Below, piece by piece: positions 1-64,000 of a stretch of 64,000 bases of DNA. Position numbers and translations under genes: made by a program. Below the pieces are notes generated by a model. That model worked only from the letters and a program-made list of their open reading frames with translations, made no database searches and was not told the DNA's origin. Location of the stretch: positions 81,531,071 to 81,595,070 of the forward strand of contig CATQJL010000001.1 in assembly GCA_958299035.1 (NCBI GenBank), written 5' to 3'. The stretch's first letter is position 1, and every line of letters begins with the position of its first letter. The stretch comes from Cylicocyclus nassatus (Eukaryota > Nematoda > Chromadorea > Rhabditida > Strongylidae).

Positions 1-912
1 AAAGTCATTCTATTATGAATCAGGCCAAGGCAGAAATCTGCTTCAAAAGCATTAGTAGACCCAGGGCAAGTAACCAGATTATTACTTGACGATCCTTAGG
101 TCTTCAAGTTGTGCAAAACACATCATATTTATGTAAACTTTAGAGCGCTTACACAGTATGTCTGCGCTTACAATTTTACTTGAATTTACTGACTTTAATA
201 ATTCAGGGTTATGTTTAATTATTATTTATCTTTTGAGCTGATTATGTGACAGCTTGTAATAAACCGCATTCACTCCTTTTCAATCTGTAAACTTAACGTT
301 TTAACTGGGGCCTTATGAGCTGGAGACAACTCTGGGTTTCAAATTTGTGAAAGTCTTGAAATGAGCACTTAACAATTTCCAGCAAGCCGGCCAAGCATCA
401 AGCTGTATTCGAGCTATATTACTTGTGGCACAACAGATAATTATGCGCATCTCTCCTTTTTGTGTTGTTGCTAAATGGAAATATTTCTAGCATTTGGAGC
501 AGTTACCCACATTTGGCTCAGCGCTTTACCCACATCAAAAAATTATACTGCTCCACTAACACTAGCACTTATAAGAAAATGGTTAAAAGTTAAAGTGGCA
601 ATAACCTAAAAAACTGCAAATCATCCGATGCACCATAAAACTGAGTGCAGAGCCTTCCTTTGTTATATGCTAAGCCCTCTGCAGGAAAATATATAATTAA
701 CTCTATTGCAAGAAAAATATGTAAACGATGTGCGGATCTGGAAATGTGCCATAAAGGTATATTCGGCAGCCTTTTTGCAAAATAAGCATTTTGAAATTCT
801 TGGCTTCTTTTATCAGGCACTTGCTAAATAAATCTACAAAAATACAGATGTTGAAGATATTGTTCAACTGTTTTAAGCCGTAACAGGTTTTTAAAGGAAC
901 ACTTTATTTACT
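1..912. other. spacer with no recognised gene
   Basis: AT-rich sequence. I see short open frames only, without splice-linked coding or protein motifs. It ends at the small hammerhead-like motif around 913-947. Confidence 0.4.
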
Positions 913-947
913 GCCCGACGTTTCGGCTGAATGCCATCTTCAGGGGC
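913..947 (-). ncRNA. small hammerhead-like motif of Penelope type
   Basis: Read on the minus strand, GCCC is followed by CTGAAGA, a short stem GGC/GCC with loop ATTCA, then GAAAC, GTC and GGGC. GCCC and GGGC form a 4-bp stem I, CTGAAGA fits the hammerhead box CUGANGA, and GAAAC runs straight into the GUC cleavage triplet. The ACGU at that junction is self-complementary, so stem III could form between two RNA copies. Small hammerheads that cleave as dimers are known from Penelope-like retroelements. One unpaired T before the GGC stem departs from the usual G-C closing pair. No reverse transcriptase is recognisable nearby, so this is probably a terminal-repeat remnant. Confidence 0.45.
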
Positions 948-1885
948 CTGAAAGCGAGTCAATCACTCTTTAATCAAACGATCTAGACCACCAGACACCT
1001 CCTCCAAGCCGTACACTTGACTCATCTGTAAATCTAAGTTGAAGCCAGCTCTACAAAATGGTGTATAGAGATAGGCGAAAGACCTCTTGTAAAAAGAGAT
1101 ATCAACAATCAAACAGTGTATGCATACTTTTGGAACCTTGTGGATTTGCTGTAATATAAGAAATCAGAGTATGTGGTGGACGAGGTTTTACGAAAGCGCC
1201 ACGCATTTTGATGACAATTTTAAAGAGAGATTTATTTGAATTTGATTGTTTAATTTTTAGTAACCGTCAAATTTCGTCTCACAATATTAGAGAGGAATCG
1301 CTGTGATGAATTTCTTAGTAGAAACCTGTAAATCACTTTTCATAAACCACATTCGATCCGCAGTGCATGCGCAAGGATAAAGAGACTTATAACAAAATCT
1401 TGTAACAAACAATAATGTTTTGTTCTGGTCGAAGAGGGGGACAAGCATCCGCACATCTTGTAAGTCTGTAAAAAGATGATCGCACTTTGAAAATGGCCAC
1501 CAGTCCATGGAAACACAATTGAGAAAATGGGCAACAAAATAATGAGGCTTTGCACTTGAACGGACGCCAGCCGGGAAAATTCTTGGCTCCGTCGCAGGGC
1601 TTTGAGCTTCACTCTCAAAACATGGCGTGGCCCTCAGCTGGAAGAGCCGTGTCGCACAGCAGCTACGTGTATTCGGATTGAACGAATAAAAGACAACATA
1701 GTTCTAGCTTGTGATAGGAAGAAAAGGTCAAGGTCGCCGAAAACAACTATTTTCAGGTACTGACCTACTCGACTGATAACCACATAACTTATCGTGAAGC
1801 CAAACATCAGGCGAAAATAAGCGACATGTGCGATTCTGTACCAATGGAGGAGATACTGTACACGGTAATTGTTTCAACCCTCCCT
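948..1885. other. spacer with a relic MITE end
   Basis: No gene recognised. About 1025-1140 resembles the right end of the CAGGG-ended element at 51476-52151: a tract matching its sub-terminal region is followed by ATCAAACAGTG, but the terminal GGGACACCCTG is degraded. Confidence 0.35.
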
Positions 1886-2100
1886 TCCCTTAAGGCCCCG
1901 GACAGACTTCACGCGATTTGATCGTCGCGATTCAATCGCCGTGATTCCATTCTTTCCATTTTACATTCAAAAATTTCGGGCTGGAAAAGTATCACAACCG
2001 AATGCAAGTTGATTGGCATAGAATGATGTTGTAACAGTTGTCTTGTCGCGATTCAGTCGCGACGATTAAATCGCGTGAAGTCTGTCCGGGGCCCAAGGGA
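1886..2100. mobile_element. MITE with about 50-bp inverted repeats (GGCCCCGGACAG ends)
   Basis: The left end reads TCCCTTAAGGCCCCGG and the right end is its near-perfect reverse complement, CCGGGGCCCAAGGGA. Pairing continues through GACAGACTTCACGCGATTT and into internal GCGATTCAATCG-like motifs that are themselves reiterated. It is about 215 bp with no coding capacity. I could not fix a clear target-site duplication, so the superfamily is open. Confidence 0.75.
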
Positions 2101-2634
2101 TCAATAGTCAGAGCATAAGACCATTTCGCTTGCGAAGCGTTACAATTTTCTGAAAAGTTTAAGCATCATGATAACCATTTTCCATTGAAGTGTGGTCTCA
2201 AATCCTTGGTTAAACCTTTTGAAATCCCTATCGGTGATATTCTGGAAGATAGACTTCAAAAAAAAACTTGAAAAAATTTACTGACAGATCAAAAAATAAA
2301 ACCAGTTTTTGAAGTACTGCACCGTCAAGCCTGGATTAGGCTTCCTTTAAATTAGGGTTTGAAAGATGCAAATACACATTGGTGTTAAGTCGGATCCAGA
2401 TCTTATATTGCTAAACTGGCACATTTGGATCATCCCAACTGCTTATTTTCCAAAAGTCGTTCTGACCATTTAATAAATAAGGATTCTCTAATGTGTTTGA
2501 TTCTAGCTTGCATGCATCATTAGCCATAGCCATCAAAAAATCTTGACATGGGGCAACGTCCCATATGATGAGAGCGCTCCGTCTCCCCCTCCCCCCCCCC
2601 CCCCCTCCCACCTGCATTTGCAAGTTTAATGTTA
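2101..2634. other. spacer with a poly-C tract
   Basis: No gene recognised. A nearly pure C run lies at about 2586-2608. The missing first exon of the downstream phosphatase gene could lie here or further upstream. Confidence 0.4.
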
Positions 2635-2840
2635 CAGTCTGCCCCAATCCCAACTAGGCCAAGATTGGCATGGCGGGAACCCGTGCCGCGAGGATATTGC
2701 GTCACGTCTACGGCTAGCCAGTCTGCTCTCTCATCAATTTCTTCGCTCTCTGCGACAGCGCGTATGCAGCGCAGACTCCTAGCGTTGCGAGCGCGCAATT
2801 TCAGCCAGCGGTTCGGCCTGATCCCGATTGGGGCAGACTG
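2635..2840. mobile_element. 206-bp Tc1/mariner-like MITE, TA target duplication
   Basis: Perfect 15-bp terminal inverted repeats, CAGTCTGCCCCAATC and its complement, are each flanked by TA. That is the target duplication typical of Tc1/mariner elements. The GC-rich interior has no transposase. Confidence 0.85.
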
Positions 2841-2848
2841 TAGACTAA

Positions 2849-3555
2849 GGGCCGCATGCACTAACCTCCCCGCTGGGGAGGGGATCGCAGCTTAAAAGAA
2901 AGCTTTATATCTCGAAACTCCAGATACCTGGATTTCACATTATGTCTATCCTTAAGTATTCCTACTACCCTTCACTATGAACATGTTTAACAGGAGCGAG
3001 AAGCTCGAATCGCATTTTCCAGCTTTTGTATGATCCCTGATGATCTACGGCGCTTTTCTTTAAAGTCATTTTTCTTTCTCCGAAGTTAACGAAAAACCTC
3101 CAAAGTTGTACAGATTATCCAACCCGACAGTGGCAAGCATGTTCGTGATAAGAACAAATGATGTTTCGAAGTCATGAAATTTTCGATGATCCGCAGGTCG
3201 AAATTTGAGGTTTACCGAAAAAGTCGACTTTTTAAAAACTCATCTGTTCTCATCAGCAACATGCTTAGCATTGTTGTGTTAGATGTTCAGTACAACTTTG
3301 GAAGGTTTTCGTTGACTTCGGAAAAAAAGAAATGACTTTGAAGAAAGCGCCGGGGATCACCAGGGATCATACAAAAACAGAGAAATGCGGTTCGTACAGC
3401 TTCTCGCTCCTCTTCAACATGCTCATAGTAAAGGGTAGTAGGAATACTTACGGATAGGTACACAACGTGAAATCCAGTTATCTGGAGTTTCAAAATAAAA
3501 AGCTTTCTTTTAAGCTGCGATCCCCTCCCCGCGAGGATGTTAGTGCATGCGGCCC
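2849..3555. mobile_element. 707-bp fold-back element with TAA duplication
   Basis: Two arms of roughly 270-300 bp are inverted copies of each other. The left arm begins GGGCCGCATGCACTAAC and the right arm ends with its complement, each flanked by TAA. The arms have diverged by substitutions and small indels, for example around AAAGAAAGCTTT. It lies directly beside the 206-bp MITE and just upstream of the first phosphatase exon. A divergent single arm is visible at about 16,715-16,965. No coding sequence. Confidence 0.85.
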
Positions 3556-3622
3556 TAAGGCAGATTGCACAAAAATTTCTATAAGACGCTTGAATATAAT
3601 ATTTTTTTACACACTGCTTTAG

Positions 3623-6600
3623 GTCATTCGGCTTGGGCCTTGCGAGATTGACTGGGACGTCGACATTATGCATGCTATTCTCAAGAAGGCTTACGACATA
3701 TTAATGGATGAGCCAACTTTGCTTGAGGTAACCCTGAAGAAACACTGTGTCTCTAAACAACTCAGCATTTAAGTTGAGTGTCCCGATAACTATTTATGGA
3801 GACATACACGGACAATATAGCGACGTGTGGAGATGGCTTCACGCTAATGGCTGGCCCCCTACAACTCGTTGCCTTTTCTTAGGAGACTACGTTGATCGAG
3901 GGCGACATAGTACAGAGGTAAAAGATTATTTTAGATATGAAGCAAACTCCTGTTCTCTGCTGCTGTTACATTTGCTAATTTTTTAGGCATTTCCAAGAAA
4001 AATGATATACATTTGAAAATCTTTTATGAAGTAGAATTTTTCCAGGTTTTGATGTTCGTATTATTGTTGAAAATTGTCATGCCAAAATCCGTCTATCTTA
4101 TTCGTGGTAATCACGAAGACGCACCAGTTAACAAAGTAAGAATTTGCTTAAGAAATAAAAAGAAGCGGAAGCATGTTTGTCCAGGCTTATAATTTCCAAA
4201 GCGAAGTGCACACACGGTTTTCTAGAAGAGAGTTTCGATCACTGTACAGAAAAATTCGAAAAGTGTTTTGGTAAGTTTGAAATATGAGCGGAACTCAATT
4301 TGGAAGCGGGATAGGGGGTTAGTTGCCGATGAGCTCCATCCCGCCGGACAGCTGAATACTGTACTAATGATGTACGGCCTTTATCGGGGATCACCTCCCT
4401 TTCGGCGACATATGGTCAGGGCCCGGCACAGATGGTCTAACTAGACTTTGTTTTTGAAGTTAGAAGCAGTGGGGATATCGTTTTTATAAGGTCCGGGGGA
4501 GAGTGCCGAAAAAAAACGGGACAGAACACAGGTTTTACGAGTTACGTGTTCTTGTAGCTTTGTTTTTGATGCGACTGTTGCAAAGAGCGCTGTGATTGCG
4601 AAAGCTTGCAACACTTCGTCCTAACGTTGTCTAGCTTTCGATGAACTTCACAATTTTCATTTTAGACTTTTAAAGATGCTCTAACAACGATCTGATAGGG
4701 CAAAACCTCTACGAATTGGCACACATTTTTGTCTTTCTTTGGTACGCCCTTCAGAATTATCAAAACAAATCCTCTGAAGTGGCAAAATTTATGTTCTTTC
4801 ATTCTAGCCTTCTAAAATATTAAACGTTGAACAGTTCAAAAATTCGAAGCATCTTTTTTTCCTCTTTCTAACAGCTACGCTTTGTTGCAAAGCGTGCGAA
4901 TTTTGCGGACGAAATGGTAGTATTTCCGAATTTTACGGGTGAGCAAGGTAGTACCCGAGTTTTCAGAATGAACTCTTCAAGCGATAATCACTCATTTACA
5001 TTGTAGAAATTGTGATAGTAATAAGCAAGCTTTGAAGCTTTGAAATATTGAAGATTTTGCAGTGTTCATGTGTTATGCGATTTCTTTGTAAATCAAGGCC
5101 ATTGTAAAATAATTCAGCAAAATTCTATAAAAGAAGCTGGGAAAATACAAAATTTTGCATTAATTTGCAAAAGGTTTGCACTATTATACTGTTGTTAGAG
5201 CACCCCCAAAAATCCAAAATGAAAATGCTGAAGATTGGCGAAAGTTAGACATGGTAAAAATGAGGGGTTGCAAGATTCGGCAATTATTTCAGCTCTCCTC
5301 AAAACAGTCGCACCGAAAAGAAATTTTGCATCGGATACTTCTTAAAGGCCCCCTCAGATTTTCGACTTCCATGTTTTGATCGTTCCGGGACCTTCCCATG
5401 CTGACTGCGAATATGAAGTCGTGAACCCGTGAAAATCCCAACAATCCCCGTTCAAGAGAACCCGCAGGCCGGCTTTCATAAACGGTGACTGGCTTGGCGC
5501 GCACTGGTAGGGGGGGGGGGGGGGGAGGGGGGAGCATTGATGGGGAGGGCTGTGCCGTCTGGCGGTCATCGTGCAGCTTCGTTATTTCGGAGCGATTTGT
5601 CTCACTTCCTAAGCGACATTTTGCTTCACTACCTAAGCATTGGCTTAATAGGGGGCACTAATGAAATTAATGTACTATCATATGCTGCCAAAAGCTTAAG
5701 ACCATCAACTTAGGGTGGACGGTGCCTTTAATATACTGGTTCCTCTATCGTAAGGGATTTAGAGTTGGTCCCAAAACGGAAAGAACTTTTGCACCGGACT
5801 AATATTGAGCTGTTTCAAAAGTCCTTCCATTTCTTCGACCTATTACAAAACCAAATGGAATAAAGCTGGACAAATAATTTCAAAAATGTTGGGCACAGTT
5901 CTTCTTCCTCTTTAAAGCCACGTTTCCATAGCATTTGCCTTCGGGTAATTAAGATAATAGCCAAAAAATCAATTCAATGTTTTGTTACATCCAATTTCTC
6001 CAAATTCTCAAAATTTTCTGCTTTTACTTTTGAACTGTGAAAAGGCGGATAGAGTAAATAAAGTGCAACGCATCAGATTTTTTGCATCTCAGCTAGCTTT
6101 CCAATTTTTTTCAAGGCATTTTTTGAAATCATGTTCTATAATGGTGTGATGCGCGAACGCATTAATGGGAAATCACTCGAATTTAGGTTTTCAAATCTCT
6201 ATTATTATTCAAAGCTAAATTCACAAAGCAAATGATCAACCAACTCGAGATGTCGAATTCTAAAATACGAGTGGAGCCGTGAGCGCATTTAAAACTTACA
6301 ATCAGGACGATTTCATTCCCGAAAGTTCCAAAAAACGGAAAGAAGAACGCTTTCAAGAAAGAGGAGAAAAAACTGCATTGAACAACACCCGACTTTCTTG
6401 CCGGTAAATGTGCTGCGTTGGCTTGACTAAGGGTTTGTTAACAACAGAAAAATGATTTTGATAATCCGTAGATGCCAGTATATAATACCAAAATTTTGTG
6501 GTGTTGCATTTTGTTTATTTATCCAGCTGTTGTCAAAACCCTTTCTAAAGCAGAATTTCAAAATAAATATTGAAAAATTGCCAAACTTGGCACGTTTTTC

Positions 6601-8915
6601 CCATGGGTTTGAGACTTCTGCAATTAGATTAGTAATCGCAAAATTAATCTGAGAACATGAATGCTGGAAAGAGGAAGAAAAACTGCGTCGAATAGTTTTT
6701 AGGGTATTCCTCCATTTTTTCACGTTTTTATGTTGAGTCGAAAAAAGGAAAAAGGAAACTTTCGGAACGACTTGATCAAAGGGAGCACTTAAACAAATTA
6801 TTTTGTAGAGCTGGAGCTCTATAACACAACAAAAAAGATTAAGCAATTCGGCTCGTAATACGAAGAAGACTACAAATAAAGTCTACCGTAATCAGAATAC
6901 AGATAATCCTGCCTTCATTCCCATTCGCTTGAAGGGCTAGTGCCAAAATTTGTTGACAAAATTCATCTTCATATTTATAGAAAGCAGAGCCACCGTCTAA
7001 CTTCTCCTATTCTTGGTCCATTTTTGCTATCTCCTAAACAGATAGGAGGAAGCAATGAGACCAGGTTTCAAGATAGAAAGACTTTCAAGTTTATTTTTAT
7101 TTCCACAGGATAAGTCGATAATATTCTTTACTAGTTGGCAAACCCGGGTCCGCCCGGCCCTGTTAATAACATATTTGTAATCAGCATGCTCGATTACTCC
7201 CCTGTGCCAACTCCCAGCCCCGTTGCTCATTTTGCAAAAAATCGATAAGATCGATATCGATCGATAACGAAAAGTAGCCTATGACACGCTCCCCGGCCTG
7301 AAGTATATGTCGCGAAATTTTTGAAACTTACCTATACGGGTTGTAAAAATGTGCAAACGACTTGTTTGCACTTGAAAATAATTAAAATAATTTTTAAAAT
7401 ATTTTAAAAATTCATTTTAGCCTCATAAAAAAATTTTTTTCGGGGGCGTGGCTGACGCCACGCCCCCTTTTTTCAAACTTTAGGGGTCAGAGACCCGCAA
7501 AAATTTTGAGAAGCAACCCAAAAAATTTTCCGGAGTGCGTTGGCTGACGCCACGCACCTTCTTTAGAAAAAATTTTTTGTCGCGCCCTTCCCCCGAAAAA
7601 AATTTCCCGGACCGCCACTGGTACAGACATACAGACAGACATACAGACAGATATTCAGCTTTATATACAAGATGTAAAACATGCTTTTGCTTAGAAACGT
7701 ACTATTTTAACTTGCCAATAAGGAACTACTGGGGTCAAAAACCTGACTGAAACTGGTATTGGAATTTTAAGATTGACTTGGTATCCGTGAAATGACTCAA
7801 GACATTTTGATACGATGAATAACCCTATAGGATGCCTGGGCTTGAATAGTTAGACAACGCTTTGCCATTTTCAGAATATTTCTCAATTGCGCGAATAATT
7901 TTCTTATAAAAGCATCAAAATTCGATTACATAAAATAAGTAGATACACTGTTAAGATCGCCATTTCAGTGCAATGCCCATTGCTTGCATAATAAGCGAGC
8001 AGATAATATGCATGCATGGAGGACTTTCTCCAAAACTCCATACAGTGGCCGAAATAGCTGCGATGCAGAAACCGATTGTTACCGGAAACAAGAACGACAC
8101 ACACATTGACATATTGTGGTCAGATCCGCACGTCGACGTATTGATGTTTGGGGTAAGTTCTTGAGAGAAGTCCGATACTTGGTTATCGTTCACCTCTTTA
8201 GCCGAATTTCTACCGCGATCCTGCTGGTGTTGGGGTGGGTCATGTATTTGGACCAATTCAAATCAATAAATTTGTGAAAAGAAACAATGTAGGTTAATTT
8301 CTCTGCTGTATAACCTCAATAATCTCATTCAAGCTGTCTCTCATTGTTCGCGCCCATCAACCGCCAATAACAGGCTACGAAAGGATAGGAAAGCATCTGT
8401 TAACGATTTTCTCTACTGCAGGCTATCGGGTGGAGAAAGGCATTGGAAATATGGGTAAGGATGCTAAGCTAAACAGATGCTTACTTAATGCTTTTTTTGA
8501 AAAAAAAACACTTTGATTTATTCCCTCCACTGCACATGAGATGCAACGCCATGCGAGCAGTTCAACGCGTTAGCTGATAGAACACTAAAGCTTGCTTAAT
8601 AGCTGCCATTGTGCATTTTTGACGCTCACCTTTTTTAGGACTTATTTTATCATGAAATAAAGCATAAAAATTGTCAAGTGGTAACTCTCAGTATTCGATA
8701 AACGCAACTTCTATGATTGTCAAATCCATCTACGATTCCTGTACTGGGTTTCTTTCCTACTCACCCATAGATTACTTACATCCAAAACCGATATTTACAA
8801 ACATTTGATTGCAGGAGCGTCGCTTGTCATAGATGAAAATGGTGGGATGACTGTCGTACGATTTCAAGTGGGCGAGCAGCTGAAAATGAAACGTCAACGT
8901 TATAAAATGGATAAG
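3623..8915 (+). CDS. PP1-like serine/threonine protein phosphatase, partial model
   Basis: Metallophosphatase of the PP1 family, which removes phosphate from Ser/Thr residues using two metal ions. Eight exons join in phase: 3623-3727, 3774-3917, 4046-4135, 4185-4270, 7969-8152, 8202-8288, 8334-8454 and 8815 to about 8915. They carry the family's motifs in order: GDIHGQ, GDYVDRG, RGNHE, HGGLSP, LWSDP and RAHQ, so every metal-binding and catalytic residue is present. Loops between motifs differ from canonical PP1 (WRWLHANGWPPTTR after GDIHGQ), as in the divergent phosphatases that are numerous in nematodes. Alignment from memory suggests only about 25 N-terminal residues are missing. That exon was not found; two transposons sit directly upstream. 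The C-terminus is uncertain: the frame stays open to 9053, but repeat-like sequence starts near 8929, and a basic tail at 9290-9416 may be a last exon. Confidence 0.88.
4271..7968. other. 3.7-kb intron of the phosphatase gene, repeat-rich
   Basis: It separates exons 4 and 5; the other introns are 45-360 bp. It contains a poly-G run at about 5510-5527, two similar stretches at about 6340-6400 and 6660-6720, a fragment of the CAGTGGCGTAC MITE family around 7430-7610 (with GGCTGACGCCACGC), and an ACAGACAT microsatellite at about 7621-7656. No internal gene recognised. Confidence 0.5.
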
Positions 8916-11150
8916 GTTGGTGCCTTAAAGGCAGTGTCCCGGCAGACTCGCGCTCTAAATATATTGCTATGGTGGGATTCCTGTTCATTCCTTACTGTCC
9001 TCCAGGCGCAGTCCGGCTTGATGTTCCCCCTGGGCCGGGAAAGTAGCCCTTGACCTGGCGCGCGCAGCCCCAGTCGGCGCGCTCGGACGGCTTCGTTTAC
9101 CGTTACGTGTGGGACCACACGAACGCTCTCCCACATTGTGCATGCTATCCAAAGCAAAAATTACAGGCAGCAGGGTTTTTGTGCCCGGGTCTCCCAACTT
9201 TCCATTGAAATTCGCGTCCGAGCTGAATTTTGGAAATTGAGTAAACGCCCTAAAGGTCTTTCCACCCGTTTCAAAGCTCAAATTCAAGATCTACTGGTCG
9301 AAAAGGCCCAAAACATGCAAAAAGAAGGAAATGCAAAATCTGTCGGAACACTGCCTTTGTCTAAAAGAAAGGCGTTAGTACTCACTTCTACCATATTAGG
9401 GAGACAGATATCGTGATTGCGGCAAACCGAAGTTGAAGAAGAATGTAGATGTTGATGATAGATATGATTGAATGAATTTTTGTTTTATGCTTGAAGACTC
9501 AAACGTGACACTGAAGCCCACGAGCCATGTAATAATTACGCTAATAAGGTTAGGGGTAAGAACTCAGAGCTACGGACTTATTGTCGATTAGATGTAGGAC
9601 AAGCGCATGTTCGCTAGGCTTTTGTCATTCATTCATTTGTACTGCTCATATGAAAGCGTCTCCCTTACTATCTTTTATAGATCAAATGATAACAAGAAGA
9701 TACATCCATCTCAGTTTCATAACTTATGGCCACTCCGCCGCTTGCAAACTGTTCTGCAATCAAGCTTGGATAGATATTGCTTATGCACTTATTAGTTGAT
9801 TCTTAATTTCCCGGAATAAGTCAACCAGGTCATAATTTACAGAGTTGGGAAGTTTTGGTTCCTAACGTTTTCAAGGATGAGTACCGCACAAGCGTTCAAA
9901 AAACTAAACCCCTTGAAACATTGTCCACATGAATACTTGAAGGATCCGTTATTTCAAGAACAGCAGCAGTTTGTTCATGTTATATGGGTCATTTTGCTGC
10001 ATTAATAGCGCCTCAATGATTTTATTGCAGCTTCGTAATATACCGCTTTGATAAAACTTTTTGAGAAGCAATTTCAAGTATTTTGTGTTTGTCTTATGCC
10101 CGCGATGGAAGCACCTTACAATTGTATCAACTATTAAGTATAAATCGATCTTTCCTGTTAGGCCAGTTTTTCCAGTAAGTAAAAATTCACTTTATTTTTG
10201 CCTATGTCAACTCAAGTTTGATATTTTTCGAAAATATCCGAGTCTCCGATCCCCTGGAGCCAGTGGCGTACCGAGGGGGAAGGTGCAAGTGACTATACTT
10301 AATAATACATAATTGATTGAAATAGTTTTAAAATTTTTTTTAAAATTCATTTAGCCCTATAAAAAACTTTTTGGGTGCTTTAGAAAGCATACCAAATTTT
10401 TTTCGGAGCGCGTGGCTAACGCCACGCACCTCTATCAGATAAAAAAAATTTTGCCCCCCCCCCCAACGGAATTTGGGTACCCATTGCAAGAACATATAAT
10501 CAGTAAAAACACAGCTTATTTGGGACTAGTGCATCATCCCGGCTTCGCAGAGGTTCGCTGATTCTAATTTCTATAACTTTCTCTTGCTTGCATAATGATA
10601 TTTAGAAACACACAGCACAATGTTGATTACCACAATTGATTTGTAAACAACTACTCAGTTCAATACTTTCTACATGTAAGACCGGCGACTTTGAAAGAAA
10701 AAACGCTCCCGCAGATTAACAAATTTGTATTTGATTTGATCTCTAAATTTATTTTGGATTGAAGGTCGCTATGAGGACGGTAGCCATCGTAAGCCAAACC
10801 TCTGAGCAAAAGTCTTCTATGTTCTAAGTAAAACCATGACAAATTGACGAGCTACGCGATCATTTCGTTTCGGCGCCGTTTTCGGGAAAAATGGAATTTT
10901 TACTGACTTCTTGCTAAAAGCCGCTTGGACCCGTTCCGTTTGATGCGCACTTCAAAGGTTCCACGCTGCGAATCCCGTGCTGTTGGTGATACACCTAATG
11001 CTGGTGATGTGCGTTGTGCAAAATTCTGCTCGAGATGTTTGCTGCAACCCGTTAAACGAATTTCATGACGGACAGATATATACACACAGACAGAAGGTCA
11101 TAGCGCTTTATTGTTGAGTAATGATGGCTGAGTTAAGTTCTGACCATTTC
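8916..11150. other. spacer, repeats only
   Basis: A GC-rich repeat-like block (about 8929-9150) follows the last clear phosphatase exon. A degraded copy of the CAGTGGCGTACC hAT-type MITE lies at about 10,261-10,487 and still has GCCACGCACC inside. No further gene recognised. Confidence 0.4.
10261..10487. mobile_element. degraded hAT-type MITE (CAGTGGCGTACC family)
   Basis: It starts CAGTGGCGTACC and ends with the degenerate GGTACCCATTG. Internal GCGTGGCTAACGCCACGCACC matches the better copy at 29,711-29,900. The flanks do not show a preserved 8-bp duplication. Confidence 0.55.
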
Positions 11151-11157
11151 TCTCTCA

Positions 11158-12592
11158 GCTTCCAGGATTCACCGTGAAGCGATTAGAAGCAGAAATCGAT
11201 CTTAGGTAAAAGCACAGTAGTATGTGTATCTGCAGCGAGGAATCTATCAACTGCACCTAATGTGCAAAAGGCGAAAAAACTTGTGAATCACTTGTCATGA
11301 GAAATATAATGATAAAAACTCGCACAGCGTGTTCTACGGTACTTTTCTTACCATATACTAAAGATGACCCATAGTAACACCATTAATGATAAATGACAAA
11401 GTGATAATACTAATGGTGAGGGTGGATAGAAGCGGCTCAAGTTTTCGCGATTTTGATATAGTTTTCGATAACTAAAATTATGTATTGAAATCTGTTTTTT
11501 GCGCTTCATATGAGACACATCTTCAAAAAAGCATCATCGTAAAAATAAACAAAATATCATCATATCTCTCCCTGACTACGATCACGGACGTAATCTGTAT
11601 AAGAACATTCATCTCATCAAGCTGAAGCCAAATCTTCTTGCAAATTTCAAGTAAATTTTTTATAAGAAGATTTAAATCCAGCAACTCCGCAAATCCCGCA
11701 ATCTTGGGTACGTTCCATTCTTACAACTGCTGTATATTGTAGTTTCATATAAGAGGAGTTCTTATTACTTTATGGCTGTGCATATGCGTCATTTCCTGCA
11801 TTTCATGTGCCCGTATCATCATGCTATAAGGTAACTGAGAACTTTGCGGCACAAGTATGTAGCTTTCGGTGTCCCCTGCTACTTTGTCATGGGATACAGA
11901 ACAGGTGAGACCTCAATATGTATCATAAAGACCGATTTCGTTTGGAGGTACTGTGGGGAGCGTGGGCATAATTGGTGGTCTATGTGTCGTGTGCGTATCG
12001 TTTTTCCAGCACTCGCTTCCATTTGAAAAATAGCATACAAAATCCCTTCGTCTCTAGTGACGCAAGTGGTCCCAAAAGGTGCACCCCATGCACTGGTTAG
12101 ACAGTACCTAAACGAATATTTATCAACCGATTCGACAAAGCACATTGATACGTATGGCTAATCTCAATTTTTTGTTCTTTTTACGAGAAATGAGCTATGT
12201 CGATTAAATCTGATTGAAGCTCTGCACGAAATGGCATTCGGAATTTTGGAAATGAGGTTCTCTTAACTTTTCAAATCTTTTGCTAGCTCCTCTTTTGTAA
12301 AACTTTAGATTCTACTCATGTTGTTCAAGTAGAAAGAGGAAAAGTGGTATTTGTTGGGGAACAATGGTGCCACTTGGAGGAGTTGCCGCTACCACTGGAT
12401 TTGAGGGTTTTGAGAAAGTCAGCAGGAAGTAGTGTGAAACTGTTTGGAACCCTTTTGAAACCTTTGATACGCAGATCAGCATACGAGCCAGGGCTTGTGT
12501 CAGCTCAGCTAACACTCGAAAACGATTCTAGTTATTTCAAAAAAAATAGCCTGCTACGGATTTCATCTATACAAAATTTCATGAAGTTTTAA
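11158..12592 (+). other. possible multi-exon gene, not identified
   Basis: Several short open stretches are bounded by plausible splice sites. At 11,161 a CTCAG acceptor precedes LPGFTVKRLEAEIDL and a GTAAAA donor. Around 11,860-11,905 is YVAFGVPCYFVMGYRTG followed by GTGAGA. Around 12,055-12,155 is VVPKGAPHALVRQYLNEYL, and around 12,338-12,592 a longer open frame ends in a stop. They could be exons of one gene, but I recognise no domain and cannot prove they join in phase. The later pieces may be noise. Confidence 0.22.
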
Positions 12593-15084
12593 ACTGGAAC
12601 AAATGGTCTTTATATGAATCAAATTGTAGAAAATTCGTGCTTCATCTTTTAGTTCTATACATCAGCGTGTCAAGTTATCTACAGTATTCTTGAAAAGTCA
12701 TAGTGGAATGATTTATACCATACTTTGTTTCGCGCGGCAATCTGCCGACGTTAACAAACACAGTCACTAATGAATTGTTCATTTGTAGCAGGCAATCAAG
12801 ACTATGTGTGCGATAGTGAAGCAAAAATTGTTAGATCCGTGCCAACTAAGTTATCTAACATAAATCAGCAAGCAGAATGTGACCGCAAAACATATTAGGG
12901 TGTCCCATAATTTGTTACCGTTTTCACCTCAAATATCAGCGTTTATCGAGAACTGGGGCACCAAAGGTACAAATATATGAATGCACGTCTGCATGTATGA
13001 GCTATATGATTACGCGCGTGGGAGGAGCAAAGGGTCTAGGAGCGGAGTTTGCCATTTTAATCCATTCAATTTTTTCTTTGTTTCCAGCCGTGGAAAAAAT
13101 ACGAAAAGTGCATAGTTGAATGATCGATGTGTCAAGCATATGCTAGTTTAAATTAGGATTTTTTGAGATTTTTTTGGGACGGAAATACGATTTTTGACAG
13201 TAAAATTCGTTTTTGACTGCTATCGTTTCAGCTCGCTTCACGTGGAATACGATATAGGCAGACTCTTGATAGTCTCTTGTAGAGATTGCTGTGCCCTATC
13301 GAATGGTCACTCAACACACAACAATTGAAGAAAGAATACAAAAAGACGACGGCTGTAGTAAGAACGATAAAAAATTATGGCACACCCTAATAGATGAAGA
13401 TTCTTCTTAAAGAGAGTTAAGCTGCTGCACGAAGTATATGGATGGCTAAGGTATTTTAGACTGTGCATATTTTGTTCAATATACTACTGATACCACCCTT
13501 AAGATCTAAGCTGCGACCATTTACTTTGCGACGTGTCCACTTTATAAAAAGGGAAATCTCCTTACCACTGGGTCTTCACGAGACCAATCTTCGCGAGCCT
13601 CTCGACCAACAGCTATAAAATTGTATTTGGTATTGAAATGTCATAAAAGAAGGAAGCATTCATTTTACTAATCGGAAAACTTACAGAAGCATACCAAAAG
13701 CGGGATTGTGTTTTGTTTTGTTATGTACTAGCCACCACATACGAAAACTGTACGCAACGGCTTTAATTTCCATCTCACATTTGTAGTACTGGAAGGGAAA
13801 GTTTTTTATTTGAATACGATATAGATACTGAGTTGAGCGGCCAGAAGATAGCATTTTTTATGCAATCTATCAGTGAATTTAAAGTTGCAAAATACGCTCT
13901 GTTCCGAAATGGCAGAAATTTAAAAAGCCTTCTTCGGGAATTTGTTAAAGGCTCAGCGCTACTGTTGCTATCAACTCTGTTTGTTTGTGAATATGCAGCG
14001 AGAAACAGCGCAAAATGAGTAACGTCACGACTGATGCATTTTGTAAAATATTTTCAATTAGGGTTATTCTGGTTCATCAGAATAAAGATAGCCCAAACTT
14101 TGCTAGAGTTCATTCTTATTTTTTACACAAGGTGATCAGCTTTTCACCATCTTGTACATAAGTGTGAGTGTGTTACAGCTTTTTGATAACCGGATACATT
14201 ACCTTTACACTTGTACAGTAAAAAAAAATGTAATTTTTTTCTCACCGGAAATCCTGATCTGTTTCCTCTAAAGCTATGCACGAATATATTTCTCAGAAAT
14301 GAGGAAAATAAGGAGGCTTTATTCCCCAATTACATGGTCCATCATCCATATAGGATGGATTAGAAGAGGCAAGCAACAAAATCTAGAATTATTTATGCAA
14401 ACCTTAGATAGACTACACAAGTTAGTAACTACCGCGAGGAGAGAAAACTTTCGGAGCATATCGTTTGGAATGACGAGTTTTGCAGCAATTCCTTTATATT
14501 GTACGTACAGTTAAACAGATGTACTTCCTCGCTCAAAAAGGAATTCGATCTAACAGCAAAAGCTTGACAATGCTCATCGACTCGTTAACAAAAGTGCATA
14601 AAGTCAATCACAACTTCACTTATCGTGCAAGCTTGCACGATAGCAAATGGCTATCACTTCGAAAAAAGGTGAAGCTAAATTGGAGGAATGACCATTGGTC
14701 CAATCAAGCCGTGATATGGCAATGTTGTCAAAATCCACTTCAGTAAGCCCAAGTAGTAAGAAAAATTGCCAATCGCAAAGTGTAAGTGACTTATCGTAAA
14801 AAATTTGTTTTTAAATTCTGAAGATTGCAGCTGCAGCCACTCTTTTTTTGTAGAATTTCGGAGTTATGAGCCAGCAAAATTTCTTGGGAAGCATTCCAAA
14901 AATCGGAGGCCCGACGCCACGTACCTTCACTCAAGAATATTTTTGTCCCCCCGCCCTCAGCAAAGATTCTGGATACGTCGATCCTACATATATAAAGCAG
15001 CAAGTGGGTTTGCTTTAATGCATGGCACCAAAAGACTCATTTCTTCGTGAACTGGGGCTAGTTTTCCCTAGTTGTAAATAAGGG
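12593..15084. other. spacer, no recognised gene
   Basis: AT-rich sequence with short open frames on both strands and no motif. A fragment of the CAGTGGCGTAC MITE family appears around 14,880-14,970 (CCGACGCCACGTACC). Confidence 0.4.
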
Positions 15085-16132
15085 ATGACGAGCAATAAAA
15101 ACGATAGCCGCTGCGTGTCAGTATGCGCATCTTTCGGAGAGCATCCTACTTTTACAGCTGAGGCGAGAGTGCAAAGAAGTATTCTGCTTGGTAACGAAGT
15201 GAGAATTGAGAGTTTGTTACAAAAGGGAGAGGTATTGAGCAATTTTGACACTGTTTTGTTGAGTATAACGTAAGTGAAAAACTATATAAGCGAATGGTCG
15301 AATCCGGCTCAATCGCAGTTAGCTGAAACTGTTCCAGCTGTTTTGGAGAAGTGTTTGACACGAATTCAACTAGCATAAGTCTTCAAAAATTTCTCGATTA
15401 CGATTCGACGTCCTTAGTGCCTATATAAACCAAATGCTTCTTTGTTGCAAACAAGGCATTGCTTATAGGGGGGGAGGGGAGGGAATCATGCGTGTTGAAT
15501 AAATAGTTATTTGCTTTAACTCCTTAAAACTGATCAGAATTTCCGGAAGGGTGATTTCCAGCATAATCCGGTTTCAAGTTCTCCCCCCAAAAATATCAGT
15601 GTCAGCTACGACGGGCAATGATTTTCCATCTTGATTGCAGATAATAGGAATGTTCAACAATGTCCACGCTGCGAAAAGGTCCAAAAGTTGCAAAAAAATT
15701 CTGGTACAACCCAAAAATCTTACATTACCCAGCTAACAGCAGCTGAACAGAAAGGCACTTCTCAGCTGCGGTCCTCTTTTTAGCTTGAAATGCTTACGCA
15801 GTAGAGAAATTGGAGATAATTGGCGCTTAGTGGTAAGATGTTATTGGGGTAGATGAGTAGCAGAAGTTGGTATAGGTATTTATCGTGAACTTCGTCCTTG
15901 AGATACAAAAACCCATGCTCTTCTTTGGAATTTCATCAATGCTTGAAAGGTCTGTTGATTGAAGAGGCTCAGCCATTCCCCTCACCTTACATATAAAAAT
16001 CTCTCCAACAGATAAAGACCCCATTGGTCGGTGTTTCGTGTAGTATAGCAAAGAAGGTGAGAGCGGTATCTGCAGCGATTATTGACATTGTAAGTGACGG
16101 CATGAAGCAGGTAGATACCTCCCTTGCGAGAT
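15085..16132 (+). other. possible gene fragment with weak coding signal
   Basis: A frame starting ATG at 15,085 runs about 62 codons to a GTAAGTG donor near 15,270. It includes EARVQRSILLGNEVRIESLL, which loosely resembles one ankyrin-type helix pair. A second open stretch around 16,011-16,132 follows an acceptor (CTCCAACAG) and reads KKVRAVSAAIIDIVSDGMKQ before a stop. Their joining is inferred and no family is assigned. Confidence 0.22.
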
Positions 16133-17300
16133 AAATTTCAGAATGAGCAGAGTATTGCGAAGAGCAATTTGCTATTGATATGAGACAAAATATACGAGCT
16201 AGTTCTTGGAAAAGATGCATTTCCATGTTGATTTCTCTAGTCTGCGTTAAAAAGTTATACTTTCCAGTTAAGTGAAATTATATGCAACTTGTGATGCATT
16301 GCTCAAAAACCAGGTGAAAATCGATTTCACAGACATCATGATGGTGCTTTTGTAATCTTCTTGAGTTCACAGTTTGTTTTGGACAAACAAATCATACATG
16401 CTATTGACTTTAGCTCGCATTGCAGTTTCCATAACCTTATCGTACAACTATGCATCGTGAGTACTTTGGACTATCGGTAATTGCTAGTGCTCATCAACTT
16501 TGCATGACATAGCCGCACTTAAGGTAAACACGTTTTCAGAACTATGCAACTAAAAATATACACCAAAATGTTCACAATATGTGAAACCTGATTGAATAAT
16601 GCTCTTTAGCTGTGACAAGAAGAGTAGCGGAGGTTGCATTAGGCCTCTGATTGAAAACATCAGAAGTCAATGTTCTTATCAGCAACATCTTAGACTGTTG
16701 GTTCAGATAATCTGCACAATTTTAAGATGTTTTCGTTGACCTCAAAGAAAGAAAAATGATTTTGAAGGGGAAAAGTCGGCTGTTGGTGTTTATTAGGGGA
16801 TGTACAAGAAGCTGAAAAACGCGGCTTGAACTTATCACTTTCTTTCGATATGTTTTAGTAAAGGGTAGTAGGTGTACTTGTGTATGGATAGACAGCGTGA
16901 AATCGGATGTCTAGAACTCTAGCATATGAAGCTATCTTTTGAACTGTGATCCCCTGCGTGCAGTCCTGGAAGTTTCGTTATCATTTTTCATTATTAGATA
17001 CAAATGAAGTGGTTACGAGGCGTCTATTTACTAACGAGGAATCTTTTGCTATTCTTTCAAAGTAACGACCTTTGTAAAACTCAAGGATATGCAAAGTTGG
17101 GATGCACTGAGATAGTAGTCAGATGAGCTTTCGGTACTACAACATTCTTATGAGAGTGACGAAGAATGATGTTCACAACTTTTGAAAATAAAGGGCAATT
17201 TTTGATGCAAACGACAGTGGATGAGAAGTTTGACATTTATGTATTGAAATAGTATTCAGCTTTGTTGAATGGTCAAATGGCAGCTCATTGTTTTCTCCTA
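16133..17300. other. spacer with relic arm of the TAA fold-back family
   Basis: Positions about 16,715-16,965 align by eye with the right arm of the 2849-3555 element: TTTCGTTGACCTC, GTAAAGGGTAGTAGG and GTGATCCCCT correspond in order. No partner arm is seen. No gene recognised. Confidence 0.5.
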
Positions 17301-17755
17301 ACAAGGGAATGGTCAGAAATCGAAGTGGCCAATTCAAGCAAGCTGCATACCATTCGATGCAGCATAGAATGCTGATTTCAGATCTGTCTTCCTTATCTGC
17401 AGAGCGCTTTTGTAGGCGAAGTTATAAGCCGTTGAATGTCATCATTTTGCTAAGAAATTGTGCGTGTAAAGGTCAAACTTGGCCATACAAAGCCATTCTC
17501 GGCCCAGTGTTGGACCAAAACGTGTAACTAGGTCAGTTCATATGGCTCGTACCTAAAGGTGAGCTAAAAGAGCAGTGATCTGCCTAATTTCGCAGTTTTT
17601 GTGGACGATTTTTTCGCAGTAAAGCTGCTCATAACTTCGCCCACAAAGGCGCTCTGCAGATACGGAAGACACATTTGAAATCAGCATTCTATGCTGCATC
17701 GATTGGTATGCAGCTTGTATGGATTGGCCACTTCGACTTCTGACCATTCCCTTGT
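17301..17755. mobile_element. fold-back MITE, 455 bp
   Basis: The left arm begins ACAAGGGAATGGTCAGAA and the right arm ends with its complement. Pairing extends about 130 bp through GCAGCATAGAATGCTGATTT and CAGAGCGC. Unrelated sequence forms the loop. Superfamily not assigned. Confidence 0.75.
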
Positions 17756-18499
17756 AAGATGCATGGTTTGATTTTGCAGTGACGGTTATCTCGAAGTATT
17801 TCTAATGACAAAAATTTACGGTAGTAATCCATAAAGTATAAACATTGGAATATGTATCTGAACAAGGATGGATGTTTTGCATCAGCATAAAATAGCATTA
17901 TTCCTTTTTCCCTCCTCCTCGCCCATGTTCTCCTTAAACAAACTCTCAAGTGCTCCAATCAACTCTGTTATAGGGCATTCGAAAAATCGTGACGATGTCG
18001 CGACCGCGCGCGACACGCACGCCACTTCCGCAAATCGTATTTTCTTGGTTTTCATCTCTAGTCGAATGGTTTTTTCTACTTACGAATGACAATATTTAGA
18101 CAATAGAAGTAACTAAGCTGAACGCTGAGGTGATGCGTTCTTGTATGAGCGTTTTATGCTCTTGTAGGCGCAAAGCCCGCAGTAAGATCCGTCGTCACAA
18201 TTTTATCAATGAACTATACATCGTTAGCGAGTTTATTACGACTAAACTTATTGTAAAAAGATTGTAAGATGTCCTCGCCCTCACTGTTTTGTGCACACAA
18301 TAATTAGTTTTGATATGTGCTCTACCGCAAGATTTGAGTGAGATTGAGGGCAAGGCATGACAATTGTGATGATTGAGAAACACTTTAGATGTCCGTATGC
18401 AGGCGCATCTCACTCTGGGACCAACTCAAAGTACAATCGTTTGGATGGCTGTGCACAAATTTGTTCGTAGATTGAGCCGAATTGCGGAGCGGACACACC
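17756..18499. other. upstream region of the first KCTD-like gene
   Basis: No gene recognised. It includes a short GC-rich patch around 17,990-18,030 (GTCGCGACCGCGCGCGACACG). Any promoter for the downstream gene should lie here, but no TATA-like element stands out. Confidence 0.35.
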
Positions 18500-21390
18500 A
18501 TGAAGGACCCAAATCAGGCAAGTTTCCTTGTATCCATAGCTCATCCAGCCAGTTTTAGTGTTTCAGGTAGAGCAGAGTGATCAGTCAAAGACTGGTGGGC
18601 GAGTTAGAATTAACGTAGGTGGAACAGTTTTCGAGACCACAATCTCCACGTTGACGAGACTGAATGACAGTGTAAGTTCTTGAATTCAATTCTTTGCTAG
18701 TCCCAGTCACATAATTTAGTTTTGAAGGTGCTTTCCGCGATGGTAGCGAATCGTTGGCGTAACGGGGAAGAGTTATTTATAGATCGAAATCCGACCTACT
18801 TTGGAAAGGTGATGCAAGGTTTTATTATCCATGGGGAAGAGATTTTTTTGAGGTGCTAGACTATCTGAGAGATGGAGAGAATTTTGCTCTTCCAACAGAT
18901 CGCGATGCTAGAGAAAGCCTGCGAAGGGAGGCTGAGGTGACATTTTGCAAACTTAAGAATTTTCACTTCGATTAAACCTTGCAGTTTTACAACTTGCCCG
19001 GCCTTGCTAAAATGTGCTCACCCGGTTTGCACATGGGCGACTGGGTAATGTGGAAGGAGAGCTACATAGAAGCACGCTGGAAATCTCTTGCTGGGTGGGA
19101 TGAATTTTTTTGATATTATTTATTTGGAAAAATATTAGGTTTGTGCAAAAGTAATGCGCGTTTTTCTAGCCCTTATTTCAAGACAGCTTTTCTCCATCGG
19201 TGTTTCTCCTATGAAACTTACACAGCATACTTTAAAGAAGCTTCTTTTATGCTCTATTCAATGGTTGTTGAAAGAAGCTTCTAGCCTCAATCGTTAGAAA
19301 TTTATAGAGCTTCATACAACCGCACTCGAAATCAGAATTTCATTGCATTTACTTTTTTGGCCATAATTTGAGCGCGAGTAAACGCATTCTTTTGAAAATT
19401 TAACTACTGTATGCAGTAGAAATTTTCTACGTTATGCACGCTTTGCTGTTTTCTCAGAAATTATTCAGACTGAGATTTCGGTGTCCCAACATGAGTGATG
19501 GTTTTGAACATTCTGTGGCCCATAGATTTCCTTTGAAGAAGGCAATCGCCAAAGTTTTGCTCACTCCTGTAAGCGTAAGGGTGGACCTCCTGTTGACAGT
19601 TTTTGCAGAAACTTGGAAGCTGTTCAGTACACAGAAAATGAAAAATCTCCATTTTTTGGGATTTTGAGGGCTACGAAAAAATGTCGAAAAAAGCGGGCAA
19701 TTTTAAATATTATTTTTTCTTTTCTCAAATCTTCTTTGTTTGAGCCCCTTTCAACTTTTATTTGTACTACTGGCTTGCGGCTACAAGATAGTCAACTTTT
19801 CATTTATACCAACAATCGTGAAGGAAGTTATGATCAGTTAAAGACGAGGTTTCCGAAAAAAATTTTTTTTGCTTATCAATCCATATTTTTCATCGTTTTG
19901 CGATGTTAGCACAAATTGATGTGCGCTGTATAGAGAGAGGTTTGGTGCCTCTGATGGATTTTGCCGCGCTGAAAAATGTGGATTTTTTAGAAAGTTATAG
20001 CACGTCAAAATGAGAACTCGCAAAACGCGCATTACTTTTGTACCAACCTAATATTAAGCATTTGTATTAGGTCGTGTAATAAGTTCTGTCCCATTTTTGT
20101 TTTAGTTTTTTCTTGACAATATTGACTAGATCTAAGATAAAAAGTATATGCTTTTGAAAGCTCGAAGTCTGCTCTGCAGACTCGTATGCATCATCCACCA
20201 ACATAGCAGGAACTTGAATAAGATTTTTATCATTATAACAGAAAATCCGAAGAGCCAAAAAATCAATTTTCGACACTTTTTTCCTCAAAATTTTTCTCGC
20301 TTTTCGTAGGTAAAACTTATTAAACAACCTTCACGGCAAACAAAACAATCTCTTAAACTCGTACGCTTATTCTACCACCGTTTGCGTTTGTTCCCCTCCT
20401 TCCACCGACAATTTAATGTCATTTTCGGCAATCGGCAATCAATCGGCAAAGCAGGATTTTGTCACGGCGATGTCCGCCGTCCCGCCCCAAGTTGTGTGGC
20501 TCCCAAAATCCGAATTTTGAGTATTTAGCCTATAAAATCGATAATTTTGAAGCCGCAAGCTATCAATTCTGCCTTTTCTGGATGATCCGCCTACCGTCCT
20601 CCCTCAGGATGCCTTGAAATGATGTCCAACGCCAACGTTGAAAATGCGTTAGAAAGAAGACTTTTCTAAAGTTTACAGAAATGATTTTTGAGAAGTTTCA
20701 GAGCTCTTAAAGCACAATAGAAGCTATAACATTCTTTACTTATGTGAAGCAAATTCTTCGAGTCTTTTTTGTAGGCATTCTGATCAATTTGGAGGGCGAC
20801 GTAACATAGTTGTCGAAAATGGGTTTTTTCCCTGTTTGATTTTCCAAGTTTGAAGCTGTAAAACTTTTTCAAGTCTTCTGATGTAGAAAAACGAAACGAA
20901 AGTTTTAGTGGAAAAGGCTTAGAGCTTTTAATTGCATATAAACAATCTGCAGAACATTGCCCAAAATATTAAGAAAAAATCGAAAGAAAAAATGGGACAG
21001 AACTTATTACACAACCTAATAACTTTTTCCATTTTTGTAGCGGCTATCAACACCATCCCAAATCAATGTGACATTTTTATAGGTACGAGTATAACGGTAG
21101 AAAGTCGTGTGCGGATAACAACTGTGTGGATTGTGGAGCAAAAGTTCGTGATTTGGTAACGCACAGCAATACGATTAACTATGGAGACTGGATGCACTTA
21201 AAGCATGAAATGCAGTTCATGAAAGGAATTGTGACTAGGGTGACGCAAATAATGGTACTACACATTTTTGAAAAAAAATTCTGTCTGGTAATTTTAGGCG
21301 GATTCAAACATGTGCTGTGCCGTAAAATGGGACAACGGCTGGTACTTTCATCATCAACAATCAGTTTTGCGGTTGGCCACGTCGCAGTAG
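18500..21390 (+). CDS. KCTD-like protein with T1-type BTB domain (paralogue A)
   Basis: Seven exons give a protein of about 215 residues: 18500-18517, 18567-18671, 18728-18808, 18853-18936, 18985-19094, 21083-21239 and 21298-21390. All phases agree. Residues about 18-110 form the potassium-channel tetramerisation type BTB fold: RINVGGTVFETT, then LSAM, ELFIDRNPTYF, VLDYLRDG and LRREAEFYNLPGL. In this family the domain forms oligomers and many members act as Cullin-3 adaptors; a role here is inferred only. The C-terminal part has paired cysteines (CVDCG), DWMHL, FMKG and CCAVKWD, shared with paralogue B. Start chosen at ATG 18,500 because only it joins exon 2 in phase, through a GC-AG intron (GCAAGT donor). 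The intron from 19,095 to 21,082 holds two mariner-like elements. Confidence 0.85.
19135..20051. mobile_element. 917-bp mariner-like element in KCTD paralogue A intron
   Basis: The ends pair over about 30 bp, TTAGGTTTGTGCAAAAGTAA against TTAGGTTGGTACAAAAGTAA, and are flanked by TA. The sequence resembles classical mariner terminal repeats. There is no transposase ORF, so it is non-autonomous. Confidence 0.88.
20067..21019. mobile_element. 953-bp mariner-like element in the same intron
   Basis: Terminal repeats begin TTAGGTCGTGTAATAAGTTC and end in the near-perfect complement, flanked by TA. It lies 15 bp right of the previous element. No transposase ORF. Confidence 0.88.
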
Positions 21391-23623
21391 AAATTTCCAT
21401 TTATTTCTGTATCATAGAATCCATTTATTTTTGCCTCATATGCTGAATACTTGACAGTATTCAATTCACTAGGGGTCCAGCCCAACTACTATTCTTGTGG
21501 CCTTCGTGAATCAGTGTTTCTTACGATTCCTGCAATTTTGCTTAAGCGCGAACTGCACGAGAAATGTGGATTTTTGCGCCCCACAGACAGTGGGACTGTG
21601 GGAATTATAGGACTAGTATGGCTCCAAATACGTAAAGCTTCACTCTTGATGAACAGTAGTTTTCTGCTTACAATGCTTATTTGTCTGCTATATATGTATT
21701 TGTTGTGATCTTTTTACCTCAATGAGTATAGTAGTAAAAGCGATAAATGCTCCTCTTGCATCCAAGGGGCAAATTGAAAGGAAACCAGGAAAAGTTGGTT
21801 CCAGAATTGAGAGACAGTTGAAAGATGCAAAGTGCCTTTTTGCTAGCAAAAAGTCCAAATCATTTTGTTCCCGAAAAAGTCAGAGAGAAAATCTTTGTGA
21901 TCACAGAAAATTTATTTGGACAGGACCATCCAAGCAACTCTGTTTTTCGTTATTTTTTGTAAACCTATAGAAATTTTTTGGTTTTTATTGATGCATTTGC
22001 AACTTTCCAGGATGGGCCATGGAGCACATTTATTTCATGGGTTTCCAATCGCACGTGCTAGCGCTGTGCCGGAACATTGGTCGATCGATGCGGAAGGCGT
22101 CCACAAGGTTCCGGCACGGCACTGGCACGGCGCTGGTACAAGGGCAACTTTAAAACGTACCCAAAAGATGGTGCGAACAGTGACAAATTGAGGGCGGCGA
22201 ATTGAATGAGTAGCAAAATCTCTGAGTTGGCCTACATGAGTTAGGAAAATTGCAAATGACTCGATTCACTGGGGAGCAAAGATATTTTTTGAATTTTGTA
22301 AAAACTTTTAGGTGCAGACTTAGTACGAATGGTTCATTGAGCACTGTGGCTGTATTGTGACCGATCTAGGATTGGTATGAAGTTATAGTAATAAAATTTC
22401 TTACACATGCTTGAACCCGTGTACATTCTGCTTTTCACAATGTTAACATCAAAGAGTTGAAATGAGTGTAAGCTTTTGCCGGTCATCTGTCAATGCCTAC
22501 GTTTGACCAATCGGTTTACTCGCGGGAAACACTGCATATCGACAAATCGATAAAATCAGCTATCATATTCTAAACTCAGTCAATGCTCATATTTTCATTT
22601 ACATAGGGTGAGTTTGAATACAGAGGGAACGCATGGTGGCCGGGTGCGTTTATTCAACTTCAATATGAAAACCTGAAACTCTTCTGTGAGCTGACTAAGA
22701 AGTCCTAGAAACCACTGCCAAGCGGCAGTTTATGATATATTCGTGTACTCATGGCCGCAAACAAATTTTTAGTCTTCAGCTCAGTGCATACCGTAATCGA
22801 AGACGCTGATTGGTCCGCTCGAGACGATTACAGTACGAGATGTCGCTGCTACAGATAATATGTGAACTGTCTCTTGGACACTAGCTTAGTTTGAACTTCC
22901 AGCCACTTTCCACATGAGGAATCCGGCCACGCAGATTTTGGACATTGCTTTGGTCCTGAAAAACTATCGCACAGATCATTTTGCGCATGATAGGTTGAAA
23001 AATCGCCTTAAGCACTGTTATTGAGTTTGTCTTCACCTTTTTTCACTTTGCATATGCAGGGAAGGCATAATGTGGGAAAACATTCCTTAGTCAACTTAGA
23101 AACATCACATAGACCGCTCGTTGTTTTTCTTTCCAAACTTCATGTATTTGGACTGAAAGCATAGAATAGCACTCCTATACAGTGAACTCTCCGATAGATA
23201 TTCGCGCAAAAATTGAAGGTGGAGTTTCATACGCTTATTCTTACTGGGGAACTCTCCAAAGCTATAGAAAAAAAATGCCTGGTGTATTCAAGGCAGAATC
23301 GCCAAACAAGTCAACTATTTCCAAACGTTTCTCGTTACTATGCACTTAAGCGCACGATCTATTCTTAATCCGATCGTAAGGGCAGGAAGCATTGCGAAAA
23401 CAGAGGTTGCCATCGTCGTAGGACCCAATCGAGATCGCGTTGTTTTGATGGTGGCGGTGGGCCCCTGTGTCACAATAATTCGCTGCCTATTGCACAATGG
23501 TGAGTCTTATGTTCTCGCTGTGTACAAGATATGGCTACTTTCAAATCACTTAGACTATGGAAACAGCCAAAACTTTGGTAACTCTTTAAACATTTCCTCT
23601 TATCGTTGAAGGGAGTTTTGTAG
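21391..23623. other. region between the two KCTD-like genes
   Basis: It should hold the first exon and promoter of paralogue B, but I could not fix that exon. Upstream ATGs, for example at 23,340, do not join the BTB exon in phase through the obvious GTGAGT donor near 23,500. No transposon ends recognised. Confidence 0.4.
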
Positions 23624-24825
23624 ACACAAATCGTTGAGCTTCCATTATGTGACGATCGCATAAGAATCAATGTTGGCGGAAGTGTTTTCGAGACCTCCTT
23701 CTCAACCCTTACCAACGCAGAAGGCTCTGTGAGTTCAAACTCGCTTATATCTTGACCTCTTGTGCCCTGATTTCGTCAGGTGCTATCTGCAATGGCTAAG
23801 CGTGGACGGAATCAGGAGGAACTCTTTATCGATAGGGACCCGACTTATTTCGCAGAGGTAGGTATAGGTTTCGCAGTAATTTTTTTCTACCTTCATATTT
23901 ATACGGAATTTCATAGCAGGTACTGAATTACCTACGAGATGGTAAAAGCTTTTGCTCTCCTATAGACGACCAGGCTCGGGATTTTCTACACAGAGAAGCT
24001 GATCGTGAGGTAAATCTTAGTGCGAAAGAAACTTATCTGCCTACTTCCACGGTTTCAGTACTATAAGCTTCCCGGTCTTGCAGAGATGTGCCTGCGCACA
24101 GAGTTCCAGATTGGAGATACTGTACAATGGAATCAGACTGCCATAGGAATCTACTGGAAATTTTTCGTCAGGTCAGAGTTAAGCACTTTTTAGGCATACT
24201 CTTTGGGGGTGTCAGCTCAGCATGGGAGCGGAACTAATGACTCTTTTCATAGATGTTTGAAGAAATTCCTTCGGACAAAATCCGAAAATAATGAGATTTT
24301 CGAAACTTTTTGAGAAGATTGTGCATTTTGAGTACATTTTTGAGCAATCAAAACCTTTTTCAAAACTTCTTAAGAAGCAAGTTGGATTTGCAAATATTTC
24401 TTGAGTGTGCATGTGCGTCTTATGTCTCCATAGAGAAGTTTTTGGACTATCAGACTGTCAGTTTGGTAGCAAAATACAATTGTGACTTCTGAGTCTGTTT
24501 GCGACTTTTTTTAAAGGTATCAGTACCATGAAAGAGAATGGGCTGGATGCATGGCTTGCGGCGATAATGTGTTCGGCTACGTGGGCCAACCACCACTGAG
24601 AATAAAGAGATCCAGGATGAGGTTGCGATAAAATACGACGACTGGGTCCCACTTCAGCATCACATGTCGTTCATGAAAGGGAACGTTACGGAAGTAATCG
24701 GCTTTATCTCGTCCCCGTTCAATTTTTTATTGTAATCATTTCAGGTGAGCAATTCCTGCTGTGGCGTGAAATGGGATGCATGGGAAACACATTTGCCGAA
24801 GTCAGCACTAAGGAAGACGAACTAA
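23624..24825 (+). CDS. KCTD-like BTB protein, paralogue B, with apparent frameshift
   Basis: Exons match paralogue A in position and phase: 23624-23728, 23780-23857, 23920-24009, 24059-24171, 24517-24693 and 24745-24825. The BTB part reads RIRINVGGSVFETSF, LSAM, ELFIDRDPTYF, VLNYLRDG and LHREADRE, then YYKLPGLAEMC. The C-terminal part has CMACG, YDDW, FMKG and CCGVKWD and ends at a TAA. Exon 24517-24693 is 177 nt, which leaves the phase wrong by one base. Read from its start it hits a stop near 24,628, while the paralogue-like sequence resumes in another frame (EIQDEVAIKYDDW). Either this is a young pseudogene, a base is missing from the assembly, or a very short intron is present. The first exon was not found. 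Confidence 0.75.
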
Positions 24826-25444
24826 TTTTTTTGATTTTCTGATTTTCTGCGTACTTACCAATGTGCTGTAGATGTTTTTGCTATTCTTATATCTGTATCC
24901 TGTTCTTACTGGATAAACTGTTCAATTACTGTCGATGGGTACCCCCGAGACCTTTTCGCGCAATAAACTTGAAAATAGTCAAGATTGCAGGAAAGGTGGA
25001 CCAATAACCGATCAACCATACATCTCGTGGCTCATCCATTGATTTTATTGCATGAGTGCATCCTGTGTAATTGCACGCATTAGAATGCTAGAAATGAGTT
25101 TTAGAAAGTGCCCTATCCGCAGCAAAAGGTGGATTTGATGAGAAAGAGGAAATGTCCCTCTTATTGAGAGTGAGCACTGCTGTGTTTTTAGAAATCCAGT
25201 TTGCTGATTATTGATTGAAATTCGACGTTGCGTCTTTATGAATTGGTGGTCTAGTTGAACACTAATTGGTATGCATTCATTTCTTGGGCATTCACCCTCA
25301 AAGGGACGTATGTCTGGATTGCATTCGACTCCACTGTTGTTACTGGATTCTGACTTTTCCGTCATCTATTCTACTCGTCAATCGCTTCTGAATTTCCCAG
25401 CCCTATCGCCAAATTTGGATTGACTTCCTCCTCTGCAGCTGTAA
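24826..25444. other. spacer and probable 5' UTR of the non-LTR element
   Basis: No gene recognised. The 5' boundary of the downstream retrotransposon lies somewhere in this interval but is not marked by any repeat I can see. Confidence 0.4.
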
Positions 25445-26278
25445 TTGGACATGGATACTCCTTGCTTTCCTTTAGCTCCTATTGATCGACTTAAGAAAAG
25501 AAAGCTGGAGTTTGAAGACGCCCCAAATTCTTCACCAGACTTCCAGCGAGCTGCAACTGAGCTTATGAAGGACGACTCCTTGCCACTTTACGCAAGGACC
25601 ATAATCGCATATCTTCTTGAGACCCGAAAGGACATTGAAGCTGTAACACAGTGCAATCGTGAGTTGGTATCTGATGTGAAGCGTTTGACCGAAGAAGTAG
25701 CGGCTTTGAAGGCCGAAAACGCGGATTTGAGAAATATGATCAACAAAACCAAAACCAATTCCAGTGTTCACCAGTCTACCTTTCAACCGAGCCAGAACAC
25801 CAGCTACAAGGACGCTGAGCAGCAACGATCACTGGTGTTTATTGGTGTTCCGGAAAAACGAGAAGGAAGCAGCTTTTTCAGGACGTCACATGACTACACA
25901 TGTGTGGGTCAACTTCTAGATTTTTTATCTATTGATTGTCATCCTATTTCCGTTTATCGCATGGGGCGACCCAATATGCGACATGATCGTTTGCTTAAAG
26001 TAGTCCTTCCCTCCTCTTTCTTTGCTAGATTGACTCTCAATAGGGCCCCGCAATTAAAACATTTTCCTTGCAAGCGTGGCATCTATATACGAGCGTCGCT
26101 CTCAAAGGAAGAGAGGGAAAGGGGTAAGATGGATAGGAAATCGAAACGTTCTGTTCCTAGTAATGGTTTTATTGCTTCTGTTAACAATGATATTCAGCTT
26201 GCTAGTATGAGAGAAAGCTCTCCAAATTGTAGTATCCGTAGTGTTCATACTGATGTTCTCGATTCTTTAAACCAGTGA
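25445..26278 (+). CDS. non-LTR retrotransposon ORF1 protein
   Basis: 277-residue nucleic-acid-binding protein of a CR1/Jockey-type element. Residues about 45-105 look like a coiled coil (LTEEVAALKAENADLRNMI), as expected for trimerising ORF1 proteins. Residues about 128-230 fit the RRM-like ORF1 domain of this group: SLVFIGVPEK, LLDFLSID, YRMGRP, LLKVVLPSSFF and KRGIYIRASLSKEERERG. The C-terminus is short and basic to polar. There is no CCHC zinc knuckle. The frame is intact and its stop overlaps the first codons of ORF2. Confidence 0.88.
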   Translation: MDMDTPCFPLAPIDRLKKRKLEFEDAPNSSPDFQRAATELMKDDSLPLYARTIIAYLLETRKDIEAVTQCNRELVSDVKRLTEEVAALKAENADLRNMINKTKTNSSVHQSTFQPSQNTSYKDAEQQRSLVFIGVPEKREGSSFFRTSHDYTCVGQLLDFLSIDCHPISVYRMGRPNMRHDRLLKVVLPSSFFARLTLNRAPQLKHFPCKRGIYIRASLSKEERERGKMDRKSKRSVPSNGFIASVNNDIQLASMRESSPNCSIRSVHTDVLDSLNQ

Positions 26279-29109
26279 GACCTCTTCGGAAAGTAGGTAG
26301 TTCCTTCAAATGCATTCTGACGAACATAAGGTCGGTTCCAAAAAACGCAGCTAGCCTTGCATTCCTTCTCAAATCTGTTGAGCCAAGCATAGTGGGCCTT
26401 ACTGAGACATGGCTTAATGACAGTATCACCAATTCTTGTTTATTTGGAAGTTTTCCTGGGTTTGCTATTTACAGATGTGATCGTCCAAACAAAAAAGGTG
26501 GCGGTGTTGCATTTTTGATAACCAAGGACCTCTACCCTCATCTAGTTTTCTGTGAAGCTGTTCCTAATAGTTATGAATTGTTGTGCATTGATGTCCGTGT
26601 CTGCCAAAAGCTCATACGTCTCATACTGGTTTATAGAACTCCATCCTGCTCAAACCATTCCTGTGAACAAATGACGAAAGCTTTGTCTGATTTGATAGCC
26701 TGCAATTACCCCTCGGTCCTCCTCGGTGACTTCAATTTTCCCTCTATTGACTGGAAAAGTCAACAAATCAATAAAATCAACCCCGCTATCAAATCCTTTT
26801 TGGGTATGTGTAAGAGTCATGAACTTTCTCAGTTAGTTACAAGAGGTACATTGGGAAGAAACATCCTGGATTTGGTCTTCACTAACGAAGAAGCTCTTGT
26901 GTCTGGCATCAGAGTCAACCCACCGGTTGGCTCCAGCGACCACGCTTTGGTTACCTTCTCCTTATGCTGCCCAACAATTACTCGAACCAAATTCAAGTTG
27001 AAGAGAGACTATGCAAATGCAGACATGGTGGGGGCTATTGATTACCTACAAACTATTGATTGGTTGGGGTCTTTCAGTGCAACTGGGTCGGTCAATGAAA
27101 TGTATGAGTTGTTTATCTTTGTGCTTCAGCACACAATCGAACGTTTTGTCCCACTGAAGAAAGTGCCTTCACATAAGGTTAAACTGCCCCAGCATATTCT
27201 CTCCCTCGCTCGTTTACGAACCCAGGCCTGGTTCAAAGCAAAGTCTACCTCCGATCCTACTGCTTTTGCACTGTATAAAAAAATCAATGAGAAATTCGAA
27301 AAGAGACTGAAAAAGTACAACGCTAATTTGGAGAAAAAGATAATAAGATCTGGTAATAAGGCATCTTTTTACAGTCTACTCAATGGTAGGCTAAAAGAAA
27401 GACCAGAATTGGGGGTCATCATCACATCCAATGGCAACGCTCTATTCTCTGACCATGATAAAGCTGAGCACCTTGCGGATATTTTTGAAGATGTATTCGT
27501 AAAGGATGGAGATACTGATTCGCAGCAATCGGTCAACACACGTTTTGATGTGATGAAGGATGTTACCTATTTTGATGACAGTACAATATATGAGCTTCTT
27601 CGTAAGTGGCCCAAATCCAAGTCTCTTACCCCGGATCGCATTCCGCTTCACTTCATAAAAGAAGTGGCACATGTGATTGCAAAGCCACTCGAATTCTTAT
27701 ACAACATAAGTTTGATGAAATCCGAGGTCCCTGATAGGTGGAGGCTTTCGTATGTGACACCCATTCCTAAGAAAAAACCTCACACTTGTGGCCACAATTA
27801 CCGTCCCATCAGCATCACATCTATTTTTGCTAGGTTGTTTGAGAAAATACTAAAGAAACAGATATTGAAGCACCTTACCCGCTATGAAATAATTTCCCCC
27901 TCACAGCATGGGTTTCAAAAAGGGAAATCAACTGTAACAGCTATGCTACAGTGTTTGAACGCATGGACCCGTTCCCTCGATGCTGGGAGGGAAACAGATA
28001 TCATCTATCTGGACTTTACCAAGGCTTTTGATAAAGTCTTACATCCCAAATTGATTTGTAAGCTAAAAATGGTCGGATTACACCCATGCCTTGTAGCTTG
28101 GATCGAGGCCTTTTTGCGAGATCGTACCTTTATTGTTCGAGTCAATGAGGCCTTTTCTCGTCCTCGAGCAATGTCCTCTGGAGTGCCGCAGGGTGGCGTT
28201 CTATCACCAGTTTTATTCAATATCTATACCTTCGAACTTCCTGAGATTGTATCTAACCTTGGAGTCTCATGTTGTGCCTTCGCAGACGATTTCAAACTTT
28301 ATACTACGATATCTGAGCGTAATGACAAGGTCAAATTACAAGAGGCTCTAAATGCTGTGGTAATTTGGTCAAAAGAGTGGGGTTTGCCCATCTCTTTCGA
28401 GAAAACCAAGGTCCTACACTTGGGATCTGGTAGCGCCGAATACGCTTATTATATGGATGGTAACAAGATTGGCTATGAAGATGAGGTGACTGACCTTGGT
28501 TTTTTGCTGGATAACAAGCTTACTTTTGGCCATCATTGTGAGAAAATAGCTAGCATTGGAACCGCCGCTGTCCATAATCTGTTCAGGGCAATGACAACGA
28601 ATGATGTTGAAATTCTACTTCAAGCTTACAAGGTCTATATAAGACCCTTGATTGAGTATGGCACCGTGATTTTCAATCCTTGCACGAGCAAAAATGCTTA
28701 CATATTGGAAAAAGTACAAAACAGCTTCACTAGGAAATTGATGATACGCAGTAGAGGTTTTGTGTATAATCAGTTACCGGGCTTCCAACTTCGAAATAAA
28801 GAGTTGGGGTTGGAAGACTTAGCCACCAGGAGAAGAAAGTTTGATCTCATCATGGCCCACAAAATTTTGTTTGGGGGATGTCAGCTAAATGCGGCTGATT
28901 TCTTTGATCGGAGGACATCTGTAACTAGGGGCGATCCGTGCAAGCTTATGATTAACAGAACGAGAAGGAATGTGAGGAAAAATTTTTTCATATCTAGAGT
29001 CTCTCGCGACCTTGATAAACTTATCAGAATGCAAGTCCTTCCAGTTAGACTTTCTCATTTTAAAACCATCCTTAAGAGCTATCTACTTTCTTCATCTGAA
29101 TATTCATAA
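26254..29109 (+). CDS. non-LTR retrotransposon ORF2: APE endonuclease and reverse transcriptase
   Basis: About 945 residues, uninterrupted. The N-terminal third is an APE-type endonuclease that nicks target DNA: LTNIRS, GLTETWLND, GGGVAFLI, LLGDFNFPSIDW and SSDHALVTF. The reverse transcriptase follows: YRPISI, QHGFQKGKST, IIYLDFTKAFDKV, SSGVPQGGVLSPVLFNIY, and the catalytic FADD near residue 665 (about 28,283). A C-terminal region typical of CR1/Jockey elements follows, with no RNase H. No ATG exists in this frame before the nuclease. The frame opens at 26,254, and GTG at 26,275 overlaps the ORF1 stop as GTGA, suggesting termination-reinitiation or frameshifting. A short-repeat tail lies at 29,217-29,254. 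Confidence 0.92.
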   Translation, partial: CSRFFKPVRPLRKVGSSFKCILTNIRSVPKNAASLAFLLKSVEPSIVGLTETWLNDSITNSCLFGSFPGFAIYRCDRPNKKGGGVAFLITKDLYPHLVFCEAVPNSYELLCIDVRVCQKLIRLILVYRTPSCSNHSCEQMTKALSDLIACNYPSVLLGDFNFPSIDWKSQQINKINPAIKSFLGMCKSHELSQLVTRGTLGRNILDLVFTNEEALVSGIRVNPPVGSSDHALVTFSLCCPTITRTKFKLKRDYANADMVGAIDYLQTIDWLGSFSATGSVNEMYELFIFVLQHTIERFVPLKKVPSHKVKLPQHILSLARLRTQAWFKAKSTSDPTAFALYKKINEKFEKRLKKYNANLEKKIIRSGNKASFYSLLNGRLKERPELGVIITSNGNALFSDHDKAEHLADIFEDVFVKDGDTDSQQSVNTRFDVMKDVTYFDDSTIYELLRKWPKSKSLTPDRIPLHFIKEVAHVIAKPLEFLYNISLMKSEVPDRWRLSYVTPIPKKKPHTCGHNYRPISITSIFARLFEKILKKQILKHLTRYEIISPSQHGFQKGKSTVTAMLQCLNAWTRSLDAGRETDIIYLDFTKAFDKVLHPKLICKLKMVGLHPCLVAWIEAFLRDRTFIVRVNEAFSRPRAMSSGVPQGGVLSPVLFNIYTFELPEIVSNLGVSCCAFADDFKLYTTISERNDKVKLQEALNAVVIWSKEWGLPISFEKTKVLHLGSGSAEYAYYMDGNKIGYEDEVTDLGFLLDNKLTFGHHCEKIASIGTAAVHNLFRAMTTNDVEILLQAYKVYIRPLIEYGTVIFNPCTSKNAYILEKVQNSFTRKLMIRSRGFVYNQLPGFQLRNKELGLEDLATRRRKFDLIMAHKILFGGCQLNAADFFDRRTSVTRGDPCKLMINRTRRNVRKNFFISRVSRDLDKLIRMQVLPVRLSHFKTILKSYLLSSSEYS

Positions 29110-29216
29110 TCACTATTGTTCTTTTCTTTGCACGTGTTCACGATTGTTTTTATTGTTCTGTCGTGCCCTTTGGCATGTACTGTTGTTCAGTGTTATAATT
29201 TTCACATAGGGTTTCC

Positions 29217-29254
29217 TATGTAAATGAAAATGAAAATGAAATGAAAATGAAATG
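29217..29254 (+). repeat. 3' tail of the non-LTR element
   Basis: Reiterated ATGAAA/ATGAA units lie about 110 bp after the ORF2 stop. Short tandem 3' tails mark the end of CR1-like insertions. It gives the probable right boundary of the element. Confidence 0.7.
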
Positions 29255-31844
29255 TCGTTCAATAGAGCTAAGCAAGCTTTACTAAATGGCTGCCACAAAT
29301 TCGTCTAAGTCATAATCCAGGTAAAGAGGAGCCAAAATCGAAAAAAATTTTGTCACCTGGAAATCAAATTTTTGCGAAGAAGAATCCTACAGATCTCTAA
29401 CTTGGTCATCATACAGAACGCAAGGTAGTACTCGAAAATGCTTTTACTGGATTTTTCTTCTGCGCATAAAAAGCGAGAAAAAACAATCCAAAGACCAAAT
29501 CCGCCCCAGGTCCTTCCACATATTCGATTGTGTACTGCAATCCATAGTAAATGTAACCTTAGAGTTCTGTAGAAGGCGCTCTGGTAATCGAGAATGACCA
29601 AGTTCAACGTAAAGAACCCGAAAAAAATGACATTTTTTCGGGCTATTTTTATTCCATAATTTTGAGCCTTAAAAAATCCACCAAATACATTTTTGAGTAC
29701 TACTATGTGTCAGTGGCGTACCCAGGATTTCGACTTGGGGGGGGGGGAGGGGCTCGACAGAAATTTTTTCTAATGAAGATGCGTGGCGTCAGCCACGCAC
29801 TCCGAAAATTTTTGATATGCTTTCAAAAATTTTCGCGGGCTCATAACCCCAAATTTCAGAAAAAGGGAGGCCTGTTCCCCCCCCCCTTGGTACGCCACTG
29901 CTATGTGTCTACCGTATATTGACCAAGTTGGAGTCAGCAGGGATTTTTCGGAAGGCGGTCCGATTTTTATAGTTGGAAAATTTTTTTGCTCATCATACAT
30001 ACATGCTCATCTCATCCTCATATACCTTGGTTACCGTAGGCGGATCTTTGATGGTCTTTTATTTGATGGTCATTTTGTGTAGCTTCACTCTACGGAATAT
30101 TACCCCAAATCTGCTAGGGAAACAAAACAACTTGATTTATCTAGAAAACGGATTTATTTTTGAAGCAACTAAAACAAAAAAGTAGTATTGATCGAGGTGT
30201 ACGCAAACTGAAATGTATTAGGTCGTTTCCATGAGTTTGTAGTGTTTTTACAGGCCCACAAAATTATCAGTTTACAGTAAAAACCAACCAAAATAATATT
30301 CTCACTATAGCGCACGACCTTTTGGCACATTCCTGTTAGTTTCTCAATCTCACTTTTTCAAGCGGCAGCCCGCCGGGTCCCAAGAAAGTCATCTAACCAG
30401 CTCTCAAACTACTTACTGAAATCGAGCCATGCACCATCTATGAGGTTTGCCAGAGAGCGGAGCAAATGAAAGAGCGTTCTGATGTACATTCGTCTACTTA
30501 TACAACAATTTTCAGTGCAGGACATCCTGCACGTCCGCCGAAAAGTCTCGTTCGGGGGCACCCTGCACAGCTCCTTTTTTGTAGCAATCCGATCCTTTTT
30601 TGTGTCATATTGATGTGCGAACGCCATGTTCCCTAGTCGACAGTAAATTCTGTGCAAAAGTGCTACTTTTCATAAGGAAAAACGCGCGAATGTCAAAGTT
30701 ACTTCTTTTTGCCTTTCGAGATTTCCATCTTTGGAAGCTACGAGATCCGAGTGAATCAGCTTTTCACCGGAATCAGCGGACATCTTTAGAAGGCACAATC
30801 AGTCCTCCCAAATACGCATCTTGCCGCAATTCAACCGCTCCTCAAAGATATGAGGACGAAAATGAAAACGCTACGAACTTATGGAACGACCTGATATATT
30901 GTCAGACGTCTGCGGCATCCATGTCTGCTAAATGTTCCGAAAATGCTTTGAATTTGGAATGAATGCAAAACACTAGTTTAAGAAAGAATAGAGCAGTTTT
31001 CACTTTGTTGTTGTATTTCTTCTTTCTGATAATTATTTTGGGGAGTGGGAAGGAAAACCACTGCTTCTTACCTTTTATGGAGAATATAATGGAAGTATCA
31101 TTTGAAGCGTTTGTCTATCTTCATTCTAACAAAAAGTGATTTGTTGTTAGGTCCAGGACACTGTACGACCGCTGCGTAATCTGTTCTACCTTACTCCTTC
31201 CAACCTTCCAGAAATGAAATTGTTAAGAAAAACATGAATGTCCTTGTCATTGCTAGAAATCAATACTGTATCATTCGGCAACTTTGCCAGTAGTAAAGTA
31301 ACATTTTCATTGAATCAAAAGTAGTAGAGGTGGTCAAATATGTTCCTAATTCAGTTTTTTTTGTTTTTAGAATTAGATTACTCTGATTAAAGTGCGATCT
31401 AAATACGACCCAGGTAAATCATTTTTTTCTATCCGTACATGGCTATGTATTCGGATAACTTTTTTTCCTTATTCGTATGTGGTTGGGTTGTTTGTAAACC
31501 GAGAATCACTCTAAGTTGTAATGTTTGATGGTGAATCCAAATTCATTGTAATGAAGGTAGTCTTTATACCTTGCTCCCCTAGTCTTTCTCAATGATCTAT
31601 TCTTTAGCATAGTCGATCTAGTGTTTGTCCGTTGTCATAACAAGAGCTGTCTTCATCAGTTGTTTCTAAAAAGCCATGAGATTTTGGGAATTCAAGAATA
31701 GGTGCATTTTTGGATAAAGCACTTCTAGGCTTATTTCTAGGAGCCTATCTATTTATTCCTGCGCTAAACAACAGACACAGCTTCGAAAACACAATTCTCT
31801 AAACGGATGATGTTTTGCAGTGTACTGCTACCACTATACAATAT
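29255..31844. other. spacer with hAT-type MITE and an unassigned ORF
   Basis: Apart from the MITE at 29,711-29,900, I see an open frame at 30,600-30,962 (+). Its second half is polar (YEDENENATNLWNDLI) and could be a terminal exon, but no partner exon or homologue is recognised. No other gene found. Confidence 0.35.
29711..29900. mobile_element. 190-bp hAT-type MITE with 8-bp target duplication
   Basis: Terminal repeats CAGTGGCGTACC and its complement are flanked on both sides by CTATGTGT, an exact 8-bp duplication diagnostic of hAT transposition. A G-run and a C-run lie sub-terminally, and GTGGCGTCAGCCAC is an internal palindrome. Related fragments occur at about 7430-7610, 10,261-10,487 and 14,880-14,970. 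Confidence 0.92.
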
Positions 31845-32691
31845 TAGGTGACCCAAAAAAATTATCAAACGTTTAATTGCTAATAACTCGTTTTACGCGC
31901 AGCTTTCACGAAGCTAATCATGTGCCAGGATTGACTCAATTTGGAGTTTTTATTCAAAATTATCGCTCAGTTTTTTATTGCCGTAGGAACATGGGCAGAT
32001 TTCAAAGAGTTTGCATCTAGGGGATGGGAGCATAGATTGTCCCGAAATATCAAAAAAAACTTGAAACTGTTACGAAGTCAATAAGCGCTGCTCTTACTTT
32101 TCAATACAAATGGGACTGGCGGCTGGAAGGCGACCGCTCACACCCGCTACGCAGTCTCCTCGCGAGCGTGCTCTCTAAGGCCTCGAAGCTCCGCCTTCCA
32201 GCAGTCAATCCCGTCGAATCAAAGGGTACTCTTACCCTATTTTCAGGTGTATAAGCCGCACCCTTTTTGCTCTAAACGTGAGCAGACCCAGGCGAGCCGC
32301 CGCGCATATGTCTCGCGAAGCGGTCGCCTTATCGCACACTGCTCTCAGTTAACGCGCTCCATGATGACAATCAGTCCTTTGGCGTGTTCGCCTTTAGAGT
32401 GAAAATGGTGCTCCTTATACACCTGAAAATAGGGTAGTTACAAAAGTCATACCATCTGGCGGTTTTTTCAAGAATCAATCAATCTGATTACACCATCTAA
32501 ACGTCTTCACAAACTGTACAAATTTTTCCAGAATCAGCGCTTCTAACATAAGGTCCCACCACATTTTTTTTGCACTGCAAAGTTGAGTTGAAGCCAGCCC
32601 TATAATGTGCTATCTGAAGGTCCGCGAGAGCTCGTTAGGCGATAGAGTTATTGGCAATCAAACGGTCAGTACATTTCTTGGAACACCCTGT
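31845..32691. mobile_element. mariner-like MITE hosting a nested MITE
   Basis: The left end TTAGGTGACCCAAAAAAATT and the right end GGAACACCCTG are diverged inverted repeats, and both continue into the family sequence TTGCTAATAAC or GTTATTGGCAA. Same family as 51,476-52,151. A second element (32,235-32,434) has inserted into it. It ends only about 40 bp beyond the NDUFS2 stop codon. Confidence 0.65.
32235..32434. mobile_element. 200-bp MITE nested in the 31.8-32.7 kb element
   Basis: Terminal repeats CCCTATTTTCAGGTGTATAAG and complement are flanked by TA. The interior contains imperfect inverted motifs around CGCCTTA and GCTCTAAACGTGA. No coding sequence. Confidence 0.85.
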
Positions 32692-32731
32692 ATATTATGG
32701 AGTGGATCTATGGATTGACCCAGCTATGGGC

Positions 32732-35700
32732 TTATCGATCCACTTCGCCAAAGATAATGTCCAATGTTCCGATGACTGCAACGACATCAGCAATCAGCGA
32801 CATGTAACATATGTCAGGTAAGGCGGCCAAATGCGGAAATGCAGGAGCACGGATGAAGCATCTAAATTAGGTACAAATTAGCCATTTCAGCGAGATTTCA
32901 AGCAGCTTTACCTGTAGGGTCTGCTAGTACCGTCAGAAACAAGATACACTCCAAACTCTCCTTTAGGGGCCTCGATTGGAACATAGGTTGCTCCGGGTGG
33001 AACTTGGTATCCTTGGGTGAAGAATTTGAAGTGGTGAATTAACGATTCCATGGAGTTCTAAAACAAATGCTATCTCTTCGATTGTACGGTATAGGTAAAC
33101 TGATGACAAGTTAAAGGCATAAGGCACTTCCTACAATTGTCTAAGGTGAACTCGAATGACAATTTGTTTTTCATTGTTACAGACTGGGCAAAGGTAATGA
33201 GCTTCATCGTAAATGAAATGCCATTGACAAGAAAGTAGTACATGATAGACGCCCAGAATATTGTTGGTTTGGGAATTGCTTTAAGTGGATATAATAATCA
33301 TATGCCACCCCGCACTCATTCATGGACAAAACAGGGTAGCGGTTGAGCTGCGCCAGGGCTGAGGTGTCAAATCATAGAGATTCAACATGTACTTGTCCAA
33401 CCGTTGCCTGTCACTAACATTTTGTTCTTGGATGAAATTAGGATGAAAAATAAAGATTTCGGCGTCTTCGGTATCCTCTGCAAGCATGCGACGGACACAC
33501 TCTACTTCCATCGAAGAGGCTACTGAATGCGTTTCAACCTTTTACATGACTTGGGCGCCAGCCGATTACCAAGTCAATGCTTCCTTCCAGATTACCCTGG
33601 TACCAATTTATCAGCCCTGGAGGGTAGAGGCCTTGATTGGTTCAAGGGCGAAATCGAACCTGCGTCCGATTTGGTCATAGCGGCGCCTTATACCACTACG
33701 CCAACCGTCCTTATTGTTTAGATGGTAACATCAAAATAAGCGCTTTTTCATTCACTTTATCTAGTTCTACAACTCTTTAAATCTTTGGCAACTCGGAGAC
33801 TGATCAGCGCGAGCTTAGCGTTATTTATGTTGAACAATGTGTTGCAAAATTAATGCCCAATCCTGGAAATTGCATTCGATTACTTTAAGGGTTTTCAGGC
33901 AGGGTCAAGCAATATCTTTTTTCTTGTGGACAATCAGCTCTTTCCGCAAATGTTCAAGTAAGTTAACTTCGATTTTCATTCTAAAAAAAGTGTTAGCCTT
34001 TCTGTGCAGGCTTTGCGGAGGAAAGCGGACAAGCGCAAACCATACAATTTTTCGGTTTTCTATAGTCAAGTAAGCATCGAACGAAAAATTCCCACAAGTC
34101 AATAAGCATTTCTCGATTACCTTCATCTCCGCACGCTTTGGAGGGACAAGTTTATGATCATCGACCTTCACCTCACCAGCGGGCATCTTGTTGAGACATT
34201 GGAGAATAATTCTCAAAGACTGACGCATTTCTTCAAGCCGGCAAAGATATCTGAGCTAGCACTTCGGTAGAAATTAATATTAGAAATCTATTCAGGAGAC
34301 CTATCGTAACAATCTCCTTTAGTTCCAACTGGCACGTCAAATTCCATTTGATCGTACGCTTCATACGGTTGGGTTTTCCGAACGTCCTGTTTTATTCCTG
34401 ATCCACGCACCATTACTCCAGTAAAGCCCCAGTTCAGTGCATCCGCAGCAGAAACAATGCCTAAATGGCTAGAAAGGTTTCGATATGCAGTAGGTATAGT
34501 ACTGAATAACGGATTACCAATATCAATTGTCCTTGCTTTCCAGATTCTGTTTTCAGTAAGCATGTCCTCCACTTCATCAATTCGCTCGGGGAACTAAAAT
34601 TCTTCAAAAATACAGTGGAGAAAGACTCTAATGCATATGAGGAGATAGAATTCCCAAATGAAAACCCTCAAACTGCTTGAAAAGAACTTCGTACCGAATG
34701 CCTTCTTACCAAATTTAGAGGAACTCTACTGCCGTTTTGATAAAATTACACAGGTTTTTTAATTGATATTTTCGAAATTGTTCATGAGCAGAAATATACC
34801 AAGTTTGGTTTTACATAATTTACTGTTCTATTTTCAAAAAACCAATCTTGTAAAGGAGTCGGATTTTTTGCATTTGCGAACTAGTGTTGGCGCACGAAAT
34901 GAGGATCGCGTCAACGATTGTTTATGAATTCTATTTTGATCTCCCAGCTTTTTCAAAATCCAACCATGCCGCTCCAGTATCTAAGTTTTGTCACTTATAG
35001 TTCGTCATACCTTTTCAGCCCAGTTGTATATGTCATCCATTATACCAAGAGGAAGATCCCATGCAACACCACCTGGTCGGATGTAATTCGCATGCATTCG
35101 AGCACCCGAGACACGTTCAGAAAACTCAAACAGCTTTTCTCTTTCTAAATTACCAACTTCTTCCTTTGACAAAAAAAAACTACGTATATACCCTTACCTT
35201 CAAACATCCAGAAAAGTGGAGTCATAGCACCAATATCTAGAGCTTGTGTGACTATGCCTACGATATGGTTTGAAAGTCTAGTAAGTTCCGCAAACATTGC
35301 TGGAAAAGACAGAGTAATGTTGAGCTTTCATACTGATAAAAAACCTCTTACTGCGAATGTACTTTGCCCGAGGTGGGATTTCAATACCCAGCAACTTTTC
35401 GACAGCAAGCGCAAAAGCCTGTTCGTTGGTCATCATTGAGACATAGTCCAACCGATCAAAATATGGAAGCGCCTGTAAACGTATAAATTTTAATCATAAG
35501 TTTGATAAACATTCATAAAGCGTGCAACTATGCTGAATCCTGATTCTTTCAAGTTATTGTTTTATATCCATTTACATAATCAGTAGCACTATTTAAAGCA
35601 GTATTTAGATTTTTTTGGCCGCAGCTCTTCGTATATAGAATTGTAAATAGTGAGATAAGCTGCTTCAGCTTGTCAACTCATATTCATTTTCTCAGTGTTC

Positions 35701-38062
35701 ACCAATCCTACATGTCTTTTAAATGTCATGAAACTCCTGCCATTTCTTATAATGAAGATCAAAATTAAAAGAAAAGGCGCTGGTTTGAAATGTTTTTAAA
35801 ACTAAAATTTTTCTTGACGCAGGATGGTAAAACCTATCAAATACTTTGATCTGCTTGAATAATTCGCTGAATCCCAGGCGATGATGCTGCAAAGAATAAC
35901 GCTGCTGAAGCCCAATAGGAAAATTTGGTAGATGAAGGTTTTACAGAACTTGCAGAAACCGGTTAATGCGCCATAACTTTCGTATGTGATAGATATAGCG
36001 ACATTCGACTACGTGCTCCATCTGGGATTCAAACTGCCTAGTAGCTCAGGAAATGCTCTTTTCAGAGATAGCTTTCGTGATATTCCTAATCAGTAATTTA
36101 AAGCTGTCAGTATGAAGCCAAGATGTTGATTAACATCTCAATTTCGATCAATGTATATACGAAACAAAATAGTCCAAACATTATTAACAGAACTTTTGAA
36201 CAGCTTATAATCACAATTAGGTACCTGAGTGTATGTTTTATACTCGATCAACTTTTCTGTGCCTCGATGTAGCAGACCAATATGAGGAGTCGCTTTGATG
36301 ATGATCTGAAAGCGAATTTGCAGAATGCATTTAACAACAAAAATTAACAAACAAACGTTGTGTCCGCAGTATATGAACTATATTGATATTAGGGACGAAC
36401 CTCTCCCTCTAGTTTCAGCACTAACCGCAGTACTCCGTGAGCTGCAGGATGTTGTGGACCAAAGTTCAGGATCATATTCTCCAGTTGTTTCTCACTTAAT
36501 CGAAGAGAATAAAAATTTGATCAATGATTCTCCAGGTGAATCAAGCAACTTCCCAACCGTTCGCAATAAATAGAAACATATTTTCGAAATTGTTTATTCC
36601 GCTTGTTTATCTATTAGGCTGGTTCATAAATGCAAATTTTTCCTAAATACAACTTTCTTCCAAGAGTCTATGTATGAAGAAAAGCAGTTTTTCTTGTAAG
36701 CATATTATAAACTTTTCTGAGTGCGAGATCTAGTTTCTTACATATATTTTTTTCGTAAATCCTCGTTCGAATCAAAGTTACATACCTTCAGAAATAAAAA
36801 ACAAATCTTCCCTTCTACTCTCCTTGCTCTAACTTCATGAATAATGATCAAAAACATGCATAGTGATTTTGAAGTTTTATGCTATAGAAGGCTTGTCAAG
36901 GTTAAAAGTTGCAAAAATCTCGAACCATAAACTTTCATCTCAAAGTTGGGTCATTCGGGCCATTGTATAAAATTCTTAGGCGAAGAGGAGTTGCGACAAC
37001 TTTTCCCCTAACAGCTAGAGTAGATCTAGAACAAGTAACTGTAGAAGAGCGACAAGGTTTTCTCTTTTTTTTGGGGGGGGGGGGGGGGGGAGAGAAAAAT
37101 TGGAGAAATCCAGAAAGGAAGATTTTTGCCTTTTTTAATACGAGAAAATCGGTAGTTTCAATTTCTTGCAATCTGCAGAGTTCCGTGTAATTCAAGCTCC
37201 GACGAATCACTCAAACGACTGTTTGCTGATGAGCAAAGATCCTGCCATATTATACAGTTGTGAGTGAGTTATGCTTTTTTAATCTAGAAATCTCCAGAAA
37301 ACTTCTATGACAGTGTTCGGCCACTAGTCTTTCCCACAGTGGTTAGAACTATACAAAAGTCCGTTGTGTATATCCAAAGGTTTCCTATTTGCAATAATTT
37401 AACTGCACTGGAAGGATAGCACTGGAAAAGAATTGTTTAATTTTGATATTTACTCATTTTACTCAACTAATGCACCAGAAAATACATAGAATGCTGTAAT
37501 ATGTATGCGTAAGCAACTATCTTACCTTTGACTTGTACTGAAGATTGGGCTAACGATAACTTCTTCCAAAAAATATGGAAATGGGTAGCGGAGCGGTCCA
37601 CAGAGCTTATTCGGCAATTTTCATTGCCATGGTTATAGCCCTACTTGATAGGCCGCTCTGTTATCCATTCATGCCATCAGCTAAGAGGGATATCTAACGA
37701 AATAAGGAACATAAACTTTGAAAAAGAAATTCACTAATATGGAAAAAATATACCGATGTTTTCCTTCAAATACGTCAGAATACGTTGGCATCTCATAAGC
37801 TAACTTCTCCAGCTTGTCCAGACCAACTGCCTTATCGTACTCATCATATTTCTCGCTCATCCACAATTTTCCCATACCTCCAGCGCTCTGTAAAACCGAA
37901 AGCTTATGCTGAATACGATTTCACGGCAAAATATCATGCCTTAAATTGCCTTTCAAATCTTGCATCTGGATACCAGATTGTATGCGAACTCCTTTGCGCC
38001 AGAAGTGCTTGTGATGCCCCTGCAGCTCGGGTGCATAACCCGATAAGTTTAGTGCCAAGCAT
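32732..38062 (-). CDS. NDUFS2: NADH:ubiquinone oxidoreductase 49-kDa subunit NDUFS2
   Basis: Core subunit of mitochondrial complex I; with NDUFS7 it forms the quinone-binding site. Twelve minus-strand exons join in phase to about 476 residues: 38062-37940, 37887-37754, 36494-36401, 36305-36225, 35472-35352, 35299-35198, 35144-35011, 34593-34518, 34460-34301, 34250-34121, 33057-32912 and 32861-32732. The N-terminus ([18 protein letters not shown]) looks like a mitochondrial targeting peptide. Family landmarks in order: [132 protein letters not shown] and GEVDR at the end. Length and ending match the family. Intron 1 uses a GC donor. Nothing suggests loss of function. The nematode homologues are called gas-1 and nduf-2.2; which one this is was not resolved. 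Confidence 0.96.
33640..33710 (-). pseudogene. tRNA-like sequence in an NDUFS2 intron
   Basis: On the minus strand, GGACGGT is followed by TGGCGTAGTGG (a good A box) and later GGTTCGATTTC (B box with one mismatch). An anticodon-like loop ATGACCA would give GAC. The acceptor and T stems do not close: no ACCGTCC is found on the 3' side. It is best read as a tRNA pseudogene or SINE head in the 1.06-kb intron before exon 11. Confidence 0.5.
36495..37753. other. second intron of NDUFS2
   Basis: 1.26-kb intron on the minus strand. It contains a G-run at about 37,073-37,090. Open frames across it are not supported by motifs. Confidence 0.5.
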
Positions 38063-40830
38063 TGCCAGCCGGCTGAACTAATGTTAATTTATATAGAGGT
38101 AATTTTGTAGAAAATATTATGAAGGGAGCAGAACCTTAGCGGAAGCCACACCAGGAATAGAAAATAAGTGAAAAAGCCTGCGGAAGCTTCCCCAAATCAT
38201 CTAACTTCTTAATGAGTAGTCAGAAGCACATTCACACATGATTACCGCTGAGTTTCTAATATAAATAGACCAGTTATTGCAAACTTGATTATTTTTACTT
38301 CAAGGTCCTTATTTTTGCAAATCCGCTTAAACCTGGGTTTTCTATGATCGAAAATTCTTGAAGGGATCTTTCCAACGGAAAAACCATTGAACAGGTTCTT
38401 TATTTATAAGATTCTTTTGTTTTGATGTTCGCCTTTCCGTCTCAATATCCCATAGGGATGCAAGGCTGTTCTGATCTCCTCAAACATTCAAAATCTCTTC
38501 AAGACCTTTTCGTATGACAGGACATACGTTCTTGTTATTTTGGAGACCAAAAAGTTTCCAGATTCGACTTCCAGACTTTTAGCTTATTTACAAGATTGCA
38601 AGATGAAGAATTCTCAACAAAATCGTTGCAAACGAAATACTAGCACTAAGTAGCTTAGAAAAACACAATTCATTTGATTATTGGAAAGACAACGATTCGC
38701 TGTCTAAACTCTTCGAAGTGTAGCCACTTCACTTAAAGAAAATGAAAAGATTAGGAAAGAGAAAAATGCTGATAATTTCATTGATGAGTTTGGTGACAAG
38801 ATGGCGGCTAGATGGAATCCTTGAACGTCAAGTAGGGATAAAAATAAATACAGCTTTCTTGCCTACTCTTTCAATAAATCAAGAAGCAGAAACTGAATAT
38901 GCAAAAATAATCTGAAAGATACGAAGACTCTACTGGAATTTATACTCAATCAACTTATTAAACAGAAATCATATCTATTAATAATATTTGAAATCAGTTT
39001 GTCGAAAATATGTAGAGTCGGGCAAATCTAAATATCGCTAAGTTCTTCTGAGAAGATGCAGTACGATTATCTTCTTGCCATTGCAAAATGGAACGTGTAT
39101 TGGCAAAAGCTTGAGAAGTTGCACTATATGCGTCAACAGGCGTTTTGACGCAAATCGAAAGCGTCTACTGGCGAGGACTTCATTTCGCTTCACATGTGCA
39201 GAATTTTTTGTTTTTCCTTTACCGTTTTATTGCTCCATTGGGAAAATTCCCCCACAGCTTTATCAATATATTAGCAATAAATTAGCGCTTCCAAGCGAAA
39301 AATTTCTCGAGTCAACAAATTTACTTTCAAAAACTCCATTTCTTTCGTTTTCGCTATTTCAAGTAAGTAGTGAATTATCGTGGAAAATGTAGAATGCGCT
39401 TCAAATAATTTCAAACAAATGGACTCATTTACTTTTATCTGTAGTGTTGATTAAGGTTTTGACGAGCCCTTAGAGCAAACTTCACCTTATATTTCTCGTT
39501 ATTCTCGAATAAGAATGCCATAATGTAACATATAAAACATTGAGGTAAAATCCTTCTAATCCAATTTCAACAACAGTGAATAACGCCAGAAATTTACAAT
39601 AATTAAAAATGGTAATCTGAAGTGAATGCTCTAGAGATTGGAGAAGAATCGGTAATTTGATACAAAACCTCATTTTCTTTGAAAGTCTTACTGCAACTCA
39701 ATAATGAATTTTCACAACCAACAAATCTCGACTGATATTTGCATGATTAATATGGTTTTGTAAAGAACTGCTATGTTTTTGAGTGAAGAAATATCAAAGA
39801 AATTAAAACACGCTGTTATCATTCAAGGAAAGTCGATGAATTTCTATTTGAAACCATTCCGTGCTGAAAAAGTAGATCGATGCGAGGACGGCTGACGACG
39901 CGTGCGAGTGAGGTATAAAAACAAATGCACTTTTGCAAGGACAGAGCTATATCTACGCGCTTAGCAATAAGCCTGTCATACTTCTTTAGTTTTGAACATG
40001 GTTCCTAGAAATGCCTTCTATTTAGTGGCAGTAGTAAAAATGGGGAAATGAAGGGATAGGTCACTTTTGGCATAAGACTGAAAAAAACCTTTTTTGCCGT
40101 GTTTCTAGTGTTTTTTCCTATTTTCTTCGCATAAAAGCAGAAAATAACTCTTCACAAACTTGAACTATACTTTCTATTGGAAGAGTTCATCTTGTTGCAG
40201 ATGTCCCTTCTTCGATTTTTTTCATTTAAAAAAGCCGTTGCTCTTTTTCTATAGATGATAACCTTTAAAATAGATTATAGGCCTTGCTTACGCACAATTG
40301 AAATTCAACCCGCACCAGTTATTCGCTGCTTAAAAATAACCAAAGGCAAATAAAAGTGCATGATTTTCACTAGGGAATAGGCTATCATACCAAAAAATTT
40401 CCAAAGCGGAAATTTTGTGCTTCGAGTGTATGTCAGAGGTTTATCAGCTAGTGTTCGGTCTGGATATGGATGTCATATGGATATATGGTGATTTCAGAAA
40501 TGCGGAAAAACTTGGGTATATGAGATAGCAGTATATAGTAAACTTAATGGTTTCTTAGCAGTATATAGTAAACTTAATGGTTTCTTCGGTCTAAAATCTG
40601 ACACTTTACTATGTTAGCGCCCTTCCTTTTGTCAAATTCATCGAAGACAGGACGGAAGAATTTAGCTGATCGATTGCAAACAACAGATGTGGTATTAATT
40701 AGTGTAATATCGTCAAACGCAATGACGTAGATAAACACAACGAATTATAAAATGGTTCATTAAACGTTTGCACGTTTGTACAAGCTGTTTTCAAATCAGA
40801 TCATCTCAAAGACTGCGCATAAATCTTATA
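38063..40830. other. region upstream of NDUFS2, no other gene recognised
   Basis: The NDUFS2 promoter should lie just right of 38,062. A 30-bp unit is directly duplicated at 40,527-40,586. Open frames such as the one at 39,075-39,392 lack motifs and splice context. Confidence 0.4.
40527..40586. repeat. 30-bp direct tandem duplication
   Basis: AGCAGTATATAGTAAACTTA plus ten further bases are repeated exactly twice, head to tail, with no spacer. Perfect identity suggests a recent event or an assembly artefact. Confidence 0.85.
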
Positions 40831-41829
40831 TTAGGTTGCCCCGAAAGTTTTGTCCTTTTTTTTCAAACCACTATAAAACCATGCAAGTAAAGACCTGAAT
40901 GAGTTTCAACATGTATTCGATGCAGCTTTTCATTCTCTTTCTTAATTATGCATTTTCGATCCACAATCTTGTACGCTTTTTTGATAATTGCCAAAGTTCT
41001 TCATCCGTTGATTTTTACTGCTCAAAGTTAGTCTAGTTTTCAAAAATTTCATTCCAAAGTTTCGGAGAAGGCTAAGTATGGATGAGATAGAGCAATTTTC
41101 GGGCTATATGACTATATTTTTGAATTCGCTCAATCTCTTATTTAGCTCTAAAAAATATTTCTTTAAAGTTTCCAATTTTCGATAAAGTCATGAAACATGC
41201 AACTGTCGCAAATACGCGAAAGCATGTGAAGTTTCTGCAAATTGAAACATGGTTACTCTTAAACAATTTTTGATCCAACATAACCATGATTTGTTTTGAG
41301 AAAGCAGGTTTTTTGGAAGTTCGTGCTTTACGTGGTGAACGTAATCAAAAAGACGCGGTTTTTATTAAACATAAAATTATACCAAATTTAATAAACATGA
41401 CCCATGTAATTTAAAATGGATACAATGTAGTCGAAGGTGTGCTCTACATAACGATTGTTAGCGCTTTTTGAAAACATTAGAATAAAAAATTTTTAGAAAT
41501 CAAGAAAAATTTGGCTACTGCTGAGCTGCTCAAAAAGCCATGGCGATAACATAGCAAAGACAGGGTAGATCAAAAAGCAAGTATAACTATAAGAAAGAGG
41601 GGTGCTGCATGGCGAAGGCGTAATATCTTCGGACGCGAACGCGGCTTTATTAGCCGCAGAGCGCATGAGGTGCTGGATCTACAACAGTGAGGATACGCGC
41701 GCGTCGTGTTCGCGCCCGCTCAACTAACATCGCCATTGCGCCTTCGTTATACAGCAGCCTTTACCTAAGTCGTCCATGTATTGGTGTTCTGTGATTGATG
41801 AATGAAACGGACAAAACTTTCCAGACTAA
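40831..41829. mobile_element. 999-bp mariner-like non-autonomous element
   Basis: Ends TTAGGTTGCCCCGAAAGTTT and ACAAAACTTTCCAGACTAA are imperfect inverted repeats flanked by TA. A second, smaller inverted-repeat pair (GCTGCATGGCGAAGGCG against CGCCTTCGTTATACAGCAGC, about 41,605-41,757) is nested inside. No transposase. Confidence 0.8.
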
Positions 41830-42424
41830 TATACTGACTTGTCAAGTCTTATTTCAGTATGCGGTGAATGATATTTCATACACACGATTGAGATTTAGGT
41901 AAGGCGTATTCGCACATGCATTTCCCTACGTTGGACATGACTATCCAATTTGTAAATGAAATGTTAGGTGCTCGCAGTAATTGAAGCAGCGTCCTGCGCA
42001 TATAAATGTTGTCTGTGGAACTGCACATCACCTGCTCTTACTCAAGAGTTTTATCGGCGCGAACGTAGAGTATCAAGCTTTTTAAGAAATTTAATAGTTT
42101 CAACTTGTATTTTGGCGGCATTTTGAGATTCCCAGTAGATCCCAACTCAATAATACAGTAGAAATCCCTCTGTGGCACCTAAATTAGAGTCTATAATAGC
42201 AAAAATTTTCATATGTTAGGTTACAATCGCATAATCTGTACCCTTTCCAATACCTTCACTGCTTGCTTACGTATCTTCAACTCTTTGAGTTAGGGTTCAC
42301 ATTCATTTGGCCGCATTTGTCCCTCTTACTTGATTCCCACCACATTTGTTCCTGAAGAATGGCACTGCTTCAGTATTTCAATGAAGCTGGAGTGTGCAAC
42401 TCACTATTCGAATGTGCAAAAATA
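41830..42424. other. spacer, nothing recognised
   Basis: AT-rich sequence between two mariner-like elements. No gene or repeat ends seen. Confidence 0.35.
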
Positions 42425-43374
42425 TTAGGTTGTTACATAAGTCTTGTTACACTTAACTTCTAACGGGGATAAGTCATACACCTCATATTCTTTGCAGGAC
42501 TCCAAGATACCAATCGATAGAGCAAAGCAAGCTCTACAAGATGGTCTGCAAAAGTTCGCACCAGCTCCGACCCACCGTAAGTTTGCGCCCAAAATCTGAG
42601 CCGTACTGAAATTCAAAAAATCGCGAAAAATTCATATCTTTGTTCAAACAAATCCTACGGATCTCCAACTTGCTCACAAAAATTGCCCACTATATCAAAC
42701 ACTCATTTGTACCGTTGCTGTATTTTTTCCTTATCTAGAAATCGAGAAAAAGAATTTTTTTTAGTTTTTACAAAAACGAAGCTATGCTGTTTCTTTTCAT
42801 GTAGCTGTATACTAGAAGCTCTTAGAAGTATGACCGTAAATTTTCAGCTTCCCAGAAGCCCTAGTTTTCGAAAATTACCTAATTCAGCATTGAACACCCG
42901 AGTGATAAAAGCTAAATTTGGTACTTTTCAAAAACCAGAGCTTCTGAAAAGCTGAAAATTTACGGTTATACTTCTAAGGGCTTGTAGTATACAGCTACAT
43001 GAAAAGAAACAGCATAGCTTCGTTTTTGTAAAAACTAAAAAAAATTCTTTTTCTCGATTTCTAGATAAGGAAAAAATACAGCAACGGTACAAATGAGTGT
43101 TTGATATAGTGGGCAATTTTTGTGAGCAAGTTGGAGATCCGTAGGATTTGTTTGAACAAAGATATGAATTTTTCGCGATTTTTTGAATTTCAGTACGACT
43201 CAGATTTTGGGCGCAAACTTACGGTGGGTCGGAGCTGGTGCGAACTTTTGCAGACCATCTTGTAGAGCTTGCTTTGCTCTATCGATTGGTATCTTGGAGT
43301 CCTGCAAAGAATATGAGGTGTATGACTTATCCCCGTTAGAAGTTAAGTGTAACAAGACTTATGTAACAACCTAA
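42425..43374. mobile_element. 950-bp nearly perfect palindromic fold-back element
   Basis: Starts TTAGGTTGTTACATAAGTCT and ends with the exact complement, flanked by TA. The two arms, about 425 bp each, are nearly identical inverted copies around a loop of about 100 bp (42,850-42,950). As a result the same meaningless peptide can be read on both strands. The mariner-type ends and lack of a transposase make it a non-autonomous fold-back. A diverged single arm lies at about 56,100-56,571. Confidence 0.92.
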
Positions 43375-44079
43375 TATTTGTTAAAAGCCTTGTGCTACCA
43401 ATCCATAACATAGTTTGCTCAGAATCCAATCACAGGGTTGATTTCTATAATCCACATCATACGCAGCTCCACAAAATCTTCTAAGCTAAGCGTCACCTCG
43501 CTAAAAACAAGACTATCCTCTAAGGGGCGCTAATTAGAGAAGGATAGAAGCTAAAAATTATGGAAGTATACTCAACGCAAGGAAACCGTCATTTCCTACG
43601 TAAACACGCATACTGGAGATCAATCTGCGACGTAGCGCAATGTAGAATGGTAGGATATATGAGTATTTTAGAATGTCATCCACTATCATTGAGGTTTAGT
43701 GTAAATAATAAAGAATTAGGTGTGTAAATCGCTGTTTTCATGTTTTGTCCCATGCGGTTGCTCTCGGTGATTTGATCGGAGTAGGACAGCGGGGTCCGGC
43801 AATAGGGAGGTGAATGTCAAGCTGGCAGGGCCCAGGATAAGATTGCATACTTTTAGAAAAGACATGCCCTTCGACACCCAAAATTTTCCCCCTTCGACTT
43901 TCCCTTCGAGCTTTATTTTCTAAACGAGCCCATAAGTATAGTCTATAGTAATCTGTGTAAAAAAATACATTACTTTGTGATGAAAAATTTTATCTAACAG
44001 TTTATTAATCAACCAGTGCACCACCTCTGCCTCGAGGCTTGCACTGGTGTTCCACTATCTAATGCCTTCAGAATGGTAA
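43375..44079. other. spacer upstream of the truncated Penelope-like element
   Basis: No gene recognised. The reverse-transcriptase frame becomes open after the stop at 44,077-44,079, which roughly marks the truncation point. Confidence 0.35.
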
Positions 44080-45978
44080 CTTGAAACTCACCGCACACGT
44101 GCTGGTTATCACGATGAATTTGTACAAGATGAAGAACAAATTAACAATTTTAAGATATCATTGCGATACAATTTAAGTAAACCAGTGGGTTTGGAAATGT
44201 TCAACTATAACAGCTTCCTCAAAAGACTTAACAACTATAACATGAAACTTATTGAAGAGCAAGAATGGGAGTGTAGTAAATACAACGAATTCATTGATGA
44301 ATATCACAAACATGTTTGCACAGGAGATCTGAATTTTATACGAAACAAGAGGTTAAGATCTATCTTTCAGAAAGGTACTAAGTACAGATCGCATGCAATT
44401 ATCACAAAAGATGATATTCTGAAAGTGATAGATGAAATGGTAATACAGATAGCAACAAAGTACATCAAAAAATTTAAAGTTAACTCTTCTATCAAACTAC
44501 AACTTGCTAAGGATTTGAAGGAACACTTTGTAAAGAAAGTTAAAGGTAAAATGTTTGACTTGTACAATCCAGAACAGATTGAGAACGATGATATAGACAA
44601 GAATGCTCTCAGAGTATTACAACGTCATTTCGTCATTGCTCCAATAGATAAGGCTACATCAAATTACAGTTTTACATGCAAAAATTTTTATCTTCAAATG
44701 ATGAGAAAAGAAATGGAACAGTCAGCTATGGACGGCTCTACATATATAAGAACTACTCTGCTAGAAAATCAAGTTCAGGAAAAACAAATAAGACTATTGA
44801 ATAGCTTGAATATCAAACATGTAGAAGAGCAGAATGTTATTCCTAGAATATATGGTATTCCAAAGATGCACAAGACACCCATTAAGTTCCGGTTTATTAC
44901 CGGAGCAAAGAGATCTACGCTTAAGCCCCTTTACAAGATACTGCAATTAATGCTTGCACATATTAGAAAGCATTTCATAAACTATTGTAAAGTTATTTAT
45001 CAAAGAACTAGAATAAAACATTTTTGGGCTATAGAAAATAGTAATCAAGTGCTGAAAGAACTGCTGACAGCAAATGAACAATTAGAAATATATTCAGCCG
45101 ACTTTTCTAGTTTGTTCACCAATCTGCCACACAACGTGGTCAGATCTAATCTCAAAAAACTTATAAGCTTATGCATGAGAGGATATAAATATATCAGAAT
45201 ATATAACAATAAAGTATCGTATGTTAATGCAGATACGGCACAGGGCAGATGTTATCAACTTGAAGACATAATTTATATAATAGATTCTATACTGGAGTCT
45301 AGCTACCTGTATTTTGGTGGAGTGATATATAAACAAATAAAGGGTATACCTCAGGGAGCTTCGTGTAGCCCACAGATAGCAGACCTTACTCTAACATACA
45401 TGGAATTTGAGTTCTTAAAAAGACAGACAAGAACTCTGAGTCATAGCACTAACTTGTACAATCACACTTACAGATATATAGATGACATATTACATGTCTC
45501 TAAAGATGCTTCGCATTTCGAAAGAACTATAAGAGAAATCTATCATCCTTCTTTACAATTAGAGAAAACTAACCTTAGCTTGACAAAAACAAATTTTCTA
45601 GACCTTACCCTCAAAATTTCCAATAATAAAATTGAGTTTAATATGTATAATAAGACAGATGACTATAATTTCAAAGTATTTAGATATCCACATTGGGAGT
45701 CTAATATTCCCAGATATATATTGTACAATACTTGCACTTCAGAAATTCTTAGAATGTATAGAAATTGCTCTAATTATGCACATTTTAAGGAAAGAGTATC
45801 AGAACTAGCTAAGACTCTAAAAACTAATGGATGGGAATATCGTATTTTTATTAGTAAACTTTATCATATACTATTCGATAGACCATTTATAATGCGTAAG
45901 TACGGAGTTTCTAGTAACATACATTTGCCTCTTCTACATGACCTACATGACACTTGGGCTCACGCTAGCGCGCTCTGA
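44080..45978 (+). CDS. 5'-truncated Penelope-like (Naiad-type) reverse transcriptase
   Basis: An uninterrupted frame of about 630 codons that aligns with residues about 310 onward of the larger element at 58.8-61.6 kb. Motifs in order: NYSFTCKNFYLQ, GIPKMHKTPIKFRFITGA, SADFSSLFTNLPHNVV, KGIPQGASCSPQIADLTLTY, the catalytic YIDD at about 45,475-45,486, and FLDLTLKI. The GIY-YIG nuclease and zinc-finger region are absent, as expected from incomplete target-primed reverse transcription. No ATG near the start, so it is not expected to be translated from its own start. Sequence identity to the other copy is low, so the two represent different families. A pseudoknotted hammerhead motif follows at 46,154-46,233. 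Confidence 0.9.
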   Translation, partial: LETHRTRAGYHDEFVQDEEQINNFKISLRYNLSKPVGLEMFNYNSFLKRLNNYNMKLIEEQEWECSKYNEFIDEYHKHVCTGDLNFIRNKRLRSIFQKGTKYRSHAIITKDDILKVIDEMVIQIATKYIKKFKVNSSIKLQLAKDLKEHFVKKVKGKMFDLYNPEQIENDDIDKNALRVLQRHFVIAPIDKATSNYSFTCKNFYLQMMRKEMEQSAMDGSTYIRTTLLENQVQEKQIRLLNSLNIKHVEEQNVIPRIYGIPKMHKTPIKFRFITGAKRSTLKPLYKILQLMLAHIRKHFINYCKVIYQRTRIKHFWAIENSNQVLKELLTANEQLEIYSADFSSLFTNLPHNVVRSNLKKLISLCMRGYKYIRIYNNKVSYVNADTAQGRCYQLEDIIYIIDSILESSYLYFGGVIYKQIKGIPQGASCSPQIADLTLTYMEFEFLKRQTRTLSHSTNLYNHTYRYIDDILHVSKDASHFERTIREIYHPSLQLEKTNLSLTKTNFLDLTLKISNNKIEFNMYNKTDDYNFKVFRYPHWESNIPRYILYNTCTSEILRMYRNCSNYAHFKERVSELAKTLKTNGWEYRIFISKLYHILFDRPFIMRKYGVSSNIHLPLLHDLHDTWAHASAL

Positions 45979-46153
45979 GGTCACGGCGGGAGTACTCCAG
46001 TTTGAAAAAGAGGTCGCTATTTCCTCGGATGACACTTGCCATTTATTTTGTCGTATACGTACATGTTAACACTTGCACCTTCTTTACTCAAGTTCTTTAT
46101 ACGCCATTTTCTGTTTTAGATCTTATCTTAGATTTTCATTTGATAATTTTGAA

Positions 46154-46233
46154 GCTTCCTTGGGAACTACTGACGAGGGGCACCAAGGAAGCCGCACTAC
46201 CGGTATAGTTCTAAGCCCCGAAACCGGATAGTG
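46154..46233 (+). ncRNA. pseudoknotted hammerhead-type ribozyme (family 2)
   Basis: Hairpin 1: GCTTCCTTGG (46,154-46,163) pairs with CCAAGGAAGC (46,183-46,192). Its 19-nt loop is GAACTA, CTGACGA, GGGGC, A. Hairpin 2: CACTACCGG (46,195-46,203) pairs with CCGGATAGTG (46,224-46,233) with one bulged A. Its loop contains TA, TAGTTC (46,206-46,211), TAA, GCCCC (46,215-46,219) and GAAA. GAACTA pairs with TAGTTC (stem I) and GGGGC with GCCCC (stem II). The result is a full hammerhead core with CUGACGA, GAAA-C and GUA; cleavage is predicted between 46,205 and 46,206. All consensus closing pairs (U1.1-A2.1, G10.1-C11.1, C15.2-G16.2) are present. The strand order makes stems I and II kissing-loop pairings. 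Activity is inferred. Confidence 0.85.
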
Positions 46234-46239
46234 TAGAAA

Positions 46240-48931
46240 ATGAACAAAAAGGAATTGAATTCCTTGCGTTCCTAATTAGTATTTATCAAATTCTTTTTCA
46301 TATTAAAAACCACAAAACAAGTTGTTATTTTTAATCAAGATATAGAGATACATCAATTTTTTGATGAAAAATAAAGTCTCCAGATCCGGTTTCTAGCATG
46401 AATTCTGAAAAAATTGTTTTGAATATTGTTTCTAGAATTACCCTGTTAAGAAGATACACAAACCCAGAATTTATGACTTTTCTGCATAAAATGCTCACAA
46501 GCTCCTTGAAATTTATAAAGACAGAATTCTGACCAAACAGATCTACAGACTTAGAATTTCGAGGTATTCAAAGAGGAGTAGTACGTTCCCGAAAACTTCA
46601 AAACTGCTATATGAAAAAAAGCTGGAAGATTCATAATTTTAGATTTTTACTATACAAAAACCCATGAAAAACTATGGAAGTTGTCGAAAAGTTCTTTATA
46701 TTACATTCCAATTCATTGTGACCTGAAAACCGGAGATTCTTTGGAATCACTAGTTTTTGAACAGGAGTGCTGGCAATATTTTTGATTTATGGAAGGTGAG
46801 CCTGCTGAGCTGTCAGAACTTTCGACTTTTGCGATGATAAAGTGGAAAAGTCTGTAAAATTCTATTGAAAATAAGTCATGTCTTGAGATGAGATGCTTAA
46901 CGCTAGAAAATCACTTTCTCTCGTAGGGTGCTAAAACTGTGACCTAATTTCTCGAAGCGTTGCTCAAGGGGAAAAATGCTGACCTCATGATTCTTCACTG
47001 CCTAAGGCATTTCAGACACTTGGATATTCTCGGATGGAAATTGTCTAAGAGATATAATCAACACTTCTTTAAAGAAACCTTTTGAAGCAAAAACACTGAC
47101 TTTTTTGATTTTTTTGACTTTTCCTTTTATATAGGATGTTTTAAAGCTTTATGAAGACGCTATGGAATTCTGAGAAATCGGGCGAGTTCAGCCTTCTTGC
47201 TCTCGTATCCCAGATATCATATTTTGTAAGTTTCAGAGTTTATTGAAGTAAATCGGGCGGCTCTACAAAATCTTTGTCCAGAATCCATTTACCACTTCTT
47301 TACGTGGATTTGGAATTTTCCTGGCAAAAGTCAGATACTTTATTTAACCCCATACCTTGATTCAGACAAAATTTTGAAGTTAGAGAAGTTCATCATTTGT
47401 AATGCTAAATTTGTTTCATTAGAAGTTTAGTTTCCAATGTCTCCGCAACACTTGCAATTTAATCTGGAAAATCCTTACTCACAAATCATAGTCATTGGTA
47501 TCCATGATTAGAAATCGATAGAAGGTCAATGAAGCAGTCGGATGGCTACACGCTTTGTGAAGTTGTGAAAGTTTGTGATTTTGATTTGGTAGATATTCTG
47601 CAGAAGTAGAATTTTTTGCGACATGTTCAGTTTAAGTGAAACTTGATTGCGTTCCAGAAAAAGTCGGCTTGACTGAAATGAAAACTGCACGTTCAGGAGA
47701 TTTTGATTTTTGTCTTACTGCAATTGACCACCTTGGTTTTTTTCGCTAGCAAACGCGAAGTTTCACCAAATAATTCACATTCACCATTTTCTGTCGTCAT
47801 CGTTTGACGGCTAAAACGTGCAATCAAAACTTCAGCGGATATTTAGCTCATTTTTGCAGCAAAAACAGTGAAACTTAGCGACTGGTATTCGAAAAGCTGG
47901 TGAGCCAAACCTCTTCGTCTAGATTTTTTTTTTGAAGATTTGCGGAGCCCACAAATGGACCTTTGAGTTAGTGACAGCCAGAGAAATCGCGGTCTCCAAT
48001 CTAGTGGGTTGCCAGGTCATTTGAACGTAGGCACAATGATAGATTGACTCTCGGTCAAAAACTGTAATGATTCTGTCTTTTTAACCTAATAGTTTTTGAA
48101 TTTCGAAAATTACAAAGCGGCTTTTCGTGAGAAACAATCAGCGTTGGAACCAGTTGCAAATAACAAGGATATGAAAATTTTTCACAACTTCACAAACTAA
48201 TGATAGACAGAATGATACAAATGGATCCATGATCTAGTGAGATAACGGCAATCGTATGGACAATGCATTCTTCGCAACTCTGTGGCCTTCATATCACGCT
48301 CTTGCTTTTGAAGCCCGTAGACAATAATTATCGAGTATACCTCATGAGCGATCAAATCACTTAAAAACTACACCGTTCGATTGCAAATCAAAAGCTGATT
48401 CGAGTCATATATTTCACATAAGATTTTGCTGCTGGAAATTTTTTCTTCATTTTGCTTTAGGAAAGAATGATGAGCAGGGATCTTGCATTGGTGATTTCTG
48501 AGATGTAGCGTTTTTACAGAAGTGGCAAGTGCAAAAAAATGAAAGAGTGAGTACTGGATCCTACTAATAGGGTAGTTGCTGAAACTATAGATGAATCATT
48601 GAGCTGTGATATATCCACAAAATCAGGAATTTTACAGACATGTCCGAAAAAAAGCGTGCGCGCTGTACTTTGACGGCTTTTAACAGAACATGAAATGGCT
48701 TATACATTGTAAGATAAGTAGTCCAGCATCTGCTGATTCTGTTCAACAATTCTGTGTACTGAGTTTGCTTACACCCTTTCCTGTTTCTTCGGTAAGTCAC
48801 GAGAAAATGGACTTCTCGAACATTTTTAAATGAATGCTTTATGCAGCTTGATGGGTACCTTAACAAGTCGAAAGCACATTGACAAGTTAAAAGCATTTCA
48901 GCAAGCACTTACTTTTGGGACACTTTGTATA
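46240..48931. other. spacer, no recognised gene
   Basis: AT-rich unique-looking sequence. Open frames are short and unsupported on both strands. Confidence 0.4.
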
Positions 48932-49648
48932 TTAGGTTGAACCGAAAGTTCTGTCGCACCATTTTCAAAAAATCATAACTTCTTTCGGTCACGACGATTT
49001 TGCGCAATTTAAATTTTGTCTGAAAGCATAAAACATGTAGTTTTCAAAAGCTTCCCGGGAAGTTTTCGACACGCTCAGGCGGCAGAGATAAAAATGAAAG
49101 AACGAGATCTTTCGAAATTCGGAATTTTTAAGCAAGAATTCTAGAAATTCAGAAACAGTGCGATAAAACAGAAAAGCCATTATCCTTATTTCTCTTACGT
49201 TTCATTACTATCTGAATCAAGTTTGTGCTGATCGAGCTCTTCTTTCAAAAGTTATGATTTTTTGAAAAATAATGCCGAAAAATCAGTTTCCTAAAAATTC
49301 TTAAGAGGATTTTATGGCATTTTTAACTTCTGAAAGAAGACCTCGATCAGCCCAAACTTGACTTAGTTCGTAATCAAATAAAAGAAAAATTAGGATAATG
49401 GCTTTGTTGGATTTTATCGCAAAGTTTCTGAATTTCTAGAATTCTCGCTTAAAAATTCCGAATTTCCAATGATCTCGTTCCGAAATTTTTATCTCTGCAA
49501 CCTGAGCATATTGGAAATTCCGCAAAAAAAAAATTGGAAACTGCAAGCTTTACGCTTTCTGACATTTTTTGAATTTCGCAGAATTGTTGTGATGGAAAGA
49601 AGTTATGATTTTTTGAAAATGGTGCGAACAAACTTTCAGTTCAGCTAA
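48932..49648. mobile_element. 717-bp diverged mariner-like element
   Basis: The left end TTAGGTTGAACCGAAAGTTC and the right end ACTTTCAGTTCAGCTAA are inverted relatives, and the pairing continues through CACCATTTTCAAAAAATCAT. The right flank lacks the TA duplication, so the copy is old or its end has mutated. Confidence 0.7.
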
Positions 49649-50361
49649 GGCGCAATGCAACGGGTCCTAAGCGAAACTTTTTGACAGTTTGCTTACAAAT
49701 CAAATTGTGTCCAAATTATGTTTCTGATAGGGACAACTAATGTCTGATTCGTCGTCGACGACGGCTACGACATTGATAGTGATCACCAATGTGCTCCTCT
49801 CTTCATCCGCGATCGCACCTCATCATTATCCAAATATTGGTTGAAAACAAAAAAAATTATGCACTTGAAACTCATCTTTTTGGAAAAAGTCAGGATTTTG
49901 CTACGAAAATCAGGCATGACGTTCAAGCAAAGTGTAAGTTATATTTTCTTCATCGATGCATCCCACAAGAGACGTCCGATTAGTCGAAGTGATCTTTCCA
50001 AATGAGTTATATTCCACTTTGAAGAGTATTATCTGCTAGGCGCCTCTGCATGTCTTATGAAGTTTTTTGAAGCGAAAAATAAACGAAGAATTTGAGTGAA
50101 TCAAAAAAAAAATGGAGTGCTGTGATAATCAGCGTTTGATCATTTGAGCAATTCTGACAAATTTTGTTCTAATTACGTATTCAATTTTTCAACCCAAAAA
50201 GCTCATAACTCGGTGACCAGAGGCGCTTGGCAGATAACAAAGACAGATTTGGAGTCAGCGTTTGATGCTCTTCAAAGTCGTATTGATATCATGTGAAAAG
50301 GCCACTAGCCAAACGGATCTCCCTTTTCAGATGAATGTGATGCTCTCGAGTATTCAACGTA
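49649..50361. other. spacer, no recognised gene
   Basis: Only short unsupported open frames between two mariner-like elements. Confidence 0.35.
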
Positions 50362-51274
50362 TTAGGATGATTCATAATTAATGCACGTTTTTTATAATTC
50401 ACCTTTCAACAAAGATAATTCCTTTTTGAAAAGATGTTTCTAAACGCAATAAAAACTACTGTAACCGCCAAATCATTGGCTATACAACAGATACTTTTGC
50501 GTGACTGTATCTCTCACAAGAAAGATTTTCTGGCCTGAAGTTTGCCAACAACTTTTTTCGGAAGCCTCTATTTTGAGAGAGCATAACTTATGTGGAAATG
50601 AAGTAGGATAAAGCAGACTTCGCTCATAGTGTAGCCAAGGGTCTCTTGAGCAGTGGTGCCAAGTTTGGATTTTACGGAAAATTTTTGAAAGAAAATGTCG
50701 CAAAAAAGTCGAAAGTATTCACTTTTTTCTGGCATCTCGACGGGTTCAAAAATTAGTCATTTTTGAAATTATTTTACTCATCTCCGCTGAAAAGTGAGAA
50801 AACCCTAGAGCTTTCCTACCATCAAATGAACTAGGTCTACCCTTGCTGAATTGTGCAAAAGACCTGCAATCGCCCTTTGCTTCAAAGTTTTATATGGCAC
50901 GGAAGGGCCGCGACAATCATCTAAGTTTGCGTTTGAATTTCTCGGCTCAGAATTCATGGAAAATTTTGGGCAAATGGCATTTTCGAGCATAAAGTTTGCT
51001 AATCCTTATGCATATTTTTTGATATTAATCCGGCTATTTGTCATGGATTTAGGGCAAAAAGAGCGAAAAGCAAAAATTTTGGGATCCAGTGTCTTTTATT
51101 TGAAGGCTTAGAACTTTGGAATGAACGGAGATGTACGAAAGCGAAGGCACATATAAGAAACTAGAAAAAACGCCCATTCACATAGCGTAGTTTTTGAGGG
51201 AATTGATTCCACATCAAATACCAGCTCTTGGAAAAAAAGTGAGAAAAACGTGCATTAATTATGAATCAACCTAA
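50362..51274. mobile_element. 913-bp mariner-like element
   Basis: Ends TTAGGATGATTCATAATTAA and its near complement (TTAATTATGAATCAACCTAA) continue into GCACGTTTTT, with TA on both flanks. No transposase ORF. Confidence 0.88.
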
Positions 51275-51475
51275 TATTTGGCTCGTTCGAAAACAGATTT
51301 CATCATCCTTAGGGCATAAATTTGGTCAGATTGACTTAAGATGGAAGGACTTTGATTTTTCCACGTTTATAAGATTTAGTGTATAATTACGGAGACTTTC
51401 TAGTAAAATCGAGGTCGTTATGTATGTCCCCATCGAATTTAATGAAGCAGATTTCAGTTAACCTTTTTTAGACTA

Positions 51476-52151
51476 CAGGGCGTCCCAAAAAAATGTGAAC
51501 ACTGTTTGATTGCTAATAACTCCCTTGTTTTCAAGTCTTTCGCCGAGCTTGAGGAACCACTTTGTAGAGCGAGGTTCAACTTAGATTTATAGTGTGGAGC
51601 GAATCATCGATCGCTCTTCGTCACTGTAGGATTACGGTAGAAACGTCGACAAGGATTTTAGGCCATTGGAGGCCATATTCTCCTCGGAACAAAACCAAAC
51701 AAGCCAAAAACCTATATATTACGGTAATGGCAGCAGCTGATTTCGAATATGAAATTTTTATTTGACTGTGATGCTTTTTTCCAAGGTTATACCAAGTGTA
51801 GACCGTAACAACTGAATTTTTAGCATTTGTCAGAAATGTGATTACACCGTCAAAAAAGCTAAAAACACTCGTAAAAAGTTGTGCAGTGGAATCAGCGTGC
51901 TTGAAAATAGTACACGATTTTTTAGATTTTTTGAAAAAAAATTGTCGAAAGGCATATTTCACACTGGATCCACATGCTGAAAGTTCATACCGTAATCCTA
52001 CAGTAACGAAGAGCGATTGGTGATTCGCTCCATACTATAAATCTAAGATGAACCTCGTTCTATAGAATGGCGCTTCAAGCTCGGTGAAAGACATGAAAGC
52101 AAGAGAGTTATTAACGATCAAACAGTGTTCACATTTTTTTGGGACACCCTG
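51476..52151. mobile_element. 676-bp CAGGG-ended Tc1/mariner-like MITE
   Basis: CAGGGCGTCCCAAAAAAATG at the left and CATTTTTTTGGGACACCCTG at the right are flanked by TA. Pairing continues for more than 100 bp (ACACTGTTTGAT, TAATAACTC). Related copies: 31,845-32,691, 52,340 onward and a relic near 1025-1140. Confidence 0.9.
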
Positions 52152-52339
52152 TATGATTGTATCTCATTCAAAGTCCATAGAAGCTGTTGGAGTTGAATAA
52201 AAACAAGAAACTGCTCTTTGAATCTTAAATCTTGTGCAGAACGTTGCGCACGTAAATGATGGTTTATTTCGTTAGAGAGTGGTTTTCAACGCTTGCGACT
52301 TGTCAGTGCTCCTACTCATAATATGAATCAGAATGACAT

Positions 52340-52765
52340 ACAGGGTGTCCCAAAAGTAAGTACACACTTTCAATCGACAACATCTCTCTTCCCAACGGGT
52401 TTTTTCCTGCCGTTTAAGTACCATTCTGTAAAGGAGGCTTCAACTTAGATTTACAGTATCGATCGAATCATCGATCGCTCTTCATTACTGTAGGATTACT
52501 GTAGGAACTTTGACAAGGATTTAAGCCATTGGAAACCATATTCTGCCTCGGAACAAGACTGAACAAGCCAAAAACTCTTACACTATGGTAATGGAAGCCG
52601 CTGATTTCGAATATGAAAGTTCCACTTTACTGTGATGCTCTTTCCAAAGTTATCCCAGGTATACCGTAATCACCGCATTCCCAGTATCTGTCAGAAATGT
52701 GATTACATCGTCAAAAAAACTGAAAACACTTGTGAAAAATTGTGTAGTGGAATCAGCGGGGTGGC
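52340..52765. mobile_element. partial CAGGG-family MITE, interrupted
   Basis: Begins CAGGGTGTCCCAAAAGTAAG and follows the 51.5-52.15 kb element through AATCATCGATCGCTCTTC and CTGTAGGATTAC. The similarity stops near 52,760, where a GC-rich block of about 140 bp begins. The right terminal repeat is missing. Confidence 0.7.
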
Positions 52766-53905
52766 GGTCAAGAATAACGATAGCTCTGCCAGCCGCCCAG
52801 CTGCCAGCTGCTCGAGCGCGCCAGAAGGCCCCGCCTCTTCGCTCTGGACGAGCGCACGCATGGGCATGCGGCGTGGTTTGAAGGACGCGCATCTTATCGA
52901 CTGATGATTCTCCATTTGTTCACGATTCTTACCCAAAATCATATTTTCTCATTGCGATTTATTTCTCTCGTATTCGTGCAACTTCTTACTTTTACGTGTT
53001 TTGCTCTGATTTTTCAGTCTGTTCTCATTTATCATTGTCTCATTCAACCTTTATAGCTTACCGTGTGTTTTATTTCGTATATAGTTGCCAATATTCTCAT
53101 TTTCACTGGTGTTTGTTTTTTATAGGATTTTCGTATTTGCGTGGGTGGATTGCGTCAACACTCATCAACAATACTTGGTAAGTGCCTAGTGTTTCTTATA
53201 TTTCTTTTCGTATTTCTTATTTATGTTTCTTGTATTTTGGATTGTACTGAACACTTTTTCGAAAATATTTTCAGATCCTGTCCCACATCTCCGACTTTCC
53301 CAGCTTCATCCGCAAGTCCAGTTTTTGTTTTTGTTTTTGTTTGTGTATTGTTTTTCTAATTTGTTTGTTGTTTTGTTTTGTTTTTAATATTTTGATTTTG
53401 TTGTTGTTCGCTGTTTGTTGTCGGTTGTTGAATACATTGTTTATCAAAAGCTGTATTAACACATTATCAATAACACATGAGTAGGCAATTGTTAATAATC
53501 CAAATAGCTTAGGTAGTAGAAAGATGTCTATCAATTTACTTTATTAGTCACAAACTGCGGCATCTTTCTACAATACATTGATATCATAGTTGTGCGGGGA
53601 ATGGGATTGCTTGGGGAAAATTCTTGTTCATAGCGCCTCATCACTGCAAGAGTTTTTGCGCGTCTTATCCTGTCCCTCTTCTTCAGTACTTTACCAGTGC
53701 GCCTCTGAAAGTTTTACATTTACATACGTCGGGATTCAGTTTTCGATATACCCACCCTTTCCATGCGAATAATCTCTGCTTTAGCTTCTGTGTTACAGCT
53801 GCGCAGGCGTTTTAGCAGCTTGGACATTGACGGGTATTTGCATTTGAGCATCTCTCCGAGCCTTCTAAAGTATTCATAGGTTAGAATGTATGATGCTTTT
53901 AGTGC
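52766..53905. other. spacer with GC-rich block and T-rich tract
   Basis: A GC-rich segment (about 52,760-52,900) is followed by T/TG-rich sequence (about 53,310-53,430, TTTGTTTTTG-like). No gene recognised. Confidence 0.35.
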
Positions 53906-54878
53906 TTACCTATGAAAAGCTTCTGCCGCATTGGTGGTTCTTGTGTCCTCGATTGCCCATTTGTTCCACAAGTTTTTGAAAGGGCCCGAGTACCATGTTG
54001 TTTTAAGATAGCGCAAAAACTGGCAACACTTTTCATAAGCTTCATGTGTGCGGTCTAGATCAGGTCGTTGTAATGCGGGTAATCTCCTGTGAAGGCGTGA
54101 GGGCAAGAAGATGGATCCCTTCACTCTCTCCCGCCACCTTATCACTTCGTAGTCTCGATTATCTCCAGCTAGATACTTGCGCAAACCCAGGGCGTCTTTC
54201 TTTCTGTTCCAAGCTACAGCCAAATGAAATCCGTAACCCTCAACAGACGCCTGAGGGAACACCTTTTTTGCTGCAGCTATGGAAGCCCTCTCAAAATCTA
54301 ACACAACCTTCAGCCTATGGAGTGCCCAATGACGTTCCAATTCTTCTTTGAGCTGCAGGAATATGAGCTCGTACGTCCGCTCCGTCTCCGACGTCGTGAT
54401 GGCGTACAGCAGCGGCATGTCTACTGTACTGTTACAAACCATGGACTGTATATAACTGTCCCTTCTTCTTGGTAGCATCAGGCTGCAATTAATTCACGCC
54501 ATCCGCTACCAACGCATACAGTCCATGGGTGCGCGCCATCTAGAATTGAACAGGTAGTTGTAACATGTAGCTCATATGCTTGGGATCATGTACCTCTTTC
54601 GTGTCCGCCGAATAGTACATATGCAAACCCGGATTTTGAAATTGGAGGAAGCGTGTTCCATCCGAGAGTGCTGCATGCCTCGCTGGAATTGATTCCATCG
54701 TGCAACTCGGGTCCTCCAAATTTGTGATGGCCCTTCGTATGGTTCTTTGGCGGGAGTTAAAGCCGTCTTTATGGAAAAAGTACAGCATATCATTTTCTTC
54801 TTCTTCGTCTAAATTCACCGTATTTCTGTTGTGGTTCATCATGTGTAGTTCGTTATTTACTATCACCGCAGCATTCAT
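53906..54878 (-). pseudogene. broken MULE-type transposase
   Basis: Two minus-strand frames, 54,878-54,540 and 54,478-53,906, belong to one Mutator-like transposase. The downstream one has the family's core: MPLLYAITTSETERTYELIF, LKVVLDFERASIAAAKKVFP with the catalytic-type DFE, and VEGYGFHLAVAWNRK in the place of the CxH block, then TRTTNAAEAFHR. Between them a third frame reads GLYALVADGVN, a stop, then LQPDATKKKGQLYTVHG, which is the expected linking sequence. At least one stop and one frameshift therefore break the gene. MULE proteins cut and paste DNA between long inverted repeats; none are seen beside it. The N-terminal part has no recognised zinc finger. Confidence 0.8.
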
Positions 54879-55006
54879 CTATGAAGTCTTGAATGTCGTG
54901 CCATGCTTGAAGAGTGCTTCTTCCTGCTAAATTCTTATCGTCACGGATCTTCTTGCATTCTCCGTACACTAATCGCTCTACTTTATCCTGCGCAGTCTTC
55001 ACTGGC

Positions 55007-55426
55007 TTGCTGTATAAGCTGAGATGATTCGTTATTTGTTTGATCCCGAACGGGATCTCCCACTGATCACGATTATTTTCAAAGTTATTTATATCCGCAA
55101 AAACTTAATGAAAACGTCACAGAGTTTTGCTGTACATTTATTACGACAGTGCTACGCATGTTTGTGAAAGAAATAAGTGAAAAATCAACTTCACAAAATC
55201 TTCGCTGAACCTGTGCTCGCGAATTGGGCTCTATCAAAAAACTCAAAACTTGCACATTTCATCGCTGCTAAAAACATGCTTAGCATGTCGTAATAGGTCG
55301 ACAGCAAAACTCTGTGACGTCTTCAGTGAGTTTTTGCGGATATAAATAACTTTGAAAATGAGCGTGATCAGGGGGAGATCCCGTTGGGATCATACAAATA
55401 ACGAATTATCTCAGCTTATACAGCAA
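55007..55426. mobile_element. 420-bp fold-back MITE
   Basis: TTGCTGTATAAGCTGAGATG at the left is answered by the complement ending TTATACAGCAA at the right. The arms pair for about 175 bp through GATCCCGAACGGGATCTCCC, TATTTATATCCGCAAAAAC and CACAGAGTTTTGCTG. It lies between the MULE pseudogene and the open frame at 55.5 kb. Confidence 0.85.
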
Positions 55427-55518
55427 AATGCTGCTAGTCATTGTGCTACAATATTAGGTTAGTAGAGCCTCCAATAGATGAACAAACAAGGAAGAACACA
55501 GATTCCCAGAGCACCGAG

Positions 55519-56028
55519 CTATGAATTGGAAACTGCCTGTCCGGGTAACTTACCCGGACGGACGATTGTTGCATACCGCCCCTGGTATGTGGAGTTAGTT
55601 CTTAAGTGCTCAAAGGTGTAGCACCGTGTTTGCCCTTCATTACAAAGATTGTTAGGCTTTTGGATCGTGGAGCTATTGTTTCTAACTGGAATTGAAAATC
55701 GCAAGACTGCGTGCTTGCCATGCTGGCTTGGCTCAACAGAAGCATGGAATCTTGGCGCAGACAAAATAGCCACAACGACGACGCTGTGGCCTAGTGCTCC
55801 TGGAGCTTGCATCAGTGCTTCCTCTTCCGGCAGTTGAGCTTGTTTCTCCATTCGGACCTGTTCTTGCTGGTGGTTGGGTCGTTTGAGAGCCTACATTGTT
55901 TTGATTCTTTGATTCGGTTTTGATTTTGATTCGGGATTAAAATATCGTATGTACTCACTCACCCGCAGCTTGATTACTCAGCATTTGATGCTGCATCTGC
56001 ATTTGTTGCAAAAGAGCAGCATAGGTTA
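55519..56028 (-). other. possible two-exon gene, not identified
   Basis: Minus strand. A stretch around 56,028-55,977 reads AALLQQMQMQHQMLSNQAA before a GTGAGT donor. A CAATGTAG acceptor near 55,893 then leads into an open frame to 55,519 (RPNHQQEQVRMEKQAQLPEE at its start). The first part is glutamine- and methionine-rich. No domain recognised; it could be a host gene fragment or belong to the neighbouring transposon. Confidence 0.3.
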
Positions 56029-56099
56029 GCAAATTAAAGAAAAAAAAGAAAAAACAAAAAGAAACAAAAGAAATACCGAATATAGCTTTCCCTAGCTAG

Positions 56100-56571
56100 G
56101 TGCTCCAAGCTAGAATTCAAATTTTTCGAGAACTAAAGCTTGTAGAGAGCTGAAAATCTAGGTCTGTACTTCTATAGGCTTGTGGTATACAACTATTATG
56201 TGGGGATGGCACAGCATCACTTTGGCAAATGCACGAAAATTCCCGTTTTCTTGATTTCTAATGGAGGAAAAAATACGGCAAAGGCGTATATAGATATCTT
56301 ATGTGGATAGTGTTTACGTGAGCAAGTTAGAATTTTTGTAAGATTTTTATGAACTGAGTTGCGATTTTTTTCGATTTTTCGGGCAATTGAATCTTTTTGG
56401 TTTTTGGGTCGAAACTCGAGGTAGATCAGAGCTGCTGCTAAATCAAGAGAGCCATCTTGTAGAGCTTGCTTTGCTCTATCGAATGGTACTTTGCAACCTA
56501 TCTAGAAGCGAGAAGTGTATGACTTATTGAGGTTGAAATTCAAAACGGGCATTAATTTCCGGACAACCTAA
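56100..56571. mobile_element. diverged single arm of the palindromic mariner family
   Basis: Aligns by eye with the right arm of 42,425-43,374: GTAGAGCTTGCTTTGCTCTA, GTGTATGACTTAT and the terminal CAACCTAA with TA following occur in the same order. The opposite arm is not found. Confidence 0.65.
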
Positions 56572-57386
56572 TAGTCAACGATTATGGTGATTGTGGAGGG
56601 ACTTTCTATGAGAAATTGTAAAAAGTGCGTCTGTCTTATTTTGTTCCCTTTCTGTTTTCCCAACCTTTTTATGTCGACCTGGGAATTATTGTGCAAAATG
56701 ATGAGAAATGGAGGAACAATCCAGACAACGTCAGGAAGAAAAAAAAGTTGTTTTGTCATGCAAGTATTCTTCATAAATAAAGAAAACAGTTTTTTGTCTT
56801 AACTGCTCTTCCCTTCTCTTGGCATGTTTTTTCTTAATAGCACGGCTTTTAATTATTTTTAGCGAAAAAAGCGTGAAATTGAGCATTGTTTTATCTCGGC
56901 TTCCCCGCGGTTAGCAGTTCGCGGTCCCGCAGTGAAATCAGCAAATGGAAAGTCGCTAAATGCAAAATTACGAAATTATTTTGGCGTCGTCTGCGCATTT
57001 CTATTGCCTTTTCGGTTCTGTTTGTTCTACTGTTGTATTTGTTCATGAAATTGATTTGCGTAATGTATGCGTTGACCTCCACGCAATCAATGATATCCAG
57101 CATCAAAAGGATTAATGAGATTTTATGTTTTTTTCTCCTCTCATGACTTTTCACTTTTTTTTATGTCCTTCAACATCGCTTCATGTGATTCGCTATAAAT
57201 GACGGTACTTAGAGTGCTGTGGCCATCATGCGCAACTCGCACAAGGGGTGGCCATATAGCGCATATTTTGTGTATTTTCTATGCGCGACTCACACAGGCG
57301 GGCCATGCCGTATCGTACTGTGCTTCTGGCATAAGAGCACTATATAAACCGTCATTTGAGAGAAAGGCGCGGTTTTGTCAATTTCT
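56572..57386. other. spacer left of the Penelope-like unit
   Basis: No gene recognised. An open frame at 56,886-57,146 includes a hydrophobic stretch (IAFSVLFVLLLYLFM) but has no supporting splice or homology evidence. Confidence 0.35.
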
Positions 57387-57537
57387 ACAATACCGCTCAC
57401 AGAATGTGCAAAATTTCCGTGAATGTCGCAGAATTCCAGGAATTTTGCGAAATTCCCAAAATTTCGCGAACCTTCGCGGAATTCCTTGAATTCTGCGACA
57501 TTCACGGAAATTTTACACATTCTGTGAGCGGTATTGT
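57387..57537. repeat. 151-bp imperfect palindrome
   Basis: ACAATACCGCTCACAGAATG at the left and its complement at the right, with about 60-bp arms through AAATTTCCGTGAATGTCGCA and a short GGAATTTTGCG-type centre. It ends 61 bp before the start of the Penelope-like direct repeat. It may be an independent small fold-back element. Confidence 0.85.
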
Positions 57538-57598
57538 ACGTGTAAGGCTGTACATGATCGCGAAGGTCTTGCTGTTGATTTTGCGGCCATTACTCGCT

Positions 57599-57924
57599 CA
57601 CTAATAGAAAAAGCAAAAAGAAAAGAAGACAAGGATCAAATATTCTATGAAAAAATATTGAACAAAATAAAAAACTAATAAAAAGGAACATCCGTTTCGT
57701 TCCTACCCTTAGACGGATACCAAATAGTTAATAAGCCCTCCCCGGAACTCATCAGTAAGGAGGGAGGGCTTTGGTTAGTAAAAAAATCATAAAAAACTCA
57801 CCTTATCCTTGTCCAATCGTAACATCCAATGTCGGTGGCGAAGGGGCGAAGATGATCGAATTCGCATTTCGTACCAACTGCCTGCAAATAAAATGATACT
57901 CAGCCAAGTTTTGGCGCATCATAA
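57599..57924 (-). repeat. terminal direct repeat of the Penelope-like unit, left copy
   Basis: Begins CACTAATAGAAAAAGCAAAA and matches 63,674-64,000 almost base for base; one T is added in the second copy near 63,846. The copies are 6,075 bp apart. Read on the minus strand it lies 3' of the reverse transcriptase and carries the pseudoknotted hammerhead. Penelope-like elements typically have such pseudo-LTRs. The second copy runs off the window, so the full repeat length is unknown. Confidence 0.92.
57686..57771 (-). ncRNA. pseudoknotted hammerhead-type ribozyme (family 1, left copy)
   Basis: On the minus strand hairpin 1 is AAGCCCTCCC / GGGAGGGCTT (57,771-57,762 with 57,742-57,733). Its 19-nt loop is TCCTTA, CTGATGA, GTTCC, G. 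Hairpin 2 is ATCCG / CGGAT, extended by three G-U pairs. Its loop holds TC, TAAGGG (57,711-57,706), TA, GGAAC (57,703-57,699) and GAAA. TCCTTA pairs with TAAGGG (stem I, last pair U-G) and GTTCC with GGAAC (stem II). The cleavage triplet is GUC, predicted cut between 57,712 and 57,711. Consensus core nucleotides and closing pairs are complete. The architecture matches family 2 at 46.15 kb with unrelated stem sequences. Confidence 0.87.
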
Positions 57925-58014
57925 AATGTGATTTCTACGCAGCCAAATGTTGCGTCATTTTTGAGTCGGAGCAGAGCATCGATCAATACTAACATTGACC
58001 TCCAAAAGGAAGTG

Positions 58015-58334
58015 TGTGGAATGTGTGATCATATGTGTATATGTATGTCTTGTATGTTTCTGTATAAGTGTGTGTGTAAGTGTGATTATGTGTATATGTA
58101 GGTGTTTGTGTATGTGTATATGTATGTGTATCTGTATCTGTATGTGTATGTGTGCATGTGTGTGTATGTGTGTATGTTGTGTATGTGTGTATGTGTGTAT
58201 ATGTGTGTGTATGTGTGTGTATGTGTGTGTATGTGTGTATGTGTGCATGTGTGTGTATGTGTGTATGTTGTGTATGTGTGTATGTGTGTATATGTGTGTA
58301 TGTGTGTATGTGTGTGTATGTGTGTATGTGTGTA

Positions 58335-58368
<34 letters not shown>

Positions 58369-58800
58369 CGGATAAGTATATTTGTATGCGTATATGTATG
58401 TGTATGAGTATGTGTAAGTGTATGTGCATGTGTTTGAACATGTGTATACGTAAGTGTATTTGTGTGTGTATATGTACATGTTTGTGTATGTGTTAGTATA
58501 TGTGTATGTGTATGTATATGTGTGTGTGTTTGTGTGTTTGTGTTTGTATGTGTATGTGTATGTGCATGTGTATGTGTATGTGTTTGTGTGTGTATATGCA
58601 AGTGTATGTGCATGTGTATGTGTATATATGTATGTATGTGTATTTGCATGTATATGTATATGTGTATGTGTGTATGTATATGTGTGTATGTGTATGTGAA
58701 TATGTATGTGTATGTGTGTACGGTGTCTATGCACGTGCAGGTGTATGTGTATATGTTTATGTTATTGTGTTTGTGTTTTTTCATGTTTGTGTGTATAGAT
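58015..58800. repeat. long (TG)n/TATGTG microsatellite
   Basis: About 790 bp of alternating TG with interspersed TATG units. It lies between the reverse transcriptase stop and the ribozyme-bearing repeat. Long His/Thr/Tyr or Cys/Val/Met open frames over it, on both strands, are artefacts of the repeat. Confidence 0.95.
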
Positions 58801-58822
58801 GATGCATGTATGTATATGGTTT

Positions 58823-61750
58823 TTATGGTACGTGAAAAGATTCTAGCAAAACTCTCCTAACTGTACTTAATATGGTTTTATTACTATTTATCAAATTATA
58901 TTTAAAGAAGATATAACTATTTTTATTAAGAAGCTTAGTAACGCAAGCAAGAATAGTCAAATCGTTATAACCATTATATTCAAGTATGCTTTTCAACCGA
59001 CGTATTCTGTTAAGGAAATCCTCAAATTTCGAACATGTTCTAGCTATTCTTACATACTCTGTATATATAGTTGCTAATTTAATCTTATTAGATATACAAG
59101 AACCTGCATTGATAAATCTCTTGACTTGAAAATCGAAATCATCAGTTTTGTTATACATTTTAGTAGTTATGCGATTGTTGTGTATAACTATTTGGAGATC
59201 TAAGTAATTGCAATGTTTATCATCCATGTTAGTTGTTTCTAATTTTAGCTGTTGTTCATATACATTACTTAAAAGCAATTTGATATCCATATTTGAGTTA
59301 TATATTATAAGTATATCATCCATATATCTAAATGGGTGAATATTTAGATTATAAGTAATGTTAGTTTTGGAAAATTTGTATTCATACCAGGCTAGTGTAA
59401 GATCTGCAAGAAGTGGACTGCAGCTACCACCTTGTGGAACACCTACCTTCTGTTTGTATATTAGATTACCAAATTTACAATAGCTATTATCTAGTATGTA
59501 ATCTATTAAGTAAAGTACATCTGTGATACGATAGAATCTCGTACGTGAGTTATTACTAGTATCTGAATTTGTGTAATATATTCTATTGTAGTTATTATAA
59601 GCTATAAATTGTTTGTTTGCATTTTTATAGCATAATACTAGTATTTCTTTGAGATTATGTTTTATAACGTTATGAGGTAAGTTGGTAAACATGTTTGTAA
59701 AATCTGCAGAAAAAAGTTTCACATTAGTCAGTCTCAGGTTTATTAACTTATTACTAATATTAATATCATCTATAGCCCAGTAACCAATAAAATTCATGTT
59801 GCGAGTTTTGATTGCTTGTACATAATTTATGAAATGTTTTTTGACAAAGCTAAGAATTAGTTTAAGTTCTATTGCTAAAGGTTTAATACTACTATGAGTA
59901 GCACCTGTAATAAATCTGAATTTTACTGGAGTTTTGTGTAATTTCGGGAGACAATATATAGTTGGAATTTTATCATTTCCCAAATTTTCGAGCTTATTTA
60001 CTTCACAAAAGTTTTGATGTCTATGTATAATTGCATCACAGGTTTCTCTATTATATAATTCATAAGTATCATTATCAGTAAAACTGATATCTCTTCTTCC
60101 ATTATAATCAACTCCCATTTCTTTCAATAAAGTAAGAAGATAGAATTTAAAGCATATTATACCGTAATTATTTTTTGCTTTGTCTAGAGGACAAATAACA
60201 AAATTGTGAAACAGTTTTCGATTATGTTTATTATTTATATTGTAGGTCTGTTCTCCTTTTAAGTTATCTCCAAATAGTAAAGGTTTGAATTTTCTGATGA
60301 AAGCCTCTTTTAGGTAAGTTCTAATGATTTCTTTTTTATTATTATTTATTTTGTAATGTTTATAATATTGAGTCAAAATATTTTCTGTAGTAGCATGGAT
60401 CCATTCATAAACATCCTTTTTATTAATAAAGTTATTTATTCTATAATTACATCCTTTCTCCATTATTGATCTGAGTGATGGATCTTTTACTATTTGTAAA
60501 TTACCAGTAATTACATGTTTATGATTAGTATCAATAAAATTTTTATAATCGATATCGGAGCACTTGCAGTCACTAAGAACTATATTGAGTATTTTATTCA
60601 TATCTAATGTTTTTAGTAATTTATTATAATTGAATATCTTTTGCGATATTGGTGGTTTGTATCGAAAAACTATTCTAGTTCTTTTATACTGATTGGTATC
60701 ATTAATGATATTTTTGATGTATTGATTATTTAGAACTTTGTTGAAATTGATTTTATCAAAAATGTTATGGATATAGTAAGTTGTCACGTTTATATTTCTA
60801 TCCTTATCGTAAGTTTGTTTTATTGACTTACTGCCAAACTGATATTTACAAAGTATACTAAGTACTGATAATCTAATTTCATCTACAAAACATTCTAAGA
60901 AATTTGGATCATAGGTTAGTCTGATTAACTGCAGGATAAAATTCTTCTTAAGAGAGTTAATATAAGTGAACAAGCAAGACAATGAGTCCATGTTATTGAC
61001 TTTTCGGATGAAGTCTTGAACTGTTTCCTTATTTTTATTCTTATTTCGTCTACTGCTTCTATGTCTATTTTTGGTGATACTTAAAGCAAAATATGGATGA
61101 TTACTCTTATGTTGTAAAGGATTATCTATATTGGATATGTTTCCATATCCTTTAATGTTGTCATTTAAACCAAATGGATATGCAGTGTTTAGAAGCTTTA
61201 TCCAAAAGAGTTCCTTATCTGTTAATATTGATTTATCATCATTGCTTTCACAATTATCTAAAATGGAGAATATAAATTTTCTGTTAGTACATTTGTGTTT
61301 GAAGTGATTATAAAGATAGTTGCTAATATCATTTTTATTAATATGATATATATGTTCTTTCATTCTACTTCTAAATTTACGAGTGGTTAATCCTACATAT
61401 TGTTTATTGCAATCTGAGCAAGTTATGCAATAGATTACATTTTTACTGTTGCATGTAGCAGAAGTGTTTATATTAGTAAATATTTTTAACTTAGTTGAAT
61501 TGGATGTTATGAATGGATCATGACTGATTATGCCACAAAGAGAACAGTTTCTTGAACAGTATGTAGCCACATTATTATTTCCAAAATTATCAAGTACATA
61601 TGTATTGTTTACCTTACTCTTATGGAACGAACTAAACCTGAAATAGTAACCGGCATCGTAATTTATAGTTTTTGCAGACCCATAAAAAAGACTACAAGGG
61701 GCAGGCCTACACCGAAATGTAGCCAGGGAGATAGTAATTTAGCAGGACTG
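58823..61750 (-). CDS. Penelope-like retroelement protein: N-terminal GIY-YIG nuclease plus reverse transcriptase (Naiad type)
   Basis: At least 915 residues, uninterrupted. The N-terminus has a cysteine cluster (CSRNCSLCG), then a GIY-YIG nuclease: VIYCITCSDCNKQYVGLT, RKFRSRMKEH, and ELFWIKLLNTAYPFGLN with the metal-binding Glu. The reverse transcriptase follows: LPKLHKTPVKFRFITGA, SADFTNMFTNLPHNV (about residue 619), GVPQGGSCSPLLADLTL (about 709), catalytic YMDD (about 748; 59,318-59,329) and YLDLQIVI. GIY-YIG before the RT is the permuted order described for Naiad and Chlamys elements; canonical Penelope has it at the C-terminus. The frame has no ATG before the nuclease. GTG at 61,568-61,570 is the first start-like codon, and the frame is open on to about 61,750 with another cysteine pair (FRCRPAPCSL), so an upstream exon or non-AUG start is likely. 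Confidence 0.93.
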
Positions 61751-62022
61751 CTGCAGGGTTTACGGCGGACCCAGGTGGTGTTTCAAAGAATGATTGTTGA
61801 ATATGTAAAGGAGATAAACGGGGCAAATGGAGTCGTAGAAGCACACCCCCTTAGCCTACCCCTACTGGTGTTACCCATCAAATGCCCCCCTATTTTTTGG
61901 GAACAAGAGGTATGGCCCTCTTTTCAAGGAATGGTTATGTGTTAGTAAAGGACTAAAAATTACGATGAAAAATACTAACCCCCCTAAAAGATACCCTAAC
62001 TAACTTAAAAGTTAGTGTAATG
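61751..62022. other. gap between the retroelement ORF and the opposing gene
   Basis: Contains the 5' side of the retroelement frame on the minus strand and the probable promoter region of the plus-strand gene. The open frame at 61,622-61,945 on the plus strand has no motif and opposes the retroelement frame. Confidence 0.4.
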
Positions 62023-62030
62023 TATAAAAG
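62023..62030 (+). promoter_or_regulatory. TATA-like box for the 62.3-kb gene
   Basis: TATAAAAG lies about 250 bp upstream of the first ATG. A GTAAAC donor follows at about 62,052, and a TTATTTACAG acceptor ends just before the ATG, so a 5' UTR intron is plausible. Confidence 0.45.
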
Positions 62031-62281
62031 GAAGAGTAAAGGAGTAGTAAGGTAAACATACTTGGCTACATACCTAAAGGACCTTGAAAGGTCCTTGTAT
62101 TCTGTCCTGTGGCGATTGCTACAGACATATATTATACCATATTCTAATAGATTTTGACAAATTTAGGCCATACATCTATGTGAGAGTTGGTATTCGTCAT
62201 AGTGATATCTGTCTATCATCATTGCCCGTTCTAATTTGCACATTGTTTTCGTACAAGTATTCTAGTTATTTATTTACAGGA

Positions 62282-63368
62282 ATGGCATCGGCTGAAGATG
62301 TGCAAAAGAAACTGGCACAATTTCAAGAAAATGTCAACAAAAAGGCACTTATAGATTGGGTTAGGATTACAGGCTTACCCAACCCACGCAGGAGGAAACT
62401 AGACAGACTATTAGAGGACTTTACAAGTGATATATTGAAGTAAGTGTTTATATAATAAACAACTGTTTCTAATTGTTTCTTACAGGTATACCCATGGTTC
62501 GCCTTTTAGTTGGCCTGTCCCTGCTGGAAACCAAGGTGGCTTATTGGCTATACGTGTAAGTGAAAGTAGATTGTGTTTGTAAGTTTTTGATATGTCTTAT
62601 TTAGGCGCGCATAACATATGACTTCTGGAAATTTTTTATGCAAGACGGCCGGAAAAACCTCTACGAATACAACAACACTAACGGGACTGATATCAAGATT
62701 TCGAGAGAAAAAACCATTACTTTGGAAGACCAAGAACGTTTAGGGTATGTTTATTTTAAGTTTATTTTATGTTTACTTTATGTTATTCGAGTTAATGAAG
62801 TAATTAAGGCTATACATACGCAAAAGGATCAAGGACGAATACAGGCGCATCAACAAAAAATGTATAGAAGTTACTTTGAAAAAAGTTTGCTCAAGATTGG
62901 TGATAACCAGGTAGGTTTAGTCTATGAAAATATTAGTATACTTAAGAACTTACTTCATTTTCAGCCCGTCAAACCTGCCATTGCAGCAATATTGTTGGAT
63001 ATCGACATCGATCAATGGTCAGGATTACCATTGGATCAACTTTTATCTGAAAAAGAAAAAGAATCTTTACAGGTATATTGAATAGTAATGATAAATAATA
63101 CGAACTGATGATTATGTTTTTCAGAAGGGTGAAATTAAGAGAGGATCGTTAGTGCTGCCTGATATTCAATTGAAAAAATGTGTGCATACTAATCAAGAAT
63201 TGTCAGTGGAACATTCTGAAGAAAAGGAGAATGACGAGCAGGTATGTATAGTTTCCAATAAACTGTTATATCTAATATAAAATTCAGGATCGTCCGTCTA
63301 CATCAAAAAAACGCACTTCGGATCATGACGAAGATGAACCCGTTCAGAAAAAGCGATTGGTGCAGTAA
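62282..63368 (+). CDS. unidentified multi-exon gene within the Penelope-like unit
   Basis: I do not recognise the protein. Exons: 62282-62439 (MASAEDVQKKLAQFQENVNK at the start, then DWVRITGLPNPRRRKLDRLL), 62486-62555 (SPFSWPVPAGNQGGLLAI), 62605-62744 (ARITYDFWKFFMQDGRKNLY), a middle exon ending at 62910, then 62965-63072, 63125-63241 and 63288-63368. The last three are in phase and end in an acidic, basic tail (SKKRTSDHDEDEPVQKKRLV) resembling a nuclear localisation signal. Around 62,745-62,800 the model is unresolved: a good GTATGT donor is followed by T-rich intron-like sequence, but the frame also reads straight through, and obvious acceptors change frame. An AATAAA signal lies near 63,446. 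The gene is antisense to the retroelement and lies between its direct repeats, so it may be element cargo or a host gene bracketed by repeats. Confidence 0.7.
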
Positions 63369-63620
63369 GAAACCAGAAACTGCAAACAAAATGACGTTTT
63401 ATCCTATTAGAAGAACATTTTAATGAGTTTTATCGAAGCATGTAATAAAATAAATCATGATGAGGAAGTTGGTAGTATAGAGAAAAGAAAAACTGTCTAT
63501 GCGACAGTGCGGCCCAATTGGCCGGAACAAGAAGAGCAGCCCCAATTGGGCTGAGAGGTAAACAAAGTACCTCAACAATGTATATAGAAAAAGCATGTAC
63601 ATATGTAACCCAAAAAGGTA

Positions 63621-63669
63621 CCAGTAGCTAGTAGAATCGGGAAACCCTCGAGTTACTACTAGCTACTGG
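63621..63669. repeat. 14-bp perfect hairpin next to the right direct repeat
   Basis: CCAGTAGCTAGTAG and CTACTAGCTACTGG are perfect complements around a 21-nt loop. It ends 4 bp before the right copy of the direct repeat and has no counterpart beside the left copy. Function unknown. Confidence 0.8.
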
Positions 63670-63673
63670 CATA

Positions 63674-64000
63674 CACTAATAGAAAAAGCAAAAAGAAAAG
63701 AAGACAAGGATCAAATATTCTATGAAAAAATATTGAACAAAATAAAAAACTAATAAAAAGGAACATCCGTTTCGTTCCTACCCTTAGACGGATACCAAAT
63801 AGTTAATAAGCCCTCCCCGGAACTCATCAGTAAGGAGGGAGGGCTTTTGGTTAGTAAAAAAATCATAAAAAACTCACCTTATCCTTGTCCAATCGTAACA
63901 TCCAATGTCGGTGGCGAAGGGGCGAAGATGATCGAATTCGCATTTCGTACCAACTGCCTGCAAATAAAATGATACTCAGCCAAGTTTTGGCGCATCATAA
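63674..64000 (-). repeat. terminal direct repeat of the Penelope-like unit, right copy (cut by the window end)
   Basis: Near-identical to 57,599-57,924 and still matching at the last base of the window. In the orientation of the reverse transcriptase this is the 5' copy. If the identity continues into TG-repeat and reverse-transcriptase sequence beyond 64,000, the unit is part of a head-to-tail array. Confidence 0.92.
63761..63846 (-). ncRNA. pseudoknotted hammerhead-type ribozyme (family 1, right copy)
   Basis: Every element of the left copy recurs at +6,075: hairpin 1 arms at about 63,808-63,817 and 63,837-63,846, CTGATGA at 63,824-63,830, TAAGGG at 63,781-63,786, GGAAC at 63,774-63,778 and GAAA at 63,770-63,773 (minus strand). 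Predicted cut between 63,787 and 63,786. Cleavage at both copies would free a unit-length RNA. Confidence 0.87.

Follow-up and report, generated by a model that had tools for sequence, protein, structure and literature searches.

The window analysed here, a stretch of 64,000 nucleotides from the genome of the nematode Cylicocyclus nassatus, carries two Penelope-like open reading frames on opposite strands, each followed in its own sense by a short motif with the parts of a hammerhead ribozyme (Table 1). The first frame (P0001, 971 aa) has direct repeats on either side, the pseudo-LTRs, in which motif copies 1 and 2 sit, and copy 3 begins 176 bp past the end of the second frame (P0002). The reverse transcriptase domain RVT_1 scored 33.7 bits in P0002, above the Pfam cut-off of 29.6, and 27.9 bits in P0001, just below it, and Pfam called no GIY-YIG domain in P0001 or P0002. 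Among relatives of P0001, GIY-YIG was called in 15 of 24 aligned proteins; in four relatives scanned singly it was located at residues 52-155 in three, with RVT_1 after it in two (P0005 and P0014). Judged by alignment to these relatives, P0001 probably carries an N-terminal GIY-YIG domain as well. The order of GIY-YIG before reverse transcriptase in the relatives of P0001 is one that we take to be Naiad-like. Naiad-type Penelope-like elements with a permuted GIY-YIG/RT order were reportedly described by Craig et al. in 2021; the likeness here is one of domain order, seen in the relatives P0005 and P0014, and of pseudo-LTRs, seen in the P0001 element.

A long simple repeat (window 58032-58717, CA/TA on the minus strand) separates the stop codon of the reverse transcriptase frame from the downstream pseudo-LTR, and just downstream of the element there is a near-perfect palindrome of about 150 bp (57386-57538, self-match 89.6%), which matches microRNA-precursor models below Rfam thresholds and is perhaps the remnant of a short inverted-repeat transposon. 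Large inverted repeats at 42420-43379, 48938-49643 and 2848-3559, which are 78-97% self-complementary over 718-960 columns, are perhaps fold-back transposons, and a 951-aa open frame at 26254-29109 on the plus strand, with endonuclease and reverse transcriptase domains, belongs to a LINE-type element. The exact repeat that borders the P0001 element (flank X, 1,176 bp) is far longer than usual target-site duplications. Another element is bordered by repeats about 814 bp long with 99% identity (L113:741-1554 and L075:388-1201), and no flanking repeat was found in six other elements compared, within the stretches fetched.

Table 1. Motif copies, their parts, and the elements that carry them (positions in the 64,000-nucleotide window)
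Feature	Position	Strand	Sequence, basis or remark
Type-CSG hammerhead, copy 1	57690..57771	-	in downstream terminal repeat; sequence, descriptor scan with shuffles, relatives
Stem K, 5' strand	57771-57762	-	AAGCCCUCCC
Stem K, 3' strand	57742-57733	-	GGGAGGGCUU
Stem I, 5' strand	57760-57756	-	CCUUA
Stem I, 3' strand (block S)	57711-57707	-	UAAGG
Core CUGAUGA (block C)	57755-57749	-	sequence; substitution counts in relatives
Stem II, 5' strand	57748-57744	-	GUUCC
Stem II, 3' strand (block G)	57703-57699	-	GGAAC
Stem III, 5' strand (block S)	57718-57714	-	AUCCG
Stem III, 3' strand (block G)	57694-57690	-	CGGAU
U16.1	57713	-	
C17	57712	-	cleavage triplet GUC ends here
Linker I'-II'	57706-57704	-	3 nt
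Core GAAA (block G)	57698-57695	-	sequence; substitution counts in relatives
Predicted cleavage site, after C17	between 57712 and 57711	-	analogy with hammerhead NUH rule
Type-CSG hammerhead, copy 2	63765..63846	-	in upstream terminal repeat; K-to-III sequence identical to copy 1
Type-CSG hammerhead, copy 3	46154..46233	+	second family; helix sequences differ, NUH = GUA
Penelope-like ORF P0001, 971 aa	58823..61738	-	N-terminal GIY-YIG-like region (alignment to relatives), then reverse transcriptase
Second Penelope-like ORF P0002, 632 aa	44080..45978	+	reverse transcriptase part; upstream of copy 3
Downstream pseudo-LTR	57591..58042	-	98.9% direct repeat with 63664-64118; alignment of 455 columns
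Upstream pseudo-LTR	63664..64000	-	extends 118 bp past window end, to 64118
Flank X	56429..57604		identical over 1,176 bp to 64122-65297 (beyond window); direct repeat on both sides of element

Read directly from the sequence, the minus strand at copy 1 holds all hammerhead core nucleotides together with stems I, II and III. The parts follow one another in the order K, I, CUGAUGA, II, K', III', GUC, I', linker, II', GAAA, III, which gives the block order C-S-G (C for CUGANGA, S for the cleavage site, G for GAAA) with crossing stems, and stems I and II are bridged by the 10-bp stem K with a loop of 19 nt. An earlier note on this DNA had described the invariant nucleotides, the three helices, the crossing strand order, the bridging stem with its loop and a short link between the distal ends of stems I and II; all of these are present base for base, and conservation and covariation in relatives back them. 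The cut that it had placed after C17 coincides with the site predicted by the hammerhead NUH rule, and the same conservation and covariation support it. Copies 2 and 3 were not mentioned there. Copies 1 and 2, which define family 1, are spaced 6,075 bp (first CUGAUGA base at 57755 and 63830, both on the minus strand), and by the same analogy copy 2 would be cut between 63787 and 63786. In copy 3, of family 2, CUGAUGA begins at 46170 on the plus strand and the predicted cut lies between 46205 and 46206. From K to III the motif spans 82 nt in family 1 and, with the outer part of III, 80 nt in family 2.

The window was scanned with a descriptor for each of the six block orders, with a threshold of at least 14 of 15 pairs and 60 dinucleotide shuffles as control; this gave three matches, every one of them C-S-G; none has the nested block order of hammerhead types I, II and III. 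At this threshold the 60 shuffles yielded no C-S-G match and two of other orders in total. When 13 of 15 pairs were accepted, the window gained one S-C-G match and the shuffles gave 26 matches, including two C-S-G. Rfam assigned no family in the window at gathering thresholds, and with a lax threshold Hammerhead_3 reached 16 bits against the 48.5 required. With a covariance model of family 2 in which only K and III were paired and stems I and II were left unpaired, the two family-1 loci of the window came next in rank, though with a weak score (11.6 bits, E 0.75).

The earlier note had regarded this topology as undescribed, which is wrong. Eckert, Friedrich, Weinberg and Weinberg (2023, NAR 51:2850, PMC10085705) define six block orders and describe types SGC, CSG and GCS, and the window motif is their type CSG. 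In the available part of that paper, type CSG consists of two sequences, CSG-1 and CSG-2, from metagenomic DNA only and with modest covariation; both cleaved in vitro at the expected site, at slow rates of 0.004 and 0.026 per min (PMC10085705). The sizes are alike, since the CSG-1 and CSG-2 transcripts measure 77 and 78 nt, lengths that may include flanking nucleotides (PMC10085705). The likeness is one of block order and fold as described in the available text. The type-SGC hammerhead HRIMA-1 of the same paper is likewise a non-circular permutation in which a stem connects I with II and the I-II linker typically has three nucleotides, but it has another block order and comes from non-coding regions of metatranscriptome contigs that bear hairpin ribozymes, as far as described in the part available (PMC10085705). 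Two papers, in the parts available, report minimal type I hammerheads in Penelope-like elements and in metazoan retrozymes (PMC7229834, PMC11167929). They share with the motif here the kind of retroelement and a self-cleaving motif, which in our case is predicted, and differ in being nested, C-G-S as opposed to C-S-G, as these sources describe them (PMC7229834, PMC11167929).

The earlier note had further proposed that the motif folds as two adjacent hairpins. This was seen in part in minimum-energy nested folds: in the second family stem K and the stem III hairpin are both present, whereas in the fold of copy 1 K is retained but another hairpin takes the place of III, with II' paired to a downstream GUUCC. 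This alternative GGAAC/GUUCC hairpin and an outer ACCA/UGGU pairing around K are not kept in distant family-1 copies.

Relatives of the motif were sought in the organism's own genome of 514.7 Mb. DNA searches with each motif returned 526 and 506 first-look candidates; the 40 candidates scored in each of the two families all matched by similarity, and those beyond the 40 are not confirmed copies. A protein search with P0002 listed 75 matches. From these, 39 copies were sampled that were diverse and mostly complete at the C-terminal end, and 1.2 kb beyond that end was fetched. The ribozyme motif was present in 35 of the 39 fetched 3' regions, in sense in every case, when the parser permitted an insertion after CUGANGA. 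Among the four others, no ribozyme was found in the fetched 3' regions of L078 and L096, L098 is truncated after block C, and L099 is homologous with a damaged core. The two DNA searches supplied 60 loci, three of them the window's own copies, and 49 were parsed while 11 gave no usable parse. Similarity to reverse transcriptase was detected within 1.5 kb in 26 of the 49 parsed loci, upstream and in sense in all 26, and in none of the other 23. A second CSG copy was not found by scan in the upstream 2-kb regions of eight full-length elements. In the fetched loci, 286,528 bases picked for likeness to the CSG motif or its element, no nested order attained 14 of 15 pairs. Viral contigs, searched by pattern and by protein, held no relative, and a pattern search of prokaryote genomes gave nine stretches in which no hammerhead was found at 13 of 15 pairs. 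Raw pattern counts were set aside as evidence, the forward and reversed patterns being unlike in composition.

Five of 90 parsed rows (L055, L109, L111, L115 and L117) were judged spurious by eye and removed, which left 85 rows. In all 85 the spacing from the cut to GAAA is 13 or 14 nt, within the 11-15 nt that the parser allowed, and this spacing was also fixed in scans that left it free, and with it the I'-II' linker, which measures 2-3 nt where copies are intact. In most rows about 0-1 nt separates stem K from stems I and II on one side, and the I'-II' linker joins them on the other. Core position 7 varies (U in 50, C in 24 and A in nine rows, the remaining two having other core changes); most of the other core letters were prescribed in the parse. 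At H17, A, C and U occur, G having been excluded by the parser. Paired percentages and core conservation in these rows are inflated, because the parser required some pairing, most core letters and a cut-to-GAAA spacing of 11-15 nt. MAFFT misaligned the core when both families were aligned together, therefore the families were handled separately and joined by blocks.

Covariation was examined in 22 distinct family-2-type sequences, an alignment that leaves out all extra-hairpin forms (L079, L080, L094 and L097, misaligned in K, and L088 were dropped). In this alignment 97.6% of 549 cells are paired, compared with at most 57.4% in slid registers, and both sides change in nine of 25 pairs; the covariation score of 0.218 exceeds the 0.097 of shuffles and was reached by none of 500. 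Further pair types were not above shuffles in the family-2 alignment (110/500). In stem K, six of the ten pairs change on both sides. The earlier note had named a genome-wide lack of covariation in stems I and II as refuting its reading; in the part covered here the two stems do covary: stem I changes from C-G to G-C at one pair in two of the 22 rows and stem II from G-C to C-G at one pair in four. Stem III changes from C-G to U-A at one pair in two rows. The two rows of stem I and likewise those of stem III are closely related, so each change is perhaps one event, and the covariation in stems I and III rests on few events. When both families were joined by blocks (85 rows, 36 distinct helix sets), 96.2% of cells were paired versus a shuffled mean of 71.9%; neither the 17 both-side-changed pairs (shuffled mean 16.3) nor the 37 pair types (35.0) of this joint count exceed shuffles. 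The two families differ in helix sequence yet both pair, stems I and II included. The parts of the motif are short, and a chance assembly of hammerhead words might be suspected on that account; the shuffles, the many genomic copies and these pairing statistics refute it, and we give it practically no weight.

Constraint was also assessed in loci found by DNA similarity alone. In 30 family-1 loci collected without the parser, 23 of 1,227 site-copies in the core and stems I-III are substituted, compared with 173 of 1,934 in linkers and flanks (Fisher p 5e-18, an optimistic value since the loci are related to one another and the window itself contributes two of the 30). For the family-1 core alone the count is seven of 329, and for the flanks 133 of 1,395; stem K is less constrained (37 of 597). 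In 30 close family-2 loci the core (5/330) did not differ from the flanks (14/922). These counts bear on the idea that the motif is some other structure in the retroelement RNA, such as a binding site for the element's protein, in which the hammerhead-like sequence was kept and cleavage lost. Altered core residues in some copies, such as L020, L062 and L099, would agree with such a loss, but the variation at position 7, the only place in a hammerhead core that is free to vary, the occurrence of A, C and U at H17 in a parse that excluded G, and the low substitution of the family-1 core relative to its flanks argue against it, and we consider a non-cleaving element very unlikely.

The type-CSG blocks might instead act between two molecules or tandem units, with block S of one copy pairing with C and G of another in a nested C-G-S arrangement, so that the pseudoknotted monomer would not be the active form. 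Two copies lie 6,075 bp apart in the P0001 element, and the title of a paper cited by Eckert et al. states that small Penelope hammerheads cleave as dimers (PMC10085705). However, the fixed cut-to-GAAA spacing, the 2-3-nt linker and the abutment of K on stems I and II matter chiefly within one molecule, and the published CSG transcripts cleave, although the available part of that paper reports no test of concentration dependence (PMC10085705). We regard action between molecules as improbable, if a little less so than a motif that has lost cleavage.

The evidence favours a cis-cleaving type-CSG hammerhead that processes the RNA of a Penelope-like retroelement and resides in its pseudo-LTRs, the element having a permuted domain order with GIY-YIG probably at the N-terminus, a reading to which we assign a probability of roughly 0.87. 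In the fold that we infer for this cis-cleaving form, stems I and II would come together with III at the catalytic core and, at the other end, with K, forming two three-way junctions that share I and II. Stem K and the 3-nt linker may thereby stand in for the loop-loop contact of ordinary hammerheads and keep I and II side by side. Self-cutting after C17 (57712 in copy 1) in each pseudo-LTR would set free an RNA of unit length, 6,075 nt, whose ends would be a 5'-OH and a 2',3'-cyclic phosphate. Such an RNA might be ligated into a circle or reverse-transcribed. The 3' end of the element lies near 57595-57605, where ten family-1 loci, including copy 2 of the window, cease to be similar. This is about 107 nt beyond the predicted cut, so the DNA copies include sequence past the cleavage site. 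The upstream repeat begins 331 nt before the predicted cut, which places the 5' end away from the cleavage site, and the 5' end of another element is likewise not at the cleavage site (two 5' ends were examined in all). The template for DNA copies may be RNA that is uncleaved at the predicted site, or RNA that is cut later.

A further form of the motif was found among the 35 elements with a ribozyme in the 3' region. In six of them (L079, L080, L088, L094, L097 and L103), 15-16 nt lie between CUGAUGA and stem II, and the insert can form a hairpin in three different sequences (GUGU/ACAC, GGGUU/AACCC and GGAC/GUCC). Another 12 were parsed with one extra nucleotide after CUGANGA and 17 with none, and the three window copies have uninterrupted blocks with at most 1-2 nt at this place. 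The cleavage triplet is GUC in all six extra-hairpin forms versus GUA in 14 of 17 insertion-free forms (L070-L108). In the hammerheads known so far, the space between CUGANGA and stem II holds 1-2 extra nucleotides at most, according to the available part of PMC10085705. The form with this predicted hairpin after A9 is a new sub-variant.

Compared with CSG-1 and CSG-2, which have neither a named host nor a named element in the available part of their description (PMC10085705), the type-CSG motif here occurs in one large genome, in many copies and within a retroelement, with more covariation and with an extra-hairpin form. Literature searches found no paper linking type CSG to a retroelement or a named genome among the matches listed, and none that mentions both 'naiad' and 'hammerhead', in a scope that did not extend to subscription papers and preprints. 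What is new is therefore the genomic home, the abundance, the covariation and the extra-hairpin sub-variant; the type-CSG class itself was already described. On a broader view, at somewhat less than even odds, a Penelope-like lineage may have swapped the nested type I hammerhead for the pseudoknotted type CSG as its standing RNA-processing ribozyme, the two CSG sequences of 2023 may derive from such elements, and a subgroup may have added a helix between A9 and stem II, a layout absent from the available part of the surveying paper (PMC10085705). For type CSG, this genome now provides numerous copies, covariation, a host element and a constant position after the reverse transcriptase. Because nested type I hammerheads are also reported from Penelope-like elements in the available part of PMC7229834, the origin of non-circular permutations becomes testable in this family, as do the use that a retroelement may make of such a ribozyme for unit-length or circular RNA and the tolerance of the hammerhead core for a helix after A9.
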